In this document: positions 1 to 64,000 of the stretch, in pieces | Position numbering within the stretch: position 1 is the stretch's first letter | Layout: each line of letters starts with the position of its first letter | Assembly: GCA_035533075.1 (NCBI GenBank) | Contig: DATLUO010000130.1 | Span: 1-64,000 of the forward strand | Source of the DNA: Pirellulales bacterium | GTDB lineage: Bacteria; Planctomycetota; Planctomycetia; Pirellulales; JAICIG01 | Direction: 5' to 3' | Length of the DNA: 64,000 nt | Program-made: the position numbers and the translations under genes | The notes under the pieces: model-generated | Told to the model about the DNA's origin: nothing | The model's input: the letters and a program-made list of their open reading frames with translations, nothing else | Databases searched by the model: none

Positions 1-1
1 G

Positions 2-652
2 GTCGATCCGGCGATTGCCGCCTGCTTTCCCGATTGGAAGCTGCTGGCCGAAGGCGGCGATCGAGACGCGGAATCCGGCGCCCTCTGGACGTCCGAAACC
101 GTGCGGGTGCTGGTGGCGCCGGGCCGCTGGGCGGAGTGCCCGGCGGAAGCGACCCGGTTTTACCAACTGCGCGACGGCCGCCGCCGCGTGCTCTCCGTCA
201 CGAACGGGCGCTACGACCAGTTCCGGCTGTTTTTTGTCGGTCCGCGGTCGGAAGGCGAACGCTTGCAGGACGAGCTGGAGGCGCTTTCGCGGCGCATCGA
301 GCGGCCGCATTATTTGCAGGGGCAAGTGATCAAGCCGGACGGCGAAATCATGGCCGACTTCGAACCGCGCACCTGGGACGACGTAGTGCTCGCCCCCTCG
401 GTGCAAACGGCCATCGAACAAAACACCGTCGACATCTTCCGCCATCGCGAGGCGTTTCGCCGAAATGGCGTGCCGCTCAAGCGAGGCATCATCCTGCACG
501 GCGTCCCCGGCACGGGCAAGACGCACTCGACCGGGAATAACCATACTGCGATTGTCGGCGGCAAGCGGGCCAGAATCAAGACCATGCGCACCCGCCACGA
601 CTGGGCTTGCCCCAGTCGGGCGATGATTGACCGCCAGAGGCCCACCGCGTAA
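2..652 (+). pseudogene. AAA-family ATPase, 5' end outside window, broken after Walker A
   Basis: The frame is open from the left edge, so the 5' end lies outside the window. The visible part ends in a normal AAA+ entry: a segment like WDDVVLAP, then RGIILHGVPGTGKT, a clear Walker A at about nt 487-525. A real AAA+ domain would need about 200 more residues (Walker B, sensor 1, arginine finger). Here the frame runs about 40 residues of unrelated, Arg-rich sequence and stops at 652. The join lies near nt 523-530. Just beyond it is a small perfect hairpin (GACTGGG/CCCAGTC, 599-617). I infer a deletion or rearrangement that removed the ATPase core. The remaining product could not hydrolyse ATP. 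An assembly join is the alternative. Confidence 0.7.
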
Positions 653-675
653 ACGTCATTCCTTAGCTTTCACAC

Positions 676-736
676 GCGGCGCGCAGCCCGCATTCTGCCG
701 CCGCGTCGCGGCGGCAGGATGCGGGCCGCGCGCCGC
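676..736. repeat. 61-bp near-perfect palindrome with 30-nt arms
   Basis: The arms are 676-705 and 707-736 around a single central base (706). They pair over 30 nt with only two mismatches, one of which is a G-T wobble. It lies in a 332-bp gap (653-984) between a broken ATPase and a small gene. I see no convincing gene in that gap. The palindrome could be a transcription terminator, a REP-like element or a recombination scar. It lacks the T-run of an intrinsic terminator. Confidence 0.8.
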
Positions 737-984
737 GAAAGGCGGGGGGAAAAAGGAAATCGGCGGAGCTGCTCCGGCGGTCAATCAACGCCCCACCGGC
801 ACAAGGCCGGCGGTGGAGGAGCGGAACGCATTTAGCCGCGATTCCATGCCGTTTGTGTCCGGAGATACTTCCGCCGCCGGAACGCCACCACTGCCCCACG
901 TTGGGCAGCGAACTTTGCTACGATTCAGTGCGTCAATAGAGAGCAGAACGGGGCGCCGTCCACAACCCGACCAAGGAGAACGCC

Positions 985-1293
985 GTGAGTGACTTTAGCG
1001 AGCGCGAGCCGCATACGTTTTTTGGCTACGTTACCGCCCTGAACATCGACGAGCGAAACGAGCTGGACGAGTACCTGAGGGGCTTGCCGGAGTTCAACGA
1101 ATGGGATGAGGCAGGCTTCCTGCTCGGCTTGACGCAGAAACTGCTGAAGGCGTCGACCAGGTCGGGCGCGACGGCCGACGCCGTCGAAGGCGCCTGCGAG
1201 CAGCTCCGGGCCGACTTCCGCAAGTACAAAGACCTCGAAGACAACCTCCGCCGGAAAGTCAAAGCCTGGTGCCGGGCGATGGTCGAAGTATGA
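985..1293 (+). CDS. hypothetical protein, 102 aa
   Basis: The start is GTG, with a good Shine-Dalgarno AAGGAG 6-7 nt upstream (973-978). The protein is small, charged and predicted mostly helical; it is rich in Glu, Lys and Leu and has no signal peptide or membrane segment. I do not recognise the family. Its stop overlaps the ATG of the next frame (ATGA, 1290-1293), which suggests a translationally coupled pair. Since the partner is truncated, this gene may be the surviving half of a small two-gene unit. Confidence 0.6.
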   Translation: MSDFSEREPHTFFGYVTALNIDERNELDEYLRGLPEFNEWDEAGFLLGLTQKLLKASTRSGATADAVEGACEQLRADFRKYKDLEDNLRRKVKAWCRAMVEV

Positions 1294-1850
1294 CGCAGCT
1301 CTGGCGAATGCAGTGCCTGACCGCCGTGGGCGACGTGGCCGATTTCTGCGTTCAGTGTCCGCACGCGGGCGGCGATTACCCTCACACTCCCAACTATTAT
1401 CGCTTGTCGAACGCTTCGCCCTGGGGAGGGCGCGGCATCGTGGCGGTTGGCCGGGGCGTTGAGGGCTGCCCGAAAAGCAAAGACGAATACCGGCGGCTCG
1501 CCTGGCACCAATACGGGCAAGCGCGCGGCTTCGCCACCGTCGTCAACGCCTTTCTCGACTACCGGTCGGTCGGCGATCTGGTCTGGATCCGCAACCGGCG
1601 CGCGGACTATTACCTCGGCAAGATCACCGGCGACTGGCAGTGCGTCTCCGGGCATCAAAACGCCGCCACCGCTCGCCTGGCAAGGGCCGCGCGGCTAGAA
1701 TGGCTCTATGGTCGCACTGACGAACGAGCCGATCGATGCAGCGAAGGTGCTCGAACAGGTCGAGTCGCCATTGGCAGGCGCCGTGGTCTTGTTTTTGGGC
1801 ACCACCCGCGAATTCACCGGCTGCCGCCGGACCGAATCGCTCGACTATGA
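1290..1850 (+). pseudogene. EVE/PUA-like protein of restriction-associated type, 3'-truncated
   Basis: The ATG overlaps the stop of the preceding gene. Residues 1-110 look real: they contain a WGGRGIVAVG-like segment, then EYRRLAWHQYG, then GDLVWIRNRRADYYLGKITG. That last block resembles the small beta-barrel proteins (EVE/PUA-like) often found beside restriction systems; this is from memory of the family and no search was run. After residue about 110 the sequence becomes Arg-rich and noncoding in character. The frame then overlaps the first 143 nt of moaE in another phase, which a real gene would not do. I infer truncation at the junction with moaE, around nt 1640-1680. Confidence 0.5.
1696..1701 (+). 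promoter_or_regulatory. possible -10 box (TAGAAT) for moaE
   Basis: TAGAAT ends 6 nt before the moaE ATG (1708), and no Shine-Dalgarno precedes that ATG. With normal -10 to start-site spacing, transcription would begin at or next to the A of the start codon, giving a leaderless message. No good -35 is visible 16-18 nt upstream, so this is weak on its own. Confidence 0.35.
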
Positions 1851-2133
1851 GTGCTATCCCGAAATGGCCGCCCGAAAGTTGGCCGAACTGGAACTGGCGG
1901 CCCGCCAGCGCTGGCCGCTGGTGGAATGCGCCCTCGTTCACCGCCTGGGTCACTTGAAAATCGGCGAGGCCAGCGTGGCTGTGGCCGTGAGCAGCCCGCA
2001 CCGGCAGGCCGCCTTCGAGGCGGGGCAGTGGCTGATCGACACCCTCAAACAATCGGTGCCGATCTGGAAAAAAGAAAATTGGGCCGATGGCACCCATGAG
2101 TGGGTGCATCCGGGGGTAAAGGCAGAAGGATGA
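1708..2133 (+). CDS. moaE: molybdopterin synthase catalytic subunit MoaE
   Basis: 141 aa, the usual MoaE length. MoaE carries the active site that adds two sulfurs to precursor Z (cPMP) to make molybdopterin, using the thiocarboxylated MoaD C-terminus. The conserved LFLGTTREFT segment is near residue 30. The diagnostic VPIWKKENWADGTHEWV block near the C-terminus includes the catalytic-type lysines. It overlaps moaA by the ATG at 2130 and is followed by a desulfurase-like gene. No moaD or moaC lies nearby, so the rest of the pathway must be elsewhere. Confidence 0.93.
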   Translation: MVALTNEPIDAAKVLEQVESPLAGAVVLFLGTTREFTGCRRTESLDYECYPEMAARKLAELELAARQRWPLVECALVHRLGHLKIGEASVAVAVSSPHRQAAFEAGQWLIDTLKQSVPIWKKENWADGTHEWVHPGVKAEG

Positions 2134-2153
2134 AGGTAGAAGGCAGAAAAACA

Positions 2154-3167
2154 ATGGACGACTCGGTTGCCGACGAGCAGCCCTTGGTCGACAGCTTTGG
2201 CCGGGTCCACCGCGATCTGCGGATCAGCGTCACCGACCGCTGCAACATCCGTTGCTTCTACTGCATGCCGGAAGGCACGGTGAGATTCAAGCCGCGAAGC
2301 GAGCTGCTGACGTTCGAAGAAATCGAGCGGTTCGTCGAAGTGGCCGCTTCGCTGGGCATCCGCAAACTGCGGCTGACGGGCGGCGAACCGCTCGTGCGGC
2401 ACGGTCTGCCCGTGCTGGTCGCTCGTCTGAGTCGGGTGCCGGGCATCGCCGACGTGGCCCTGACCACCAACGGAATTCTGCTGGCCGAACAGGCCCAGGC
2501 CTTGCGAGACGCCGGGCTGCACCGGCTCAATATCAGTCTCGACACGTTGCGGCCCGACACGTTTCGCCAGATCGCGCGTCGCGACGGTCTGGACCGCGTG
2601 CTCGAAGGCATCGCCACCGCCCAGCGCGTCGGCTTCGATAAGATCAAGCTCAACGCCGTGGCGATCAAAGACCTGACGGAACCCGACGTGGTGCCGCTGG
2701 CGAGGTTTGCCCGTCAGCACGGTTTGGAACTGCGGTTCATCGAGTATATGCCGCTCGACGCCGACGGACATTGGTCGAACGACCAAGTGCTTTCGGGCGA
2801 GCAAATCATGGAGCTGCTGGAGGCGGAATTCGGGCCGCTGGAGGCCCTGCCCGTCGCCGATCCGAGCCAGCCGGCCACCGATTTTCGCTATACCGACCAC
2901 ACGGCAACGATTGGCTTCATCAACCCGGTGACACAGCCGTTCTGCGGCGATTGCAACCGGTTGCGTCTCACGGCCGAGGGGCAGGTGCGAAACTGCCTGT
3001 TCTCGACCGTCGAATGGGACGCCCGTGCGGTGCTGCGTGGCGGAGGCGGCGGCGACGAGTTGCGGACCCTGCTGCGCTCGTGCGTGGCGGCAAAGAAGGC
3101 GGGGCACGGCATCAACAGCGACGAATTCATCAAGCCCGAAAGGGCCATGTTTCAGATTGGCGGATAG
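2154..3167 (+). CDS. moaA: GTP 3',8-cyclase MoaA (radical SAM)
   Basis: About 337 aa from ATG 2154. MoaA converts GTP to the cyclised precursor of cPMP, the first step of molybdenum cofactor synthesis. The radical-SAM cluster CNIRCFYC is at residues 30-37. The second [4Fe-4S] site FCGDCNRLRL...C is near residue 260. The protein ends in the Gly-Gly dipeptide typical of active MoaA. An in-frame ATG at 2130 overlaps the moaE stop. The 24 nt between the two ATGs are a purine-rich repeat (AAGGTAGAAGGCAG) that looks like leader and can serve as ribosome site for 2154, so I prefer 2154. It forms an operon with moaE and the next gene. Confidence 0.93.
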   Translation: MDDSVADEQPLVDSFGRVHRDLRISVTDRCNIRCFYCMPEGTVRFKPRSELLTFEEIERFVEVAASLGIRKLRLTGGEPLVRHGLPVLVARLSRVPGIADVALTTNGILLAEQAQALRDAGLHRLNISLDTLRPDTFRQIARRDGLDRVLEGIATAQRVGFDKIKLNAVAIKDLTEPDVVPLARFARQHGLELRFIEYMPLDADGHWSNDQVLSGEQIMELLEAEFGPLEALPVADPSQPATDFRYTDHTATIGFINPVTQPFCGDCNRLRLTAEGQVRNCLFSTVEWDARAVLRGGGGGDELRTLLRSCVAAKKAGHGINSDEFIKPERAMFQIGG

Positions 3168-3171
3168 TCGA

Positions 3172-4374
3172 TTGGCCGCGCGTCTCTATTTCGATCAGGC
3201 CGCGACAAGCTGGCCGAAGCCCGAAAGCGTCTATCAGGCCGTCGATCACTATCAACGCCGGCTGGGTGCGGCGGCCGGGCGTGGCGCGTATGCGGATGCC
3301 GTCGAGGTGGCGCAACGCGTGTCGCGTACACGTGCCGCGGTGGCCCGCTTGCTGGGGGCCGAAAGTCCGCAACGAATCGTGTTTGCGTTCAACGGCACCG
3401 ATGCCCTGAATATCGCAATCCATGGCGTGCTGGCGCGTGGCGGTCATGCGATCGCGACCGTGGCCGAACACAACTCGGTGTTGCGGCCGCTGCGGACCTT
3501 GGAGCGTGCCGGGCGGATTGCGGTGACGCGCATCGCCGTCGACCGGTGCGGCATCGTCGATGTCGACGATGTCCAGCGTGCCTTGCGGCCCGACACGGCG
3601 CTGATCGCGGTGACGCACGCCTCGAATGTCACGGGCGCCATTCAACCGGCCGCCGAAATCGGTCAGGTCGCTCGCGAGTCGGATGCTCTGTTTCTGCTCG
3701 ATGCGGCGCAGACCGCGGGCGAGGTGCCGATTGACGTGCGAGGGTTGAACGTCGACTTGCTGGCCGCCCCAGGACACAAGGGACTGCTGGGGCCGCTCGG
3801 CACCGGTGTGCTTTATGTGCGGCCGGGCGTTGAGGAGCGGGTGGATAGCTTCCGGCAAGGCGGCACCGGCACGCGGAGCGAGGAAGACGTGCAGCCGGAC
3901 GATCTGCCGGACAAATATGAGGCCGGCAATCTCAACGTGCCCGGCATCGTCGGGCTTGATGCTGGGATCGAATGGCTGCTAGTGCAAGGTATCGAACGGC
4001 TGCGCAGCCAGACGGTCGCGCACACGGAGCTGCTGCTCGCCCGCCTGACGGCCGTTCCCGGTGTGACCATTTATGGTCCTGAGTTGGCAGGCGAGCGCGT
4101 CGGTCTGCTCAGCTTCAATGTGGCTGGCATTGAACCGCAGGAGCTGGCAGCCATTCTCGATTCGGCTTATGGCATCCAGGTGCGGGCCGGGTTGCACTGT
4201 GCTCCGTTGATGCATGCGGCGCTCGGCACATTAAAGCAGGGCGGCACGGCGCGACTGAGCTTCGGACCCTTCAATACGCCGGATGAGATCGAGCGGGCCG
4301 CCGACGCGATCGGCGAGATCGCCGGCGTGGCGAAGGCACGAGAAAGCGAATATACTGCTGGCGGCGAAGTGTAA
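3172..4374 (+). CDS. cysteine desulfurase family PLP enzyme (aminotransferase class V)
   Basis: About 400 aa, fold type I PLP enzyme. It begins LYFDQAATSWPKPE, typical of the cysteine desulfurase-like subgroup modelled on E. faecalis EF2568. The PLP lysine is in APGHKGLLGPLGTGVLYV. The C-terminal RAGLHCAPL carries the cysteine expected to take the sulfur as persulfide. No ATG is available at the right place. TTG codons at 3157 and 3172 are the options, and the former overlaps the end of moaA. Being in the same operon as moaE/moaA, it may supply sulfur for molybdopterin synthase; that role is inferred from position. Confidence 0.85.
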   Translation: MAARLYFDQAATSWPKPESVYQAVDHYQRRLGAAAGRGAYADAVEVAQRVSRTRAAVARLLGAESPQRIVFAFNGTDALNIAIHGVLARGGHAIATVAEHNSVLRPLRTLERAGRIAVTRIAVDRCGIVDVDDVQRALRPDTALIAVTHASNVTGAIQPAAEIGQVARESDALFLLDAAQTAGEVPIDVRGLNVDLLAAPGHKGLLGPLGTGVLYVRPGVEERVDSFRQGGTGTRSEEDVQPDDLPDKYEAGNLNVPGIVGLDAGIEWLLVQGIERLRSQTVAHTELLLARLTAVPGVTIYGPELAGERVGLLSFNVAGIEPQELAAILDSAYGIQVRAGLHCAPLMHAALGTLKQGGTARLSFGPFNTPDEIERAADAIGEIAGVAKARESEYTAGGEV

Positions 4375-4383
4375 AACAACCGG

Positions 4384-4544
4384 CGGTGGCTGGGGCAGAG
4401 CTTGGCCTGGACGCGGTCGACGCCAAAAAAGAGCGTGGCGGCCAAGCGATGCCCCGGCAGCCTCACCGACCGGGGCATCGCTGGCCGGCAGCGCGTTCTG
4501 GTGATGATCCGGATTTACTCGGCCAGCTTCTGCCCCAGCCACCG
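4384..4544. repeat. dispersed inverted repeat, family 2 (copy 1)
   Basis: Arms of 24 nt at 4384-4407 and 4521-4544 are inverted copies differing only in a four-base GCTT/AGCT block. An inner GC-rich inverted repeat (GCCCCGG...CCGGGGC, about 4450-4475) sits between them. A second copy with the same arm sequence is at 44109-44181. The element fills the gap between the desulfurase-like gene and the next gene. It looks like a MITE or a terminator-type element; no target-site duplication is evident. Confidence 0.75.
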
Positions 4545-4564
4545 AAAATGCAGCGGAAATCGAC

Positions 4565-4993
4565 ATGAGCGGTAATCTGGACGAACAGCCTTGGTTCAAA
4601 GACGGCCTCCGCTTCGAGTGTACGCAATGCGGCAACTGCTGCACCGGCGCGCCCGGCTATGTTTGGGTAAACCAGCAAGAGATCGCCGGACTCGCCGCAC
4701 ACGTCGGCCTGAGCGTCGATGACTTCGAGCGCAAGTACGTGCGGCGCGTGGGGATCCGTAAGAGCCTGGTGGAGTTTCCCAACGGCGACTGCGTGTTCTT
4801 CGATGGAGAATCGCGTCGCTGTACGGTCTATGGGCTTCGGCCGCGACAATGCCGCACCTGGCCCTTCTGGCAGTCGAATGTGCGAACCGAGGAAGACTGG
4901 GAAGAGACCTGTCGGGCTTGCCCAGGCAGCGGAACCGGCACACTTTACCCGGTTGAAGAGATTTTGCGGCAGGTGAAGGTCTTCAGGGTCTGA
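4565..4993 (+). CDS. YkgJ-family CxxCxxCC cysteine-cluster protein
   Basis: 142 aa, ATG start. The family signature CTQCGNCC is at residues 19-26. Further cysteines are in the CRTWPF segment and the CRACPG segment, giving the eight-Cys pattern thought to bind zinc or an iron-sulfur cluster. The fold is small and soluble and the biochemical role is unknown. It lies downstream of a sulfur-mobilising enzyme and the moa genes. That context would suit a metal or Fe-S function, but this is inference. Confidence 0.88.
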   Translation: MSGNLDEQPWFKDGLRFECTQCGNCCTGAPGYVWVNQQEIAGLAAHVGLSVDDFERKYVRRVGIRKSLVEFPNGDCVFFDGESRRCTVYGLRPRQCRTWPFWQSNVRTEEDWEETCRACPGSGTGTLYPVEEILRQVKVFRV

Positions 4994-5172
4994 TTTTTCG
5001 GATTTGACTGGAGTTTGCCGATTATGCCGCCGATTATGGTGGCTGTCAGACCGAAGTTCTTTGGCAATTGGAATTTAGTCGTGCTTCCGCCGCAAGCGAG
5101 GCGGAGGCCGGCTTTCACGCGTTGTTTGGCTGCGAACGGCCGGCGGTTGGACCTCGGTGGTGCCGGGTGAGC

Positions 5173-5201
5173 TTGACACTAGTTCTTACGGCACCTACAC
5201 T
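5173..5201 (+). promoter_or_regulatory. sigma-70-type promoter for the HU-like gene
   Basis: TTGACA (5173-5178), a 17-nt spacer and TACACT (5196-5201) match the housekeeping consensus at 11 of 12 positions that matter most. The predicted start is near 5208, about 60 nt upstream of the GTG at 5269. The rest of the 4994-5268 gap holds a small GCC-rich hairpin near 5090-5115 and no gene. Confidence 0.7.
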
Positions 5202-5268
5202 TGGAGCGTCTACTGTTGCTTGAGGAAGGGCCTCGGCGGGCCTCCTCTACCTCACGGAGAGCCGACTC

Positions 5269-5679
5269 GTGACCAAAAAAGAAATTGTCAAGACAATCTC
5301 GGAAGAAATTGGGCTGACGCAGCTCAAGACCAAGGAAATCGTCCAGAAGACGTTCGATGCCATTGTCGAGACGTTGGTCGAAGAGAAGCGGATCGAATTG
5401 AGAAACTTCGGCGTGTTCGAAGTCAAGAAGCGGGCCGCACGCAAAGCTCGCAACCCGCGCACCGGCGACAAAGTGTATGTCCCTGCGAAATACGTGGTTA
5501 CCTTCAAGCCGGGCAAGGAGATGGAGGAGCGCGTCCGCGAGTTGGAGCGGCAGGCGGCCGAAGCCGTCGCCCAGCAGCATGAGGAGGAAACTGCTGCGGA
5601 GGATGCCGACATGCAAGCCGAATCCGAACCCCTTACCGCACATACGGTTTACGGCGGCAACTCGAAAGCCGCCCCCTGA
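5269..5679 (+). CDS. HU/IHF-family DNA-binding protein with acidic C-terminal tail
   Basis: 136 aa, GTG start 9 nt after a GGAGA ribosome site. Residues 1-92 are a standard HU fold: the [16 protein letters not shown] helix, the [14 protein letters not shown] strand, and the DNA-contacting arm [24 protein letters not shown]. Unlike the usual ~90-residue HU, it continues about 44 residues as an acidic, Gln/Glu/Ala-rich tail ending in a polar stretch. Such tails occur in planctomycete HU-like proteins and may tune DNA binding. A strong promoter upstream fits an abundant nucleoid protein. Confidence 0.92.
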
Positions 5680-5716
5680 GCCGCACATCGTCTTTCCCAC
5701 CTGACGCAAAGCTGCT

Positions 5717-5784
5717 GACGAATCCGCTTGCCGAGCAAGCGGGCTACGTAGACGAATCCGCTTGCCGAGCAAGCGGGCTACGTA
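5717..5784. repeat. two tandem 34-bp units, each with a hairpin
   Basis: Units 5717-5750 and 5751-5784 are identical. Each contains the inverted repeat CGCTTG/CAAGCG around a 5-nt loop and ends GGGCTACGTA. The pair sits just beyond the 3' end of the HU-like gene, in the 5680-5921 gap. The position suggests mRNA end-processing or termination rather than coding. Confidence 0.85.
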
Positions 5785-5921
5785 GCGGAACGAGCTTTTG
5801 CCCCACGAATATGTTTCGATTGGTCGTCGCCCTGGCAAGCTAGCCATGCGCGGCACGGATGCCCGATGAGGCTGCGCGCCTTGAGCAAGGCGCATCGCCC
5901 ATCACTGGGAGGAGTTTTGCA

Positions 5922-6140
5922 ATGCGCAACCTGTTGTTGGCAGTATTGTTGGGCCTATCGATCGGCTCGAGCGTCGGGTGCCTCGTCCCGGCTTATTCGG
6001 GCGATCCGGTGCGACGCGGCCAGCAATTGATTTGGACATCAGAAGACCTGCGTCATTTGCTGGACGACTGGGAACGGATCTGGTTCCTCGACCAGCCCGA
6101 CCACTTGTCGCCCTATCGCACGCACGGCGGTATTATGTAG
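5922..6140 (+). CDS. small predicted lipoprotein, 72 aa
   Basis: The ATG at 5922 has a near-perfect GGGAGGAG ribosome site 7 nt upstream, which decides the start over an upstream in-frame ATG at 5859. MRNLLLAVLLGLSIGSSVGC is a lipoprotein signal with the lipobox SVGC (Cys20). The mature part of about 52 aa is polar and has a WTSEDLRHLLDDWERIWFLDQPDHL segment. It is probably anchored in a cell-envelope membrane. It matches a style of short lipoproteins common in planctomycetes; function unknown. It ends 6-42 nt before pyrD and may be cotranscribed. Confidence 0.75.
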   Translation: MRNLLLAVLLGLSIGSSVGCLVPAYSGDPVRRGQQLIWTSEDLRHLLDDWERIWFLDQPDHLSPYRTHGGIM

Positions 6141-6182
6141 GGCCGGTTGTCGCAAGTGGCTTGCACCGATACATTTGTAGCC

Positions 6183-7184
6183 GTGCAACCAACTCCGCTG
6201 TCTATCGACCTGGCCGTGCAGCTCGGCCGATTGCGGCTGCCTAACCCGATCATGGTCGCGTCGGGCACGTTCGGCTATGCGCGCGAAATGCAGGGGCTGG
6301 TCGAGTTGCGCCGGCTGGGCGGCATTCTGCCTAAGACGATCACCCGCGAGCCCCGCCTGGGCAACGCCCCCTGGCGGACCATCGAAACCACCGGCGGCAT
6401 GCTCAATTCGATCGGCCTCGACAACGACGGCATCGACGCCTTCCTCGATCACCACCTGCCGTACCTGCGGACGGTCGGCTCGCCCATCGTCGTGAGCATC
6501 GCCGGCCGCAGCCAGCAGGAATTCGTGGAACTGGCCGCCCGGCTCGATGGGCAATCCGGGGTGGCCGCCGTCGAACTCAATATCTCCTGCCCGAACGTCA
6601 GTGGCGGCGTCGATTTCGGCACCGACCCTACCATGTGTGAAGCGGTGGTGGCCGGTGTACGCCGGGCGTGTTCGTTGCCGGTGCTGGCGAAGCTCACGCC
6701 CAACGTCACCAGCATCGCCGCCATTGCCCAGGCTGCCGAAGCGGGCGGCGCGGACGCCATCTCGCTCATCAACACGTGCCTGGGCATGGCCGTCGATTGG
6801 CGGCGCCGGCGCCCGATGCTGGGCAACGTGCTCGGCGGCCTGAGTGGACCGGCGATCAAGCCGATTGCTCTGCGGGCGGTGTACCAGGTGCGCCGCGCCG
6901 TAAAGACGCCCCTGGTTGGCATCGGCGGCATCGCCACGATCGACGACGTGATGCAGTTTCTTGTCACCGGCGCCAGTGCCGTACAATTAGGGACGGTAAA
7001 CTACTATCGCCCCACTGCGTCGATGGAGATTCTCGACGCGCTGCCCGCCGCTCTGGCCGAGTTGGGCGCGGGCAGCGTGGGCGAAGTGGTAGGAACATTA
7101 GAGGGTTCAGGGTTCAGGGTTCAGGGTTCAGGACTCGAACAGCCAACCCCGATTCCCGAATCCCCAACCCCAAATCCCCAATAA
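6183..7184 (+). CDS. pyrD: dihydroorotate dehydrogenase, class 1 (PyrD)
   Basis: About 333 aa from GTG 6183; a TTG at 6147 would add 12 residues without family support. The enzyme oxidises dihydroorotate to orotate with FMN in pyrimidine synthesis. Features include [18 protein letters not shown], the catalytic-loop NISCPN with Cys as base (class 1, cytosolic), [10 protein letters not shown] and the FMN-binding [14 protein letters not shown]. The last ~30 residues ([12 protein letters not shown] then Pro-rich) are encoded by a 7-mer microrepeat, not by conserved sequence. Its TAA overlaps the trpS ATG. No pyrK was seen next to it, although class 1B enzymes normally need it. Confidence 0.93.
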
Positions 7185-8149
7185 TGCGCATTCTCTCAGG
7201 CATTCAACCCACCGGCCGATTTCACTGGGGCAACTACTTCGGTGCCATCCGCCAGTACATCGACTTGCAGCATGGCAACGAGGCGTATTACTTCATTGCC
7301 AACCTGCACGCGCTGACCACCGTGCGCGACCCCGGCGCCTTGCGGCAGAATACGCTCGATGCCGCGCTCGATCTGCTCGCTTTGGAGCTCGACCCAAACA
7401 AGGCCACGCTCTTCGTTCAGTCCGATGTGCCGGAGGTCACCGAGCTGGCCTGGCTGTTGATGACCGGCACGCCGATGGGCCTGCTGGAGCGCTGCCACGC
7501 CTACAAAGACAAAAAAGCCAAAGGGCTGCCGGCCGACGCCGGCCTGTTCACCTACCCCGTGTTGATGGCCGCCGACATTCTGATCTACGACGCCGACGTC
7601 GTGCCGGTGGGCGAAGACCAGGTGCAACACATCGAGGTCTGCCGCGACGTGGCGGCCAGCTTCAACCATCACTTCGGCGAGACCTTCGTGCTGCCCAAGG
7701 CGAAGGTCTTGCCCGCGGCGGCCAAGGTGCCGGGCACCGACGGGGAAAAAATGTCGAAGAGCTACAACAACACCCTGGAGCTGTTCGAAGAACCGAAAGG
7801 GCTGCGGAAGAAGATCATGCGCATCGTCACCGACTCGCGGCCGATGGAAGAGCCGAAGGAGCCGGAGGGCGACCACCTCTACCAACTCTATTCGCTGTTC
7901 GCCAGCGATGCGGAACGCGAGGAAATGGCGGCCCTTTATCGTCGCGGGGGCTTCGGTTATGGGCAGGTGAAGCAGGCGCTGGCCGATGTGGCCGAGCGTT
8001 TTTTGGCCGGGCCGCGGCAGCGTCGCGCCGAGCTGGCCGCCCGGCCCGACGACGTGCGGGCCATTCTGGCCGACGGCGCCGCGCGTGCCCGGCGGAAGGC
8101 CGCGCAAGTGCTGCTTCGCGCCCAGCGGGCCTGCGGGGTGCGGCCATGA
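7184..8149 (+). CDS. trpS: tryptophanyl-tRNA synthetase
   Basis: 321 aa, normal bacterial TrpRS length. ATG 7184 overlaps the pyrD stop (TAATG). It charges tRNA-Trp. The class I signatures are [13 protein letters not shown] near residue 10 (the HIGH-type motif as HWGN) and EKMSKSYNN (KMSKS) near residue 190. The substrate-binding region has [16 protein letters not shown]. It is followed by acpS with a 4-nt ATGA overlap, so pyrD-trpS-acpS form a compact operon. Confidence 0.95.
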
Positions 8150-8550
8150 GGGTGATTGGCATCGGCACCGACATCATCGAGTGTTTGCGGATTGCCCAGA
8201 TGATCGAGCGGCACGGCGAGTTGTTCATCAACCGCGTCTATACGCCTTTGGAAATCCGCTATTGCAACAGCCGCAAGCAAGCGACGCAGCATTTTGCCGG
8301 ACGTTGGGCGGCGAAAGAGGCGATTCTCAAGGCGCTGGGAACCGGCTGGCGGAAAGGGATCAGTTGGCGGGACATCGAAATCCGCAACGACCCGCTGGGC
8401 AAACCCGTGGTCGGCCTGCGCGGCGGTGCGGCCGATCTGGTCGAGCAGCTCGGCATCACGGAGATGCAGGTCAGCATTTCGCACTGCCGCAGTCACGCCA
8501 TGGCCTACGCCTTGGCCCTGGGCGCGGAGACGGAGAAACAGGAAGAGTAA
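8146..8550 (+). CDS. acpS: holo-[acyl-carrier-protein] synthase AcpS
   Basis: 134 aa. It transfers 4'-phosphopantetheine from CoA to apo-ACP. The N-terminal GIGTDIIE holds the Mg-binding Asp, and [18 protein letters not shown] is the second conserved block with the catalytic Glu. The later [11 protein letters not shown] segment matches the family's SHD/SHC region. It starts inside the trpS stop (ATGA). A palindromic repeat follows 21 nt after its stop. Confidence 0.95.
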
Positions 8551-8570
8551 TCGGTGCTCAGGCCACCGAT

Positions 8571-8743
8571 CGTAGGGCGGGACCAGCGAGCTTGCGAGCG
8601 CCGGCCCACCACTAGCAGGCATCGGGCGTCAGGTATCAGGCGTCAGGCGTCAGGAGGGATCGCAGAACCGCGCCGGATGCCTCACGCCTATCGCCTTGGA
8701 CATGGTGGGCCGGCGCTCGCAAGCTCGCTGGTCCCACCCTACG
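8571..8743. repeat. 3'-end palindromic repeat, family 1 (paired arms)
   Basis: 40-bp arms at 8571-8610 and 8704-8743 are inverted copies with one mismatch. Each arm has CGTAGGGTGGGACC at the outside and the core GCGAGCTTGCGAGCGCCGG. Between them lies a run of GGCGTCAGG-type microrepeats. The element fills the gap between the convergent acpS (+) and the Ser/Gln-rich gene (-). Related copies: 14019-14062, 21255-21352, 21916-22081, 29266-29285, 38039-38236, 45777-45793, 60050-60084. Confidence 0.9.
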
Positions 8744-8754
8744 GAGCGGGCCGA

Positions 8755-9300
8755 TCAGGCCGTCAGATTCAGCGATTGCCCGAGTGCGGCCAACGTGGCC
8801 GTTGCCGTGCTCGACGGCGTCGTGTTCGAAGTCGTGGACGTTCCCGTCGAGTTGGACGACGGCTGTCCTGAAGCATTGCTTTGCAGCGCTTGCACAAGGC
8901 TGTTCAGCACGCGTCGGGCGTGGTGCCCACCGTGGCCGTGGTGGGTGCTCGTGCTGTTGCCGCCCTGATTCAAGGTGTCGAGGATGTTGTTGATCTGGCT
9001 TTGTGAAAAGCCGGCCTGCGAAAGCGTATTCGACACGGCGCCGTCAAGCTGTGTCTGGAAGCTGCCGCTGCCGGAACTGCCCGAGGTGCTGGAACTGCCG
9101 GAGGTGCTGGAACCGCCCGAGCTGCCGGAAAGGGCCTGCTGCAAGTCATTCTGCAGTGCTTGCTGCAAATCTTGCACTTGGGAGGCCGAGAGCTGCGGCA
9201 GGTTTTGGCTGCTGAAATCCGAATTGCTCGTTTGCTGTTGCTGCTGAAGCAATTGGGCATTCAGCGCGGCCGACGACGAACTGATGTTCTGAATGGACAT
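8755..9300 (-). CDS. low-complexity Ser/Gln/Thr-rich hypothetical protein
   Basis: 181 aa from the ATG at 9298-9300, which has a good CAGGAGG ribosome site; upstream in-frame extension is Arg-rich and unlikely. The protein opens with MSIQNISSSSAALNAQLL and a run of five Gln. It then has Ser/Gly repeats (SGSSSTSGSSGSGS), a structured-looking middle (LDGAVSNTLSQAGFSQSQINNILDTL), a histidine/glycine cluster HHGHGGHHARR and a Ser/Thr/Asn tail. There is no hydrophobic signal peptide. The helix-like middle and His cluster hint at a metal-linked or surface role, but I do not recognise the family. Confidence 0.65.
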   Translation of the reverse strand: MSIQNISSSSAALNAQLLQQQQQTSNSDFSSQNLPQLSASQVQDLQQALQNDLQQALSGSSGGSSTSGSSSTSGSSGSGSFQTQLDGAVSNTLSQAGFSQSQINNILDTLNQGGNSTSTHHGHGGHHARRVLNSLVQALQSNASGQPSSNSTGTSTTSNTTPSSTATATLAALGQSLNLTA

Positions 9301-9496
9301 GGAAGCCTCCTGGAGCGCAAAGGTGTAAGGTGTGAAAGAGGCTGCTGTCCCGGTGGCAGCGTTGACGTGAGGCCGAATTGGCCGGTGCCAGTTATCGGCC
9401 GTCGGGCGGCGGCGAGTTGAAGCTGCCGGGCAAGGTGACCGAAACGTAATGGACGTAGGCCGCCCAAGCTGCGCGCACCGCAATGCGCGGCCACCG

Positions 9497-9525
9497 TTGC
9501 GACTGCTGCGGCAGCGTGCGATACT
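9497..9525 (+). promoter_or_regulatory. promoter for the methyltransferase-nuclease gene, possibly leaderless
   Basis: TTGCGA (9497-9502), a 17-nt spacer and GATACT (9520-9525). The ATG is at 9533, so the predicted start site falls at about 9532. No Shine-Dalgarno precedes the ATG. The 9301-9532 gap contains nothing else I can support beyond the divergent promoter region. Confidence 0.5.
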
Positions 9526-9532
9526 CGCACAC

Positions 9533-11173
9533 ATGAACACGCTTTTCTATGGCGATAATTTGCCAGTCTTACGGCGATACATCGACGACGAATCGGTTGA
9601 CCTTGTCTATCTCGACCCTCCGTTCAAAAGCGATCAAGATTACAACGTGCTGTTCGCCGAACAGGACGGGAGCCGATCGGCCGCTCAAATTCAGGCGTTT
9701 GAGGATACCTGGCAATGGGACCAAGCGGCATCGGCAGCTTACCATGAAACGGTTGAGGCTGGTGGCCAAGTCTCGTTTGTGATGCAAGCCTTTCGCCAAG
9801 CGATCGGAGCGAATGACATGCTGGCCTATTTGTCGATGATGGCGCCACGGCTCGTCGAAATGCGCCGGGTCTTGAAGCCCCGGGGCAGCATTTACCTGCA
9901 TTGCGACCCAACCGCCAGTCATTACCTAAAAATGCTGATGGACGCGGTTTTTGACCCGACGAACTTTCGCAACGAAATCACCTGGAAGCGCACCAACGCG
10001 CGGAGCACGCCGCAACGGTGGCCCCGCATCCACGACATTCTGCTGTTCTACTCCAAGTCCAGACGGTTCACGTTCAATTCTCTCAAAGTGCTTGCCGACG
10101 AAGCGAAGATGCCACATACGCTCATTACGTGGTCGGACGGAGAGAAATACCAGACCTATGAGCTGACCGCTCCCGGCGTGACGAAGATCGGAGATAGCGG
10201 CAAACCGTGGCGCGGTTATGAACCATCTTCGATGGGCCGCCACTGGGCCAACAACCATGCCCAAATGGACGAATGGGACAAGCTGGGGCTGATTCATTGG
10301 CCTAGAGAGGGAAGCGCCGGCGGCTTCCCTCGACGCCGCGATGAAACGCCGTTTGACCCCGCGACCCGCATGGTGACGGTAGGCGACGTATGGACCGACA
10401 TCGACAGAATCAATCAAGCGGCCAAAGAACGTCTCGGCTATCCGACACAGAAGCCCGAAGCGCTGCTTGACCGAATCATCAACGCCAGCAGCAACGAAGG
10501 CGACACCGTCCTTGACCCGTTCTGCGGTTGCGGGACCGCCATTGCGGTCGCAGAACGTCTCCATCGAAAGTGGGTTGGCATCGACATAACGTATCTCGCC
10601 GTGGCGCTCATCAAGAATCGGCTCACCACCGCCTTTGGCGGTTCGGCGGAGTTTGAAATCAAGGGCGAACCGACATCGGTTCCCGACGCGCAGGCGCTTG
10701 CCCGACAAGACCCATATCAGTTTCAATGGTGGGCGCTCGGGCTGGTCAACGCTCGCCCGGCTGAACAAAAGAAAGGTGCCGACAAGGGCATCGACGGCCG
10801 GATTTTTTTTCACGATGAATGGGAGGCCGGCGGAGGGCCGACCAAGCAAATCATCCTTTCAGTGAAGGCAGGTCATACCAGCGTCGCCCAGGTACGCGAC
10901 CTACGCGGCGTCCTGGACCGCGAGAAAGCGCCGATCGGCGTGCTGATCACGATGGAAGATCCAACGCGCCCAATGAAGCAGGAAGCGGCCAGTATGGGCT
11001 TTTACAAGTCGCCTTGGTCACAAGAGGATTATCCAAGACTGCAAATCCTGACGGTCGAGGAATTGCTGGGCGGCAGGAAGATCGACGCGCCGCCCCAGCG
11101 CGGGCCGGAGTTTAAGCCGGCACCCAGGGCGAAGCGGAAGCCGAGACACCGGCAGAAGGAACTGGGCGAATAG
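9533..11173 (+). CDS. DNA N6/N4-methyltransferase fused to a PD-(D/E)XK (Mrr-like) domain
   Basis: 546 aa from ATG 9533. Motif IV DPPF is at residues 28-31, before the SAM motif DPFCGCGT at about 328, i.e. the beta-class order of amino-methyltransferases. In between is a long target-recognition-type insert. After the methylase core, residues ~405-500 contain KGADKGIDGRIFF (an acidic residue in a GIDG turn), then QIILSVKAG at ~440. This resembles the D...(x)VK core of Mrr-like PD-(D/E)XK nucleases. The C-terminus is basic (PAPRAKRKPRHRQ). One chain therefore may both modify and cut DNA. No separate endonuclease or specificity gene lies next to it. DNA target unknown. Confidence 0.82.
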   Translation: MNTLFYGDNLPVLRRYIDDESVDLVYLDPPFKSDQDYNVLFAEQDGSRSAAQIQAFEDTWQWDQAASAAYHETVEAGGQVSFVMQAFRQAIGANDMLAYLSMMAPRLVEMRRVLKPRGSIYLHCDPTASHYLKMLMDAVFDPTNFRNEITWKRTNARSTPQRWPRIHDILLFYSKSRRFTFNSLKVLADEAKMPHTLITWSDGEKYQTYELTAPGVTKIGDSGKPWRGYEPSSMGRHWANNHAQMDEWDKLGLIHWPREGSAGGFPRRRDETPFDPATRMVTVGDVWTDIDRINQAAKERLGYPTQKPEALLDRIINASSNEGDTVLDPFCGCGTAIAVAERLHRKWVGIDITYLAVALIKNRLTTAFGGSAEFEIKGEPTSVPDAQALARQDPYQFQWWALGLVNARPAEQKKGADKGIDGRIFFHDEWEAGGGPTKQIILSVKAGHTSVAQVRDLRGVLDREKAPIGVLITMEDPTRPMKQEAASMGFYKSPWSQEDYPRLQILTVEELLGGRKIDAPPQRGPEFKPAPRAKRKPRHRQKELGE

Positions 11174-11289
11174 CTGGAAGCGGACATGACATTGCACGGC
11201 ATATAGTATTCGCCCTCCCGCGACACTAGAATGTCGGCACGGGTATCTCTTCGAGGCACATTGCCGTCTGTCATCAGGAGAACGTCGCC

Positions 11290-13980
11290 ATGTCGCATCG
11301 CCGCTTTACGCTTGGGGTCGCATCTTTGCTCGGCGGCCTCGTTCTGGCCGGCTGGCAATCGCAGTTGTTTTTCGTCGCCGAGGTCGCCACGGCGTCGGCC
11401 GCACAGAAAGAAGAAGCCGATTCCGCTACTGGGAAGAAAGCCGCGCCTAATGCGGCCGAAGGAACTCAAGCCGAGCGTCGCCAGGCCAACCAGCGCAGGC
11501 GCCGCGCTCAACAGCAGGCCAACGTGGCCGCCCCCGGACCGCGGGAAGCCGCGAGCGAAGGCGGTGTACCGGTGCTCTCGACGGGCGATTCCTACGACGA
11601 CTTCGCTTCCGTCGCGCAGGCGCCCGATGGCAGCCTCTATGCCGCCTACGCCGCCTACTTCGACGGCTATGACCAGATCCGCCTGCACAAGCGATTGCCC
11701 GACGGCACTTGGTCGACCCGCACGCACGTGCCGCTAGTGCATGCCCGGCCCGATATCTGGATGCCGCAACTCGCGGTCGATGCGGAGAACCGTGTCTGGG
11801 TCCTATGGTGCGAGCAATCGCCCGCCAGCAAAGACGCGCCGGGAAATTGGGACCTCTATGCGCGTTCATTTTCCGGCGACTCATGGAGCGACCTGGTGCG
11901 GCTCACCGACGATCCCAAGCCCGATATCCATCCGCACGTGGCCATCGACGCCCGCCACAACATTTATGTCGTCTGGCAAGCGCACCCCGACAACACGGGC
12001 GATATCCAGCTTTGCAAGTTCGATGGCCAAACCTGGTCGAAGCCGCTGGCCGTGACTTCCGGGGCCGCGAGTGATTGGCACCCGCACGTCGCCATCGACG
12101 GCCAAGGCACCGCTTGGATCGCCTTCGACAGCTACCGCAACGGCGACTACGACGTGTTTCTCACCAGCGTCAATGACGGCGTGGTGGGCGATCTAGTTCC
12201 CATCGCGACTAGCCGGTTTTATGAGGCGCACGCCAGCGTGGCCTGCACGCCCGACGGCCGCGTGTGGGTGGCCTGGGAGCAAGGCGGCTATCTGTGGGGA
12301 AAAGACCAGGGGTACTGGCTGAAGCAGACCAACAAGAATGTGGGCACGGTGCTGGGGAGTCCTCGCCAGGTCCACGTCGCCGCGTGGCAAGACGGGCGGC
12401 TGCTGGCCGCGCCGCCGGTGGACTCGAAGTTGCCCGAGAATGCGCCGCGCGGCACCGCCATGCCCGCACTCGCCGCCGACGCCGATGGCCGCCTCTGGCT
12501 CCGTTTTCGCCGGCATCAACGCGGGGCTCCTCCGCCCAACCGGCCGCTGCAGGGCAGAAGCTACTGGACCGAGAACGTGACCCATCTGACCACCGATGGC
12601 TGGGCGGATCCGACGATGCTGCCCAACAGCACCGGACGCATCAGCGTGTTCAGCCGCGTTGTGCCGCTGGCTGAAGGCGGCCTGGCGATCGCATACTCCA
12701 GCGATCAACGCAGGCCGCCCAACTATCATCAGCCGCTCCGCGATCAGGCGCTCGTGACCACGCTCGCTCGGCCCGACGAGCCGGCGGGCTGTCCCGACCT
12801 GGCCGCCTACATGCCGCCCGCCCCGCCTGAGAAAGCCGGCCAGTGGGATGATGAGCGCGAGACGCGGCAGGTGGCCGCCATTCGCGAGCACGAGGAGCAG
12901 ATCGGCGGCGAAAAAATGCGGATTGTCCGCGGCGATCTGCACCGGCATACCGAGCTGAGCTGGGACGTGGGGCCGGCCGGCGACGGCTCGTTCCTCGATT
13001 TCTATCGCTACATGATCGACGTGGCAGCCATGGATTTCGGCGGCCTGACCGATCACCAGGGCGGCGGGCATTATCCCTATCACTGGTGGCTGATCGAGAA
13101 GTCCGCCGATCTCTATTACCTGCCGCCGCGGTTTGTGCCGCTCTACAGCTACGAGCGCAGCGCCCAGTTTCCGCACGGCCACCGCAACGTTTTCCATAGC
13201 TACCGCGGCGTGCCGGTCTTCCCGTTTCAAATCAAGCTCACGCAGACGGGCGTGTTTCCCGGCGTGGGCACGGGCAATCTTTCCGACGACGACACGAAGC
13301 TGCTCTATCAATATCTGCACGGCACCGGCGGACTGGCCATCTCGCACACTTCGGCCACCTCGACGATGGGCACCGACTGGCGCGACAACGACCCGGAAAT
13401 CGAGCCGGTCGTCGAGATTTATCAGGGCGCCCGCAACAGCTATGAGGTAGTGGGCGGGCCGCGCGTCCACGACGTCGCCAACGCGCCGCCCGCCGACGCG
13501 CCCGGCGGCTACCAGGAAGAAGGCCTGGTCTGGAACGCCCTGGCCAAAGGCTACCGGCTGGGCATGACGTCGTCGAGCGATCACGGTTCGACGCACATTT
13601 CTTACAGCATGGTCTACACGCCCAAGAACGACCGGCAGAGCATCTTGGACGCGGTCCGCCGCCGGCACACCTACGGCGCGACCGACAACCTGATCGTCGC
13701 CGCGCGGGCCAACGGGCATTTCATGGGCGAAGAGTTCACCACAGCCCAGCGGCCCGCGCTGGAGCTGCACGTGGCGGCCACCGACAAGATTGCCCGCATC
13801 GACCTGGTTCGCAACAACGTCTACATCTACACCACCTCGCCGCTGCGCGAGAACGCCGACCTGAAATACGTCGACATGGAGCCGAAAGCGGGGCTGAACT
13901 ATTATTATTTCCGCATCCAGCAGGACGATGGCCAGATAGCCTGGGCCAGTCCGTTGTGGATTCACTACGAACCGAAGTAG
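11290..13980 (+). CDS. secreted beta-propeller plus DUF3604 protein
   Basis: 896 aa, ATG after an AGGAG site (11276-11280). An N-terminal hydrophobic signal (MSHRRFTLGVASLLGGLVLAG) is followed by an Ala/Lys/Arg-rich linker. Residues ~90-490 carry repeated blades with motifs such as YAAYAAYFDGYDQIRL and VWVAWEQGGYLW, typical of sialidase/BNR-type propellers. From about residue 548, RGDLHRHTELSWD begins a DUF3604 domain, with later GLTDHQGG and TSSSDHGSTH. DUF3604 resembles the PHP metallo-phosphoesterase fold, and those His/Asp residues suit metal binding. Likely an exported enzyme of unknown substrate. A palindromic repeat lies just beyond its 3' end. Confidence 0.8.
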   Translation: MSHRRFTLGVASLLGGLVLAGWQSQLFFVAEVATASAAQKEEADSATGKKAAPNAAEGTQAERRQANQRRRRAQQQANVAAPGPREAASEGGVPVLSTGDSYDDFASVAQAPDGSLYAAYAAYFDGYDQIRLHKRLPDGTWSTRTHVPLVHARPDIWMPQLAVDAENRVWVLWCEQSPASKDAPGNWDLYARSFSGDSWSDLVRLTDDPKPDIHPHVAIDARHNIYVVWQAHPDNTGDIQLCKFDGQTWSKPLAVTSGAASDWHPHVAIDGQGTAWIAFDSYRNGDYDVFLTSVNDGVVGDLVPIATSRFYEAHASVACTPDGRVWVAWEQGGYLWGKDQGYWLKQTNKNVGTVLGSPRQVHVAAWQDGRLLAAPPVDSKLPENAPRGTAMPALAADADGRLWLRFRRHQRGAPPPNRPLQGRSYWTENVTHLTTDGWADPTMLPNSTGRISVFSRVVPLAEGGLAIAYSSDQRRPPNYHQPLRDQALVTTLARPDEPAGCPDLAAYMPPAPPEKAGQWDDERETRQVAAIREHEEQIGGEKMRIVRGDLHRHTELSWDVGPAGDGSFLDFYRYMIDVAAMDFGGLTDHQGGGHYPYHWWLIEKSADLYYLPPRFVPLYSYERSAQFPHGHRNVFHSYRGVPVFPFQIKLTQTGVFPGVGTGNLSDDDTKLLYQYLHGTGGLAISHTSATSTMGTDWRDNDPEIEPVVEIYQGARNSYEVVGGPRVHDVANAPPADAPGGYQEEGLVWNALAKGYRLGMTSSSDHGSTHISYSMVYTPKNDRQSILDAVRRRHTYGATDNLIVAARANGHFMGEEFTTAQRPALELHVAATDKIARIDLVRNNVYIYTTSPLRENADLKYVDMEPKAGLNYYYFRIQQDDGQIAWASPLWIHYEPK

Positions 13981-14018
13981 GCGCGTGAGCGCAATGTGGC
14001 GGCTGGGGGGCAGAAGCT

Positions 14019-14062
14019 CGTAGGGTGGGACCAGCGAGCTTGCGAGCGCCGGCCCACCCTAC
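14019..14062. repeat. 3'-end palindromic repeat, family 1 (compact copy)
   Basis: A single core (GCGAGCTTGCGAGCGCCGG) is bounded directly by GTAGGGTGGG on the left and CCCACCCTAC on the right. It therefore looks like the paired form after loss of the interior. It sits between the convergent DUF3604 gene (+) and the NfeD-like gene (-). Confidence 0.9.
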
Positions 14063-14072
14063 ACAGTCGACA

Positions 14073-14648
14073 TTACGCCAAGGGGTCCTCGAACGACTCG
14101 AGGCCCAACGACTCGATCGGCCGCGACAAGGGATCGTCGGCCGCCGGCTCGGCCGGCTTGTCGCTGGGGCGCACGACGACGCGCGTGCCGCGGACTTCGA
14201 CCACCTGCACCCATTGCCCCTTCTCGATGGCCATGCCTTCGCTGACCGCATCGATGTTGCGTCCGTCGATGAAAACGGCGCCGCTGGGAAGCATCAGGCT
14301 CTTGGCCTGGCCGATGCGGCCCACCAGAGCTTTCAGCAGGCGGCGCTCGTCGTCTTGCGGCAATACTTCTTCGCTGGTAGGAGCCGCCAGCAGCACGCGG
14401 CGGCCGATGGCGGTCTCAGGCCAATACTGCAGGGCCGCGATCAACACCGCCGGCAGGGCCACCACCGCCAGGCCCAGAAAACTCAGCCCGTACCAGGGTC
14501 CCCGGTAAAACGCCAGCCCGATGGCCGACAGCACCGACACGATCGAGAGAAAACCAATCACGCCGCCGGAGGGAATAAAGATTTCCAGCACGGCCAGTGA
14601 AACGCCCACCAGCATCAGAATAACGGCCCAGGCCACGGGGTCTAACAT
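14073..14648 (-). CDS. NfeD-like membrane protein (short form)
   Basis: 191 aa. Two to three N-terminal membrane segments (VAWAVILMLVGVSLAVLEIF, GVIGFLSIVSVLSAIGLAFY, LSFLGLAVVALPAVLIAAL) precede a soluble C-terminal region with GAVFIDGRNIDAVSEGMAIEKG and VQVVEVRGTRVVVRPS. That pattern is the OB-fold NfeD domain. NfeD proteins associate with stomatin/flotillin-like partners and membrane proteases. Its ATG lies 9 nt after the stop of the long NfeD-family gene, so the two are cotranscribed. Confidence 0.85.
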   Translation of the reverse strand: MLDPVAWAVILMLVGVSLAVLEIFIPSGGVIGFLSIVSVLSAIGLAFYRGPWYGLSFLGLAVVALPAVLIAALQYWPETAIGRRVLLAAPTSEEVLPQDDERRLLKALVGRIGQAKSLMLPSGAVFIDGRNIDAVSEGMAIEKGQWVQVVEVRGTRVVVRPSDKPAEPAADDPLSRPIESLGLESFEDPLA

Positions 14649-14657
14649 GGTGCCACC

Positions 14658-16892
14658 TCAGACAAGCCCGCGAACCACAACGCGATTGGCACGCACCTCG
14701 ACCACCTCGACCGGTTGGCCGCGGTCGACGAACTCGCCGTCGGTCAGCACGTCGACGAGCTGATCGCCGATGCGCGCCTTTCCGCCCGGCACCAGCGGCG
14801 TATAGGCCGTACCGCGAAGCCCTAAGAGATGGTCGAAGCGGGCCAGCGCCTCGCGCTCGCTGATGCGCGAGGCTTCTTCGCTCGACGGCGGCGCCAACAC
14901 CATGTTGTTCAGCACCGGCGTGTGCGGCAGGTAACGTCGTATCGCCGCGACCGCCACCACCACGCCCAGACCGGAGCCCGTCAGCATCAACAAGCTGTTG
15001 CGAAGGTGGTGCAATTGGTATTCGTTGCGCGGCAACACGAAGGTCTGGCTGGCGAGAATCAGCGAGACGATCACCAGCAGCCCGCCGGCCAGGCCGAACA
15101 AGCCGAAGCCGGGCAAGACAAAAATCTCCAGGGCCAGGCAAGTCAGCCCGCCCAGGAAGAGTAGCACTTCCAGCCAACCCGCCGTGCCGCCCAGGTGCTG
15201 GCTCCAGAAATAGAGCATGAAACAGAACGCCGCGATCAGCCCGCCCAGGCCGATGCCGGGCGATTGCAGCTCGGCATACAGCGCCGCACCGCCGATGAAC
15301 AACAAGAAGTAGGCGACGCCCGGCGACTTCAACGCATCGATCAGAAAATCGGCCCAGCCGGGTTCAATCAACGCCGGATCCTGCTCCAGGCCGTAGTGCG
15401 CTTTCAGGCCGGCAAAGTCCTGCACCAGGGCGTGCGCCAGACCGAGCTGTTCCGCCTGCTCGCCGTTGACCTGCAACGCCTTGCCGGCTTCGGCCACCTG
15501 CGGGCCGCGTTGCCACTGTTTGGCATCGTCGAGCTTTCCCGCCTGCTCTTCGGTGAAGTAATCGACCAGTCCGTCCGTTTGCCGGGTGTAGCGAAAGACG
15601 GGGGTCATGGCCTCGACGAGTGCCGCCGCCAATGCCGGCGAGTGCCGCTTTTGCCCGGCGATGGCTGCCACCGAATGGGCCAACGCCTCTTGCTCGCCCT
15701 CTTTCAGTGCCGCCGCGCCGGAACCGCCCAGCACGGCCTGAGGGCGCATCACAATCTGGTCGCAGGCCAGCGCCAGATACGCCGCGTCGCCGCGCGCTTC
15801 CGACTGAATGTAGGCCACGGTCCGGCGCTGCTTGGCATCGATGCCCACCATGAAGTTCGCCAGATTGATGCTGTCGTTCGGTGAGCCGCCCGGACTATCG
15901 ATCCAGAAGCACAGCAGGTTGACGTCGTGGTCGCGAATCTGAGTCTGCACCAGGGTCTGCACCTGGTTGGTCAAGGCATCCGTGATCGGCCCCTTGATGG
16001 CGATCCGCACCGGCCGCATCGTGCCACTCAGCGCCAGGTCTTCTTCGACGGCACTGGCCGGCAGCCCCAGCGCCTTGGCCACCGCCTGCCGATCGTCGGC
16101 CAAATAACTCACGAAACCCAGTTCGCGGGCACGCTCGCCGCTGAACAAGCCCGGTTTGCCCGCCGGAATCAACGGTTCTTCTTTGGCGATCGACTTCTCT
16201 TTGCGCACTTCGGGCAACCGGTCGGCCCGCACAAATTCGCGGCTCACGTCGGTCTCGACCAGACGCAGGTCGACGGCCGGATCGAGCATCTTCAGGGCCA
16301 CGTCGGCGGGCACGGTCTTGCGGGCGTTCGCGATCTCCGCGTAGGCATTGCGTTCCGACTGCTTGATTCCCTTCTCCGGGTCGCCCGCGGCGCCCAACTC
16401 GGCTTCGTCGCTCATGATGATCTCATCGCAGGCCAAGGCGACGAGCACGCCATGCCCGGTGAGCGTTTCTGGAAGGTAGGCCACGGTCGTGGCGCCGTTC
16501 AGGTTCGTCCCCGACAAATAGCGGGCAAGATCGTAGGCCTTGCCGAACTCGATGTCGCCGGGGTGGATCTCGAAGATGATGATCGGCCAACGGCCATCTT
16601 GCTTGGCCTTCTTGATCGCTTCGCTCACGGCGCGGCGAATCCGGTTTTCGAGCCGGTCGCTCATGTCGAGATTGAGTCGGATCAGAATGCCGATTCGCTG
16701 CCGGCCGTCGCCCGCGGAGTTCTTACCGGGGTTGGCATTGCCGGCCGCTTCCTTGGCCGGCTGCCCGTCAGCGGCCTTGGCTTTCTTGGCGGCATCCGCG
16801 AAGCAGCGGTCGCCGGCAGAGATGCCGAGGCACAGCCAGGCGCAAAGCCAGAGCAACCTGCCGGGAAGTGCTGGCAGAAAACGGTCGAGCAT
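14658..16892 (-). CDS. NfeD-family protein with two degenerate ClpP-like domains
   Basis: 744 aa from ATG 16892, which has GGAGG 5 nt upstream. A signal sequence is followed by two ClpP-class (crotonase-like) domains, about residues 60-260 and 290-480, three to four membrane segments (for example YFLLFIGGAALYAEL) and a C-terminal NfeD OB domain. Family proteases carry a nucleophilic Ser in an ASAG-type motif ahead of ALACDEI. Here the matching positions read LTGHGVLVALACDEI and ARGDAAYLALACDQI, so that Ser appears missing from both domains. The SPGG oxyanion-type motif is kept in the second. It is probably a membrane scaffold or pseudoprotease unless another nucleophile is used. Confidence 0.82.
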   Translation of the reverse strand: MLDRFLPALPGRLLWLCAWLCLGISAGDRCFADAAKKAKAADGQPAKEAAGNANPGKNSAGDGRQRIGILIRLNLDMSDRLENRIRRAVSEAIKKAKQDGRWPIIIFEIHPGDIEFGKAYDLARYLSGTNLNGATTVAYLPETLTGHGVLVALACDEIIMSDEAELGAAGDPEKGIKQSERNAYAEIANARKTVPADVALKMLDPAVDLRLVETDVSREFVRADRLPEVRKEKSIAKEEPLIPAGKPGLFSGERARELGFVSYLADDRQAVAKALGLPASAVEEDLALSGTMRPVRIAIKGPITDALTNQVQTLVQTQIRDHDVNLLCFWIDSPGGSPNDSINLANFMVGIDAKQRRTVAYIQSEARGDAAYLALACDQIVMRPQAVLGGSGAAALKEGEQEALAHSVAAIAGQKRHSPALAAALVEAMTPVFRYTRQTDGLVDYFTEEQAGKLDDAKQWQRGPQVAEAGKALQVNGEQAEQLGLAHALVQDFAGLKAHYGLEQDPALIEPGWADFLIDALKSPGVAYFLLFIGGAALYAELQSPGIGLGGLIAAFCFMLYFWSQHLGGTAGWLEVLLFLGGLTCLALEIFVLPGFGLFGLAGGLLVIVSLILASQTFVLPRNEYQLHHLRNSLLMLTGSGLGVVVAVAAIRRYLPHTPVLNNMVLAPPSSEEASRISEREALARFDHLLGLRGTAYTPLVPGGKARIGDQLVDVLTDGEFVDRGQPVEVVEVRANRVVVRGLV

Positions 16893-17013
16893 TGGGCCTC
16901 CGGGCCCCGTTCCGCGTTGTAAGCTGATGCGCCGCGGTTCCATAGAGGTTGAAAACACGTGCCGCGCGAAAACCGCGCAAGTAATTAGCACATTTAGCCT
17001 TTGGGCCGCCTAG

Positions 17014-17041
17014 ATTATAAGCCCGCGCCAAGCTGAGTCAA
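17014..17041 (-). promoter_or_regulatory. sigma-70-type promoter for the NfeD operon
   Basis: On the minus strand, TTGACT (17036-17041), a 16-nt spacer and a perfect TATAAT (17014-17019). The predicted start is near 17007, giving a ~115-nt leader to ATG 16892. A small stem (AACTCCCA/TGGGAGTT, 17077-17106) lies between this promoter and the end of the DUF3999 gene. Confidence 0.75.
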
Positions 17042-17206
17042 ACTAGCCCACCCCTCTAGACGAGGGCCGTGCCGATAACTCCCACCGCCATAAGACGATG
17101 GGAGTTGCCGCGGCTGCTCTCGCTATGCGAATCTGATGCCGCGAGATGTCCACTTCGCTGGTGGCAACAGCTCGGCCTGGGCCGCTGCTTGGAAGACGAA
17201 CGAATG

Positions 17207-18586
17207 TTATTCCTTGGGCAACGTCTCCATCCGCTTGACGGCCTGATAAAGCCCCCAGCCGAGCGCGAGAACCAGCAGCAGAATGACGCCGCCCAACAGC
17301 AGCGGATTGTTGAGCAGCTTCGAGGGCCTGAATTCGGCCGGCTGCCCGGCGCCCGGCCCCGGTTGCGGCTTGCCAAGCTCGGCCCGCGAAGGTTGAAACC
17401 CCGAGCCAAGCAATTCCTGGATTGCCGCGGTGTCATACGCCGCCGCCTCGGCGTCGGCCGACCCATAGACCAGTTGATAGCGGGAAGCCGGGGAGGCCAG
17501 GTAAACCAACTCGTACACGTCGCCTTCGGCCTCGACGCCCTGGATCTCCAACGGCGGGCTGTCTCGATCGTCGATCACGATGCGGTATCTGGATTTCCGC
17601 GACGGTGGAAACGAAATCGAAAGCCCCTCCCGCTGCACGTTCTTGAATTCGATCCGCGACACGGTTCCTTGGCCGGTCCGCCGCCATGTTGTGTTCACGC
17701 CCTGAATTGTTTCCGCCTCGACCGCCGCATGCCGGCTGAAATTGCGGTCGGACGTTTCCAATGTCAGCGACGTCAGCGGTTGACGCCGGGTGTCGATGCG
17801 GACGATCGTCTGATGTTTCTCCGTATCTTTTTCGACTCGGAAGTCGGTCAGCGGGTATTTCGTTTTTTCGTCTCCGGTGGACTGCGATTCTTCAACTTCT
17901 CGCCAGAAATCGATGCGTTCGATTCGCAGCGGACGGCGCTCGACCGTAACCTTCTCGGTGCGCTCCGTTTCGTCGGCGCCTTGCAGACGGCGGGTGAGCG
18001 CCAACAGTTCCGACTCTTGTTCGACGGTCACGTCGTCGATGACGATGCGGAAATGCCGCTTTGCCGTCTCAGGGAACGAAACGCTGTCGCTGCGCACGTC
18101 CATGTAGCGAGAGTAATCGAAGATCACGGTTTCGTTTCCGGCCCGCTCCCATTGTTGACCGTCGGTCGACGCATCGATCCGCACTCGCTGCTCGAAATTG
18201 CGCAACGGAGAGACGATCGTCAGCCCGTTGGCGTGTGGATCGTCTTTCTCAAGCTCGACGGTGATTTCCAGGCCGCCGTCGTCGCGCGGCCGGGCGGAAA
18301 AGTGCCGCGCCGGCCACGTCTTCCGCACGCGCCGCGGGCGGGTCGTCCGCGCTTTGCGCAACAAATACGGAACCGGTTTTCCCGTCTCGTCGAGCAACCG
18401 GACGTCGGCAAGTCCATCCTGGGTGGCTGCAAACACGTCGGAATCGAGCGCGACGGCCAGCAACTCTTCTTGCTTCACGGCAGGCGCTTCGACTTGCCTG
18501 GCGAACTGATATGCCGCCTCGGCGGCGAAAGCCGGCTGCGCCGCGGCCCACCCGACGAACGCAAACCAGAGCACCTTCTTGATCAC
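17207..18586 (-). CDS. DUF3999 family protein
   Basis: 459 aa, GTG start at 18586 with a GGAGGAGG ribosome site; its GTGA overlaps the stop of the DUF2339 gene. It opens with an N-terminal signal peptide ([21 protein letters not shown]). A long beta-rich periplasmic region includes [32 protein letters not shown], near-canonical for DUF3999. It ends in one membrane anchor ([22 protein letters not shown]). DUF3999 genes almost always follow DUF2339 genes and their products are thought to act together in the envelope. Their biochemical role is not known. Confidence 0.85.
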
Positions 18587-21099
18587 GTGACCTCCTCCGT
18601 GCCCGCCGGTTCCTTCGTGGCGAAGGTCTCGCGGTATTTCAGATAGATGAACGATCCGCAGAGCACCAACACGCCCAGCAGAATGAAGGCCACGATCCGA
18701 TAAAACTGATCGAGACGCGACAGATCGACGAAGAACACTTTCCAGGCGACGACGGCGAACAGCGCCAGTCCCAAGTAGCGCAGCGTGCGGATGTTTTTGC
18801 CGATTCCGCTCAAGATCAGCCCCAGCGCGAACAACGACCACAGGATGGAGACGCCGCCGGGCCGCAGCCCTTCGATATAGGAGAACAAGAACGAGTTGAC
18901 TTCGAGCGAGAGATAGATGAACAGCGTCGCCAGGCTGCAAAAGCCAAGGAATACGCCGGCGCTTTTGGCGTGCGTTCGGGCCACCAACAGCGCATAGCCA
19001 CCGGCCAAAAAGCCGATGACGGCCCCAAAATCGACCAACCGCAGCGCGGCGTCGCGGAACGAGTATTCTCCGCCGTAAAGCATGCGGTGCGTGATGTCCC
19101 AGGCCGGCAGATCGAAGCCAAACAGTTTGATCAGCACTCCGCCGACAAACAGCATCAGCAGCGCGAGCAACCACTCGCTTTCACGGAGACACGTTTCATA
19201 CAACAGCAGCCCGCATAGGGCCAGCCACAACATCGTGAGCAGGGGGAGCTTGACCGGCGGATACAGGTATCCGAAGGTCCGGTTCAGCTCCAGATGCACG
19301 TAGACGAACAGCATGCCCAGGGCGGTTCCCGCGGCCAGCCGGACCGCCCAGGCGTCGCGAATCCAGCCTGGCACGTCGTTATCGCGGTCCACGATTTTCG
19401 CGTCGCCGCCGTCCTGCCGCGTCAGCAACCGATACGCCCCGCCGAGCGAAGCGATCGGCACGCCAAACATCACCATCCGTTCGGCAAGCTGGCGCAGATA
19501 ATCGGCCAGCGGCAGCTTGGCGGCCGAAGGAGTCTGCAGGAATTCTCCGCGCAAATCGATGAAACCGAATCGGAACAGCACGATTGCATACAGCAGGTAG
19601 CAGACCTGCCGCAAGAACTCGCTGCCCAGCTTTCCGGCGACCCACAGCAGCACGAACGCTTGGATGGCCCAACTGACGGTAATCCATTGGCGAGACAGGA
19701 CGAGCGGCATCGTCACCGCCAGAAAAAACGCCGCCAGGCCGATGAAGCTAACCAGCAGTTCGCGGTCGACCAGCCGGCGCCGGAGAAAGTAAAACACGTG
19801 AAGCGTATAGAAGGCCGCCAGCGAGAGCGTCGCCGCGGCGACCCATTCGCGCCCGTAAACCTGATCGATCAGGCGATAGGAAACCGCATAGAACACCCCC
19901 GCGTTCACCACCAGCGTCAGCAGGTCGAGCAGATTCGACTTTGCTTTGTTGACGACCTTGTAGAGAAAGGTCATCGTCGAGAAGAGTACGAAGAAGGCGA
20001 TCAAAAACGGCATCACTTCCCAGAAGTGGCCGACGTCGTAGTCGGGCATCGCCGCGAAGAACAGGGCGTAAGTCGCGGCGAAGCTCAGGTAATTCACCAG
20101 CGGCCAGTTCTTCCAGTAGCAAAGAGCCAAGACGCCGACGCCCAGCACGAGCACGTAGCCGAACAGGCCGGGAAAGTTGACGACGCCGGTGGAAAGCATG
20201 ACCGGCGTGCCGTAGCCGCCGATGATGCCCAGCACGGCGACGAGGATGGAGTTGAACCGCACGGCGATGCCGCCGGCCAGGGCGGTGACGACGCTCATCA
20301 AGGCGAACGCCGGCGGCATTTCGATCAGGTGATAAAAGTTGGCGGCGGCGAACACGGAGAAGTAGAGCGTCGCCAGGCCGCCCCCCATCAGGCCCTGGCC
20401 CAAGACGTGGTATCGACGCCCCAGCAATTGCGTGCCGGCGATCAGCATGCCCAGGCCGGCGATCGTCGAGAGGGCCACGCGGCCCAGTTCGTTGATCAGT
20501 CCGTGCTCGACGGAATACTTCAGGAAGAACCCCACCCCGACGACAAGGATCACGATGCCGATCCGCAGCAGCCATTGGCTGGCGACGGCGTATTCCAGGG
20601 AGACTCCCGCCGGCGCATGCTCTTCGCCGACGATGATCCAGCTCCAGATTCGCCGGAGGGTCTCTTTCGCGGCGGTTTCGAACTTGTTGGGTACGCGGGG
20701 CGCGGTGGGCCGAGGGGGCGTGGGCAGGCGCGGCGCCGGCTGCCATGGCGCGCCGAAATCGGGCCGTGCGGGCCGCACCGGCGACGGTTCGACAACCTGT
20801 TCGGGCACCATCTCCGCAGTTTCCGGCGGCGCATGGCGATCGGGCTTAAGGGGTTCCGGGGCGGCGCGTTCCGGCACCGCGCGCTCGGACGTCGTCTCCG
20901 GCGTTGCGGGAGAGGACCGTTCCGCGGCGCCCCGCAGGGCCTCGATCTGGGCTCGCAGGGTCCGGAATTCCCGCTTGAGGTCGCCGAGGGCCACCTCCTG
21001 TTCCTGTCGCAGCTTGACCAGCAAGATGATCGTTGCGATAGGAAGGATCAGGCAGAGTCCCAAACCGCCCAGCGCGAGCAGCAGCAAGAGATCATCCAT
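18583..21099 (-). CDS. DUF2339 multi-spanning membrane protein
   Basis: 838 aa from ATG 21099. A first membrane segment ([18 protein letters not shown]) is followed by a short coiled coil ([19 protein letters not shown]). A Pro/Glu-rich linker of ~120 residues leads into over twenty hydrophobic segments. The first of these contains the DUF2339 hallmark [20 protein letters not shown] and the next [17 protein letters not shown]. Translationally coupled to the DUF3999 partner. A TACAAT -10-like box lies at 21180-21185 on the minus strand, with a poor -35. Confidence 0.85.
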
Positions 21100-21254
21100 C
21101 GACGTGCCTTTCCAGAAAACCGCCGGTTCCCATCGCTCTCGCGGAGTCTGCTCAGGGAGCTGACTCGCTCGATCGCTTGATTGTACTCGCCCCGCAATCG
21201 GGATGCGCCATGGTTCTCGCGGATTCAGGGGGGGACATCGCCGTGTACCGCAGT

Positions 21255-21352
21255 CGTAAGGTGGGACAAGCGAGCTTGCGAGCGCCGGCCCACCGTGATG
21301 GACGTCGCTTTCGGTGGGCCGGCGCTCGCAAGCTCGCTTGTCCCACCTTACG
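21255..21352. repeat. 3'-end palindromic repeat, family 1 (perfect 40-bp arms)
   Basis: Arms 21255-21294 and 21313-21352 are perfectly inverted over 40 bp around an 18-bp spacer, the cleanest copy here. It lies between the end of the ferritin-like gene (21395) and the start of the DUF2339 gene (21099), both on the minus strand. It is thus downstream of the ferritin-like gene. Confidence 0.95.
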
Positions 21353-21394
21353 CTTCGCTGGAACAAAAACCGTTTAAGCAAAACACCGGGGCGG

Positions 21395-21886
21395 TTATTC
21401 CTGCCAGCCCGCCAGGATGCGCTCCACCTCTTCCTTGTGCCCCGTTTCGTCGCTCACCTGGTTTTCGAGCGCCACCTTCAGGCCCACGTCGCCGAACGAT
21501 TCGGCATGTTCCACGCGCCGCGTGTAGTCGGCAATGGCTTGCTTCTCGGCCTGCAGCACGTTGAGCAGCATTTCGCGCGGCGTCTGGGCTTCGGGCACAG
21601 GACGCGGCACGGTGGTCGGCTGTCCGCCGAGGGCCGCAATCTTGTCAGACAAGAACTGCGCATGTCCCAACTCGTCGGTGACTTCCGCCTGGAATAATGC
21701 CCGCAGCTCCTTGCGATACGGCCCGGTGATCGTGGCCGAATAGTGCAAATACATGATCACGGCCTGCAGTTCGCCGGCCAGGTCTTCATTGAGGCCCTCC
21801 AGCAGCGACTCGCGCATGCTTTCGTTGGTCCCCGGTTCTGATACCCCGCTGGTTTGGTACTCGTGCTCTCGGGTGGTCGTGGCCAT
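21395..21886 (-). CDS. ferritin-like (bacterioferritin/DUF892-type) protein
   Basis: 163 aa, ATG after GAAAGGAG. Two helical pairs carry the di-iron pattern: [16 protein letters not shown], then [16 protein letters not shown] (ExxxxxH), then [18 protein letters not shown], then [18 protein letters not shown] (ExxH). This is the four-helix ferritin-like arrangement, suited to iron oxidation or storage. The first ~25 residues are polar and unconserved. It is framed on both sides by palindromic repeats. It lies close to the iron-type ABC genes but in a separate unit. Confidence 0.85.
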
Positions 21887-21915
21887 GATTGGATTGGCTC
21901 CTTTCTAGTTATCGT

Positions 21916-22081
21916 CGTAAGGTGGGACCAGCGAGCTTGCGAGCGCCGGCCCACCATGTTCGAGGCGTTGGGCGTTGGGCGTTAGGGCATCGGTAGAACA
22001 GCGCGCCTAAAGCCTTACGCCCACCGCCTAACGCCTTGCTTTCGGTGGGCCGGCGCTGGCAAGCTCGCTGGTCCCACCTAC
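21916..22081. repeat. 3'-end palindromic repeat, family 1 (paired arms)
   Basis: Arms 21916-21955 and 22044-22081 are inverted with a few differences. The interior holds GGCGTTGGGCGTTGGGCGTT-like microrepeats and their inverse. It separates the possible 48-residue gene (ending 22126) from the ferritin-like gene, so it again lies downstream of a gene. Confidence 0.9.
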
Positions 22082-22125
22082 CGCCGTTCATGGGCAAATG
22101 CAAAGACCGTGCCTGCTAGGTAAGA

Positions 22126-22272
22126 CTACTGGACGGCATCTTCGGCATACGCCTTGCTCATATCGACAGGACCATTTTCTTCATTCACAAGGAGCGATTC
22201 ATGGCTAGCCCAGGCGGCCGGCTCGGGAATGCCGCGCACATGGGCCCCGGCGTAGTTCGTGAACCGCTTCAC
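22126..22272 (-). CDS. possible small protein, 48 aa
   Basis: The GTG at 22270-22272 overlaps the stop of the zinc-ribbon gene (GTGA), a common coupling arrangement here. The product starts MKRFTNYAGAHVRGIPEPAA and ends in an acidic, soluble tail with DMSKAYAEDAVQ. Codon use and composition look protein-like, unlike the shadow frames around it. I do not recognise a family. It would be the last gene of the iron-transport/Hsp70 train. A competing plus-strand ORF starting at 22201 overlaps the zinc-ribbon gene and looks less natural. Confidence 0.5.
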   Translation of the reverse strand: MKRFTNYAGAHVRGIPEPAAWASHESLLVNEENGPVDMSKAYAEDAVQ

Positions 22273-22586
22273 GGGCCGGCGACTTCAAACACCTGCGCAC
22301 ATTTGGGGCACTTCACCGCGTTGATTTTTCCCGAGGGCAGCCGAAGAGGCGCTTGACAATGAGGGCATTGGCACACTTTTTCGGCCGCACTGGGCGGCGC
22401 GGGCTGACCGGACGCCGACGGCGGACCCCGGCCGGTGGCGACCGCCGGCGCTTCGCCCGATGATCCGGCCTCGACCTTGATCGGCTTCTTGCAAACCAGG
22501 CAATCGACCGTGCCGCCGCGCGTCGAATCTTCCAACAGCATGAACTTGCGGCAATCGGCGTGCGGGCACTGAACGATAAACGGCAT
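22269..22586 (-). CDS. double zinc-ribbon protein, 105 aa
   Basis: Two four-Cys clusters are separated by a Pro/Ala/Ser-rich linker. The first is CPHADC...CLVC (residues ~7-32). The second is CQCPHCQAPL...CPKC near the C-terminus, of the MJ0042-like zinc-ribbon style common in planctomycetes. Likely a small zinc-binding adaptor. It starts 24 nt after the Hsp70-like gene and overlaps the possible 48-aa gene. Confidence 0.75.
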   Translation of the reverse strand: MPFIVQCPHADCRKFMLLEDSTRGGTVDCLVCKKPIKVEAGSSGEAPAVATGRGPPSASGQPAPPSAAEKVCQCPHCQAPLRLPSGKINAVKCPKCAQVFEVAGP

Positions 22587-22610
22587 GGAACGGCACCGTC
22601 TTGGCTAGGT

Positions 22611-24203
<1,593 letters not shown>

Positions 24204-24231
24204 GGTTCCAGCCTACGTTCTAACAATCTTT

Positions 24232-25227
24232 TCATCCGTCGTCAGCCGGAGATACCGGCGGTCGCAGTTCAATTCCGATGGTTTCGCCCGGAAAAACGGG
24301 CTGCGGCAGGAACAAAGACAGCTTATCGCGGCCGCGGGCAACCGTCGTAGACCAACCGCCGGCCCGAGGCCGCACGTCGATGACGGTCCAACCGTTCTCC
24401 TGGGTGCTGGCCATCGCCGAGAGTTGCTGGGGCCGGATCAGCAGCGTGTCGGCCCCGGCCGGCGCGATTGCGGGCGGCGACGTTTCTCGAGTGGCGATGA
24501 TACCTTGACGCAGCCACGCTCGCGGCAGTTCGATGCACGGGCCGGTCCAGCGGGCAACGGCTTCGCTGACCGGATGCCAATGGAGCTCGGACGGCGTACC
24601 CTCTTGCACCAGGCGGCCGCCGTCGAGCACGGCGATGCGCTCGCAAACCATCGCGGCTTCGTCCCACGAATGTGTGACAAAGATGCACGTCGTGCGACGC
24701 GCGGAGACGCAATCGCGGATCAGCTCCAGCATGTCGGTGCGCAAGGGAGGGTCGAGATGCGCCAGCGGCTCATCGAGGAGCAGAAGGTCGGGACCGACTG
24801 CCAAAGCGCGGGCCAGGGCCAATCGCTGGGCTTCGCCGCCACTGAGCTGCGCGGGGCGGTGGTTCCAGACACGGGCCGGCAAACGCAGCTCGCCGAGCAG
24901 TGCTTCCGCCCGACGCCGGCGGTCGTTGACGGCGTGGCGAAACAAAACGCAGCGTAAATGCTCGAGCGCGGTGAGGTGAGGCCAGAGGGCCAGGCTCTGG
25001 AACACCATGCCAATTCGCCATCGGCCGTTCGCGGGGCCGTCGATGATGATGTTGCCGGAGGTGCAGCGGGTCAAGCCGGCAAGAAGCCTGAGCAGCGTCG
25101 TCTTGCCGGCGCCCGAGCCGCCCAAGAGTCCCACCACCTTGCCGGCTTCGATCTGCCAACAGACCCGGTCGAGCACCTCGACACGGTCGAAACGCTTCGT
25201 GACCTCGTGACACTTGATCGAATACAT
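24232..25227 (-). CDS. ABC transporter ATP-binding protein (iron/thiamine/molybdate-type importer)
   Basis: 331 aa from ATG 25227. Walker A GGSGAGKTTLL, Q-loop FQSLALWP, signature LSGGEAQRLALARAL, Walker B LLLLDEPLAHLD and the switch histidine in VTHSWDEA are all present. About 100 C-terminal residues look TOBE-like, as in FbpC/CysA/PotA-type importers. The permease gene ends 3 nt before the start. With the fused permease and lipoprotein binding protein upstream it completes an importer. A long frame in another phase covers this region and is a shadow. Confidence 0.92.
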   Translation of the reverse strand: MYSIKCHEVTKRFDRVEVLDRVCWQIEAGKVVGLLGGSGAGKTTLLRLLAGLTRCTSGNIIIDGPANGRWRIGMVFQSLALWPHLTALEHLRCVLFRHAVNDRRRRAEALLGELRLPARVWNHRPAQLSGGEAQRLALARALAVGPDLLLLDEPLAHLDPPLRTDMLELIRDCVSARRTTCIFVTHSWDEAAMVCERIAVLDGGRLVQEGTPSELHWHPVSEAVARWTGPCIELPRAWLRQGIIATRETSPPAIAPAGADTLLIRPQQLSAMASTQENGWTVIDVRPRAGGWSTTVARGRDKLSLFLPQPVFPGETIGIELRPPVSPADDG

Positions 25228-25229
25228 CG

Positions 25230-26855
25230 TCAAACCACTTCCAGGCAGCGATTGGTAAGCAGAAAATACGCCAGCACGGGCAAGAGGGCCACCGCCAACT
25301 GCATCAGAGCCAGGCTGGCCGCCACGTGGACCGGGCCGAAGTGCATGAACGTGAACAGCCGCAAGGCCAGCGTTCCCTGACCCGGCGCGCAGAGGAGTTG
25401 GCTGATTTCGACTTCGCCCACGGTGAGCACGTAACCGATCAGTACCGCCGCCAAGGCATGATCGGCCAACAGCGGAAGATCGATCCACCATGCCCGCCGC
25501 CAGCGGCCCAACCCCGACAGCCACGCCGACTCGCGCCATTCGCCGGCGATGCGGCGCTCGCCCGACGCCATGGCACGGGCGGCAAACGGCCAAGCTCGCG
25601 CGGTCAAGGCCAAGACGACGAGCGCGTTGGTGTTGCCCAACGCCTTCAGATCCACTGGCCAATCGCGATTGTAAAACTGGGAATAGGCCAGTCCCAAGAC
25701 CAGCGCCGGCACGCCAATCGGCAGCAGCGACAGGAAGTCCAAAGCGAGGCTCTTTCGCCGGGCGGCCGCTCGCCCGACCACCGTGGCCGCCAGCAGCGCG
25801 AGGGCGGCTGCCAGCAACGCCGTGCGCAAGGTGTTGGCGGTCTCCGGCGCCGCGTCGCGAGCGGCAGCCAGAAACTTCGGCAGCGACCGGCACTCGACCA
25901 CCATCGCGGAAACCGGCAAAACGACCGTGATCGCCAGATAGCCGGCCAACGCGGCCGCCACAAGCCAGGCCCGCCGCCCCAACTCGATGCGCTGAGCGGC
26001 CGTTTCGCTTCGGGCCGTGACATACTGCCGGCGCCGTTCGACGAACGCCAGCACTGCCACGGCGAACAGAGCGACCGAGAGCAAGGCCAGCGCCGATCGC
26101 GAGGCGCCGCCGCGATCGAGGTAGTTGGTCAGACGCAGATAGACCTCGATGGGAAACAAGCGACATTGCAGGACGTGCGGAACGCTGAAGTTGCCCAGGC
26201 TGAGTGCGAACGCCAGCAGCCAAGCGGCTGCCGCTTCCGGCCGAACGGCCCCGGCCAGCCATCGCCCGCGGCGCCACGGCGGCAACAGCAGGCGGGCCGC
26301 GTCCCAACCCGACTGCGGCAACCGGGCCAGTCCACGCCCGATGAGCAACATCGCCAGCGGAGCGTACATCTGGCCCAGCACCAGCACCGACGAAGTGAAA
26401 TGCCCGGCGTCGAGCTGAGTCAGCCAAGGCCGCCAAGTGTCGCCCAGCCAGCGGTCGACAAGCCCGCTCGACCCATAGCAATAGACCTGAGCCAACGCCC
26501 ACACCGCACTGGGTGAAGCGAAGGCGATCAGCATGGCCGTGGCCCACAGGCTGCGGGCCGGCAAATCGGTCAGTTCCAGCGCGGCCGCCACCAGGCCGCC
26601 CACGATGACGGCCACACTCGCGGCGGCGGCGCTCACCGCCAGACTGGCCGCGAACGAGGTCCAAGGGAACGCCGGCCGGCCCGCAACGCCGACGGCCGGC
26701 GACGGCGGCCCGGTGAAAGCTTGTTCGGGCGAAGAACGATCGCCGATGGCGAGCGCCGCCAAGGGCAGGAGCAACACCATTGCCACGCCCAAGGCCGGCC
26801 ACAACGGCCAACCGGGCAAATATTCGTGCTGGTGCGCGATGCCTTTGCCGGTCAC
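25230..26855 (-). CDS. fused ABC permease, FbpB/ThiP type
   Basis: 541 aa from GTG 26855, whose GTGA overlaps the stop of the binding-protein gene. About twelve membrane segments form two permease halves, as in FbpB and ThiP. The cytoplasmic coupling loops look weak: the first half has AARLLLPPWRRGRWL where EAA...G is expected, and the second has GEWRESAWLSGLGRWRRAWWIDLPLL, a better match. Substrate likely ferric iron by analogy; thiamine or phosphonate remain possible. Confidence 0.85.
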   Translation of the reverse strand: MTGKGIAHQHEYLPGWPLWPALGVAMVLLLPLAALAIGDRSSPEQAFTGPPSPAVGVAGRPAFPWTSFAASLAVSAAAASVAVIVGGLVAAALELTDLPARSLWATAMLIAFASPSAVWALAQVYCYGSSGLVDRWLGDTWRPWLTQLDAGHFTSSVLVLGQMYAPLAMLLIGRGLARLPQSGWDAARLLLPPWRRGRWLAGAVRPEAAAAWLLAFALSLGNFSVPHVLQCRLFPIEVYLRLTNYLDRGGASRSALALLSVALFAVAVLAFVERRRQYVTARSETAAQRIELGRRAWLVAAALAGYLAITVVLPVSAMVVECRSLPKFLAAARDAAPETANTLRTALLAAALALLAATVVGRAAARRKSLALDFLSLLPIGVPALVLGLAYSQFYNRDWPVDLKALGNTNALVVLALTARAWPFAARAMASGERRIAGEWRESAWLSGLGRWRRAWWIDLPLLADHALAAVLIGYVLTVGEVEISQLLCAPGQGTLALRLFTFMHFGPVHVAASLALMQLAVALLPVLAYFLLTNRCLEVV

Positions 26856-27877
26856 GGATGAAAGTGCTCCCGCGTCCAGCGACTGCTCGTGTCGAGTTGC
26901 TCGTAGATCGCCGTATGCGTTACCTGCATGGTTCGCAGCGGCCAAGCGCGCGACACGAACTTGGGCTGCGGCGAACCGCGGCGTACCGGCAAGTAGCCTT
27001 TGCCGTCGGCCGTGAGCGCCGCTTCAACCTGGCGGCTGACGAGGTAGTCGATGAGCCGCCGGGCCGACTCGCCGTGCGGCGCCCCGCGCACCAGCGCCAC
27101 GCTGCTCGGCACCAGCAGCGTTCCCTGATCGTGCTGGTCGGGAAACACCATTCCGATCGGTTCGCCGTCGGCCAGACCGGAGAGCACGTCGTCGGTGTCG
27201 GTGAGTCCGACGAAAACCGGCGAGGCGCCCGGCTTGGCGCGGGCCACGAGATTCTTGACCATCGCGTTGCCGTCCACGATTCGCACGTCGTTGGCCAGAA
27301 GATCGTCGAACCACTTCGTCGCGCCTTCCGGCCCCAGCGCCGCGAACAGGGCGGCCGCGTGAGCGCGGGTGGTGCCAAACTGCGGGTCGGCGATGGCCAC
27401 CTGGCCCCGCCATTCGGGCCCGGCGAGGTCTTGCAAGCCGCGAGGGGCCTTTTGTTCCGGCACATGGTCGGTGTTATAGACGATCACGCGGGCCCGCATG
27501 GCCACCGCGGTCCAACGGCCGTCGGCGTCTTTCGAATCGGCGGGAATATCGGCCGCTTCGGGAGACTCGTAACGATCGAGCAGGCCGCGATCGGCCAGCA
27601 GCAGTGTCTGCACCAGTTCGTTATTCCAAAAGACGTCGCACCGCGGCGACTGCGACTCCGCCAGCAACCGTGTTACGAGTCCGGTCGTCTTGGCCGCTTC
27701 GGCGTCGTAAACGGCGCGAACGTGAATGCCCGAAGCCGTTTGGAAGTCGTTCAAGATCGGCTCGGCATCGCCGCGGTCGATGGCCACGTAGACGACGACC
27801 TCGGGGGTATCCTCGCTACGGCAGCCCGGCAAAACGCACAGCGCGATTATCGCAAGCCAGATGCCGCCTTCGATCAA
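26852..27877 (-). CDS. extracellular solute-binding lipoprotein (Fe(III)-type)
   Basis: 341 aa, TTG start with AAAGGGG upstream. Lipoprotein signal IWLAIIALCVLPGC (lipobox LPGC). The mature domain is a two-lobed binding fold: VVVYVAIDRGDAEPILNDF at the start, DVFWNNELVQT, VIVYNTDHV and MVFPDQHDQGTLLVPSSVALV. These segments match the Fe3+-binding FbpA/FutA-type family. It overlaps both neighbours by a few bases, so the importer genes are tightly coupled. Confidence 0.88.
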   Translation of the reverse strand: MIEGGIWLAIIALCVLPGCRSEDTPEVVVYVAIDRGDAEPILNDFQTASGIHVRAVYDAEAAKTTGLVTRLLAESQSPRCDVFWNNELVQTLLLADRGLLDRYESPEAADIPADSKDADGRWTAVAMRARVIVYNTDHVPEQKAPRGLQDLAGPEWRGQVAIADPQFGTTRAHAAALFAALGPEGATKWFDDLLANDVRIVDGNAMVKNLVARAKPGASPVFVGLTDTDDVLSGLADGEPIGMVFPDQHDQGTLLVPSSVALVRGAPHGESARRLIDYLVSRQVEAALTADGKGYLPVRRGSPQPKFVSRAWPLRTMQVTHTAIYEQLDTSSRWTREHFHP

Positions 27878-28125
27878 TGGCGTCGCCCCTTTCGATAGTA
27901 GACCTCCGATCCGACTCGCATGAAATATAAAGGCGAGAAGTGGCCGTCAGCGTCACGTTGGGCGATGACGTCTTGAATCGAGTCGCCAAACCAGATGCAG
28001 CCGCTGGCCGGGTCGATTCCGGCGGTCCTTCCGATTTGTTTTGACAGATCATGCCGCCGCTGATATTCCGACAAAAGCTCTCGCGCTCGGTTCGAATCAG
28101 CTTCGGTCCAATGAGAAACGGTCAT
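27874..28125 (-). CDS. hypothetical protein, 83 aa
   Basis: ATG 28125 has TTGAGGAA 8-9 nt upstream, preferred over an upstream frame start at 28224. The product is soluble and mixed alpha/beta, with IDPASGCIWFGDSIQDVIAQRD and a basic end YYRKGRRH. It resembles a small planctomycete family I cannot name. Its TGA overlaps the TTG start of the binding protein, so it is the first gene of the importer operon. Confidence 0.65.
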   Translation of the reverse strand: MTVSHWTEADSNRARELLSEYQRRHDLSKQIGRTAGIDPASGCIWFGDSIQDVIAQRDADGHFSPLYFMRVGSEVYYRKGRRH

Positions 28126-28220
28126 TCCAAATTCCTCAACGAACGCATATTCTACTGGCGGCGAACCTATGATCCATCTTAGATTGGCTACTCGACTAAG
28201 AAAAGGCCGACATTGCTTCG

Positions 28221-29189
28221 TCAAGGCCCCAGCTCCATCTTGGCATGCGCGACGACCAGGGCTTCGGCGTCGGGATACCAGGGAAACGACTTGTAGAGAA
28301 GCTGCACCTCGGCGACGACCGGCGGCCCGACGATGGGAAAACGTGCCTCGAACGTCTGGTCGATGCGCAGCTTCTCCGCACTCGACTCTCCACGAAAGGG
28401 CGTGATGCCTTTGATCAACTCCTGCCTGGCCAGCGTGATCTCGCCCCGCGAATTGCGCTCGATCACCTGAAGATACAGTACGCGATTGTGTCGCTCGCCC
28501 GGAAAGTTATGCCCCGTGGCATGGTTTGTGGCGGACACGACGAGTTCGTCGCGGTCGCGGCGGCAGCTCAGTTTCGCCGCCGAACGAATCAGATTGAGAT
28601 CGTGTCCGCCGAGGCAGACATGATTGCGGCCGTGGGCCCTCTCGGCGACCGCCGGCATGTGGCACGACTGGCATTCTTTGCTCGCCGTGCGATACCGGCT
28701 TTCGTGCCAATCTTGATAGATCGCCTGGTGGCAGGCGCCGCAGGCCCGGCTGCCGCCGAAACCCTTGACCTCACGCGGACGGCAGGGCGCGTCGGCGATG
28801 GTCCGCGCGGCCGCAATGCCGCCCTCGGCCAGGCCATGACAGCTCAGGCAATCGACCCCGCTGGCCGGGTCGTCGGCGCGCAGCTCGATCGGAGCGCTGA
28901 CATCCATCACGAGTTCGCGGACCGGAGCGTGGCACGACTGGCAGCGGCGGTCGAAGCCGAAATGTTGAAATGCGGCCTGCACCGGATCGTCGCTCCAGGC
29001 GCGCGAGTGGTACGAGGTTTGCCATTCACGCCACACCTGCTCGTGACAGCCACGGCAATCGCCGGCGGCCTTCACGCTCGAGGCGGCAGGCGACGGCGGG
29101 CCGGCGCGCGGCGCTTGGCCGATGGCCACCAGCAAGGCCAGGGCCACCAAGCAGAGCAAAGCAGCGGCAATTCGCGTTTTGGCAAACAT
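28221..29189 (-). CDS. multihaem c-type cytochrome (five CXXCH)
   Basis: 322 aa with an N-terminal membrane anchor or signal (AAALLCLVALALLVAIG). Haem motifs in order are CRGCH, CQSCH, CLSCH, CGACH and CQSCH. The arrangement resembles cytochrome c554/NapC-associated multihaem proteins. The last ~110 residues lack cysteines and include NHATGHNFPGERHNRVLYL, possibly supplying distal haem ligands. It would sit in the periplasmic space and carry electrons. It precedes the iron-type importer operon by 95 nt on the same strand; a link to iron reduction is speculative. Confidence 0.88.
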   Translation of the reverse strand: MFAKTRIAAALLCLVALALLVAIGQAPRAGPPSPAASSVKAAGDCRGCHEQVWREWQTSYHSRAWSDDPVQAAFQHFGFDRRCQSCHAPVRELVMDVSAPIELRADDPASGVDCLSCHGLAEGGIAAARTIADAPCRPREVKGFGGSRACGACHQAIYQDWHESRYRTASKECQSCHMPAVAERAHGRNHVCLGGHDLNLIRSAAKLSCRRDRDELVVSATNHATGHNFPGERHNRVLYLQVIERNSRGEITLARQELIKGITPFRGESSAEKLRIDQTFEARFPIVGPPVVAEVQLLYKSFPWYPDAEALVVAHAKMELGP

Positions 29190-29265
29190 GAAACGAGAAA
29201 GCGGGGCTTAATGAATTACGATCGGATTGTAGTGTTCTGCAAGTTATCCCGATTTTATGCCGCCG

Positions 29266-29285
29266 TCGTAAGGTGGGGCCAGTCC
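29266..29285. repeat. 3'-end palindromic repeat, family 1 (terminal fragment)
   Basis: CGTAAGGTGGGGCCAGTCCC matches the outer end of the repeat family, then diverges. It lies downstream of rph (-) and upstream of the cytochrome gene. Confidence 0.6.
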
Positions 29286-29336
29286 CGCGCGGACGGAACG
29301 CTTTCGGCGGAGGGGGCGACAATCGGCGTGCCGGAC

Positions 29337-30086
29337 TCAGAACGGCCAGGCCCTGCGCAGCGCGGCGCGCTGCTTTTCGATAAGCTGCTCGATGCCGCCG
29401 CGGGCCAACTTCACCAAGGCCGCCAGCTCCTGCTCGCTGAAGGTCGCTTCTTCGCCGGTCCCCTGCACCTCGACGAAACGTCCCGCACCGGTCATGACCA
29501 CGTTCATGTCGACGCTGGCGGCAAAATCTTCCTGGTAATCGAGGTCGAGCACCGGCCGCCCGTCGACCAGACCAACGCTGACCGCGGCCACGCTATCGCA
29601 CAGCGGACGGCGCTGGGCGTCGGGCAATTCTTTGATCGCGGCCAGGGCGTCGACCAATGCCACCAATGCCCCGGTGATGCTCAACGTCCTGGTGCCGCCG
29701 TCGGCGTCCAAGACGTCGCAATCGACCGTGATCGACCGCTCCCCGAGGGCTTCCAGGTCGACGATGGCCCGCAGACTTCGGCCGATCAGCCGTTGAATTT
29801 CCGTGGTTCGGCCGTCGATCTTGCCGGCGCGATCCCGCGGCTTGCGAGGGCTCGTGCTGCCGGGCAGCATGCTGTATTCGGCGGTGACCCAGCCGCGACC
29901 TTCGCCTTTCATCCAGCCAGGCACTTCTTCGGCCACGCTGGCCGTGCAGAGCACCGTGGTGCGGCCGGCCTGAATAAGCACGCTGCCGGACGCGGTACGG
30001 GTGAAGCCCCGCTTGATCGTGATTGGGCGCAGCTCGTCGGCCCGCCGGCCATCGTGGCGGAGCAGTTTTGGATTTTGGGTTTTCAC
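29337..30086 (-). CDS. rph: ribonuclease PH
   Basis: 249 aa from GTG 30086, which overlaps the argF stop (GTGA). It trims tRNA 3' ends phosphorolytically. It shows [29 protein letters not shown] at the start, [14 protein letters not shown], the RNA-contacting arginines in [24 protein letters not shown], and [14 protein letters not shown]. The first eight residues (MKTQNPKL) come from a dispersed A/C-rich microrepeat fused to the family start. It is the last gene of the arginine operon. Confidence 0.94.
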
Positions 30087-31000
30087 GCTTTGGCTCCCAG
30101 CAGCCAGGCCAAGATCCCTTTCTGCACGTGCAGCCGATTGGCGGCCTGTTGCACCACCACGCTCGACGGTCCGTCCATCACGCCGTCGGTCACTTCTTCG
30201 CCGCGACGCGCCGGCAGGCAGTGCATGAAGAACGTGTTTTCGGGCGCGTGCGAGAGCAAGGCTTCGTTCACCTGGTAGTCGGCCAGCGCCTGCCGCCGCA
30301 CGTCGCTTTCGGCTTCCTGGCCCATGCTCGTCCAGACATCGGTATAGATGGCCGCCGCGTCGCGCACCGCTTTGCGCGGATCGGCGGTCACGGTCAGCTT
30401 CAATTGCGGCACCACCTTCTTCAGCAGGGCCAGAAAGTCGGCCTCGAACTGATACTCCTTGGGCGCCGCCAGGATAAACCGCATGCCCAGCTTGCCGCAG
30501 CCGATCGCCAGGCTGCGGGCCACGTTGTTCCCGTCGCCCACGTAAGCCAGCGTCCGGCCTTTCAACGGCCCAACCAGCTCGCGCAACGTAAACAGGTCGG
30601 CCAGCGCCTGGCAGGGATGCAGGTAATCCGTCAGCCCGTTGATGACCGTACACGTCGAATGCTCGGCCAGCTCCTGCAGCTTCTGGTGCGACTGAGCACG
30701 CACGACGATGGCGTCGACATAGGTGCTCAGCACGCGGGCAAAATCGGCGATCGTCTCCCGCGATCCCCAGCCCACCTCCTTGCCGAGAAACAGGCTGCTG
30801 CCGCCCAGATGACAGATGCCGGCCTCGAAGCTGACTCGCGTCCGCAGCGAAGGCTTCTCGAACAGCAAGGCGATCACGCGGCCGGGCAGCAGCGCCTCTC
30901 GCAGTCCCTGGGCGTGCTTGCTTTTCAGGTCTTCGCTGATGGCAAACACCCGCTCGAATTCGGCGCTCGACAGATCGGCCAGCGTGATTAAGTTGCGCAT
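30083..31000 (-). CDS. argF: ornithine carbamoyltransferase
   Basis: 305 aa. It makes citrulline from ornithine and carbamoyl phosphate. The carbamoyl-phosphate loop [13 protein letters not shown], the HPCQALAD motif and the ornithine-side [11 protein letters not shown] are all intact. It starts 3 nt after the argD stop and overlaps rph. Confidence 0.96.
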
Positions 31001-31003
31001 GGC

Positions 31004-32251
31004 TTATACGGGCTGCTCCACTTGTTCCTTCAATACTTCGGCCAGCACGTCGCAAGCGTCGTGGGCCTGTTGCTGGCTGAGATTGAGCGCCGGCAAAAGG
31101 CGGATGACCGTTCCCTGCGTGCAATTGACCAGCAGCTTGCGGTCCATGCAGGCTTTGACCACCGGCGCTCCTTCACGCGCCAGCTCGATTCCGATCATCA
31201 TGCCCAGCACGCGAACGTCTTCAATGGCGTCGCACTCGCCGCGGAGCGTTTCCAGGCGGTCGCGAAAGACTTCGCTCACCTGCTTTGCGTTCTCCAGCAG
31301 GTTCTCTTCTTCGATCATCTCGATGGCCGCGATGCCGGCCCGTGCCGCGATGGGATTGCCGCCGAAGGTGGCGGCGTGCATGCCCGGCCGCAAACTGGGC
31401 GCGATTTCGGGCTTGGTCAGCATCGCTCCGCCCGCGATGCCCCCGCACAACGCCTTGGCCAGCGTCATCACGTCGGGCACGACGCCGAAGTGCTGGTAGG
31501 CGAACCACTCTCCCGTGCGGCCGAAACCGCTCTGCACTTCGTCGAAGATCAGCAGCAGACCGTGCTCGTCGCAAAGCTCACGCAGACCGGCGAGAAACTC
31601 TTGCGGCGGAATGTTGATGCCGCCTTCGCCCTGCACCGGCTCGACCATGATGGCGGCCGTTTCGGCATCGACCAGCTTGCGCACCGCCTCAAGATCGCCG
31701 TAGGGTGCATAGACGAAGCCGGCCATCAACGGCCCCAGACCTTCGTGATATTTCGGCTGGGCGGTGGCCGCGGTCGAACCGAGCGTGCGGCCGTGGAAGC
31801 CGCCGGTGAAGGTGATGATCTTGTAGCGTTGCTTGGGCGTGTGCAGGCGGGCCAGCTTGATGGCCGCCTCGTTGGCCTCGGTGCCCGAATTGCAAAAGAA
31901 CGCCTGCCCGCCAAAACTCCGCTCCGAAAGCGCCTTGGCCCACAGCCCCTGGGCCTCGATGTACCAGGTGTTCGGCACGTGGATCAGCGTGGCGACCTGC
32001 TCCTGAACGGCCTTCACCACCGGCGCCGGACAATGCCCCAGCAGATTGCAGCCCCAGCCGGGAAACAGGTCGAGATAGCGCTTCCCCTCGCTGTCCCAGA
32101 CATAGGAACCTTCGCCGTGCGTCAGGCACACCGGGTAGCGGTTATAATTCGGGATGACGTACTTCTTGAACAGCTCGATGACTTCGGACGACGAAGAAGC
32201 CAGCGACTGGGACACGGGGGGCGGTGCAACGGCGGCTTGCGAACTTGCCAT
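31004..32251 (-). CDS. argD: acetylornithine aminotransferase family protein (ArgD)
   Basis: 415 aa from ATG 32251 with AGGAAG upstream. It is a class III PLP aminotransferase that makes N-acetylornithine from the semialdehyde. Features are [15 protein letters not shown], the [18 protein letters not shown] phosphate-binding segment, [12 protein letters not shown] and the PLP lysine in [17 protein letters not shown]. The arg operon context supports ArgD over other class III enzymes. Confidence 0.93.
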
Positions 32252-32322
32252 GAGATGACTTCCTAATTGATTTTGTTCCACACGGGCGTAGAGACAAGCG
32301 ACTCCGGGCCTTGGTTCGGCCT

Positions 32323-33273
32323 TCATTCGTTGACGATTTCGGTTCCCACACCGCTGCTGGTGTAGATTTCCAGCAGCAGCGAATGGCGCAGCCGTCCGTC
32401 GATGATGTGGATCTTGCTGACGCCGTTGTTGAGCGTCTCCAGGCAGGCTTCGACTTTGGGGATCATGCCCGACTCGATCGCACCGCTGGCCATCAACCCC
32501 CGCGCTTCGGCCGCGGTGAGCGAGTGGATGAGCGAGGCGGGGTCGTCTTTGCTGCGGCGGACGCCGTTCACGTCGCTGAGAAAGACGAGCTTTTCGGCCC
32601 GCATCTCCTGGGCGACGGCGGTGGCCGCCGTGTCGGCGTTCACGTTCAACTTCTGCTTCTGGCCGTCGACGCACATGGAGGGGATGACCGGGACGATGCC
32701 GGCATAGCACAGGTTCTCGACCGTCGTGCGGTCGACGCGCGTCACCTGACCGACGTGCCCCAGGTCGATCGGCTGGCCGTTTTCGCCGTCGAGCATCATC
32801 CGCTCGCCAAACAGGACGTTGGTGGTGTGGAAGTTGAGCGGCGCGGCGCGGCCGCCGAGTTCTTCGATGCGCTCGAAAATGTGCTCGTTGGTTTCATAGG
32901 CCAGCACGCGCTCGACGATTTCGAGCGCGGCGTCGTCGGTATAGCGGCGGCCTTGCACGAACCGCGGCACCAGCCCGGCCTCGGTCATGGCGCGGCTGAT
33001 GGCCGCGCCGCCACCGTGGACCACCACGGGCCGCATGCCGACGGTGCGCATGAAGATGATGTCGAGCAGCAGGTGCCGCAGGGCGTTGGCGTCTTCCATC
33101 ACGCTGCCGCCCAGCTTGATGACGGTGACTTTGTCGCGGAAACGCCGGATCCATTCCAGCGCCTCGATGAGCACGTCGGCCTTTTCGATGGCGCTAGACA
33201 GCGGCTTTGTCTCCTGGAACGTGGTCGGCTGGGCCTGGCCGGCGGGTAACCATTCAGCGACGGCAATGCTCAC
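32323..33273 (-). CDS. argB: acetylglutamate kinase
   Basis: 316 aa. It phosphorylates N-acetylglutamate in arginine synthesis. Core motifs are [34 protein letters not shown] and [11 protein letters not shown]. An N-terminal extension of ~45 residues precedes the core, of the kind that carries the helix used for hexamer formation and arginine feedback in sensitive enzymes. First gene of argB-argD-argF-rph behind a clear promoter. Confidence 0.95.
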
Positions 33274-33370
33274 GGGCGGCGGTCCTCCGTTGTGTTGCGG
33301 GGCCGAAAGAAAACAAGCTTCCCCAGGGGAAGCGTGGTCTCGCCGGCGTCAGGATGGAAGAAAACGTTTT

Positions 33371-33398
33371 ATTGTAGATGACGGCAGGGGGGTGTCAA
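33371..33398 (-). promoter_or_regulatory. sigma-70-type promoter for the arg operon
   Basis: On the minus strand, perfect TTGACA (33393-33398), a 16-nt spacer and TACAAT (33371-33376). The predicted start is near 33364, about 90 nt before the argB ATG. The rest of the 33274-33615 gap shows no gene and no obvious ARG-box palindrome. Confidence 0.75.
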
Positions 33399-33615
33399 CT
33401 ATTCTTCCGGCCTCGGCGGCTCATCGGCCGGAAAAACGGGCCGCCATCGATGATGCCCGGCGTCCGGCTTTACCGGCGGCAACCTTTGACAAGCCTTTGC
33501 CAGCCCGTGACAATGAGCTCTGACAGTCGGCGTGAGCCCATTGTGACAGGTCAGACTTGGGCGGCGTTGGGCAGAAGCAATCCAACGGCTACGGGAGATC
33601 CTTGACTTTCAAGCC

Positions 33616-34566
33616 ATGCCAGAAAACGGCTACGACCCGCAACGCCTTGACCGCCGAAGATTTGTGAAGGCGTCGCTGATTTCTGCCGCATTGCCGATCG
33701 GCGCGGCAGCGGCGTGTCGCGAGAGCCGGGCCGCGGAGCCGCTGCCGGCAACGGCCGAGATTCCCGAGATCATCGACACCAACGTCCACTTGTTCGAGTG
33801 GCCTTTTCGCCGGCTCAAGTATGGCCGCACCGACGCCCTGATCGCCAAACTGCGGAAGCATCGCATCACAAGCGCGTGGGCCGGCAGCTTCGAGGCGGTG
33901 CTGGAGAAACAACTCGACCTCGTGAACCGCCGCCTCGCCGACGAGTGTAAGGCCCAGGGCGACGGCATGCTCGTTCCCATCGGCAGCGTCAACCCGGCCT
34001 GGCCTGACTGGGAGGCCGACCTTGAAGCGTGTCACGAACGGCACCGCATGCCCGGCGTGCGGCTCTATCCGATGTATCACGGCTACGCTCTCGACCACCC
34101 GGAGTTCGCCCGTCTGCTCGCCGAGGCCGCCAGGCGGAAAATGTTGGTGCAGGTCGTCCTGCGGCTGGAAGACGAGCGCGTTCAGCATCCGGCGGTGGCC
34201 GTGGAGGCCGTGGATGTCTCGCCGCTCGTCGGCTTGCTCAAGAATCTGCCCGACGCGAAGGTGCAGTTGCTCGATTCGGCGGGGCCGCTCTTGGGCAAAA
34301 ACGTCGCCGCCCTGGTCAAGGAAACGACGGTCACGTTCGACGTCGCCGCCACCGAAGGAAATGGCGGCGTCGGGCGGCTCATCGAGGGTACGAACTACAG
34401 CTACCGGGGAGCGATTCCCGTCGAACGGCTGTTGTTTGGCTCTCATGCTCCCTATTTCCCGTGCGAGAGTGCATTGCTGAAGCTGTTCGAGTCGCCACTG
34501 GACCTGGAGCGGCTGCGGCTGCTCATGCACGCCAATGCCCGTCGTTTGATAGGCTCCCCGAGTTGA
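33616..34566 (+). CDS. Tat-exported amidohydrolase-like protein
   Basis: 316 aa. A twin-arginine-like signal DRRRFVKASLISAALPIGAAAA ends near residue 36, so it is exported folded. The rest is a TIM-barrel amidohydrolase 2-like domain beginning EIIDTNVHLFEWPF, where the usual DxHxH is reduced to DTNVH. It also has VRLYPMYHGYALDHPEF, and LLFGSHAPYFP near the end. The changed first metal motif makes activity uncertain. No clear ribosome site. It does not appear to share an operon with neighbours. Confidence 0.75.
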   Translation: MPENGYDPQRLDRRRFVKASLISAALPIGAAAACRESRAAEPLPATAEIPEIIDTNVHLFEWPFRRLKYGRTDALIAKLRKHRITSAWAGSFEAVLEKQLDLVNRRLADECKAQGDGMLVPIGSVNPAWPDWEADLEACHERHRMPGVRLYPMYHGYALDHPEFARLLAEAARRKMLVQVVLRLEDERVQHPAVAVEAVDVSPLVGLLKNLPDAKVQLLDSAGPLLGKNVAALVKETTVTFDVAATEGNGGVGRLIEGTNYSYRGAIPVERLLFGSHAPYFPCESALLKLFESPLDLERLRLLMHANARRLIGSPS

Positions 34567-34941
34567 GTTCGTCGCCCACACTAACCCGAAGCGCAAGTTT
34601 CGACGTTGCGCTTTTGGCACCTGGCCGCGTAGCGGCGACAGAGTTTAGCCGTGGGCGCGAGCCCTCGTTGTTACACACAAGTTTCTTCTTGAACCTCGGC
34701 CTCCGGGCCGAAAAGTTCCCAGCAAAGGCGAAGTCGTGCATCCTCTGAAGGCCGATCCAGACGGTTTGAGGACCAGGCGGGTCGGCACGCTTCCGGTTCA
34801 CGAACCCTCCAAGCTGGGCGATCAGTCGGACCATAATTCCCAGAGATGGCGGCTCGGACGGAGGGTCCTCGCGGTGAACCACCTTCCAGACCCCAAGCGG
34901 CACACGTACAGCGTGCGCCAGGCAGAGCGGCGTTTTGTTTT

Positions 34942-34971
34942 TGACAACGGTCAATGTTTTCTGACAACGGT
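34942..34971 (+). promoter_or_regulatory. two direct TGACAACGGT boxes, 20-bp period
   Basis: Boxes 34942-34951 and 34962-34971 are identical and exactly 20 bp apart (two helical turns), 87-116 nt upstream of the acetoacetyl-CoA synthetase ATG. This is typical spacing for a regulator dimer on one DNA face. The first overlaps a TTGACA hexamer, but no good -10 follows it. The rest of the 34567-35057 gap shows an AGCGCAAG/TTGCGCTT inverted pair near 34590 and no gene I can support. Confidence 0.45.
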
Positions 34972-35057
34972 AATTCGCTACGCATCCGCAACTGGACTTG
35001 GACGCGCACAGGGATTAGGATGCGTTCTGTCCATCGGAAGGGAGTTTTTCACATCGC

Positions 35058-37061
35058 ATGACCAGCGCCCGCAACGGAATCTCGCCCGGCGAGCAACCCG
35101 ATACAGGCTCCACACCCGAACTTCTCTGGCAACCGACGGCCGACCAGATCGCCCGATCGAACATGACCGCTTTCATGCGGTTCGTGGCCGATCGCGGTCA
35201 TCCGGCCATGTCGGACTACCCGCCGCTCTATCAGTGGTCGATCGACAACCCTGAGGCGTTCTGGGCCGCCGTGTGGGACTTTTGCGGCGTTGTGGCCAGT
35301 CGCCGTTTTGACTCGGTGGTCGAAGACTTCGACCGCATGCCTGGCGCACGCTGGTTCAATGGCGCCCGGCTGAACTTTGCCGAAAACCTGCTTCGCTACC
35401 GCGACGACCGCCCGGCTCTGGTGGCCGTCAACGACCGCGGCGGACGGAGAGAACTGAGCTACCAGCAATTGGCGCTGGCCGTGGGACGCGCCGCGCGGGC
35501 GTTGAGGGCGTTGGGCGTGGCGCCGGGCGATCGCGTGGTGGGCTACCTGCCCAGCATTCCCGAAACGGTCATCTCGGTGCTCGCCGCCGCCAGCGTGGGG
35601 GCGGTCTGGTCGAACTGCTCGCCCGACTTCGGCGCCCAGGGCGTCTTGGACCGTTTCGGCCAGATCGATCCCAAAGTGCTGATCGCCGTCGACGGCTACA
35701 TCGAAACCGGGCGGCACGTCGATCTGTCGCCGCGAATCGAACAAATCCGCGCGAACATCGCATCGCTCCAGCACGTGGTCATGATTCCCAATCTCGACCC
35801 GCCGGTCTTGAACTTAGACGCGCTGGCCGGCGCCGTTGCCTGGGACGATTTCATGTCCAGCGCTCCGGCCGGCCCGCCCACTTTCGAGCAGCTTCCGCCC
35901 GATCACCCGTTCTACATTCTCTATTCGTCGGGCACGACCGGGCGGCCCAAGTGCATTGTCCACAACACGGGTGGCGTGCTGGTCAAGCACCTGTTGGAAC
36001 ACATTCTGCACGGCAACCTGACGCGCGACGACCGCATGTTCTATTACACCTCCGCCGGCTGGATGATGTGGAACTGGCTCATCAGCACGTTGGCGGTCGG
36101 TTGCACAGTGGTGCTCTACGACGGCGCGCCCTTGGCCCCCAAGGTCGACGTCTTGTTCGACCTGGCCGAGCGCGAGCGGGTGACGGTCTTCGGCACCAGC
36201 CCCAAGTACCTATCGACCGTCGAAAAGATCCACGTCGAACCGATCAAGACGCACGACTTGTCGTCGTTGAAGGTGGTGCTTTCGACCGGGGCGCCCTTGC
36301 ACGGCGAGAGTTTCGACTACGTCTATCGGGCGATTAAGCCCGATGTGCGGCTGTCGAGCATTATGGGCGGCACGGAGTTGTGCGGTTTTTTCCTCAGCGA
36401 CAATCCCATCGGCCCGGTCTATCGCGGCGAGCTGCAATGCCTGACCTTGGGAACCAAGGTGGAAGTGTTCGACGAAGCCGGCCGATCGGTCGTCGGAAAG
36501 CCGGGCGAGCTGGTCTGCACGGCTCCGTTCCCCTCGATGCCGCTGGGCTTTATGAACGATCCGGAAGCGTACCACCGGACGTACTTCTCGCAGTTCCCCG
36601 GCGTGTGGCGCCACGGCGACGTGGCCGTGCTGAACGAGCGCGGCGGCATGGTGTTCTACGGCCGATCCGACGCCACCTTGAACCCCGGCGGCATCCGCAT
36701 CGGCACGGCCGAAATCTATCGCCCGGTCGAGGCCGTGCCGGAGGTGTTGGAGTCGATCGTCGTCGGTCAGGACTGGGAGGGCGACATGCGGGTGGTGCTG
36801 TTCGTCAAGCTCCGCGAGGGGCTGGTGCTCGACAACGAGCTGCGAAAGCGGATCCGAGACGAGATTCGCCGCAGCGCGACGGTGCGGCACGTGCCGGCCC
36901 TGGTGCTGCAAGTGGCCGACATTCCCCGCACGCGCAGCGGCAAGCTGGTGGAGTTGGCCGTGCGCGACGTGATTCACGGCCGCGCGGTGCGGAACGCCGA
37001 GGCCCTGATCAACCCCGAGGCCTTGGAGTTGTTCAAGAACCGCCCGGAGCTGGCCCGCTAA
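35058..37061 (+). CDS. aacS: acetoacetyl-CoA synthetase
   Basis: 667 aa, ATG 35058. An ANL-superfamily enzyme activating acetoacetate with ATP and CoA. The family N-terminal part (LLWQPTADQIARSNMTAFMRFV) distinguishes it from acetyl-CoA synthetase. AMP-binding motifs are YILYSSGTTGRPKCIVH, IMGGTELCGFF, GVWRHGDVA and GRSDATLNPGGIRIG. The C-terminal lysine region is IPRTRSGKLVELAVRD. Likely links ketone or polyhydroxybutyrate breakdown to acetyl-CoA. Monocistronic. Confidence 0.94.
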   Translation: MTSARNGISPGEQPDTGSTPELLWQPTADQIARSNMTAFMRFVADRGHPAMSDYPPLYQWSIDNPEAFWAAVWDFCGVVASRRFDSVVEDFDRMPGARWFNGARLNFAENLLRYRDDRPALVAVNDRGGRRELSYQQLALAVGRAARALRALGVAPGDRVVGYLPSIPETVISVLAAASVGAVWSNCSPDFGAQGVLDRFGQIDPKVLIAVDGYIETGRHVDLSPRIEQIRANIASLQHVVMIPNLDPPVLNLDALAGAVAWDDFMSSAPAGPPTFEQLPPDHPFYILYSSGTTGRPKCIVHNTGGVLVKHLLEHILHGNLTRDDRMFYYTSAGWMMWNWLISTLAVGCTVVLYDGAPLAPKVDVLFDLAERERVTVFGTSPKYLSTVEKIHVEPIKTHDLSSLKVVLSTGAPLHGESFDYVYRAIKPDVRLSSIMGGTELCGFFLSDNPIGPVYRGELQCLTLGTKVEVFDEAGRSVVGKPGELVCTAPFPSMPLGFMNDPEAYHRTYFSQFPGVWRHGDVAVLNERGGMVFYGRSDATLNPGGIRIGTAEIYRPVEAVPEVLESIVVGQDWEGDMRVVLFVKLREGLVLDNELRKRIRDEIRRSATVRHVPALVLQVADIPRTRSGKLVELAVRDVIHGRAVRNAEALINPEALELFKNRPELAR

Positions 37062-37162
37062 TTAGCCACCGCCGCTTGGCCAAGACGTCGCCAAAGAACC
37101 TTAACCTGGCGGGACGGCTCTCGCACCGCGATCTGCCTGAAATGACGGAACCTGCCGTTAGC

Positions 37163-37197
37163 TTGACCTAGGTCAATTTCGCCAGCTTGCGTATAAT
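37163..37197 (+). promoter_or_regulatory. parA promoter with 14-bp palindromic operator
   Basis: The perfect palindrome TTGACCTAGGTCAA (37163-37176) lies 15 nt upstream of a perfect TATAAT (37192-37197), overlapping where the -35 should be. The predicted start is ~37204, 34 nt before the parA ATG. A repressor binding the palindrome would block the promoter. ParA-type autoregulation is one possibility. Confidence 0.6.
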
Positions 37198-37237
37198 GCC
37201 GCCACACGAATCGCCTCACGCGGCAAGGAAGCTTCCG

Positions 37238-38044
37238 ATGCGAAAAATCGCCATCATCAATCAGAAGGGGGGCGTGGGCAAAACCACGACCGCCGTCAAT
37301 CTGGCGGCCGCGCTGGCCGCCACCGGTCAGCGGGTCGCGGTCATCGACCTCGACCCACAGGCCCACGCCAGCTTGCACCTGGGCCTGCCGCCCGAAAACG
37401 ACGGCGGCTCCGTGTACGACGTGATGACCGGCGATGCCCGGCTGGCCGACGTGCGCCGCCAAGTGCAAGACAGCCTCTGGCTCGTCGGATCGCACATCGA
37501 CCTGGCGGCGGCCGAAGTCGAGCTGGCCGGCGTGGTCGGCCGAGAACTGATCTTGCGCGATAAGCTTGCCGAAGACGACGAGCGGTTCGACTATCTGTTC
37601 ATCGACTGCCCGCCCTCGCTGGGCATTTTGACGCTGAATGCCCTGGCGGCCGTCGACGAGGTCTTCATCCCCTTGCAGCCGCACTTTTTAGCCCTGCACG
37701 GTCTCAGCAAGCTATTGGAAACGATCGACCTGGTGGGGCGGCGGCTGAATCCGCGACTGCGGCTATCGGGCGTGGTGCTCTGCATGTTCGACGGCTCGAC
37801 GCGGCTGGCGAGCGAGGTCTGCCACGACGTGGAACAGTTCTTCGAGCAGTGCCGCGCGGGCCGCACCTGCTGGTCCGATGCTCAGCCCTTTCAGACCCGC
37901 ATCCGGCGCAACGTGCGGCTGGCCGAGGCGCCGAGCTTCGGCAAGTCGATTTTCGATTATGCCCCCGGCTCCAACGGCGCCGACGACTATCGTCAGCTCG
38001 CCCAAGAGGTGCTGCAGCTCGCCCCGGCGGTGGCGACGCCGTAA
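37238..38044 (+). CDS. ParA/Soj-family ATPase, no adjacent ParB
   Basis: 268 aa from ATG 37238 with AGGAAG. Deviant Walker A IINQKGGVGKTTTAVNLAAAL at the N-terminus, DLDPQAHASL, DYLFIDCPPSLGILTLNAL and the C-terminal RRNVRLAEAPSFGKSIFDYAPGS mark it as a small Soj-type ParA. No parB follows, so it is an orphan that may partition another cargo or act with a distant ParB. Its TAA stop is the terminal GTAAGGTGGG of a palindromic repeat. Confidence 0.92.
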   Translation: MRKIAIINQKGGVGKTTTAVNLAAALAATGQRVAVIDLDPQAHASLHLGLPPENDGGSVYDVMTGDARLADVRRQVQDSLWLVGSHIDLAAAEVELAGVVGRELILRDKLAEDDERFDYLFIDCPPSLGILTLNALAAVDEVFIPLQPHFLALHGLSKLLETIDLVGRRLNPRLRLSGVVLCMFDGSTRLASEVCHDVEQFFEQCRAGRTCWSDAQPFQTRIRRNVRLAEAPSFGKSIFDYAPGSNGADDYRQLAQEVLQLAPAVATP

Positions 38045-38236
38045 GGTGGGGCCCGTCCCGGCGCCGTGACGAGCGCCGGCCCGGTGAAGGCGGTTGGAAG
38101 GGCTTTTGGGGCGTGGTCCGTGTAGACTGCCAACGTGACGCTCCGCCCGGCAAGCGGGCGGCATCAGCCGGAAAAAAACCGCATCAACGTTTCTGCCACA
38201 AGGCCGACGTTTTGCGCATGCCAGTCCCACCCTACG
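38039..38236. repeat. 3'-end palindromic repeat, family 1 (diverged, between convergent genes)
   Basis: The left end is GTAAGGTGGGGCCCGTCC with a partial core (GAGCGCCGGCCCGG to 38083). The right end is CCAGTCCCACCCTACG (38221-38236). The outer ends form an inverted pair. The left end supplies the TAA of parA (38042-38044) and the right end the TAG of the PIG-L gene (38232-38234). Confidence 0.75.
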
Positions 38237-39002
38237 TTCTTCGCAAACAATGGGCCGCGAGCGCGTCGGCCAGCGGGTCGGCGTCCGCATTGCAAAAGCC
38301 AAGGTGCAGGTGCCGCCGCCAGCCTTCGGCGTATTGAAAGCAGCCCGACATGCGGCCGACTTCGGCCGATAGCTCCTGCATGGTGCGCAGATAGGAGTCG
38401 AGTCCCTGGCTTTCGTCGAGCCAACGTTTCTGGCTGGCATGGCAGGCGAGCATGGCCGCCTTCTGCGGCATCACGTCGGTGACGTCGACAAACAGGCCCG
38501 GCAGCACGGGTTCGCCGAGCGGCGTCTGGTTTCCGTGCGGCTGAGCATGATAGACCGTCACCGGTTGCGAAACGGCCGGCGTGGGCGGCTCGGCGGGAAA
38601 GTTCGGCATACATCGGGCAAACGCCGCCGTCACCACCAGCCGGCAGGTATTCGTGTGGTCTTCCATGTAATCGACCGGCGAGTGCGTCAGCACGATCTGC
38701 GGTGACACCTCGCGCATGATGGCCGCCAGTCGCACGAGGGTCGGACGATCGTAAAAGATTTCCAGGTCGTTGACCAGGCTGTCGTGAAACACGGCCCCGA
38801 TCGACCGGCAGGCCGCGACGGCTTCTTCACGGCGAACGCGGGCGACCGTGGCGGCATCGTGCTGCGTGGAGCCGCAGCAGCCGTTGGCCACGTTCATGTA
38901 GTGCAACTCGTAGCCGGCCTCGCGCAGGCGGATGAGCGTGCCCGCCATGACGAACTCGATATCGTCGGGATGCGCGGCGACGGCGAAAACGCGTTCGGTC
39001 AT
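38232..39002 (-). CDS. PIG-L (LmbE-like) deacetylase
   Basis: 256 aa from ATG 39002, overlapping the upstream stop (ATGA). The zinc-binding AHPDDIEF motif is at the N-terminus and THSPVDYMEDHTNTCRLV supplies the HxxH-type element. This family removes acetyl groups from GlcNAc-like substrates and is used in bacillithiol/mycothiol and glycolipid pathways. A histidine-bearing LACHASQKRWL helix matches the family. Substrate unknown. Third gene of a minus-strand operon with a HEPN protein and an unknown protein. Its stop is inside a palindromic repeat. Confidence 0.88.
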   Translation of the reverse strand: MTERVFAVAAHPDDIEFVMAGTLIRLREAGYELHYMNVANGCCGSTQHDAATVARVRREEAVAACRSIGAVFHDSLVNDLEIFYDRPTLVRLAAIMREVSPQIVLTHSPVDYMEDHTNTCRLVVTAAFARCMPNFPAEPPTPAVSQPVTVYHAQPHGNQTPLGEPVLPGLFVDVTDVMPQKAAMLACHASQKRWLDESQGLDSYLRTMQELSAEVGRMSGCFQYAEGWRRHLHLGFCNADADPLADALAAHCLRRT

Positions 39003-39541
39003 GGCCTGCGCCAATCGGCCTCGGCTTTGCGCATCACGCGTTCGGCCTCTTTGCGGCTAAAACCGAAAGTTTCGATGAAGGAGAGCACCGCCTCCCGCTT
39101 TGGGGCGGCAATTCTGCCATTCCAGATTGCGGCTGGTGGTGGAGTTTCCCCGCCGAGGACGCCGCGTTCGGGATTGAAGGTGTAGGTGATGCCTCCGACA
39201 TTGTTGAGGCACAACCAAACTCGCGGTGGAGGGATTTTGGGCGGCATATTCGATCCTAACATCGAATACAGCCCTCCGCAGGAAAGATACTCGATCACCT
39301 TTTTCCTGTCGAGGACGGGCGGCGGTTCACCGGGCGGAACCAGTTCTATATCGTCCTCCGAGAGCGCCGCTATGTATGGCTCGTCGGGATCCATGGGAAG
39401 TTCGACGCGGTAAAGGTGCCGACCACGAACGCCTAGAGGACCGTGGTCTTCAAGGATTTTTCCGATGACCTTGCCGCTACCGAATTCGAACCTTACCCGA
39501 TCGCCGACGCGGAACGGGAGCGCTTTTGACGCTGTTGCCAT
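38999..39541 (-). CDS. hypothetical protein with SH3/KOW-like start, 180 aa
   Basis: ATG after an AAGGAGG that overlaps the HEPN gene's stop. Residues 1-75 look like a small beta barrel: FRVGDRVRFEFGSGKVIGKILEDHG...YRVELPMDPDEPYIAALSEDDIELV. The middle includes LCLNNVGGITYTFNPERGVLGG. The C-terminus is helical (FIETFGFSRKEAERVMRKAEADWRR). I do not recognise the whole. It is coupled on both sides (10-nt gap to the HEPN gene, ATGA overlap with the PIG-L gene). It could be an antitoxin or partner of the HEPN protein. Confidence 0.7.
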   Translation of the reverse strand: MATASKALPFRVGDRVRFEFGSGKVIGKILEDHGPLGVRGRHLYRVELPMDPDEPYIAALSEDDIELVPPGEPPPVLDRKKVIEYLSCGGLYSMLGSNMPPKIPPPRVWLCLNNVGGITYTFNPERGVLGGETPPPAAIWNGRIAAPKREAVLSFIETFGFSRKEAERVMRKAEADWRRP

Positions 39542-39550
39542 TTTTCCTCC

Positions 39551-40123
39551 TTACCAGGGTGGAACTCCATTGACGGTCATTAAGTGGTCGCGCATCACGC
39601 GGTCGAAACAGCCAGCAAGTTGATCGCAGGCGCTTCGCCAATCGCGCACAATCTGCAATTGCAACGTCGAAGTACCTACAGCGACGAGACTGAAGTCTTG
39701 ATGGGCGATAGCGTTTCTCCACAGGTTCAGTTCTTCGAGGCGCTTTCGCCGATTCTCGTTGCGAACGTCGAGCTTTTCCACCGCGCCCCAAAACGACAGC
39801 CCAAATCTATTATAGTCGGAGCCAACGTTGCCTGGCGTTGGGTTTCCTCGATCGAGTTTACGGTTTTCGCCCAGTAGCGCGCCAAACGCTCTCGCCAGCA
39901 CGCCGGTCAGGCTTTGAACAAGGTAGTCGGCACACTCGCGGTGCAAGTCGCGGCAAAACCCCTGGAACTGTGACGAGAGCAACACCGCGTATGCCTGATT
40001 GATCTGCTGGGTGGCATAGCGGCGGCCGCGGCCCGTGCCGCCGACACTCCTGTGGGCGGCCTCCAATTCATCGAGCGCAATCCGCCGTTCGTTCCGCCAA
40101 GCCTGAAGTGATTTCGACGGCAT
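39551..40123 (-). CDS. HEPN-like protein with RNAIAH (Rx4H) motif
   Basis: 190 aa, all-helical in appearance, ATG preceded by GAGAGG. R136-N-A-I-A-H141 fits the Rx4-6H catalytic motif of HEPN ribonucleases, and an acidic helix (NRRKRLEELNLW) precedes it as in the family. The N-terminal part has AYAVLLSSQFQGFCRDLHREC, typical of HEPN-like proteins annotated near toxin-antitoxin and defence loci. It would be the likely toxin or effector of this operon. A non-toxic, structural HEPN is possible. Confidence 0.7.
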   Translation of the reverse strand: MPSKSLQAWRNERRIALDELEAAHRSVGGTGRGRRYATQQINQAYAVLLSSQFQGFCRDLHRECADYLVQSLTGVLARAFGALLGENRKLDRGNPTPGNVGSDYNRFGLSFWGAVEKLDVRNENRRKRLEELNLWRNAIAHQDFSLVAVGTSTLQLQIVRDWRSACDQLAGCFDRVMRDHLMTVNGVPPW

Positions 40124-40278
40124 TGTGCCTCTCGCACCGAGAAAACGCTGTCCTTTGCTGGAAGTCTATCGCCGGCGCATCTCGCCAACAAGTTGGCCAT
40201 TGATTGTCCCAACCTTTGCGGCCCGCGGCCGAGTGCCTTATGATGGCGGCCAACGGCCCGTTGAAGAAACAAAGAACC

Positions 40279-40965
40279 ATGCCGCACAAGTCGATGTTGA
40301 CCGGATTACAGGGTACGTTCGGCACGGTCCTGGCCGATCCGCCCTGGCGCTTTCAAAACCGGACGGGCAAAATGGCGCCCGAGCACAAGCGCCTGCGCCG
40401 CTACCAGACGATGAGCATCGACGAAATCTGCGCGATGCCGGTCGCAAAACATGCCGCCGAGCGCTGCCACCTTTATCTCTGGGTGCCTAACGCGCTCGTG
40501 CCCTGGGGACTGCAAGTGATGGACGCCTGGGGCTTCCAGTACAAGACCAACCTCGTGTGGTTCAAGGTCCGCAAAGACGGCGGACCCGACGGGCGCGGGG
40601 TCGGCTTCTATTTCCGCAACGTGACCGAGTTGGTTCTGTTCGGCGTGCGCGGCCAATTGAGAACCTTGCCTCCCGGCCGCCGCCAGGTGAATCTGCTTTC
40701 GACTCGCAAGGAAGAGCACTCCAAGAAGCCCGACGAGCTTTACCGCATCATCGAGCAGTGCAGCCCCGGCCCGCGGTTGGAGCTTTTCGCCCGCGAGCGC
40801 GTGGCAGGCTGGACCCAATGGGGCGATGAACTGGGCACCTATCTCGGCCGGCGGCCCGTCATCCCGCGATACAACGCGCACAAGATCAACGGCGCGGACG
40901 ACTCATCGGACCCTGCCGACGATGTTCACACTCATCGGCGGCGATCACGCTCCCGCGCTTCGTAG
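40279..40965 (+). CDS. MT-A70-family adenine methyltransferase
   Basis: 228 aa from ATG 40279; in-frame starts at 40240/40243 and 40204 are alternatives and none has a clear ribosome site. MT-A70 motifs are FGTVLADPPWRFQNRTG (catalytic DPPW), YQTMSIDEICAMPV, HLYLWVPNALVPWGLQVMDAWGF and KPDELYRIIEQCSPGPRLELFARE. The C-terminal ~30 residues are polar and Arg-rich. It methylates adenine N6 in DNA or RNA; the target is unknown. Divergent from the HEPN operon, with an ~80-155-nt shared upstream region. Its last 21 nt overlap the next minus-strand gene. Confidence 0.88.
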   Translation: MPHKSMLTGLQGTFGTVLADPPWRFQNRTGKMAPEHKRLRRYQTMSIDEICAMPVAKHAAERCHLYLWVPNALVPWGLQVMDAWGFQYKTNLVWFKVRKDGGPDGRGVGFYFRNVTELVLFGVRGQLRTLPPGRRQVNLLSTRKEEHSKKPDELYRIIEQCSPGPRLELFARERVAGWTQWGDELGTYLGRRPVIPRYNAHKINGADDSSDPADDVHTHRRRSRSRAS

Positions 40966-41253
40966 CTCTTCATTTGCCGCGTGCCCCGCCGAAACCGATC
41001 CGGCATCCGACGCCCTTTTCAGCCGCGTCGTTTGACAGAAATACCGAATTCCTTCGCCCGCGAGATGATTGAGCCTCACAACCTCGCGCTCGGCTTCGTC
41101 GGCATCGTCAAGAACCGCCTTGACCGAGATACAACTCTCCAGGGGAGCGGTTGGCAACAAGAACTCGTCGATCCGCACGATGGCGTAGCCGTGTTCAAAG
41201 CGCCCCGGTTTCGCGGAAGAAACCCACTCGATGTCGGTTTGCGACGCGGTCAT
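40945..41253 (-). CDS. hypothetical protein, 102 aa
   Basis: ATG 41253 has GGGAGGAG 6 nt upstream, which fixes the start. The core looks conserved in style: HGYAIVRIDEFLLP...CISVKAVLDDADEAEREVVRLNHL...YFCQTTRLKR, a compact alpha/beta fold. The tail is low-complexity. I have the impression of a small family scattered in bacterial genomes but cannot name it. It overlaps the MT-A70 3' end tail to tail. Confidence 0.65.
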   Translation of the reverse strand: MTASQTDIEWVSSAKPGRFEHGYAIVRIDEFLLPTAPLESCISVKAVLDDADEAEREVVRLNHLAGEGIRYFCQTTRLKRASDAGSVSAGHAANEELRSAGA

Positions 41254-41284
41254 TTGGCTCCTCCCTCGGTTAAAGTCACTCGGC

Positions 41285-43858
41285 TCACGTTTCTTCATCG
41301 TCCTCGTGCCCTTCTTCCTCATGTTCTTTGTCGTCAACGTCCCCGCCCGCTTCCTCCGCCTCCACGTCGATCACGTCGCCCTCGTTATACTCATCAACCT
41401 CTTCCTCATCCGTGTCAAATGGCGCTTCCTCGGCCGCTTCTTCCGCGGCGGGCTTGATGCGGCGGCTGCGGGTCGGCTTGCTCGCTTCCACTTCAGCCGC
41501 CGCGTTCTGGCCCGACATCTGTTGCCATTGTTCGAGCGTGACCAGCACTTCGCGGGCCTGCGAACCGTTGTAGGCGCCCACAATACCGTCTTCGGACATG
41601 AAGTCGATCAGCCGCGCGCCGCGGCCGTAGCCGATGCCCAGCGAACGCTGCAACAGCGACACGCTGCCGCGCCCCTCGCGGACCACAATGTCGATGGCCG
41701 CCTCGTAAAGATCGTCTCGCTTCTTGAAGCGGTCGGCGTCGCCCTCGCCCGGTCCGCTGGCCTTCAACTGCACCAACTCCTTCACAAAATCCGGCTCCGT
41801 CGTGCCCACGAACTCCACGATTCTGTTGATCTCTTCGTCGCTCACGTAAGTGCCCTGACCGCGCAACAGCGTGCTCGTGCCCGGCCAGAGGAACAACAGG
41901 TCGCCGTTGCCCAACAGCTTGTCGGCCCCCATCTCGTCGAGCACCACGCGGCTGTCGGTGCGGCTGGCCACTTGGAAGGCGATGCGTGCCGGCAGGTTCG
42001 ACTTGATAAGCCCCGTGATGACGTCGACCGTCGGCTTTTGCGTGGCCAGCACCAGGTGAATGCCCACCGCCCGGCTCTTCTGGGCCAGGCGAATGATGTG
42101 CGTCTCGACTTCCTTGGCCGAGGTCATCATCAAGTCGGCCATCTCGTCGGCCACAATCACAATGTACGGCAGGTGCGTGGGAATGTTCTGGCGCTCTTCG
42201 TCCGATTCGGGCTGCAAACGGTCGAACAGCTCTTCTTCGCCCAACTGGTTGTAGCCGGCGATGTGCCGCACGCCGGCGCGGGCCAGCAGGGCGTATCGCT
42301 CTTCCATCTTGTCGACCGCCCAGGCCAGGATCGCTTCGGCCTTGCGCATGTCGGTGACGACCGGGTGCATCAGGTGCGGCAGCGTTTTGTAGGGACTCAG
42401 CTCGACCATCTTGGGGTCGATCAGCAGCATCCGTACTTCGTCGGGCCGGCGGGCCATGAGCATCGACACGATCATCGTGTTCAGGCAGACGCTCTTGCCC
42501 GTGCCGGTGCGGCCGGCGATCAGCAAGTGCGGCAGCGAGGTCAGATCGGCGACCATCGGATTGCCCGACACGTCTTTGCCCAGGAAAATGGGAATGCGCA
42601 TCTTCGCGGCCTTGGCCTGCGACTCTTCGATCACTTCGCGGAGCCGGACGAGCTGCCGCTCGGCGTTGGGCACCTCGACGCCGACCGTGTTCTTGCCGGG
42701 GATGGGTGCCACAATCCGCACGCTCGGCACGCGCAGGGCAATCGCCAGGTCGTCGGCCAGACTGGTGATCTTCGAGAGCCGCAAACCGGCTTCCAACTCC
42801 ACCTCGAACTGGGCGATGACCGGGCCGGTTTCGATCTCCACCACCCGCACGTTGAGGCCGAAACTCGCGAACGCCTGCTCCAGCAGCTTGGCCTTGTGGC
42901 GGACCTCTTTTTCTTGCTCTTCGAAGGCGAACGGCTCGCTCTCCAAGAGCATGTCGATGGGCGGCAACTGATAGTCGGGCGTGTCCGCGGTGCGGCTGGC
43001 GGCGTCGAGCTCGTTCATCACCTGCTGGCGTTCGTCGCGCTTTCTGGGCGGCCGCACGCGCAGCGCGCTCGACGATTTCGGCTCGGCCACCTGCACGCCG
43101 CCCGACGGCTTGCCGAGCGGCTCTGCCTGGTCTTCGTCGACCACGTCGGCGGAACCGGCGTCGGCGATTTCGTTGGCGGCGGGCTTGCCGGCAATGCGGA
43201 TGGGCGGGCCGTCGTCTTCATCGTCGGCCGGCTTGGCCGGGCCGTTCAGGTCGCTGCGGACCTTTGAGCGGCGCTGCGCATTGCTGCCGCCGATGCCGCC
43301 GAACGCGCGGCCGACGCTTCGGGCAGGAATCGCCACCAGCCAGCCCGACAGCCGCAGCAGCAAGTAATCGGTGGCCAGCAGCCAACCGGCGACCATCAGG
43401 CTGAAGGCCAGCACAAAAGAACCGGCCGTGGCGACGTGCGCGGCGAGCAGGCCGTAGAGCGTGGCGCCGAGGTAACCGCCGGCGCCGATCACCGGGCCGG
43501 GCGAGAACTGCGGCACGGCCATCGCGGCCAGCGTGGTCAGCCCGGCCAGCGACAGCAGCCAGCCGGCGCCGCGCAACGAGGGGTTGCGGACCGCCTTATG
43601 TCCCAACAGGGCCACGTCGAGCATGGCCAGCGAGACCACCAGGTAATAGGCGCCGAGTCCGAGCAACTGAAACAGCAGCGATGCCACGAGCGCCCCGACC
43701 CAGCCGCAGGCGTTGTTGGTTACGCTCTGGGGCGGGTAAACCAGGTCGCTGGGTGGATCGGCCGGATCGTAAGTGACCAGCGCGATGGAGAGAAAGACGC
43801 TCAGCGCCAACAGGAGCAGCGCCGCGAGGTCGAGTTTCGGATTTCGCTTTTCGAGCAT
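41285..43858 (-). CDS. ftsK: FtsK/SpoIIIE DNA translocase
   Basis: 857 aa. N-terminal membrane segments (LAALLLLALSVFLSIALVTY and three more) are followed by a charged linker of about 100 residues. The motor has Walker A IAGRTGTGKSVCLN near residue 455, Walker B YIVIVADEMADLMM and the RLAQKSRAVGIHLVLATQKPTVDVITG segment. The C-terminal gamma winged helix (YEAAIDIVVREGRGSVSLLQRSLGIGYGRGARLID) would read KOPS-like sites. An acidic Glu/Asp tail of ~60 residues follows gamma, which is unusual. It pumps DNA at the septum for chromosome dimer resolution, notable because planctomycetes lack FtsZ. Confidence 0.95.
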   Translation of the reverse strand: MLEKRNPKLDLAALLLLALSVFLSIALVTYDPADPPSDLVYPPQSVTNNACGWVGALVASLLFQLLGLGAYYLVVSLAMLDVALLGHKAVRNPSLRGAGWLLSLAGLTTLAAMAVPQFSPGPVIGAGGYLGATLYGLLAAHVATAGSFVLAFSLMVAGWLLATDYLLLRLSGWLVAIPARSVGRAFGGIGGSNAQRRSKVRSDLNGPAKPADDEDDGPPIRIAGKPAANEIADAGSADVVDEDQAEPLGKPSGGVQVAEPKSSSALRVRPPRKRDERQQVMNELDAASRTADTPDYQLPPIDMLLESEPFAFEEQEKEVRHKAKLLEQAFASFGLNVRVVEIETGPVIAQFEVELEAGLRLSKITSLADDLAIALRVPSVRIVAPIPGKNTVGVEVPNAERQLVRLREVIEESQAKAAKMRIPIFLGKDVSGNPMVADLTSLPHLLIAGRTGTGKSVCLNTMIVSMLMARRPDEVRMLLIDPKMVELSPYKTLPHLMHPVVTDMRKAEAILAWAVDKMEERYALLARAGVRHIAGYNQLGEEELFDRLQPESDEERQNIPTHLPYIVIVADEMADLMMTSAKEVETHIIRLAQKSRAVGIHLVLATQKPTVDVITGLIKSNLPARIAFQVASRTDSRVVLDEMGADKLLGNGDLLFLWPGTSTLLRGQGTYVSDEEINRIVEFVGTTEPDFVKELVQLKASGPGEGDADRFKKRDDLYEAAIDIVVREGRGSVSLLQRSLGIGYGRGARLIDFMSEDGIVGAYNGSQAREVLVTLEQWQQMSGQNAAAEVEASKPTRSRRIKPAAEEAAEEAPFDTDEEEVDEYNEGDVIDVEAEEAGGDVDDKEHEEEGHEDDEET

Positions 43859-44108
43859 GGTTTGGTTCTGCGGGGCAACACGGGCGGCCTTTTGGCAGCC
43901 GGTTTCCGATGGGGCAGATCCATGCCCGAACGCGACTTCCGTTGTGTCACTTCTTTACATCGGCACCGCCGCGGCCGCCGCCGCAACCTGGTCGCCGGTT
44001 GTCCCTTCTCATTGCCGAGACGGGCATGCCCGACTCAGCCGCAAATCCGGAGCGACCGTTATACGTCGTGCGGCCCAAAAATGAGGCTCGCCATTGCCGA
44101 AGAAAATG

Positions 44109-44181
44109 CGGTGGCTGGGGCAGAGCTTGGCCAGGACCGGCCCGGTTTGAGGACACGCTCTGCGGCCAAGCTCTGCCCCGG
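44109..44181. repeat. dispersed inverted repeat, family 2 (copy 2)
   Basis: The left arm 44109-44132 is identical over 24 nt to the arm at 4384-4407. The inverted right arm GGCCAAGCTCTGCCCC begins at 44164. It lies in the 455-bp gap between ftsK (-) and the Panacea gene (+), i.e. upstream of both. The rest of that gap shows no gene. Confidence 0.8.
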
Positions 44182-44249
44182 TTTGACGCACCGGGGCGTC
44201 GAAGCAACTAGGTTGGTGTGTGAATTTGCAAAAACTCGGGGCCGTCGCT

Positions 44250-44278
44250 TTGAACCGTGCGGTAATTCGGCGTACAAT
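44250..44278 (+). promoter_or_regulatory. sigma-70-type promoter for the Panacea cassette
   Basis: TTGAAC (44250-44255), 17-nt spacer, TACAAT (44273-44278). The predicted start is ~44285, 29 nt before ATG 44314. Confidence 0.7.
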
Positions 44279-44313
44279 TCGGGGTTGCCCGTGTAACCCA
44301 ACCCGCGCCGCCC

Positions 44314-44874
44314 ATGTTCCTGAGATTCGACACGACAAAAACGCTGCAGTCCATCGGCGTCGTTCTCCGTCAGCACCATCTGTGTGCCGCGAGCAAGCTG
44401 CGCATTGTCAAGCTGCTTTACGTGGCCGATCGCGAAAGCATTCGCGAAACGGGCTTCCCGATTTTGGGAACCAAGACGGTCGCGATGGACCACGGGCCGC
44501 TGCACAGCGCCGTCTTGGACCTCATCAACGGCGAGCACGTGGACGAGCCGTGTTTCGCCGCCAGCTTCGACAAGTTCGGTTATATGGTGCAGATGGTCAC
44601 CGACCCCGGCGTAGACCGGCTCTCGCGGTACGAGATTGAAAAGCTGCAGGAAGTTTGCGAGCGATATGCGGCCGCGGGCGATTGGGAACTGGCCCATCAT
44701 GTGACGCACCGGTTTCCAGAGTGGCAGAACAACTTTCGGCCGGGGACGTCGACCACGATTTCAATCGAGTCGATCATCGACGCAGTCGGCCGAGGCGACG
44801 ACAAGGCGTCAATCATGGACGACATTCGGCAAGAGCTCGATGCAGACGTTGCCTTCGGCGCAAAATCGTTGTAG
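44314..44874 (+). CDS. Panacea-domain (DUF4065, SocA-like) protein, putative antitoxin
   Basis: 186 aa. The Panacea core is clear: LRIVKLLYVADRESIRETGFPILGTKTVAMDHGPLHSAVLDLINGE. Panacea domains serve as antitoxins for many unrelated toxins, and SocA acts as a ClpXP adaptor. The C-terminal third (SIESIIDAVGRGDDKASIMDDI) is helical and acidic. It is followed without a gap by a compact beta-rich protein in the -1 frame. The arrangement is the usual one for a Panacea toxin-antitoxin pair. Confidence 0.85.
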   Translation: MFLRFDTTKTLQSIGVVLRQHHLCAASKLRIVKLLYVADRESIRETGFPILGTKTVAMDHGPLHSAVLDLINGEHVDEPCFAASFDKFGYMVQMVTDPGVDRLSRYEIEKLQEVCERYAAAGDWELAHHVTHRFPEWQNNFRPGTSTTISIESIIDAVGRGDDKASIMDDIRQELDADVAFGAKSL

Positions 44875-45260
44875 CGAGGACCACGGTCAAGGCCGGCGAT
44901 ACATTTCGGTTTCGCGCTGGCGATCCACATTTGTGGATCATCATCTCCGACCCCGACAAGGACGCCGAGAACGTTTTGATCGTGAATGTCACGAGTTGGC
45001 GGGCGGACAAAGACCAAACGTGCCTGGTCGGCCCCGGCGATCATCCCCTTATCGAACACAACAGTTGCATCAACTTCCACGGTTCGCGGGTCTATCCAGA
45101 CCAGCACTTGAACTGGCTGTTCAACGGCGACAAAATCGTTTTGCATGAGCCGCTTTCGCCGGCGGTGCTTCAGCGAGTGCGAGAGGGCGCCGTTTTGTCG
45201 CCGCGCATGAAGCTGGCTCACGGACAAATACTACTCGCCCAGGGGCTGGTCGAGAGCTGA
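44865..45260 (+). CDS. putative toxin partner of Panacea protein, start unresolved
   Basis: About 131 aa. KAGDTFRFRAGDPHLWIIISDPDKDAENVLIVNVTSW...TCLVGPGDHPLIEHNSCINF has the look of an SH3-like/PemK-type barrel, followed by a helical end. No ATG, GTG or TTG lies where the protein should begin. The nearest usable codon is ATC at 44865; the next upstream candidates lie deep in the Panacea gene. The Panacea frame carries A4 at 44862-44865, where a lysyl-tRNA could slip -1 into this frame. So this is either a non-standard start, a frameshift fusion, or a one-base sequence error. Confidence 0.65.
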   Translation: MVVARTTVKAGDTFRFRAGDPHLWIIISDPDKDAENVLIVNVTSWRADKDQTCLVGPGDHPLIEHNSCINFHGSRVYPDQHLNWLFNGDKIVLHEPLSPAVLQRVREGAVLSPRMKLAHGQILLAQGLVES

Positions 45261-45302
45261 CGGAGCTGCGTGGGGCCACACGATTGATCAGGAGCCACGT
45301 CT

Positions 45303-45767
45303 ATGAAACTCGACCCTCAGATAACCGGCAACGTCGGGCTGTATTACTGCTGCTATCAGCTTTCGCTTCGCGGCTGGAACGTAATGCCGACAGCACGCAA
45401 TGCACGGGGCGTCGACATCATCGCCTACAACACCAATGCATCGCAGTTCGTCGGCATCCAAGTGAAGTCGCTCAGCAAGAAGGCGCCGGTCCCGCTCGGC
45501 CAATCGCTTGACAAGATCATGGGCGACTTCTGGGTCGTCATCAATAACGTCGCCACACAGCCTCGCGCTTACGTGCTTAGGCCAGCCGAAGTGAAGGAGC
45601 GGGCGCATCGCGGAGAGAAGGATGGCAGAGTGTCGTTTTGGCTACAGCCTAACCAATACGAGCACGAGTTATTCCACGAAGCTTGGCAACGTATCGGCTT
45701 TGGCCGACAGGATCAGGAGTTGCCGGTAAACGGCGTCGTACCGCAATCGGTATTGCCGAATCGCTGA
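45303..45767 (+). CDS. PD-(D/E)XK-like nuclease-fold protein, 154 aa
   Basis: The N-terminal half fits the PDDEXK core: GNVGLYYCCYQLSLRGWNV, then ARNARGVDIIAYN with Asp38, then FVGIQVKSLSKK with the Q53-V-K55 end. The helix-strand-D-strand-QxK order matches small nuclease-like proteins. The C-terminal region is unremarkable (EYEHELFHEAWQRIGF-like). Starts 42 nt after the putative toxin, on the same strand, so it may be part of the same cassette. Confidence 0.7.
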   Translation: MKLDPQITGNVGLYYCCYQLSLRGWNVMPTARNARGVDIIAYNTNASQFVGIQVKSLSKKAPVPLGQSLDKIMGDFWVVINNVATQPRAYVLRPAEVKERAHRGEKDGRVSFWLQPNQYEHELFHEAWQRIGFGRQDQELPVNGVVPQSVLPNR

Positions 45768-45776
45768 TTTTACGCA

Positions 45777-45793
45777 GGCCAATCCCACCCTAC
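45777..45793. repeat. 3'-end palindromic repeat, family 1 (terminal fragment)
   Basis: GGCCAATCCCACCCTAC is the terminal part of the family. It lies between the convergent PD-(D/E)XK-like gene (+) and the PqaA gene (-). The TAG stop of the latter (45790-45792) falls in it. Confidence 0.6.
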
Positions 45794-47151
45794 TTTTCCA
45801 CAATTCGCACGTTCGTCGACAGAAAATACGGCACGCGGTCGGTAGCGAAGACGGCTTCGCCGAAGATGGCCTGCAATCCCTTTTGAGGGAGCGGCAACAC
45901 AAATTCGTGGCCATCGCCGCTCGCTTCCATCGGCTGACTCGACCAGCGGGCCTCGCGGAAGTCGCGCGTGGGCGATTCGGCCAGCCAGGCCGAGACGCGC
46001 TGCGGGGGTTCGCTCGACGTGACCCGCAACCGCAGCTTGCCGGGCTCGTCGATGAACTTCCAATCGAGATCGGCCAACTTCAGCTCGCCCGCCGCCTGCC
46101 GGTGCAAGGCGGTGACCGTGCCCAGCGTGCGCTCGCGATCGTTCAACCCGTGACCCTGATTGGGAACGTACAAGACGTACTTCTTGCCCGTCAGGTCGGC
46201 CCAGTAGAGATTGAGTGCGTCGAGCGGCCAATAGCGGTCGTTCGTGCCGAGCAGAATCAGCTTCGGCTGGTCGATGAGATGACGATAGCTGTAGGGATCG
46301 ACGATCGACACCAGCCGCTGGCCGCGGGGCGTGGCCAGGAGCAGGTGCAGGCCGCGCTGGGTGTAGTCGCGAATTTGCTCCGAAGGTTTGCCCCAGCTCG
46401 CAAGCTGGTGCGGCATCTGCTTGGGCAGGTTGAGCGTGTCGATCACGGCGGGCGCCAGGGCGGTGACGCGGCGATCGACCGCGGCGGTGAGCCAGGTGGT
46501 CCAGCCGCGCTTCGAGGCGCCGGTGACCGTGAACTCGTCGACGTCGAGCGACCATTCCTGTTTGGCGAACTGTCCGATGGCGTCCATGCCCGCCACCGCG
46601 CTCTTGACCATCGGCAGCAACAAGGGCCAAGTGGCGTCGTCGGTTTTGACGAACTGCGTGAAGGTGTGCGAGATCAAGGCGTCTTCGCGCATGCCGTGAA
46701 GCGGCTGGTGCGGCACCTGCAACAGCACGGCGAGCGGCGTGCCCGTGTTCTCGGCCACCGCGGCGTACATCGCCGCCTGTCCCGGCACTTCTTCGCCGGC
46801 CGCCGGCGGCTGTTCGAGTTCGGGCTTCCAGTTTCCGCCGCCGATGACCAAGAGTGCCCGGCCGCCGTCGCGGAGCTTCTTGGGCTTGAGCACGAAGAGC
46901 TGGTGTTTCCAGGCGTGGTCTCGCCAGGTCTGCGAGGTGAGTGTCAGCTCGCACCACGTGCCCTGCGGAATCTCGCCGCGTCGCCGCACGGTCCAGGCGA
47001 AGCTCTGGTCGGGCGTTTCCACGTAATCGGCCAGGGCACCCTTGGTCTTTGTGGTGTCGGCCTTCGCGGCCGTTTCGTCGGCCGAAGCCGGTGCGGCCAT
47101 AAGCGCGAAGGCGGCCAAGAGCAGTTCGAGATATAAAGCGTGCTTCATCAT
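45790..47151 (-). CDS. PhoPQ-activated pathogenicity-related (PqaA-type) hydrolase
   Basis: 453 aa; ATG 47151 or, with better spacing from GAGGA, ATG 47148. Signal peptide (LELLLAAFALMAAPASA). Features: ALADYVETPDQSFAWTVRRRGEIPQGTWCELTLTSQTWRD, then the alpha/beta-hydrolase nucleophile elbow VTGASKRGWTTWL, then LLGTNDRYWPLDALNLYWADL and PNQGHGLND with the catalytic Asp/His candidates. An exported serine hydrolase of unknown substrate, common in planctomycetes. Its stop codon is in a repeat end. Confidence 0.88.
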   Translation of the reverse strand: MMKHALYLELLLAAFALMAAPASADETAAKADTTKTKGALADYVETPDQSFAWTVRRRGEIPQGTWCELTLTSQTWRDHAWKHQLFVLKPKKLRDGGRALLVIGGGNWKPELEQPPAAGEEVPGQAAMYAAVAENTGTPLAVLLQVPHQPLHGMREDALISHTFTQFVKTDDATWPLLLPMVKSAVAGMDAIGQFAKQEWSLDVDEFTVTGASKRGWTTWLTAAVDRRVTALAPAVIDTLNLPKQMPHQLASWGKPSEQIRDYTQRGLHLLLATPRGQRLVSIVDPYSYRHLIDQPKLILLGTNDRYWPLDALNLYWADLTGKKYVLYVPNQGHGLNDRERTLGTVTALHRQAAGELKLADLDWKFIDEPGKLRLRVTSSEPPQRVSAWLAESPTRDFREARWSSQPMEASGDGHEFVLPLPQKGLQAIFGEAVFATDRVPYFLSTNVRIVEK

Positions 47152-47320
47152 TCCTCGTGGCGAGCGGGATGCGTCAGCTTCCCGGTAAGGGTAGTTGTGA
47201 TTGGAATACTCAATTAGACTCGCCGGCCTTCCGCGAGGCAACCTCGGCGGTGGCAATCGCCTCGCCCCTTGATACACTTGAAGAAGCTGAACCCCCCAAC
47301 GCCGAACCTCCAAGACTCCA

Positions 47321-47563
47321 ATGAGAGCTGACGCCGTTCGCACCGAAGTTATCCGCATGGTCCGCCAGGCCCCGTTCCGTCCCTTTGTTCTCAGCATGGA
47401 GAACAGCGACCGCGTCACCATCGGTCATCCCGAGAACATTGCATTTGAGCCCGAAGGGGAATCGCTGGATTTTTATGTGATTGCTGGCGGCATTCGGCTG
47501 TTCGCCACTTTCAATGCCGTGGCGAGCGTGGCGATGGCCGATTCGATCGAGCATTTGGCGTAA
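47321..47563 (+). CDS. small planctomycete-type hypothetical protein, 80 aa
   Basis: APFRPFVLSMENSDRVTIGHPENIAFEPEG is the typical F-x-P-F...HPE pattern of a small family seen repeatedly in planctomycetes. It is soluble and beta-rich. No recognised function. It lies 33 nt upstream of the DUF1549/DUF1553 gene on the same strand and may be cotranscribed. Confidence 0.65.
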   Translation: MRADAVRTEVIRMVRQAPFRPFVLSMENSDRVTIGHPENIAFEPEGESLDFYVIAGGIRLFATFNAVASVAMADSIEHLA

Positions 47564-47596
47564 CGTGGCAATCGCGAACAACGGCTTCGGTCAGCC

Positions 47597-50500
47597 ATGC
47601 AAAATGTACTCGGCATGATCCGTCTTACCATCTGGTCGTCGGCCATCGTCAGCGTGAGCTGGCCGGCGGCGACCGCCCGCGCTGAAGACCCCGCTCGGCC
47701 GATTGAATTCAATCGCGATATCCGGCCCATCCTGTCAGACAACTGCTTCCAGTGCCACGGGCCTGACCGCGCACAACGCAAGGCCGACCTGCGGCTCGAC
47801 CTACAAGCCGAAGCCCTGGCCGAGCGCGACGGCGGCCGTCCGATCGTGCCGGGCAACGCCGCCGCCAGCGAGCTGCTGCGGCGAATGACCACGGCCGATG
47901 CCGATGAACGAATGCCCCCCGCCGACAGCAAGCGCCGGCCGACCGCCCAGCAGATCGAACTCCTCCGGCGCTGGATCGAGCAGGGCGCGCCGTGGCAAGC
48001 GCATTGGTCGCTCATTCCGCCCCAGCGGCCCGCCGTGCCGACGCTCAACGAGAGCGACGGGCCTGCCAGTCCGATCGACGCCTTCATTCTCGCACGGCTC
48101 CGGCGCGAGGGCCTTCACCACTCGCCGCCCGCCGACAAAACAACCTTGCTGCGCCGCGTCACGCTCGATTTGACCGGCCTGCCGCCGGCCCCCGCGGAAG
48201 TCGATGCTTTTCTCGCCGACGACGCACCCGACGCTTACGAGCGGGTCGTCGATCGACTGCTCGCTTCGCCGCGTTTCGGTGAACGCATGGCGGCACGCTG
48301 GCTGGATGGCGCCCGGTATGCCGACACGAACGGCTATCAGAGCGACGGCGAGCGGATCATGTGGCGCTGGCGCGACTGGGTGATTGAAGCCTTCAACCGC
48401 AAGCTGCCGTTCGATCAATTCACCGTCGAGCAGCTTGCCGGCGACCTGTTGCCCGGTTGCACCCTCGATCAGCGGATCGCCACCGGCTTCAACCGCAACC
48501 ATCGCGGCAACGCGGAAGGCGGCATCGTGCCGGAAGAGTACGCCGTGGAGTATGTGGTCGACCGCGTGGATACGACGGGCACCGTCTGGCTGGGTCTGAC
48601 GCTCGGCTGCGCCCGCTGCCACGACCACAAGTTCGATCCCTTCAGTCAGCGCGATTACTACCGGCTGTTTGCCTACTTCAACAACGTGCCGGAGCGCGGC
48701 AAGGCGGTCAAGTACGGCAACTCGCCGCCCGTCGCGCTCTCGCCGACCCGCGACCAGCAGGCCGGCCTCCAATCGCTCGAACGGCAGCTTGCCGCGGCCG
48801 AGGAGTCGTTCGCCAAGCTGGCAGACCCACTCGCCACCGGCCAGCAGGCGTGGGAGCAGTCGCTCGTGGGCGGCCCGCCGCTCGATTGGACGCTTACCGA
48901 GGGTCTGGTGGCGGCCTATTCCTTCGACGGCGATCTGCTGAATCGTGTCGACGCGCAAAAGAGCGGCCGCATCGTCGACGGTGCCGAGCAGTTCGCCGCG
49001 GGACGCACCGGGCAAGCGGTGCAATTCGACGGCCGCAGGTTCGTCGAGGCCGGCGATCTCGCGCCATTCGGCTTTTACGACAAGTTTACGCTTTCGGCCT
49101 GGGTGCGGCTGGGCGACGACCCCCGCGGCACCATCGTGTCGCGAATGACCGATGCGACGCAGGCCGATGGTTATTACCTGACCGCGGACGGCGGCAGAAT
49201 TCAGCTCAACCTCGTCAAACGCTGGCTCGACGATGCCCTGCGTGTGGAGACGCAGCGCAGGCTCATCCCCGGCCGGTGGCACCACGTCGCCGCCACCTAC
49301 GACGGCTCTCGCGTGGCGTCCGGCATTCACATCTACATCGACGGAGAGGCCGAACCGCTCAACGTGCCGCTCGACGATCTGAATCAGTCGTTCGACACCA
49401 AGCAGCCGCTGCGCATCGGCGGGGGCGGTGGAAGCGACGGACGGTTTCGCGGCGCGCTCGACGACGTGCGCGTGTACCGCCGCGCGCTCGACGCCGACGA
49501 GGTGCGGGTGGTCGCCACGGTCGAAACGATCGGCGACATCGCCGCCATGGCGCCCGAGCACCGGCCCACCGGCATGACGCTCAAAATTCGCGCCTGCTTT
49601 CTGAACGAGGCCGCGCCGCCAGCGATTCGCGACGCATGGCGGCAGGTGGTTGAGCTTGGGAACCAGCGCACCGCCATGATCGAATCGTTCCCCACGACGA
49701 TGGTCATGCAAGAGTCGCCGCAGCCCCGCCCGACGCACCTGCTCGTTCGCGGGCAATACGACCGGCCGGGCGACGCCCTCTCTGCCGGCGTGCCCGCCAG
49801 CCTGCCGCCGCTTGCCGACGGCTTGCCGAACAACCGGCTCGGCCTGGCGCGTTGGTTGGTCGGTCCGACCAACCCGCTCACGGCCCGCGTGGCCGTCAAT
49901 CGCCTTTGGCAGATGCTGTTCGGCACGGGGCTGGTGAAGACGGTGGACGACTTCGGCGCGCAAGGCGAACCGCCTTCGCACCCGGAATTGCTCGACTGGC
50001 TGGCCACCGAGTTCGTCGCCATGGGCTGGGACGTGAAAGCGATGCTCCGCCAACTGGTCACGAGTGCCACGTATCGGCAATCGTCCAAGGTATCGCCGGA
50101 GCGGTTGGCGCGCGATCCCGACAATCGCTGGTTGGCGCGGGGGCCGCGGTATCGGTTGTCGGCGGAGATGGTCCGCGACCAGGCCCTGGCCGCCGGCGGC
50201 CTGCTGGTCGAGCGGCTGGGTGGGCCGTCGGTCAGGCCCTATCAGCCCGAAGGCCTCTGGAACGACTTGTCGGGCGTCGACTACGTGCAGGACCACGGCG
50301 AAAAGCTCTATCGCCGCGGGTTGTACGTCTTCTGGAAGCGGACGGTGGCGCCGCCCGTGATGGTCACGTTCGACGCCGCCGGCCGCGAGACGTGCATCGT
50401 GCGCGAGACGCGGACCAACACGCCGCTGCAAGCGCTGACTTTGTTGAACGAGGTCAGCCTTGTCGAAGCGGCCCGCGGCCTGGCCGAACGGGCAATGCAG

Positions 50501-50764
50501 GTGGCCGAGTCGCCGCCGCGGCGAATCGAATGGATGTTCCGCCTCGTCACCGCCCGGCTGCCCAGCGCCACGGAGCTCGACACTCTGTTGCGCGGCTGGC
50601 AGCGGCACGCGGAACACTATCGGACGCACGCGGAAGCCGCCGCGGCCGCCATCAAGATCGGTGAATCGCGGCCGGATGCCGCGCTGGACGCGGCGCAACT
50701 GGCGGCCTACATGGCGGTGGCCGGGGTGATCTTGAACCTGGACGAGGCGGTAACGAAGCAATAG
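47597..50764 (+). CDS. PSCyt1/DUF1549/DUF1553 (PSD1) protein with LamG-like insert
   Basis: 1055 aa; start may also be ATG at codon 7. Signal peptide, then a PSCyt1 cytochrome c-like domain with CFQCHGPD (~residue 50) and MPP. DUF1549 follows (DAFILARLRREGL...LTLGCARCHDHKFDP). A LamG/concanavalin-like insert runs at ~430-650 (GLVAAYSFDGDLLNRV; FTLSAWVRLGDDPRGTIVSR). DUF1553 ends it (GLARWLVGPTNPLTARVAVNRLWQMLFGTGLVKTVDDFGAQGEPPSHPELLDWLA). Very large families in planctomycetes, tied to polysaccharide use by context. The usual DUF1501 partner gene does not follow. Confidence 0.95.
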   Translation: MQNVLGMIRLTIWSSAIVSVSWPAATARAEDPARPIEFNRDIRPILSDNCFQCHGPDRAQRKADLRLDLQAEALAERDGGRPIVPGNAAASELLRRMTTADADERMPPADSKRRPTAQQIELLRRWIEQGAPWQAHWSLIPPQRPAVPTLNESDGPASPIDAFILARLRREGLHHSPPADKTTLLRRVTLDLTGLPPAPAEVDAFLADDAPDAYERVVDRLLASPRFGERMAARWLDGARYADTNGYQSDGERIMWRWRDWVIEAFNRKLPFDQFTVEQLAGDLLPGCTLDQRIATGFNRNHRGNAEGGIVPEEYAVEYVVDRVDTTGTVWLGLTLGCARCHDHKFDPFSQRDYYRLFAYFNNVPERGKAVKYGNSPPVALSPTRDQQAGLQSLERQLAAAEESFAKLADPLATGQQAWEQSLVGGPPLDWTLTEGLVAAYSFDGDLLNRVDAQKSGRIVDGAEQFAAGRTGQAVQFDGRRFVEAGDLAPFGFYDKFTLSAWVRLGDDPRGTIVSRMTDATQADGYYLTADGGRIQLNLVKRWLDDALRVETQRRLIPGRWHHVAATYDGSRVASGIHIYIDGEAEPLNVPLDDLNQSFDTKQPLRIGGGGGSDGRFRGALDDVRVYRRALDADEVRVVATVETIGDIAAMAPEHRPTGMTLKIRACFLNEAAPPAIRDAWRQVVELGNQRTAMIESFPTTMVMQESPQPRPTHLLVRGQYDRPGDALSAGVPASLPPLADGLPNNRLGLARWLVGPTNPLTARVAVNRLWQMLFGTGLVKTVDDFGAQGEPPSHPELLDWLATEFVAMGWDVKAMLRQLVTSATYRQSSKVSPERLARDPDNRWLARGPRYRLSAEMVRDQALAAGGLLVERLGGPSVRPYQPEGLWNDLSGVDYVQDHGEKLYRRGLYVFWKRTVAPPVMVTFDAAGRETCIVRETRTNTPLQALTLLNEVSLVEAARGLAERAMQVAESPPRRIEWMFRLVTARLPSATELDTLLRGWQRHAEHYRTHAEAAAAAIKIGESRPDAALDAAQLAAYMAVAGVILNLDEAVTKQ

Positions 50765-50768
50765 GCAC

Positions 50769-51614
50769 ATGGTCCGCGCAAACAGGCAACTTATCACCGA
50801 ATACCAACGGCTCTTGACGGCGAACGAGTCGCTGGCGAGCGTCAAGCGAGCGATCAAGCTCGTTTGGCACGTTCTCGGGGCACGCGTCCGGCCGACGGCC
50901 AATGGCTTCGTTTGCGAGTTGTTTAACGCCGAATGCGCCGAGGTTGACGAACAGCTTCGGCAGGCCATCGAACGGTTAGGGCCGCTTGGAGTTCCCGCGG
51001 ACCGCAAAGTCGGCGGCCGCGCACATTCGCGAAGTTCTGAACAACAGAAGCTGCGGGCCGTGGTCCGCGAAACGGAAGTTGCCCTTACGCTGGCTCCCAC
51101 GGTCGCCTCAATGCCGGAGAAGGGACTCGGCGAAACAAGTTTATCGCTGCTGATGGATTCGTGCATGTTGTTGGCCCACCACGCTTACTTCGCACTGCTG
51201 CCGAAGCTCGATGAAGTGCTGCTAGCCAGCGAACGTGACGCGTTTCTTTCCGGGTTTCGGCAGTTCGCCGAATCGCAGACGCGTGCCTGCGACCGCTTTG
51301 CCCTGTTAGCGCTCTACTTCGATGCGGTCGATGCGCCACAAGACGCAAGCGACGCCCGCAGGGCCGCGCTGGCCGCCACTCCCGCCGACGCTCACGAATT
51401 CATGACGGAGTTGCAGAGCTCGTGGTCGAGTTTGATCGAGCGAGCAATGCCTGGCGAAGCGCTGGAGCTGCTGCTGGACAATTACCCAAGAGTGCCACGG
51501 CGCGATCTCGACGAGGTGAACGAGTTGATTCGACAGACGTTCCGGCATCAAAAGGCCGCGTCGAACGGCCATTCCGGCCCGCGCGAGAGCCGCGCGAAGC
51601 GACGAAGTCATTGA
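50769..51614 (+). CDS. hypothetical protein, 281 aa
   Basis: ATG 4 nt after the DUF1549/1553 stop, so cotranscribed. Soluble, helix-rich, no signal peptide: RLLTANESLASVKRAIKLVWHVLGA near the start, then TSLSLLMDSCMLLAHHAYFALLPKLDEVL and RACDRFALLALYFDAVDAPQDASDARRAAL. Basic tail. Unknown family. The helical repeats could be TPR-like, but no clear repeat register is visible. Convergent with the FtsX gene 30 nt away. Confidence 0.6.
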   Translation: MVRANRQLITEYQRLLTANESLASVKRAIKLVWHVLGARVRPTANGFVCELFNAECAEVDEQLRQAIERLGPLGVPADRKVGGRAHSRSSEQQKLRAVVRETEVALTLAPTVASMPEKGLGETSLSLLMDSCMLLAHHAYFALLPKLDEVLLASERDAFLSGFRQFAESQTRACDRFALLALYFDAVDAPQDASDARRAALAATPADAHEFMTELQSSWSSLIERAMPGEALELLLDNYPRVPRRDLDEVNELIRQTFRHQKAASNGHSGPRESRAKRRSH

Positions 51615-51643
51615 AGCCGAAGTCTTCGTGGTCGAGCAGGGAA

Positions 51644-54022
51644 TCATTCTTTGGTCTTCATTGCTTCCAACCAGTCCATACGGAAAATGGCGCGCTGCAC
51701 GACGGCATGCGCCACCAACGCGAAAACGCCGCCGATGACAAACGTCGCCAGGCAACTTTGAGTCGGGTCGACCACCGGTATGCGGAAAAGATCCGTGTCG
51801 TAGGCCACCGTAATGCCCCAATTCAAGAGATAGCCCAGCGGCATGCCGGCCAGCGTGCCCAGCGTGTTTACCAGCAGGCTCTCGCGCAGAAAGAGATTCC
51901 CCACCTGCCATTCGGTGTAGCCCAGCACGCGCAACGTGGCCACCTCGCGGCTGCGCTCGGCCAGCCCGATCAGCGACGAGTTGAGCACGCTGCCGAAAAA
52001 AATCACGCCCGCAAACAGCACCAGCAGGCCGATGAACACCCGCTGGTTCTTGATCAGCGTGTCCATGACGTTGGCCACCGCGTCAGCCCGTGAGCTGACC
52101 GATTGCACGCCGGGCAGCCGCTTCAACTCGCGATAGAGCGATAACACCACGTCGCGGCGGGGGTCGATCGCCAACTGCACGCCCGACACCGCCAGCTCCT
52201 CGTGGACCAGCCGGCTGAGATATTGAATGTCGGCATAGACCGTCAGGCCCATGTAGTTGTCGGCGATGCCCACCACGGGCACGCGGCGCGGCTCGCGCAG
52301 GCCCTTGGTGGGGCGAATCTCGACCAGGTCGCCGCGATCGAGATACAGCAGCTCGGCCAGCTTGCGGCTCATCAGCAGGCCGCTTGCGGGGATGCGCAGC
52401 CGCCGGCCCGCCAGATCGCGCGGCACCGTCAATCGGGCATCGCGGGCCAGGCCCGTGATGCCGCCCTTGTAGGAATGCGGGCCGTTGATGAAGGTGCAGC
52501 CAACGCTCAACATCGGCTCGGCACGGTCGACGCCGGGCAACTGCCGCGCTTCGGTCAGCGCGGCTTCCGACCGCTCGTCTTCGAAGGCCAGGTCGATGTC
52601 GCTCCGCTGCACCTGGAAGAACTGAAAGTCGACCAGGAACCGCGTCGCCTCGACAAGCATCAATGCGTTCACCGACATGCCGGCCCCCATCGCTGCCGCA
52701 AACATGCCGGCCGCCGTGCGGAACCGCTGCCGCACCAGGTTGCGCAGCGTCATCCGCCAGGCGAAGCTCAACGACTTCCAGAAGCGGCCGAAACGCTCCA
52801 GCCAGATCGCGCCACCCTGAGCGGGCGGTTTGGGACGCATGGCCACCGCCGGCTCCAGCCGCAACACGGCCCGCGCTCCGTGAACCGATCCGATCAGGGC
52901 ACAAGCCAGGCTGACCAAGATGCCCTGCACAAAAATGTCGAAGTAGAACTGGTTGTCGAGCGTGGGGAACTCGAAGAACTTGCGGTACAGGCCGGTCATG
53001 CCGAACGAGATCGCATAGCCGAGGCCGCCGCCCAATGCGCCGCCGAGCACGCCGACGGCCAACCCGAACTTGAGAAAGTGGGCGAACACCTGCCGGTCGA
53101 GATAGCCGATGGCCTTGAGTGTGCCCACGATCACCCGCTGCTGCTCGGTCAAACGGGTCATGAGCACATTGAGCACCAGCGCCGCCACCGAGAGGAAGAT
53201 CAGCGGGTCGATCACGCCGAACGCCTTCAGCCCGGAGATCTCGTTGCTCAAAAAACGGTTCGAGGGCTGCTGCGAAAGCGGCACGCTGGTGAACACGCCG
53301 TAGGAATCGAGCAGCAGCTCTGCCCGGCGCATCGTTTCGTCCGGCCGGTCGCGCAACTGCGGCGAGAGCAACCCCAGCACTTGGTTGCACGCGCCGTCGA
53401 AATCGAACACCTCCTCGGCGTAGGAATGTTTGAGATAGAAGACGCCCAGATGTTCCGGGTCGGGCATGATCGAACCCGGCCCGACCAGGTAGGTGAATTC
53501 GCTGCTCATGGCCGTGCCCACGATGAACAGCTCTTGCCGGCGGTTGTTCAAGATCAGGTGAATCCATTGGCCCGGCCCGAGTCCGTGAACGCGGGCGAAC
53601 TTTTCGTTGACGATCACTTCGTTCGACCGCGCGTCGGTGAAGTAGCCGCCCCGCCTGAGCAGCACGTCGTTGATCGTCGGCTCGCGGCGGTCGGGCAGCG
53701 ACAGCACGATGCCGTTGAGCGGCTCGGCGATGCGCTCGATGTCGACCGTGGCGAAAAACTGGATGCGCGGCCGCACTTCGACCACGCCCGGCAGCCTGGC
53801 CACGGCCGCCAGCTCGGAGACGGGCACCTTTTTCACTTCCAGCGAAAAATCGGCCATCCGGCAGTCGGCATAATAGCGGTGCTGGGCCCGCGACAGGTTG
53901 CGGTAAGCGAAGCCGAGCGCCACGTAGCAGGCCACGCCCACGGCCATGATGCTGGTGATGGCCAGCAACAGCCCGCCCGAATGACGCAGGTCGCGCAGCA
54001 GCTTGCGGTCGAGGACGGTCAC
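51644..54022 (-). CDS. ABC permease with two FtsX domains, no adjacent ATPase
   Basis: 792 aa, GTG 54022 with GGAGGATG. Eight or more membrane segments in two FtsX halves: LLLAITSIMAVGVACYVALGFAY, LSVAALVLNVLMTRLTEQQRVIVGTLKAIGYLDRQVF (the first FtsX coupling motif), and the second half MFAAAMGAGMSVNALML ... VLNSSLIGLAERSREVATLRVLGYTEWQVG. Extracytoplasmic MacB_PCD-like domains lie between. Such permeases need a partner ATPase and often an HlyD protein; neither is next to it. A 32-codon ORF sits where they would be expected. Confidence 0.88.
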   Translation of the reverse strand: MTVLDRKLLRDLRHSGGLLLAITSIMAVGVACYVALGFAYRNLSRAQHRYYADCRMADFSLEVKKVPVSELAAVARLPGVVEVRPRIQFFATVDIERIAEPLNGIVLSLPDRREPTINDVLLRRGGYFTDARSNEVIVNEKFARVHGLGPGQWIHLILNNRRQELFIVGTAMSSEFTYLVGPGSIMPDPEHLGVFYLKHSYAEEVFDFDGACNQVLGLLSPQLRDRPDETMRRAELLLDSYGVFTSVPLSQQPSNRFLSNEISGLKAFGVIDPLIFLSVAALVLNVLMTRLTEQQRVIVGTLKAIGYLDRQVFAHFLKFGLAVGVLGGALGGGLGYAISFGMTGLYRKFFEFPTLDNQFYFDIFVQGILVSLACALIGSVHGARAVLRLEPAVAMRPKPPAQGGAIWLERFGRFWKSLSFAWRMTLRNLVRQRFRTAAGMFAAAMGAGMSVNALMLVEATRFLVDFQFFQVQRSDIDLAFEDERSEAALTEARQLPGVDRAEPMLSVGCTFINGPHSYKGGITGLARDARLTVPRDLAGRRLRIPASGLLMSRKLAELLYLDRGDLVEIRPTKGLREPRRVPVVGIADNYMGLTVYADIQYLSRLVHEELAVSGVQLAIDPRRDVVLSLYRELKRLPGVQSVSSRADAVANVMDTLIKNQRVFIGLLVLFAGVIFFGSVLNSSLIGLAERSREVATLRVLGYTEWQVGNLFLRESLLVNTLGTLAGMPLGYLLNWGITVAYDTDLFRIPVVDPTQSCLATFVIGGVFALVAHAVVQRAIFRMDWLEAMKTKE

Positions 54023-54117
54023 GAGACGACATCCTCCGGGGCGACGGGCGGAGCTTCGACCTGGTCCGGCCCTGGAACGGCCGAACTTGCAGAACGCGGC
54101 CCGTTCGAGTTTGCCAT
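54019..54117 (-). CDS. 32-residue leader ORF, possible fused remnant of a lost upstream gene
   Basis: ATG 54117 has GAGGAG 9-10 nt upstream and a promoter behind it. The peptide begins MANSNGPRSASSAVPGPDQV and ends PPVAPEDVVS. Its TGA overlaps the GTG of the permease (GTGA), so translation is coupled. The sequence resembles the polar N- and C-terminal tails of HlyD/ATPase proteins. I infer an internal deletion that joined the start and end of an upstream efflux gene and kept the coupling. A genuine short leader peptide is the alternative. Confidence 0.6.
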   Translation of the reverse strand: MANSNGPRSASSAVPGPDQVEAPPVAPEDVVS

Positions 54118-54140
54118 ATTGTTGCTCCTCGGCTAACGAA

Positions 54141-54169
54141 GTTTGTACTTCCTGCGATGAGACACTGCA
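54141..54169 (-). promoter_or_regulatory. promoter for the leader ORF and FtsX gene
   Basis: On the minus strand, TTGCAG (54164-54169), a 17-nt spacer and TACAAA (54141-54146). The predicted start is ~54134, just upstream of the GAGGAG ribosome site of the 32-codon ORF. Confidence 0.55.
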
Positions 54170-54192
54170 AATCTGCTGGTGGGGCGGTCCGG

Positions 54193-54285
54193 TCAGCGCG
54201 GGCCGCCAGTGATGTAAAAACTTTCGCCGGTGATCCAGGCGTCAGCCTTCTCTTTCAGAAAAAATGGACGGCGCAACGCACCTCG
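54193..54285 (-). pseudogene. 3' remnant of a short-chain dehydrogenase
   Basis: In the minus-strand frame ending at 54193-54195 the sequence reads KEKADAWITGESFYITGGPR, then stop. This is the usual SDR C-terminus and closely parallels the end of the intact SDR at 58200-58952 (SADSAWITGENLYVTGGLR). Upstream of about codon 12 the match is lost. Nothing else of the gene remains between it and the peroxidase-like gene, which ends at 54286. A decayed paralogue. Confidence 0.6.
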
Positions 54286-55845
54286 TCACAACTGCCGCAA
54301 GAAGGCCACAAGCTCGGCCTTCTCGTCCCGCTCAAGCTTGAGTCCTTGCACGAGGTTGAAGAACTCGACGGCGTCTTCCAGCGTCAAACAGCGACCGTCG
54401 TGCAGGTACGGCGGGCTGTCTTTGACGCCCCGCAACGTGAAGGCTTTGATCGGGCCGTCGCCGGCCGCGTCTTTCAAAAAGCGCTCCACGTGCAGGTCGT
54501 GCATGTTGTTGTCGAGATAAAACGGCGCCGGATGGCAGACCGAACACTGCGCCTTGCCGAAGAACAGCTTCTCGCCGCGCAGCTCGCTGGGCGTGGCTTT
54601 GTCCGGATCGAGATGCCCGATGAGCGTCAGCTTGGGGGCGGGCGGAAAGTCGAGCATGTTCTGCAGTTGGGCCATGTGCGTTACCTGGATGCGGTCCAGG
54701 ATGTTCATCCCCTTTTTCATGGCGTGGATCGCATCGCCGTTGAAATACGCCGTCCGCTGCTCGAATTCCGTGAAATCTTCCACGGAGCGGAGACTCCGCT
54801 TCGACCCGTGAATCTGCTGATTGAACAGCCCGCGCAGGCTGACCGTGTCGAGCCGCATGCGGCGCTGTTCCGGCCGCGTGTCGGGGCTGATGTGGAACTG
54901 TCCGGCCGTGTGGCCGTTGGTGTGGCAATCGAAACACGCGACGCCCAGACTGGGCTCGGCCGTCTTGCGATCGCCGGTCGGGTTGAACTCTTCTTGCGGA
55001 AAGGGCGTCACCAACAGCCGCAGGCCATCGAGTTGCACGGCCGTCAGCAGATCGGCAAACAGCCGATAATAGTTGTTGATCGACAGCACCTCGCCGCGCG
55101 AGACGTCGCCCAGCTCCGGGCGGTTCTGCAGATACATGGCCGGCGGAAACTCCGGCAAAAACGCTTCGGGCAAGTCGAACTCCACGTCGTACCGCTCCAG
55201 GCGTGGAAACATCTTGATCTGCATTTGCGGAAACACCTGCCCGCCCAGCCCCCCGCCCTGCGCCGGATGAGGCAGCGCCGGATACGGGAAAATATCCTTT
55301 TGGGCGATCTCATCGGCGCTCATGCCAGCCAGCGCATTCCAATCGACGCCTTTGGGCAGCTTGGCGGTCGGCCCGACCGGAATTGGTTTGCCGCGCGACA
55401 TCTTCGCTTCGCGGTCGAGCTTCGGCTTCAAGTCATAGCGGGCCTCCAGAAGCTTGCGCTGCGTGGCCATGACCTTTGGCTTGGCCTCGACGCCGGCTTG
55501 ATAGATGTCTTCGAAGGTCATGCCCGGCTTCATGGCGCCGAGAGGATCGAGGTAGAAGTCAAAACCGAGCATCTGCCCTTGGTCTTTCTGGTCGGACAGC
55601 GCCTTGGTGGTGGGCAACGCCTTGGCCGGCTTGAAGATATCCGACGTGTCGTGCTTGGTCTTTTTCTGTTCGGGCCGCTCGACGGGCACTTCCTTGGGGG
55701 TCTGGGCCTCGGCCACGGCGTCGCGCGGGGCTTTGCCCTTGGCGGGCTGCCTGGCATTTTTCTCTTGGGCCACGATCTGCAAAGCGGAGGCGTCCGCTAA
55801 CAAGGCCGCGGCAAGAGCCAGAACCAGCCTAATCCGAGTGCTCAT
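54286..55845 (-). CDS. dihaem cytochrome-c peroxidase-like protein (MauG/CcpA superfamily)
   Basis: 519 aa from ATG 55845 after GGGAGG. Signal peptide (LVLALAAALLADASA), then a long Lys/Pro-rich linker. Haem motifs CFDCHTNGHTAGQFHIS and CSVCHPAPFYLDNNMHDLHVERF follow, then the family motif FTLRGVKDSPPYLHDGRCLTLEDAVEFFNL near the end. Located in the periplasmic space. The N-terminal ~200 residues are longer than in typical CcpA, so the substrate may differ. The 87-aa gene upstream overlaps it (ATGA). Confidence 0.85.
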   Translation of the reverse strand: MSTRIRLVLALAAALLADASALQIVAQEKNARQPAKGKAPRDAVAEAQTPKEVPVERPEQKKTKHDTSDIFKPAKALPTTKALSDQKDQGQMLGFDFYLDPLGAMKPGMTFEDIYQAGVEAKPKVMATQRKLLEARYDLKPKLDREAKMSRGKPIPVGPTAKLPKGVDWNALAGMSADEIAQKDIFPYPALPHPAQGGGLGGQVFPQMQIKMFPRLERYDVEFDLPEAFLPEFPPAMYLQNRPELGDVSRGEVLSINNYYRLFADLLTAVQLDGLRLLVTPFPQEEFNPTGDRKTAEPSLGVACFDCHTNGHTAGQFHISPDTRPEQRRMRLDTVSLRGLFNQQIHGSKRSLRSVEDFTEFEQRTAYFNGDAIHAMKKGMNILDRIQVTHMAQLQNMLDFPPAPKLTLIGHLDPDKATPSELRGEKLFFGKAQCSVCHPAPFYLDNNMHDLHVERFLKDAAGDGPIKAFTLRGVKDSPPYLHDGRCLTLEDAVEFFNLVQGLKLERDEKAELVAFLRQL

Positions 55846-56105
55846 GAGTGTAACCTCCCGTTGGTTCGTGTCGCCCCTGGCCGACGGAACCACTTTTGTT
55901 GCTCGACGAGGTCGCTTGTCGGGGGCGCGTCGGTCCAGACCGGCAGCAGCGTCAGCAGCGCGTGAATGGCCTTCCGCCGTTCGGCCTCGGTCATCTCAGT
56001 TAACTCCCGCCGCTCAATTTCCGCCAGCCGTGGCCCGGCTGCCTTCCAAACTTGCACCCAATACTTGGTTGTACCCGCTTGATCTGACGAAGACGAGATG
56101 GTCAT
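55842..56105 (-). CDS. hypothetical protein, 87 aa
   Basis: ATG 56105; ACGGAG lies 11 nt upstream. WVQVWKAAGPRLAEIERRELTEMTEAERRKAIHALLTLL is a helical, amphipathic segment of the sort seen in small planctomycete proteins. The second half is polar. Stop overlaps the start of the peroxidase-like gene. No recognised function. Confidence 0.6.
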   Translation of the reverse strand: MTISSSSDQAGTTKYWVQVWKAAGPRLAEIERRELTEMTEAERRKAIHALLTLLPVWTDAPPTSDLVEQQKWFRRPGATRTNGRLHS

Positions 56106-56131
56106 CGTGGCATTGCTCCGTTTCTGCTTGG

Positions 56132-56137
56132 ATTATA
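56132..56137 (-). promoter_or_regulatory. TATAAT -10 for the 87-aa/peroxidase-like pair
   Basis: A perfect TATAAT on the minus strand, preceded by TGTGG (extended -10-like); the -35 at 17-nt spacing is poor. Predicted start ~56125, 20 nt before the ATG at 56105. The box overlaps the stop of the restriction remnant. Confidence 0.5.
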
Positions 56138-56315
56138 CCACACGCCCACCCGCGGCGATCTCGACCATGCACACTTCCTTGCGCAGCGTAGGCACCAGCG
56201 GCGGCAGCAGTTTCTCGAAGCTCGACGCGCGCAGCGCTTCGTCGGCCGGAAACCAACGGATGGCCGGATCGAGAATCGCGTGCGGATCGTCGGGAAAATC
56301 GGGGTGCAGGGCCAT
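56133..56315 (-). pseudogene. N-terminal fragment of a type III restriction-helicase-like protein
   Basis: 60 codons: MALHPDFPDDPHAILDPAIRWFPADEALRASSFEKLLPPLV. From memory, this opening is highly typical of the large restriction/helicase (BPTD_3080-like, type III Res) proteins, which run to ~900 aa or more. Here the frame stops at TAA 56133-56135 after a few unrelated residues. No helicase motif follows, so this is a stump left by deletion. No ribosome site precedes it. Confidence 0.5.
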
Positions 56316-56397
56316 GTTCGTTCAATGTCGTAATCGTTTCGTGTTGCCACTCGACCCCATCCAGCTTGCCTGGATGGACGTGGTCGGCCATTTTTCC

Positions 56398-56424
56398 TGT
56401 AAGATCCGGATCGCTCGCCGGTAT
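56398..56424 (+). promoter_or_regulatory. ECF-like promoter motif, copy A (DoxX unit)
   Basis: TGTAAG (56398-56403), 17 nt, GTAT (56421-56424), preceded by a T-run and CC. Over about 50 bp it matches copy B (58036-58062) without gaps at over 40 positions. ATG of DoxX is at 56465. Neither hexamer resembles the sigma-70 consensus. Confidence 0.6.
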
Positions 56425-56464
56425 TCCAAGCTAAGACGAACCCTTTTTAATGTGGAGGTGAAGC

Positions 56465-56863
56465 ATGACATCCCAGACGCAGCATCCCGCTTCGAAGGCG
56501 GCAATCTGGTCCGGCTGGCTCCTGAGCGCGCTGCCGTCGCTGTTGCTGCTGTTCAGCGGCGGCATGAAGTTGGTCAAGTCAGACGACCTCGTGAAGATGT
56601 TCGAACACTTAGGCTACCCCGGGCACCTCGCTCTCATCCTCGGGGTAATCGAAGTCGGCTGCACGTTGGTCTATTTGATTCCGCGCACCGCCGTCCTGGG
56701 CGCGATCTTGCTCACGGGCTATCTGGGCGGCGCCATCGCCACACACGTGCGGCTGCTCGAAGGGCAGTTCTTCGTGCCGCTGGTTCTCGGCTTGCTGATC
56801 TGGGGCGGGCTTTTCCTGCGAGATCCGCAGGTGCGAGCGCTCCTTCCTGTTCGTCGCAAGTAG
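56465..56863 (+). CDS. DoxX-family membrane protein
   Basis: 132 aa, ATG after GGAGGTGAAGC. Four membrane segments: SGWLLSALPSLLLLFSGGMKL, HLALILGVIEVGCTLVYLIP, AVLGAILLTGYLGGAIATH and FVPLVLGLLIWGGLFL. The GGMKL and GYLGGAIATHVR segments are usual for DoxX-like proteins. These often accompany oxidoreductases and respond to redox or thiol stress. First gene behind promoter motif A; the broken alcohol dehydrogenase follows. Confidence 0.88.
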   Translation: MTSQTQHPASKAAIWSGWLLSALPSLLLLFSGGMKLVKSDDLVKMFEHLGYPGHLALILGVIEVGCTLVYLIPRTAVLGAILLTGYLGGAIATHVRLLEGQFFVPLVLGLLIWGGLFLRDPQVRALLPVRRK

Positions 56864-56908
56864 CGGGGCTTACGGGTCCACAGACATCACCATCCAGGGA
56901 TCGTCACC

Positions 56909-57214
56909 GTGAATGTCCCGCTCGACTGGGACGCGCTCATCGCCTCGCTGGCCCCCAACGGCCGGATGCACGTCGTCGGCGCGGTGCTGGAGGCGATCCC
57001 GGTGGCGGCCTTCGCGTTAATTGGCGGTCAGAAGAGTATCTCCGGATCGCCGACGGGTTCGCCGGTGGCGATCGAAACGATGCTCGACTTCGCCGCGCGG
57101 CACAGCATCACGCCGCAGACGGAGCACTATCCGATGAGCCGCATCAACGAAGCGTTCGAGCGGCTGTAGGCGGGCAAAGCCCGATACCGCATCGTGCTCG
57201 ACGCGGACTTTTGA
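56909..57214 (+). pseudogene. alcohol dehydrogenase (zinc-type) C-terminal fragment with in-frame TAG
   Basis: The frame reads NVPLDWDALIASLAPNGRMHVVGAVLE...IGGQKSISGSPTGSPVAIETMLDFAARHSITPQTEHYPMSRINEAFERL. This is the C-terminal quarter of the YahK/AdhC-like alcohol dehydrogenases. It stops at TAG (57167-57169). Reading on, AGKARYRIVLDADF then TGA completes the normal family C-terminus. So the gene lost its first ~250 codons and carries an amber stop near its end. A single-base change would restore the tail. Confidence 0.8.
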
Positions 57215-57383
57215 CGGCCGTCGTGCGTTCACTGTTTGCATTGTCGGGCGAATACGGCACCGTGGGAACGGTCAGCCGAGCGAAGGAACCTTCCGAATGG
57301 AGTGGGCGTCGCCTGAAACGCGGACCTCGGGTGGCGGTTTGACGGCCTGCTCGCGTCGCCGAGCGCTTACAGCAAACCCTGAT

Positions 57384-57423
57384 GGGGGGAATGATGCGTC
57401 AACGTTGACGCATCCATCCCCCC
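57384..57423. repeat. 40-bp inverted repeat in a 433-bp gene-free stretch
   Basis: The arms GGGGGGAATGATGCGTCAA and TTGACGCATCCATCCCCCC flank a central CG, pairing over 19 nt with two mismatches. It could be an operator or attenuator. The surrounding 57215-57647 gap shows no gene I can support; it has only short unconserved frames. Confidence 0.6.
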
Positions 57424-57647
57424 GTCAGTATGGACGTCCAGAGCGGGAAGCAGCTTTCGGCCGGCAAGTTCCCCGGCCGCTCTGAAAAGGACGATGCGTG
57501 AACGGCGCCGGCGGTTTCACTCCTGAAACGATGGGTGCTCCGTGAGACTCGCTGCCAACGGTCGGATCGGTTGCGGTTGCCGCCGTCACGATATCCGCCC
57601 TCCGTTGCACGTGATAGCGAAAAACGGGCCAACTGCCAAGTTCCGCA

Positions 57648-57821
57648 TTACATCAGGATCCTGAGCGCTTCGACCACCACGGTGGACGCCAGCGTAACCA
57701 TCGCCACCGTTGCCAAAGCATCGGCCCACAGTTCGCGGAGCCGCGCATCGGGCGCGACGCGCGGCGTGCGGTGCAGGTTCTGATGCCGGGAATATCGTTC
57801 GAGTTGCGTGCTGGTCGACAT
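57648..57821 (-). CDS. small membrane protein, 57 aa
   Basis: ATG 57821 has AAGGAG 9 nt upstream. The polar N-terminal 30 residues (MSTSTQLERYSRHQNLHRTP, then APDARLRELW) are followed by a membrane segment ADALATVAMVTLASTVVVEALRIL at the C-terminus. A tail-anchored peptide of unknown role. It lies behind promoter motif C on the minus strand, which argues that it is expressed with the stress genes. Confidence 0.65.
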   Translation of the reverse strand: MSTSTQLERYSRHQNLHRTPRVAPDARLRELWADALATVAMVTLASTVVVEALRILM

Positions 57822-57893
57822 AGCTCTTGACTCCTTTGGAATTCGGCCTGCCGGATCACCTCCGTCGGTCTTCCACTGGGTCGTTTCAGAGTC

Positions 57894-57920
57894 ATACGCC
57901 TGCGCGGCCAAAACCTTACA
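57894..57920 (-). promoter_or_regulatory. ECF-like promoter motif, copy C (small membrane protein)
   Basis: Minus strand TGTAAG (57915-57920), exactly 17 nt, GTAT (57894-57897), with TTTCC before it as in copy A. The gene ATG is 73 nt from the GTAT box. It is opposite in direction to copy B, 140 bp away. Confidence 0.55.
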
Positions 57921-58035
57921 GGAAACCCGCCAGGCACAAGGTGAATTTGCCGCGAAACTTTCGCCCGAAGTGCTTGCGTGGCCCCGGCTAAAGTGCGGTC
58001 GGCCCAGGCGATCGGACGCGGTCCGCCATTTTCTC

Positions 58036-58062
58036 TGAAAGATTCCGACCGCTCGCCGGTAA
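58036..58062 (+). promoter_or_regulatory. ECF-like promoter motif, copy B (SDR unit)
   Basis: TGAAAG (58036-58041), 17 nt, GTAA (58059-58062), within ~50 bp that match copy A almost throughout, including CGCTCGCCG in the spacer. It is 138 nt upstream of the SDR ATG. Confidence 0.55.
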
Positions 58063-58199
58063 TCCCAAATGAGAGGGAACCGGATATGCTGCTGGATTCT
58101 CGCTACGGTCTATCAGAGGAACTCGAACCAGATGGGCCTGCATGCAACGCCAACCATTGGCGGGTGTTCGCTCGGCCAACAAAGAAAAGGAGTCTTGTC

Positions 58200-58952
58200 A
58201 TGTCGAAGAAACTGGAAGGGCAAGTCGCCGTGGTGACGGGCGCGTCCAAAGGAATCGGAGCCGCGATTGCCGAGCATTTGGCAGCGGCGGGCGCGGCGGT
58301 CGTGGTCAATTACGCCAGCAGTGGTGCCGGCGCGGACGCGGTCGTCAACCGCATACGGCAAGCGGACGGGAAAGCCGTGGCCGTGCAGGCCGATGTTTCC
58401 AAGCTCGAGGACATCCGCCGCCTTTTTGGGGAGACAACGAAGGCATTCGGCAAGCTCGACATCCTTGTGAACAATGCGGGCATCTATGAATTTGCCCCGC
58501 TGGAAGCGATCAGCGCCGAGCACTTTCACAAGCATTTTGACCTCAACGTGCTGGGGCTGTTGTTGACGACGCAAGAAGCCGTCAAGCTTTTCGGTCCCTC
58601 CGGCGGCAGCATCATCAATATCAGCTCGTTTGCCGCCACGTCGGCGCCACCGAACGCGTCCGTGTACAGCGGCACCAAGGCGGCCGTGAACGCGATCACG
58701 CGCTCCCTGGCCCAGGAACTGGGGCCGCGCAAAATCCGCGTCAACGCCGTCAGTCCCGGAGTCGTCGAAACCGAGGGGCTGCATACAGCCGGCATCCCTG
58801 GCAGCCACTTCCAAAAGCAGATGGAAGCGCAAACTCCGCTCGGCAGAATCAGCCAGCCGCAGGACGTGGCGCCGGCGGTGGTCTTCCTGGCATCTGCCGA
58901 CTCAGCCTGGATTACGGGTGAAAACCTTTACGTCACTGGGGGGCTGCGTTGA
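58200..58952 (+). CDS. short-chain dehydrogenase/reductase (classical SDR)
   Basis: 250 aa from ATG 58200 with AAAAGGAG, preferred over an in-frame ATG at 58086. Cofactor motif TGASKGIGAAIAEHL, NNAG (ILVNNAGIYEF), catalytic Ser in IINISSFAATSAPP and the YxxxK of VYSGTKAAVNAI are all present. The VVNYASS segment after beta-2 hints at NADP(H). Resembles FabG-like/glucose dehydrogenase-like SDRs; substrate unknown. First gene of a two-reductase operon behind promoter B. Its end closely matches the SDR remnant at 54193-54285. Confidence 0.92.
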   Translation: MSKKLEGQVAVVTGASKGIGAAIAEHLAAAGAAVVVNYASSGAGADAVVNRIRQADGKAVAVQADVSKLEDIRRLFGETTKAFGKLDILVNNAGIYEFAPLEAISAEHFHKHFDLNVLGLLLTTQEAVKLFGPSGGSIINISSFAATSAPPNASVYSGTKAAVNAITRSLAQELGPRKIRVNAVSPGVVETEGLHTAGIPGSHFQKQMEAQTPLGRISQPQDVAPAVVFLASADSAWITGENLYVTGGLR

Positions 58953-58982
58953 GACCAAGCAACTTTGAATAAGGAGAAACCG

Positions 58983-60047
58983 ATGACATCGCGGGCCCTC
59001 ATCGCCGGAGCCACCGGCTTGATCGGAAGCAACCTGGCCGAGCATCTCGTATCCAAGGGCTGGGAGGTCTACGGCCTCGCGCGCCAGCCACAAAGCGGCG
59101 TCCCCGGCATTCGACCCGTCGCGGCAGATATGCTCGACCCGGCGTCGCTTCGCCCTTCGCTTGCCGGCATTGACCCCACCCATGTCTTTTTCACGACTTG
59201 GGTCCGCCGGGCGACCGAAGAGCAGAATATCACGGCGAACGGCGCCCTGGTGCGCAACCTGCTCGCCGCGCTCGACCAGTCCAAGAGCCTGCAGCACGCC
59301 GCCCTCGTCACCGGCCTGAAGCACTACCTCGGGCCGTTCGAGAACTACGCGAAAGCGAAGCCGGACACGCCGCTGCGCGAGGAGATGCCTCGGCTTGCGT
59401 TTCCGAACTTCTTCTATGCCCAGGAAGACGAGCTTTTCGACGCAGCCCGTCGCATGGGCTTCACCTGGAGCGTGCATCGGTCGCACACGACCATCGGTTA
59501 TTCGTTGGGCACCTCCATGAACATGGGGGTGACGCTTGCCGTCTACGCCACGATTTGCCGCGAGACCGGTCGCCCCTTCGTCTTCCCCGGCTCCGCCCAG
59601 CAGTGGGAGGGGCTGACCGACGTAACCGACGCGCGCGTCCTGGCGAAACAAATGGAATGGGCCGCGACCACGGAAGCGGGCCGAAACCAGGCGTTCAACA
59701 TCGTCAATGGCGACATCTTCCGCTGGCGTTGGCTCTGGCCGAAGCTGGCGGCTGACTTTGGCATCGAGGCGGCGCCATACCCAGGCCGCCCGACGCCGCT
59801 CGAGCCGCAGCTTGCGGACGCGGGGCCGGTTTGGGCCCGAATCGTGGCGAAGCATGGCCTCGCCGAAGCCGATCTGGGCAAAGTGGCGTCGGCCTGGCAT
59901 ACCGACCTGGACCTCGGCCGCGAGATCGAGGTCGTGACCGACATGACCAAGAGCCGCCTGGCCGGCTTCCGCGACTATCAGCCGACCCTCGGCTCGTTCC
60001 TCGACCTGTTCGCCAGATTACGGCAGGAGCGGATCATCCCGGCATGA
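58983..60047 (+). CDS. PRISE-type (progesterone 5-beta-reductase-like) NAD-dependent reductase
   Basis: 354 aa from ATG 58983 with AAGGAG. Extended-SDR start ALIAGATGLIGSNLAEHLV. The family-typical VTGLKHYLGPFENYAKAKPDTPLREE and FYAQEDELFDAAR follow, with the catalytic-type Lys/Tyr region of PRISE enzymes, then WSVHRSHTTIGYSLGTSMN and NIVNGDIFRWRWLWPKLA. PRISE enzymes reduce activated enones such as reactive aldehydes or ketones, which fits a detoxification setting. Cotranscribed with the SDR (30-nt gap). Confidence 0.85.
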   Translation: MTSRALIAGATGLIGSNLAEHLVSKGWEVYGLARQPQSGVPGIRPVAADMLDPASLRPSLAGIDPTHVFFTTWVRRATEEQNITANGALVRNLLAALDQSKSLQHAALVTGLKHYLGPFENYAKAKPDTPLREEMPRLAFPNFFYAQEDELFDAARRMGFTWSVHRSHTTIGYSLGTSMNMGVTLAVYATICRETGRPFVFPGSAQQWEGLTDVTDARVLAKQMEWAATTEAGRNQAFNIVNGDIFRWRWLWPKLAADFGIEAAPYPGRPTPLEPQLADAGPVWARIVAKHGLAEADLGKVASAWHTDLDLGREIEVVTDMTKSRLAGFRDYQPTLGSFLDLFARLRQERIIPA

Positions 60048-60049
60048 TG

Positions 60050-60084
60050 GATCGGCGCTCGCAAGCTCGCTTGTCCTACCCTAC
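60050..60084. repeat. 3'-end palindromic repeat, family 1 (single arm)
   Basis: ATCGGCGCTCGCAAGCTCGC then TTGTCCTACCCTAC is one arm of the family. It begins 3 nt after the stop of the PRISE gene (+). It also runs into the stop of the 16-codon minus-strand ORF (60081-60083), which uses its terminal TAG. Confidence 0.8.
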
Positions 60085-60131
60085 GGCTTAAGGAGATTGC
60101 CCGTCGAATAGGTTTGCATTGCCTTCGTCAT
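60081..60131 (-). CDS. 16-residue ORF with strong ribosome site, possibly truncated gene
   Basis: ATG 60131 follows TGGAGGAACGACC, one of the best ribosome sites in the window. The peptide is MTKAMQTYSTGNLLKP, then TAG supplied by the repeat end. Either a real micropeptide or the 5' end of a gene cut by the repeat. No protein family recognised at this length. Confidence 0.4.
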   Translation of the reverse strand: MTKAMQTYSTGNLLKP

Positions 60132-60283
60132 GGTCGTTCCTCCATTTACGCCCGCTTTACCACCAGGCGGTCGGCATTCGGGCAATAAACGTGCCAGACG
60201 GCCATGGGCCGGCCCGGAGGCGATCGTTCCTGGATGGCGACATGACGCAAGTGTAGACTTGCCTTGACTCTGATCGCCGTCCA

Positions 60284-60310
60284 TGAAAGGATTTTGCTCG
60301 TCAGCGGTAT
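60284..60310 (+). promoter_or_regulatory. ECF-like promoter motif, copy E (efflux unit)
   Basis: TGAAAG (60284-60289), 17 nt, GTAT (60307-60310), 37 nt before the ATG of the HlyD-type gene. Flanking match to the other copies is weaker than for A-D. A CAAGT/ACTTG inverted repeat (60249-60262) lies just upstream. Nothing else is seen in the 60132-60346 stretch. Confidence 0.45.
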
Positions 60311-60346
60311 CACATTGGCGGGCACGACGGTCGGAGACCCCAAAAA

Positions 60347-61915
60347 ATGGCCAACACGAACGAGCCACACCCCAACCTTTCCAGCAACGGCGCTCGAAGC
60401 GAGCTCCTGCCGGAAAAAAGCCACGAATCACACGACGGTTCGGTCGCTCTGGCCGAACCGTCGGCACAGCCGGGCCAAGAGGCAGCCGCCGCTACAACCT
60501 CGGCGGCACGAACCGCGCCGACGCCCCAATCGCGCAAATGGCTGCTGCGCGGCGCGGCGGTCATCGCCGTTCTTGTGGTGGCCTATTGGTTTATCCCGTG
60601 GCTGATACTGGCGCTCAACACCGTTTCGACCGACGACGCTTATGTCAACAGTCACGTCACCTTCGTCGCCCCGCGCGTGGCGGGCCAGGTGATGGAGGTG
60701 CTGGTCGACGACAACCTGCGGGTCAAAAAAGGAAGCGTGCTCGTGCGGCTCGATAAGGAGCCGTATCAGGTTCAGCTGGACATCAAAAAAGCAGCCGTCG
60801 AGACGGCCCTGGCCGACTGGGTCGCCGCGCAGGCACAAGTGCGCAGCATGGTGGGCCAGGCGCGGGCCAATCGCTTCAAGCTCAATCACGCCATCGAAGA
60901 TGTCAAAAACCAGGTCGCGAATTTGAAGGCCAATGTGGCCACACTCAGAAGCCGCGAGGCCCAATGGACGCTGGCCAAGGCAAACCTCAAACGGCGCGAG
61001 GGATTGATCGTGACCCGCACCATTACGCAGGAAGAGCTTGACGACTCGCGTCAGCAGGCTCAGGTCGCCGAGGCGCTGGTCGAAGAGGCGCGGGAGAAGG
61101 TATATGCCACGCGCGTGAACCTCGGTCTGCTGCCGAAGCCGGAAGGCGGCGATCTAACCGAAGTGCCCGACGACATCTATGAAAACTTTTCCACGATTCG
61201 TCAGGCGTTGGGCGACCTGTTGCAAAGCGCGGCCCAATTCGGGTTTGCTCCGGCGAAATGGGACGCCACGCCGAAGGAGGCCATCGAGGGTTTCTACAAG
61301 CAAGACCCCGAGGGAAACCTGGAACGCATTTACGCCAAAATCGTGAAAGACGCGCCGGCCATTCAGCAGGCCGAAGCCAAGCTCGAACAGGCGCGACGCG
61401 ACCTCGATCAGGCGGAGTTGAATCTTCGGTATTGCGACGTCGTCAGCGAGATCGACGGCGTCGTCACCCGGCGCAACGTCAACCCCGGCAACAACGCGCA
61501 AGTCGGGCAAAAGCTGATGGCCGTCCGCTCGCTCACGGAAATTTGGATCGATGCCAACTTCAAAGAGACGCAGCTCCGCGACCTGCGCATCGGCCATCGC
61601 GCGGTCTGCGAAGTCGATATGTACGGCCGCCACCGCGCATTCGAGGGACGCATCACAGGATTTACGATGGGCACGGGCCAAACCCTCGCGCTGCTTCCAC
61701 CGCAGAACGCCACGGGCAACTTCGTCAAAATCGTGCAACGGTTGCCCGTCCGCATTGAATTGACCGATTACGACCCCGACAAAGAGCCGCTGTTCGTGGG
61801 GCTCTCGGTCGTGCCGTACGTCTATTTCCAAGAGAAACCCGAAGGGCCACACGCGGGCGCGAGGCTGCAACCGCTGAAGCCGCTTTCGCAGCTTGATACC
61901 GGCCCGAAACCATAG
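60347..61915 (+). CDS. HlyD/EmrA-family membrane fusion protein
   Basis: 522 aa. A polar N-terminus of ~60 residues precedes one membrane anchor (LRGAAVIAVLVVAYWFIPWLILAL). The lipoyl half-motif (TDDAYVNSHVTFVAPRVAGQVMEVLVDDNLRVKKGSVLVRLD) leads into a long coiled coil, rich in Ala/Gln/Arg, residues ~140-380. The second lipoyl half (CDVVSEIDGVVTRRNVNPGNNAQVG) and a beta-barrel (IDANFKETQLRDLRIGHRA) follow. With the MFS gene it makes an EmrAB-like pump; an outer-membrane channel is not encoded here. The insert around DPEGNLERIYAKI lengthens the coiled coil. Confidence 0.9.
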   Translation: MANTNEPHPNLSSNGARSELLPEKSHESHDGSVALAEPSAQPGQEAAAATTSAARTAPTPQSRKWLLRGAAVIAVLVVAYWFIPWLILALNTVSTDDAYVNSHVTFVAPRVAGQVMEVLVDDNLRVKKGSVLVRLDKEPYQVQLDIKKAAVETALADWVAAQAQVRSMVGQARANRFKLNHAIEDVKNQVANLKANVATLRSREAQWTLAKANLKRREGLIVTRTITQEELDDSRQQAQVAEALVEEAREKVYATRVNLGLLPKPEGGDLTEVPDDIYENFSTIRQALGDLLQSAAQFGFAPAKWDATPKEAIEGFYKQDPEGNLERIYAKIVKDAPAIQQAEAKLEQARRDLDQAELNLRYCDVVSEIDGVVTRRNVNPGNNAQVGQKLMAVRSLTEIWIDANFKETQLRDLRIGHRAVCEVDMYGRHRAFEGRITGFTMGTGQTLALLPPQNATGNFVKIVQRLPVRIELTDYDPDKEPLFVGLSVVPYVYFQEKPEGPHAGARLQPLKPLSQLDTGPKP

Positions 61916-61916
61916 G

Positions 61917-61984
61917 ATTTTGGATTTTAGATTTTGGATTGGGGCGGAGCAATCCAAAATGCAAAATCGAAAATCCAAAATCAC
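61917..61984. repeat. A/T-rich inverted microrepeat between efflux genes
   Basis: GATTTTGGATTTTAGATTTT followed by a short GC loop and its near-inverse (AATCCAAAAT and variants) spans nearly the whole gap. The unit GATTTTGG also appears, inverted, at the rph start (~30067-30086). It may form a hairpin that tunes the EmrA/EmrB ratio. Confidence 0.65.
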
Positions 61985-61988
61985 AGTC

Positions 61989-63596
61989 ATGGCCACCGCG
62001 CCACCCACCGCAGCCGCTTCACGTCGCACGATCAGCCCCTGGCTGGTCGCCATGGCGGTGGTGATTCCCACATTCATGGAGGTGCTCGATACGACCATCG
62101 CCAACGTCGCGCTGCGATACATTGCGGGCGGACTTTCGGCGGCCGTGGTCGATAGCGAGTGGGTGCTCACCAGCTACCTGGCCGCGAACGCCGTGATCCT
62201 GCCGATTTCCGGCTGGATTTCGGCCCGTCTCGGCCGCAAGAATTATTTCATGCTGTCAATCGCGGTCTTCACGATCGCGTCGGTCGCGTGCGGCATGGCA
62301 ACGAGCCTGGGGCAATTAATTCTCTTTCGCGTGGTTCAGGGTCTAGCGGGCGGCGGCTTGCAGCCGTCAAGCCAGGGCGTGTTGCTCGATACGTTCCCGC
62401 CCGAAAAGCAAGGCGCGGCCATGACGACGTTCGGCGTAGCAGCGCTGCTCGCGCCGGTCGTCGGCCCGACGTTGGGCGGTTACCTGACGGTGAACTACGA
62501 GTGGCGCTGGATCTTTTACATCAACTTGCCCGTGGGAGCGATTAGTTGTTTGGCCGCGTATTTCTTGGTCGAGGACCCCGATTACCTCAAACAAGAGCGG
62601 GCCGAGCTACTGCGTCATCCGCTCAACTTCGACGCCATCGGTTTGGGACTGCTGGCCCTCATCATGTCGTGCTGGGAAATTGTGCTCAGCAAGGGCGAGC
62701 AATGGAATTGGTATGGCGATCCCTTTTGGAGAGTGCAGACTCTCACGATTCTGTTCGTGGCGGGCCTGGCTTGGCTGCTCTTCCGGGAACTTGCGATTTC
62801 CAACCCCGTAGTCAATTTCCGAGCGCTTGCCGAGCGAAACTTGGCGGCGTCGTGCATCATCATTTTTTGTGCCTACGGGGTGTTGTACGGGGCGAGCACC
62901 TCGCTGCCCGGGCTGCTGCAATCGCAGTTTGGCTACGATGCCTACGTTTCCGGACTGGTGATGTCGCCCTCCGGCGTGTTCTCGGTCATGATGATGCTCG
63001 TCGTAGGAGCCCTCCTTGGCCGCGGAACGGATGCGCGTTGGCTGATTGTCGCGGGGCTGCTGGTCATGGCCGCAGCCGACTATTGGATGGCCTTGATGAA
63101 CCTTTACATCAGCCCATCACAAGTCGTTTGGCCGCGGGTGCTGATGATTGTCGGCCTGTCGATGATCTTTGCGCCCCTCAACGTGGCCGCCTATCTCTAT
63201 ACGCCCCGGCATCTGCGCGGCGCGGCGGTCGGTCTGGCCGCGCTCTTGCGCAACGAGGGCGGCAGCGTGGGCACCTCGGTCGCCCAGACGATGCAAGAAC
63301 GCCGCGATCAGTTTCATACCTGGCGCGTGGGCGAGTTTCTCGATCCCTTCAATCCCGCCGTCAATTCCTTCTTGGAACAGGCCCGCGGAGTGTTCCATCA
63401 ACAGACCGGCGATCCGGCTTCGTCGCAGGAAATGGCGCTGGAATCGCTCGAGAATCTTCGCCGACAGCAGGCGGTTTCGCTGGCCTATTTTGACGACTTC
63501 TGGCTGTTCGCCGTCTTGGCCCTGCTGCTCGTGCCGCTGGTTTTGCTCATGAAGCGTTCGGTGGCCGAAAAAGGCGCTCACATCGGCGCGGAGTAA
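61989..63596 (+). CDS. DHA2-family MFS drug exporter (EmrB-like)
   Basis: 535 aa from ATG 61989. Fourteen predicted membrane helices. Family motifs include LDTTIANVALRYIAGGL (motif D1-like), WVLTSYLAANAVILPISGWISARLGRKNYFMLS (motif A) and LILFRVVQGLAGGGLQPSSQGVLLDTFP (motif B), then GPTLGGYLT (motif C). Expels hydrophobic toxic compounds by proton antiport, together with the HlyD protein. Upstream frame extension is made of microrepeat and is not likely translated. Confidence 0.92.
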   Translation: MATAPPTAAASRRTISPWLVAMAVVIPTFMEVLDTTIANVALRYIAGGLSAAVVDSEWVLTSYLAANAVILPISGWISARLGRKNYFMLSIAVFTIASVACGMATSLGQLILFRVVQGLAGGGLQPSSQGVLLDTFPPEKQGAAMTTFGVAALLAPVVGPTLGGYLTVNYEWRWIFYINLPVGAISCLAAYFLVEDPDYLKQERAELLRHPLNFDAIGLGLLALIMSCWEIVLSKGEQWNWYGDPFWRVQTLTILFVAGLAWLLFRELAISNPVVNFRALAERNLAASCIIIFCAYGVLYGASTSLPGLLQSQFGYDAYVSGLVMSPSGVFSVMMMLVVGALLGRGTDARWLIVAGLLVMAAADYWMALMNLYISPSQVVWPRVLMIVGLSMIFAPLNVAAYLYTPRHLRGAAVGLAALLRNEGGSVGTSVAQTMQERRDQFHTWRVGEFLDPFNPAVNSFLEQARGVFHQQTGDPASSQEMALESLENLRRQQAVSLAYFDDFWLFAVLALLLVPLVLLMKRSVAEKGAHIGAE

Positions 63597-63612
63597 CATC
63601 GGCAACGTTTTC

Positions 63613-63639
63613 TGCAAGACTTCGATCTCTCGGCTGTAT
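63613..63639 (+). promoter_or_regulatory. ECF-like promoter motif, copy D (GH15-like unit)
   Basis: TGCAAG (63613-63618), 17 nt, GTAT (63636-63639), preceded by TTTTC as in copies A and C. It is 144 nt upstream of the GTG of the next gene. The 63597-63782 gap holds no other gene. Confidence 0.5.
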
Positions 63640-63782
63640 CTCGCCGCCCGATCGCGACGCCTACGGCACGCCATTCGCTTCCAAGCTTCGACGCCAGTGG
63701 AACGGAACGCGACGGGCTCCTGACGTCTGCTGAATCGCTCCGTTTTCCCTCAGAGGCGACCTCACCACAGGAGGAGCGGACC

Positions 63783-64000
63783 GTGGAATCTCGCTACCAG
63801 GCTATCGAGAATTACGGCCTGATCGGCAACATGCGCACGGCGGCGCTGGTCGGCATGGACGGCTCCATCGACTGGCTCTGCCTGCCGCACTTCGATTCGC
63901 CCAGCGTCTTCGCCGCCATCCTGGACGATCAGAAGGGCGGGCGGTTCCGCATCGCACCCGTCTGTCATCCGCTCCGGCACAAGCAATTCTACTGGCCCGA
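63783..64000 (+). CDS. glycoside hydrolase family 15-like protein, N-terminal part (cut by window end)
   Basis: GTG 63783 follows CAGGAGGAG. 72 codons visible: [49 protein letters not shown]. That is the standard N-terminal (trehalase-like) domain of GH15 glucoamylase/trehalase-type enzymes of ~600 aa. It may degrade trehalose or a glucan. Setting behind promoter D suggests stress-linked trehalose turnover. The 3' end lies outside the window. Confidence 0.85.

Follow-up and report, generated by a model that had tools for sequence, protein, structure and literature searches.

What is the open reading frame (ORF) of 32 codons that overlaps the start of a double-FtsX ABC permease gene in a planctomycete genome, from which genes did its two ends come, and where are the ATPase and the adaptor of the same exporter? 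The window analysed here, that is, the whole stretch of 64,000 nucleotides, belongs to contig C130 of this genome (G000; 8.54 Mb, 296 contigs, 99% complete, 2.69% estimated contamination). Below, the ORF is followed from its signals to its relatives, its two ends and the remaining exporter genes.

Layout of the permease gene and the 32-codon ORF

The permease gene (54022-51644, minus strand) is intact with its double FtsX, as a first-pass annotation of the window had read it. It encodes 792 aa and matches PF02687 in two stretches with 94 bits (cut-off 25.5). Its end branch in the ortholog tree is 0.33, equal to the tree median, so the permease is not decaying. No NCBIfam cut-off was reached by the protein; on TIGR02212, the model of the LolCE lipoprotein-releasing permease, it scored 42.8 bits vs a cut-off of 362.45. 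No ATPase gene was found upstream of ftsX in the window and no adaptor gene downstream. The next likely gene downstream is a convergent ORF of 281 aa (50769-51614, plus strand) with no Pfam match.

The 32-codon ORF (54117-54019, minus strand) starts with ATG at 54117 and reads MANSNGPRSASSAVPGPDQVEAPPVAPEDVVS up to its stop. Its Shine-Dalgarno sequence (SD), GAGGAG at 54125-54130 (minus strand), was read directly 7 nt 5' of the ATG. At the other end, the TGA stop of the ORF and the GTG start of ftsX share the four letters GTGA (54019-54022, minus strand; read directly), and GGAGG at 54033-54037 (minus strand), 10 nt from the GTG, is the SD of ftsX. The two genes thus have the marks of a coupled pair, i.e. 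a 4-nt stop/start overlap in the same direction and an upstream ORF that contains the SD for the gene after it. An intact ORF, a strong ribosome site and the GTGA overlap had all been described in the first-pass annotation and were found again, whereas the intact promoter that it also described was not: a sigma-70 consensus scan of 53900-54500 gave none.

The ftsX SD is predicted to be about 80% paired in the mRNA, and its unpaired fraction of 0.20 compares with a median of 0.35 in 36 orthologs, the ranges overlapping; in folding energy the region is not exceptional (z = -0.23). ORFs as short as 32 codons are many in the ORF list, so that the length alone is within chance, unlike the C-terminal tail, which is beyond chance on the profile of ATPase tails described below.

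The operon in related genomes

The permease was matched at E ≤ 1e-40 in 25 of 39 genomes (38 relatives plus the genome of the window), and at E ≤ 1e-150 in 81 of 396 genomes of the order, the own genome included. Upstream DNA was examined for at most the 30 best of the 81 matching genomes, plus loci from other searches; the related loci named here are from MAGs of Planctomycetota, Pirellulales, Planctomycetales, Planctomycetaceae or Phycisphaerae. From 92 loci with FtsX, 53 distinct ones were retained after removal of duplicates, each with the ftsX start present and at least 400 nt upstream. L111, L016/L051, L039, L021/L060 and L024/L059 were excluded, with the start missing or the upstream DNA too short.

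A gene for a LolD-type ATPase stands directly upstream of ftsX in 50 of the 53 distinct loci, its stop at most 94 nt away; in L110, counted among the 50, the end of the ATPase gene is frameshifted. In 37 loci the ATPase stop falls at the same place as the stop of the 32-codon ORF, 30 times as GTGA and 7 times as GTAA/GTAG, in which case the ftsX start presumably lies one codon further upstream. In L043 and L044 the gene for the HlyD adaptor lies directly downstream of ftsX rather than upstream, with an SDR (short-chain dehydrogenase) gene behind it; in G041 and G076 the adaptor gene likewise stands beside ftsX, and in all four of these cases it comes after ftsX. Both an ATPase and a fusion protein had been expected upstream of the permease gene, which suits the ATPase and not the adaptor. 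A rough sequence pattern gave further loci with a linked adaptor, and as it misses true ones (e.g. L043), its blanks are uninformative.

The adaptor was absent from all seven permease-less genomes tested (of 14 among the 39 genomes), in keeping with one system. In G060, whose ATPase and ftsX genes are adjacent, the adaptor search at E 1e-30 gave no match; thus, not every genome yields all three components. In G001, the one other member of the family covered, no match was obtained to FtsX (E 1e-40), the ATPase (E 1e-60) or HlyD (E 1e-20).

Relatives sharing a conserved version of the short ORF would have indicated a real peptide, according to the same annotation. No such case was found among the 53 loci, and in the three loci that lack an upstream ATPase gene no ORF of this type was seen by eye.

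A more distant FtsX group, 32-33% identical, occurs in the single-contig genomes G006 and G023 (G006:C1, G023:C1; L160-L163). No ATPase gene lies directly upstream of ftsX in either; a related ATPase, 52-53% identical to the one on C149 described below, is encoded far away in G006 and about 14 kb off in G023.

The ATPase tail inside the ORF

The ortholog ATPases end in ..P.P.PPEE(V/I)xW, and their CCG-GAG-GAG codons are the SD of ftsX. The 32-codon ORF ends in ..PPVAPEDVVS and carries CCGGAGGAT at the same spacing of 10 nt. Its last part, PVAPEDVVS with the stop (54019-54049, minus strand), was identified by blastn and by profile score as the remnant of an ATPase gene 3' end, and it is within these codons that the GGAGG of ftsX lies.

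On a profile of 42 ortholog ATPase tails, the last nine codons scored 13.0 bits, just below the lowest of the leave-one-out scores of the 42 tails themselves (13.4-36.2). This is rank 2 among 2,669 ORF ends of the own genome (mean -26.4, s.d. 6.3), taken from the window and six other stretches, one of which repeats window positions 60000-64000; the only higher end is that of the genome's own ATPase, with 31.9 bits. The last residue is S in the ORF vs W in the profile, whose tails were retained only if ending in W, with six distant loci left out by name. Compared by blastn, the final 31 nt share 84% identity with the 3' end of the complete ATPase gene on C149; taken as DNA alone, this match is not significant in a genome-wide blastn (24 nt, E 1.07). 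Since profile score and position agree, we treat the homology of the tail as established.

The same arrangement of the ribosome site is common among the relatives. Of the 43 loci whose ftsX start is of the overlap type, 36 have GAGG within 20 nt 5' of ftsX; 5 of the 43 are ATGA and may represent simple ATG starts that follow a gap. The spacing from SD to ftsX is 10 nt, the commonest value, in 31 of the 38 orthologs that yielded a spacing.

One could take the ORF for a conserved functional small protein, a subunit or regulator of the FtsX exporter, given that it is intact and has a good ribosome site and the overlap with ftsX. But the relatives have an ATPase in its place, as counted above, and its last nine codons are accounted for by the ATPase tail, which leaves a small protein of this kind extremely improbable.

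The first codons of the ORF and the DNA upstream

The other end of the ORF gave no such clear result. Its N-terminus was compared by local protein alignments with up to 50 ortholog ATPase N-termini, the C149 ATPase, the HlyD adaptor on C123 and an EmrA-like HlyD protein encoded from 60347. Codons 1-22 had no notable match to the N-terminus of the C149 ATPase, and the eight best matches by p included neither this ATPase nor the protein encoded from 60347. The ATPase N-termini among the relatives are too variable for a proper comparison with these codons. The first-pass annotation had suggested that the ORF is the fused ends of a lost gene; this holds for the last codons, and for one end only, because the first approximately 22 codons lack a notable ATPase match. 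The fusion is accordingly half proven.

An EmrA-like adaptor gene followed by an MFS transporter gene occupies 60347-63596 (plus strand) of the window. In an ungapped, start-anchored DNA comparison with 989 ATG starts, the start at 60347 came first with 27 of 45 letters identical, the next distinct start having 23, and its gene begins with MANTNEP where the 32-codon ORF begins with MANSNGP. This start may be considered a lead for the source of the 5' part, too weak to claim, because its protein was not among the eight best matches. A gapped blastn match on C202 (88% over 33 nt, E 0.044) was judged to be chance.

Directly upstream of the ORF lies the remnant of an SDR gene 3' end, ending in AWITGESFYITGGPR and a stop (54193-54240, minus strand). 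It was recognised by blastn, with 88% identity over 52 nt (54237-54186) to the SDR gene on C194 of the same genome, and suggests a rearrangement of the DNA before the ORF. The remnant comprises the tail only and sits between the 32-codon ORF and the next gene upstream, which has two CxxCH motifs and no Pfam match. Full SDR paralogs are found on C194 and in the window at about 58200-58952 (plus strand). A collapsed SDR gene, with leader and tail, was considered and rejected: the leader match is weak (27-30 nt, 83%, E 1.07 genome-wide), and only the tail is claimed.

If the ATPase gene had been deleted internally, in frame and in place, the ORF would consist of its own N-terminal extension and its last codons, and the gene on C149 would be a separate copy. 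Several ortholog ATPases seem by eye to have low-complexity N-terminal extensions rich in S, A and P, like MANSNGPRSASSAVPGPDQ, and the best alignment of the ORF's N-terminus to an ortholog ATPase had p of about 0.02, uncorrected for the up to 50 comparisons made. Against this stand the place of the C149 ATPase outside the eight best matches, the rearranged DNA just upstream to which the SDR remnant points, and the adaptor gene, which is also not behind ftsX and sits on C123. With the adaptor displaced too, relocation fits better, and we consider deletion in place unlikely.

The ATPase and adaptor genes elsewhere in the genome

The whole cognate ATPase gene was found on C149. Its product has 68% identity to the ortholog of G010 (next own-genome match 48%), matches PF00005 and contains the Walker A motif GPSGSGKST; on the NCBIfam LolD equivalog it scored 206.3 bits, below the cut-off of 307.75. 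In the ATPase tree the gene falls outside any starred set, and only the nearest rows broadly agree with the FtsX tree. Judged from their sequences, its flanking genes are presumably csrA-like and sulfatase-like. The whole HlyD adaptor gene is on C123 (58% identity; TIGR01730 112.7 bits vs a cut-off of 94.9), with no ftsX gene before it. All parts of an ATPase-FtsX-HlyD exporter are therefore in the genome, i.e. an FtsX permease, a LolD/MacB-type ATPase and a periplasmic adaptor, on three contigs (C130, C149, C123) and not in one operon. The operon genes had been described as missing, which is right for the DNA upstream of ftsX, where no ATPase gene stands, and wrong for the genome: the ATPase gene is relocated rather than lost.

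By eye, an extended -10-like TGATAGAAT on C123 (L094, 2202-2240, minus strand) ends approximately 7 nt 5' of the adaptor ATG, a hint that this isolated gene may be transcribed without a leader.

Behind the ATPase gene on C149, and overlapping its stop, lies GTG AAA CTT GTT GAC CGC TGA (L091, 7222-7243), six codons that read VKLVDR and a stop and resemble the start of ftsX (VKVLDR/VSVLDR in relatives). This is likely, though not certainly, a six-codon remnant of the ftsX start: of 3,321 GTGs, 8 reach at least its score, a number that includes this GTG and the true start of ftsX. An ATPase tail with a probable ftsX head, in different letters, at both C130 and C149 suggests duplication. Such a pattern at two loci is not expected of a simple cut, and would be best explained by a duplicated segment with subsequent complementary loss.

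A chimeric contig that joins ftsX to foreign DNA would also separate the genes, and the 296 contigs and the estimated contamination of 2.69% call for its consideration. The composition of C130, C149 and C123 agrees in G+C and tetranucleotides: C149 and C123 correlate with C130 at 0.68-0.79, as well as parts of C130 do among themselves (0.69-0.78). This agreement is not exclusive, as a stretch of the relative G013 reaches 0.77 with the last quarter of the window. Against an artefact, ftsX and the ATPase gene lie well inside their contigs, the contig of the HlyD gene extends for about 22 kb upstream of it, and all three have the flanks that matter. In addition, the ATPase tail on C130 and that on C149 are not identical in sequence, so neither is simply the other in the wrong place, and the fusion is in frame with SD and overlap preserved. 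The same three genes are on three contigs in a second genome as well (G043: ATPase C33, L158; permease C18, L143; adaptor C259, L159). We regard an assembly artefact as very improbable.

G043 belongs to another part of the tree than the window's genome, beside the operon-bearing G034. Its permease gene has no leader ORF like that of the window; the divergent gene upstream seems to encode a methionyl-tRNA synthetase. The separation of the ATPase-ftsX-HlyD operon thus recurs, and the leader ORF is seen in the window alone.

Discussion

The 32-codon ORF is probably a chimeric leader that arose when an ATPase-ftsX-HlyD exporter operon was broken up, and that delivers ribosomes to ftsX in an exporter assembled in trans. 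By this explanation, a segment of the operon would have been duplicated, with complementary loss thereafter. The copy of ftsX on C130 would have carried along the last 9-10 codons of the ATPase gene and been placed with them in frame behind a new start, so that a new 5' part (SD, ATG and codons 1-22/23) is joined to the ATPase 3' end. The tail would have been kept because its Pro-Glu-Asp/Glu codons are the SD of ftsX and its stop overlaps the ftsX start. A ribosome would load at the 32-codon ORF, end at the TGA and restart at the overlapping GTG; delivery of ribosomes to ftsX would be the job of the ORF, and its peptide is probably unused. The ATPase and the HlyD adaptor would be expressed from C149 and C123, respectively, and assemble with FtsX in trans. 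That the ORF acts as a translational coupler is plausible, given that the ATPase-derived last codons carry both the ftsX SD and the GTGA overlap. Counting against the explanation, one study places Planctomycetes among the groups with few strong SD motifs (PMC6728339), and the separated ftsX of G043 manages without such an ORF, which was found in no second genome.

In overlapping gene pairs, according to the same study, translation can proceed by termination-reinitiation, and an SD inside the 3' end of the upstream ORF constrains the C-terminus of the upstream protein (PMC6728339). The locus resembles these pairs in its 4-nt stop/start overlap and in the downstream SD within the 3' end of the upstream ORF; it is unlike them in that nothing of the upstream protein is left but its SD-bearing tail, now part of a short ORF. 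Termination-reinitiation fits the overlap, the position of the SD within the ORF and, as a suggestive point only, the predicted pairing of this SD. That a short upstream ORF may have no other role than to bring ribosomes to a coupled gene is discussed in a review (PMC12548453). The proposed job here is likewise only to drive translation of the next gene, whereas the origin of the present ORF is partly traceable, its end being the tail of the gene that once preceded ftsX in the operon. The exporters of the MacB/LolCDE/DevBCA kind, made up of ATPase, FtsX and HlyD, are grouped as type VII ABC systems (PMC12646458). The genome has the LolD-like ATPase, the FtsX permease and the HlyD adaptor in common with them and differs in its double-FtsX permease, below every NCBIfam cut-off, and in its three unlinked genes. 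Among the titles and opening lines of abstracts covered, no description of such a remnant ORF was found.

An overlapping gene pair should be hard to separate, because the ribosome site of the second gene often lies in the first. The present locus looks like a worked example of such a separation, in which the downstream gene takes the end of its neighbour along and acquires a short ORF. As a general process, one we advance tentatively and think possible rather than probable, a gene with its SD in the last codons of a neighbour might capture a leader by taking this tail along and fusing it in frame to a new short ORF. If this were true, split overlapping operons would leave a recognisable class of chimeric leader ORFs that resemble orphan small genes. 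The prediction can be tested in other operons that have been split, and remnants of this kind may stand among annotated orphan small ORFs.
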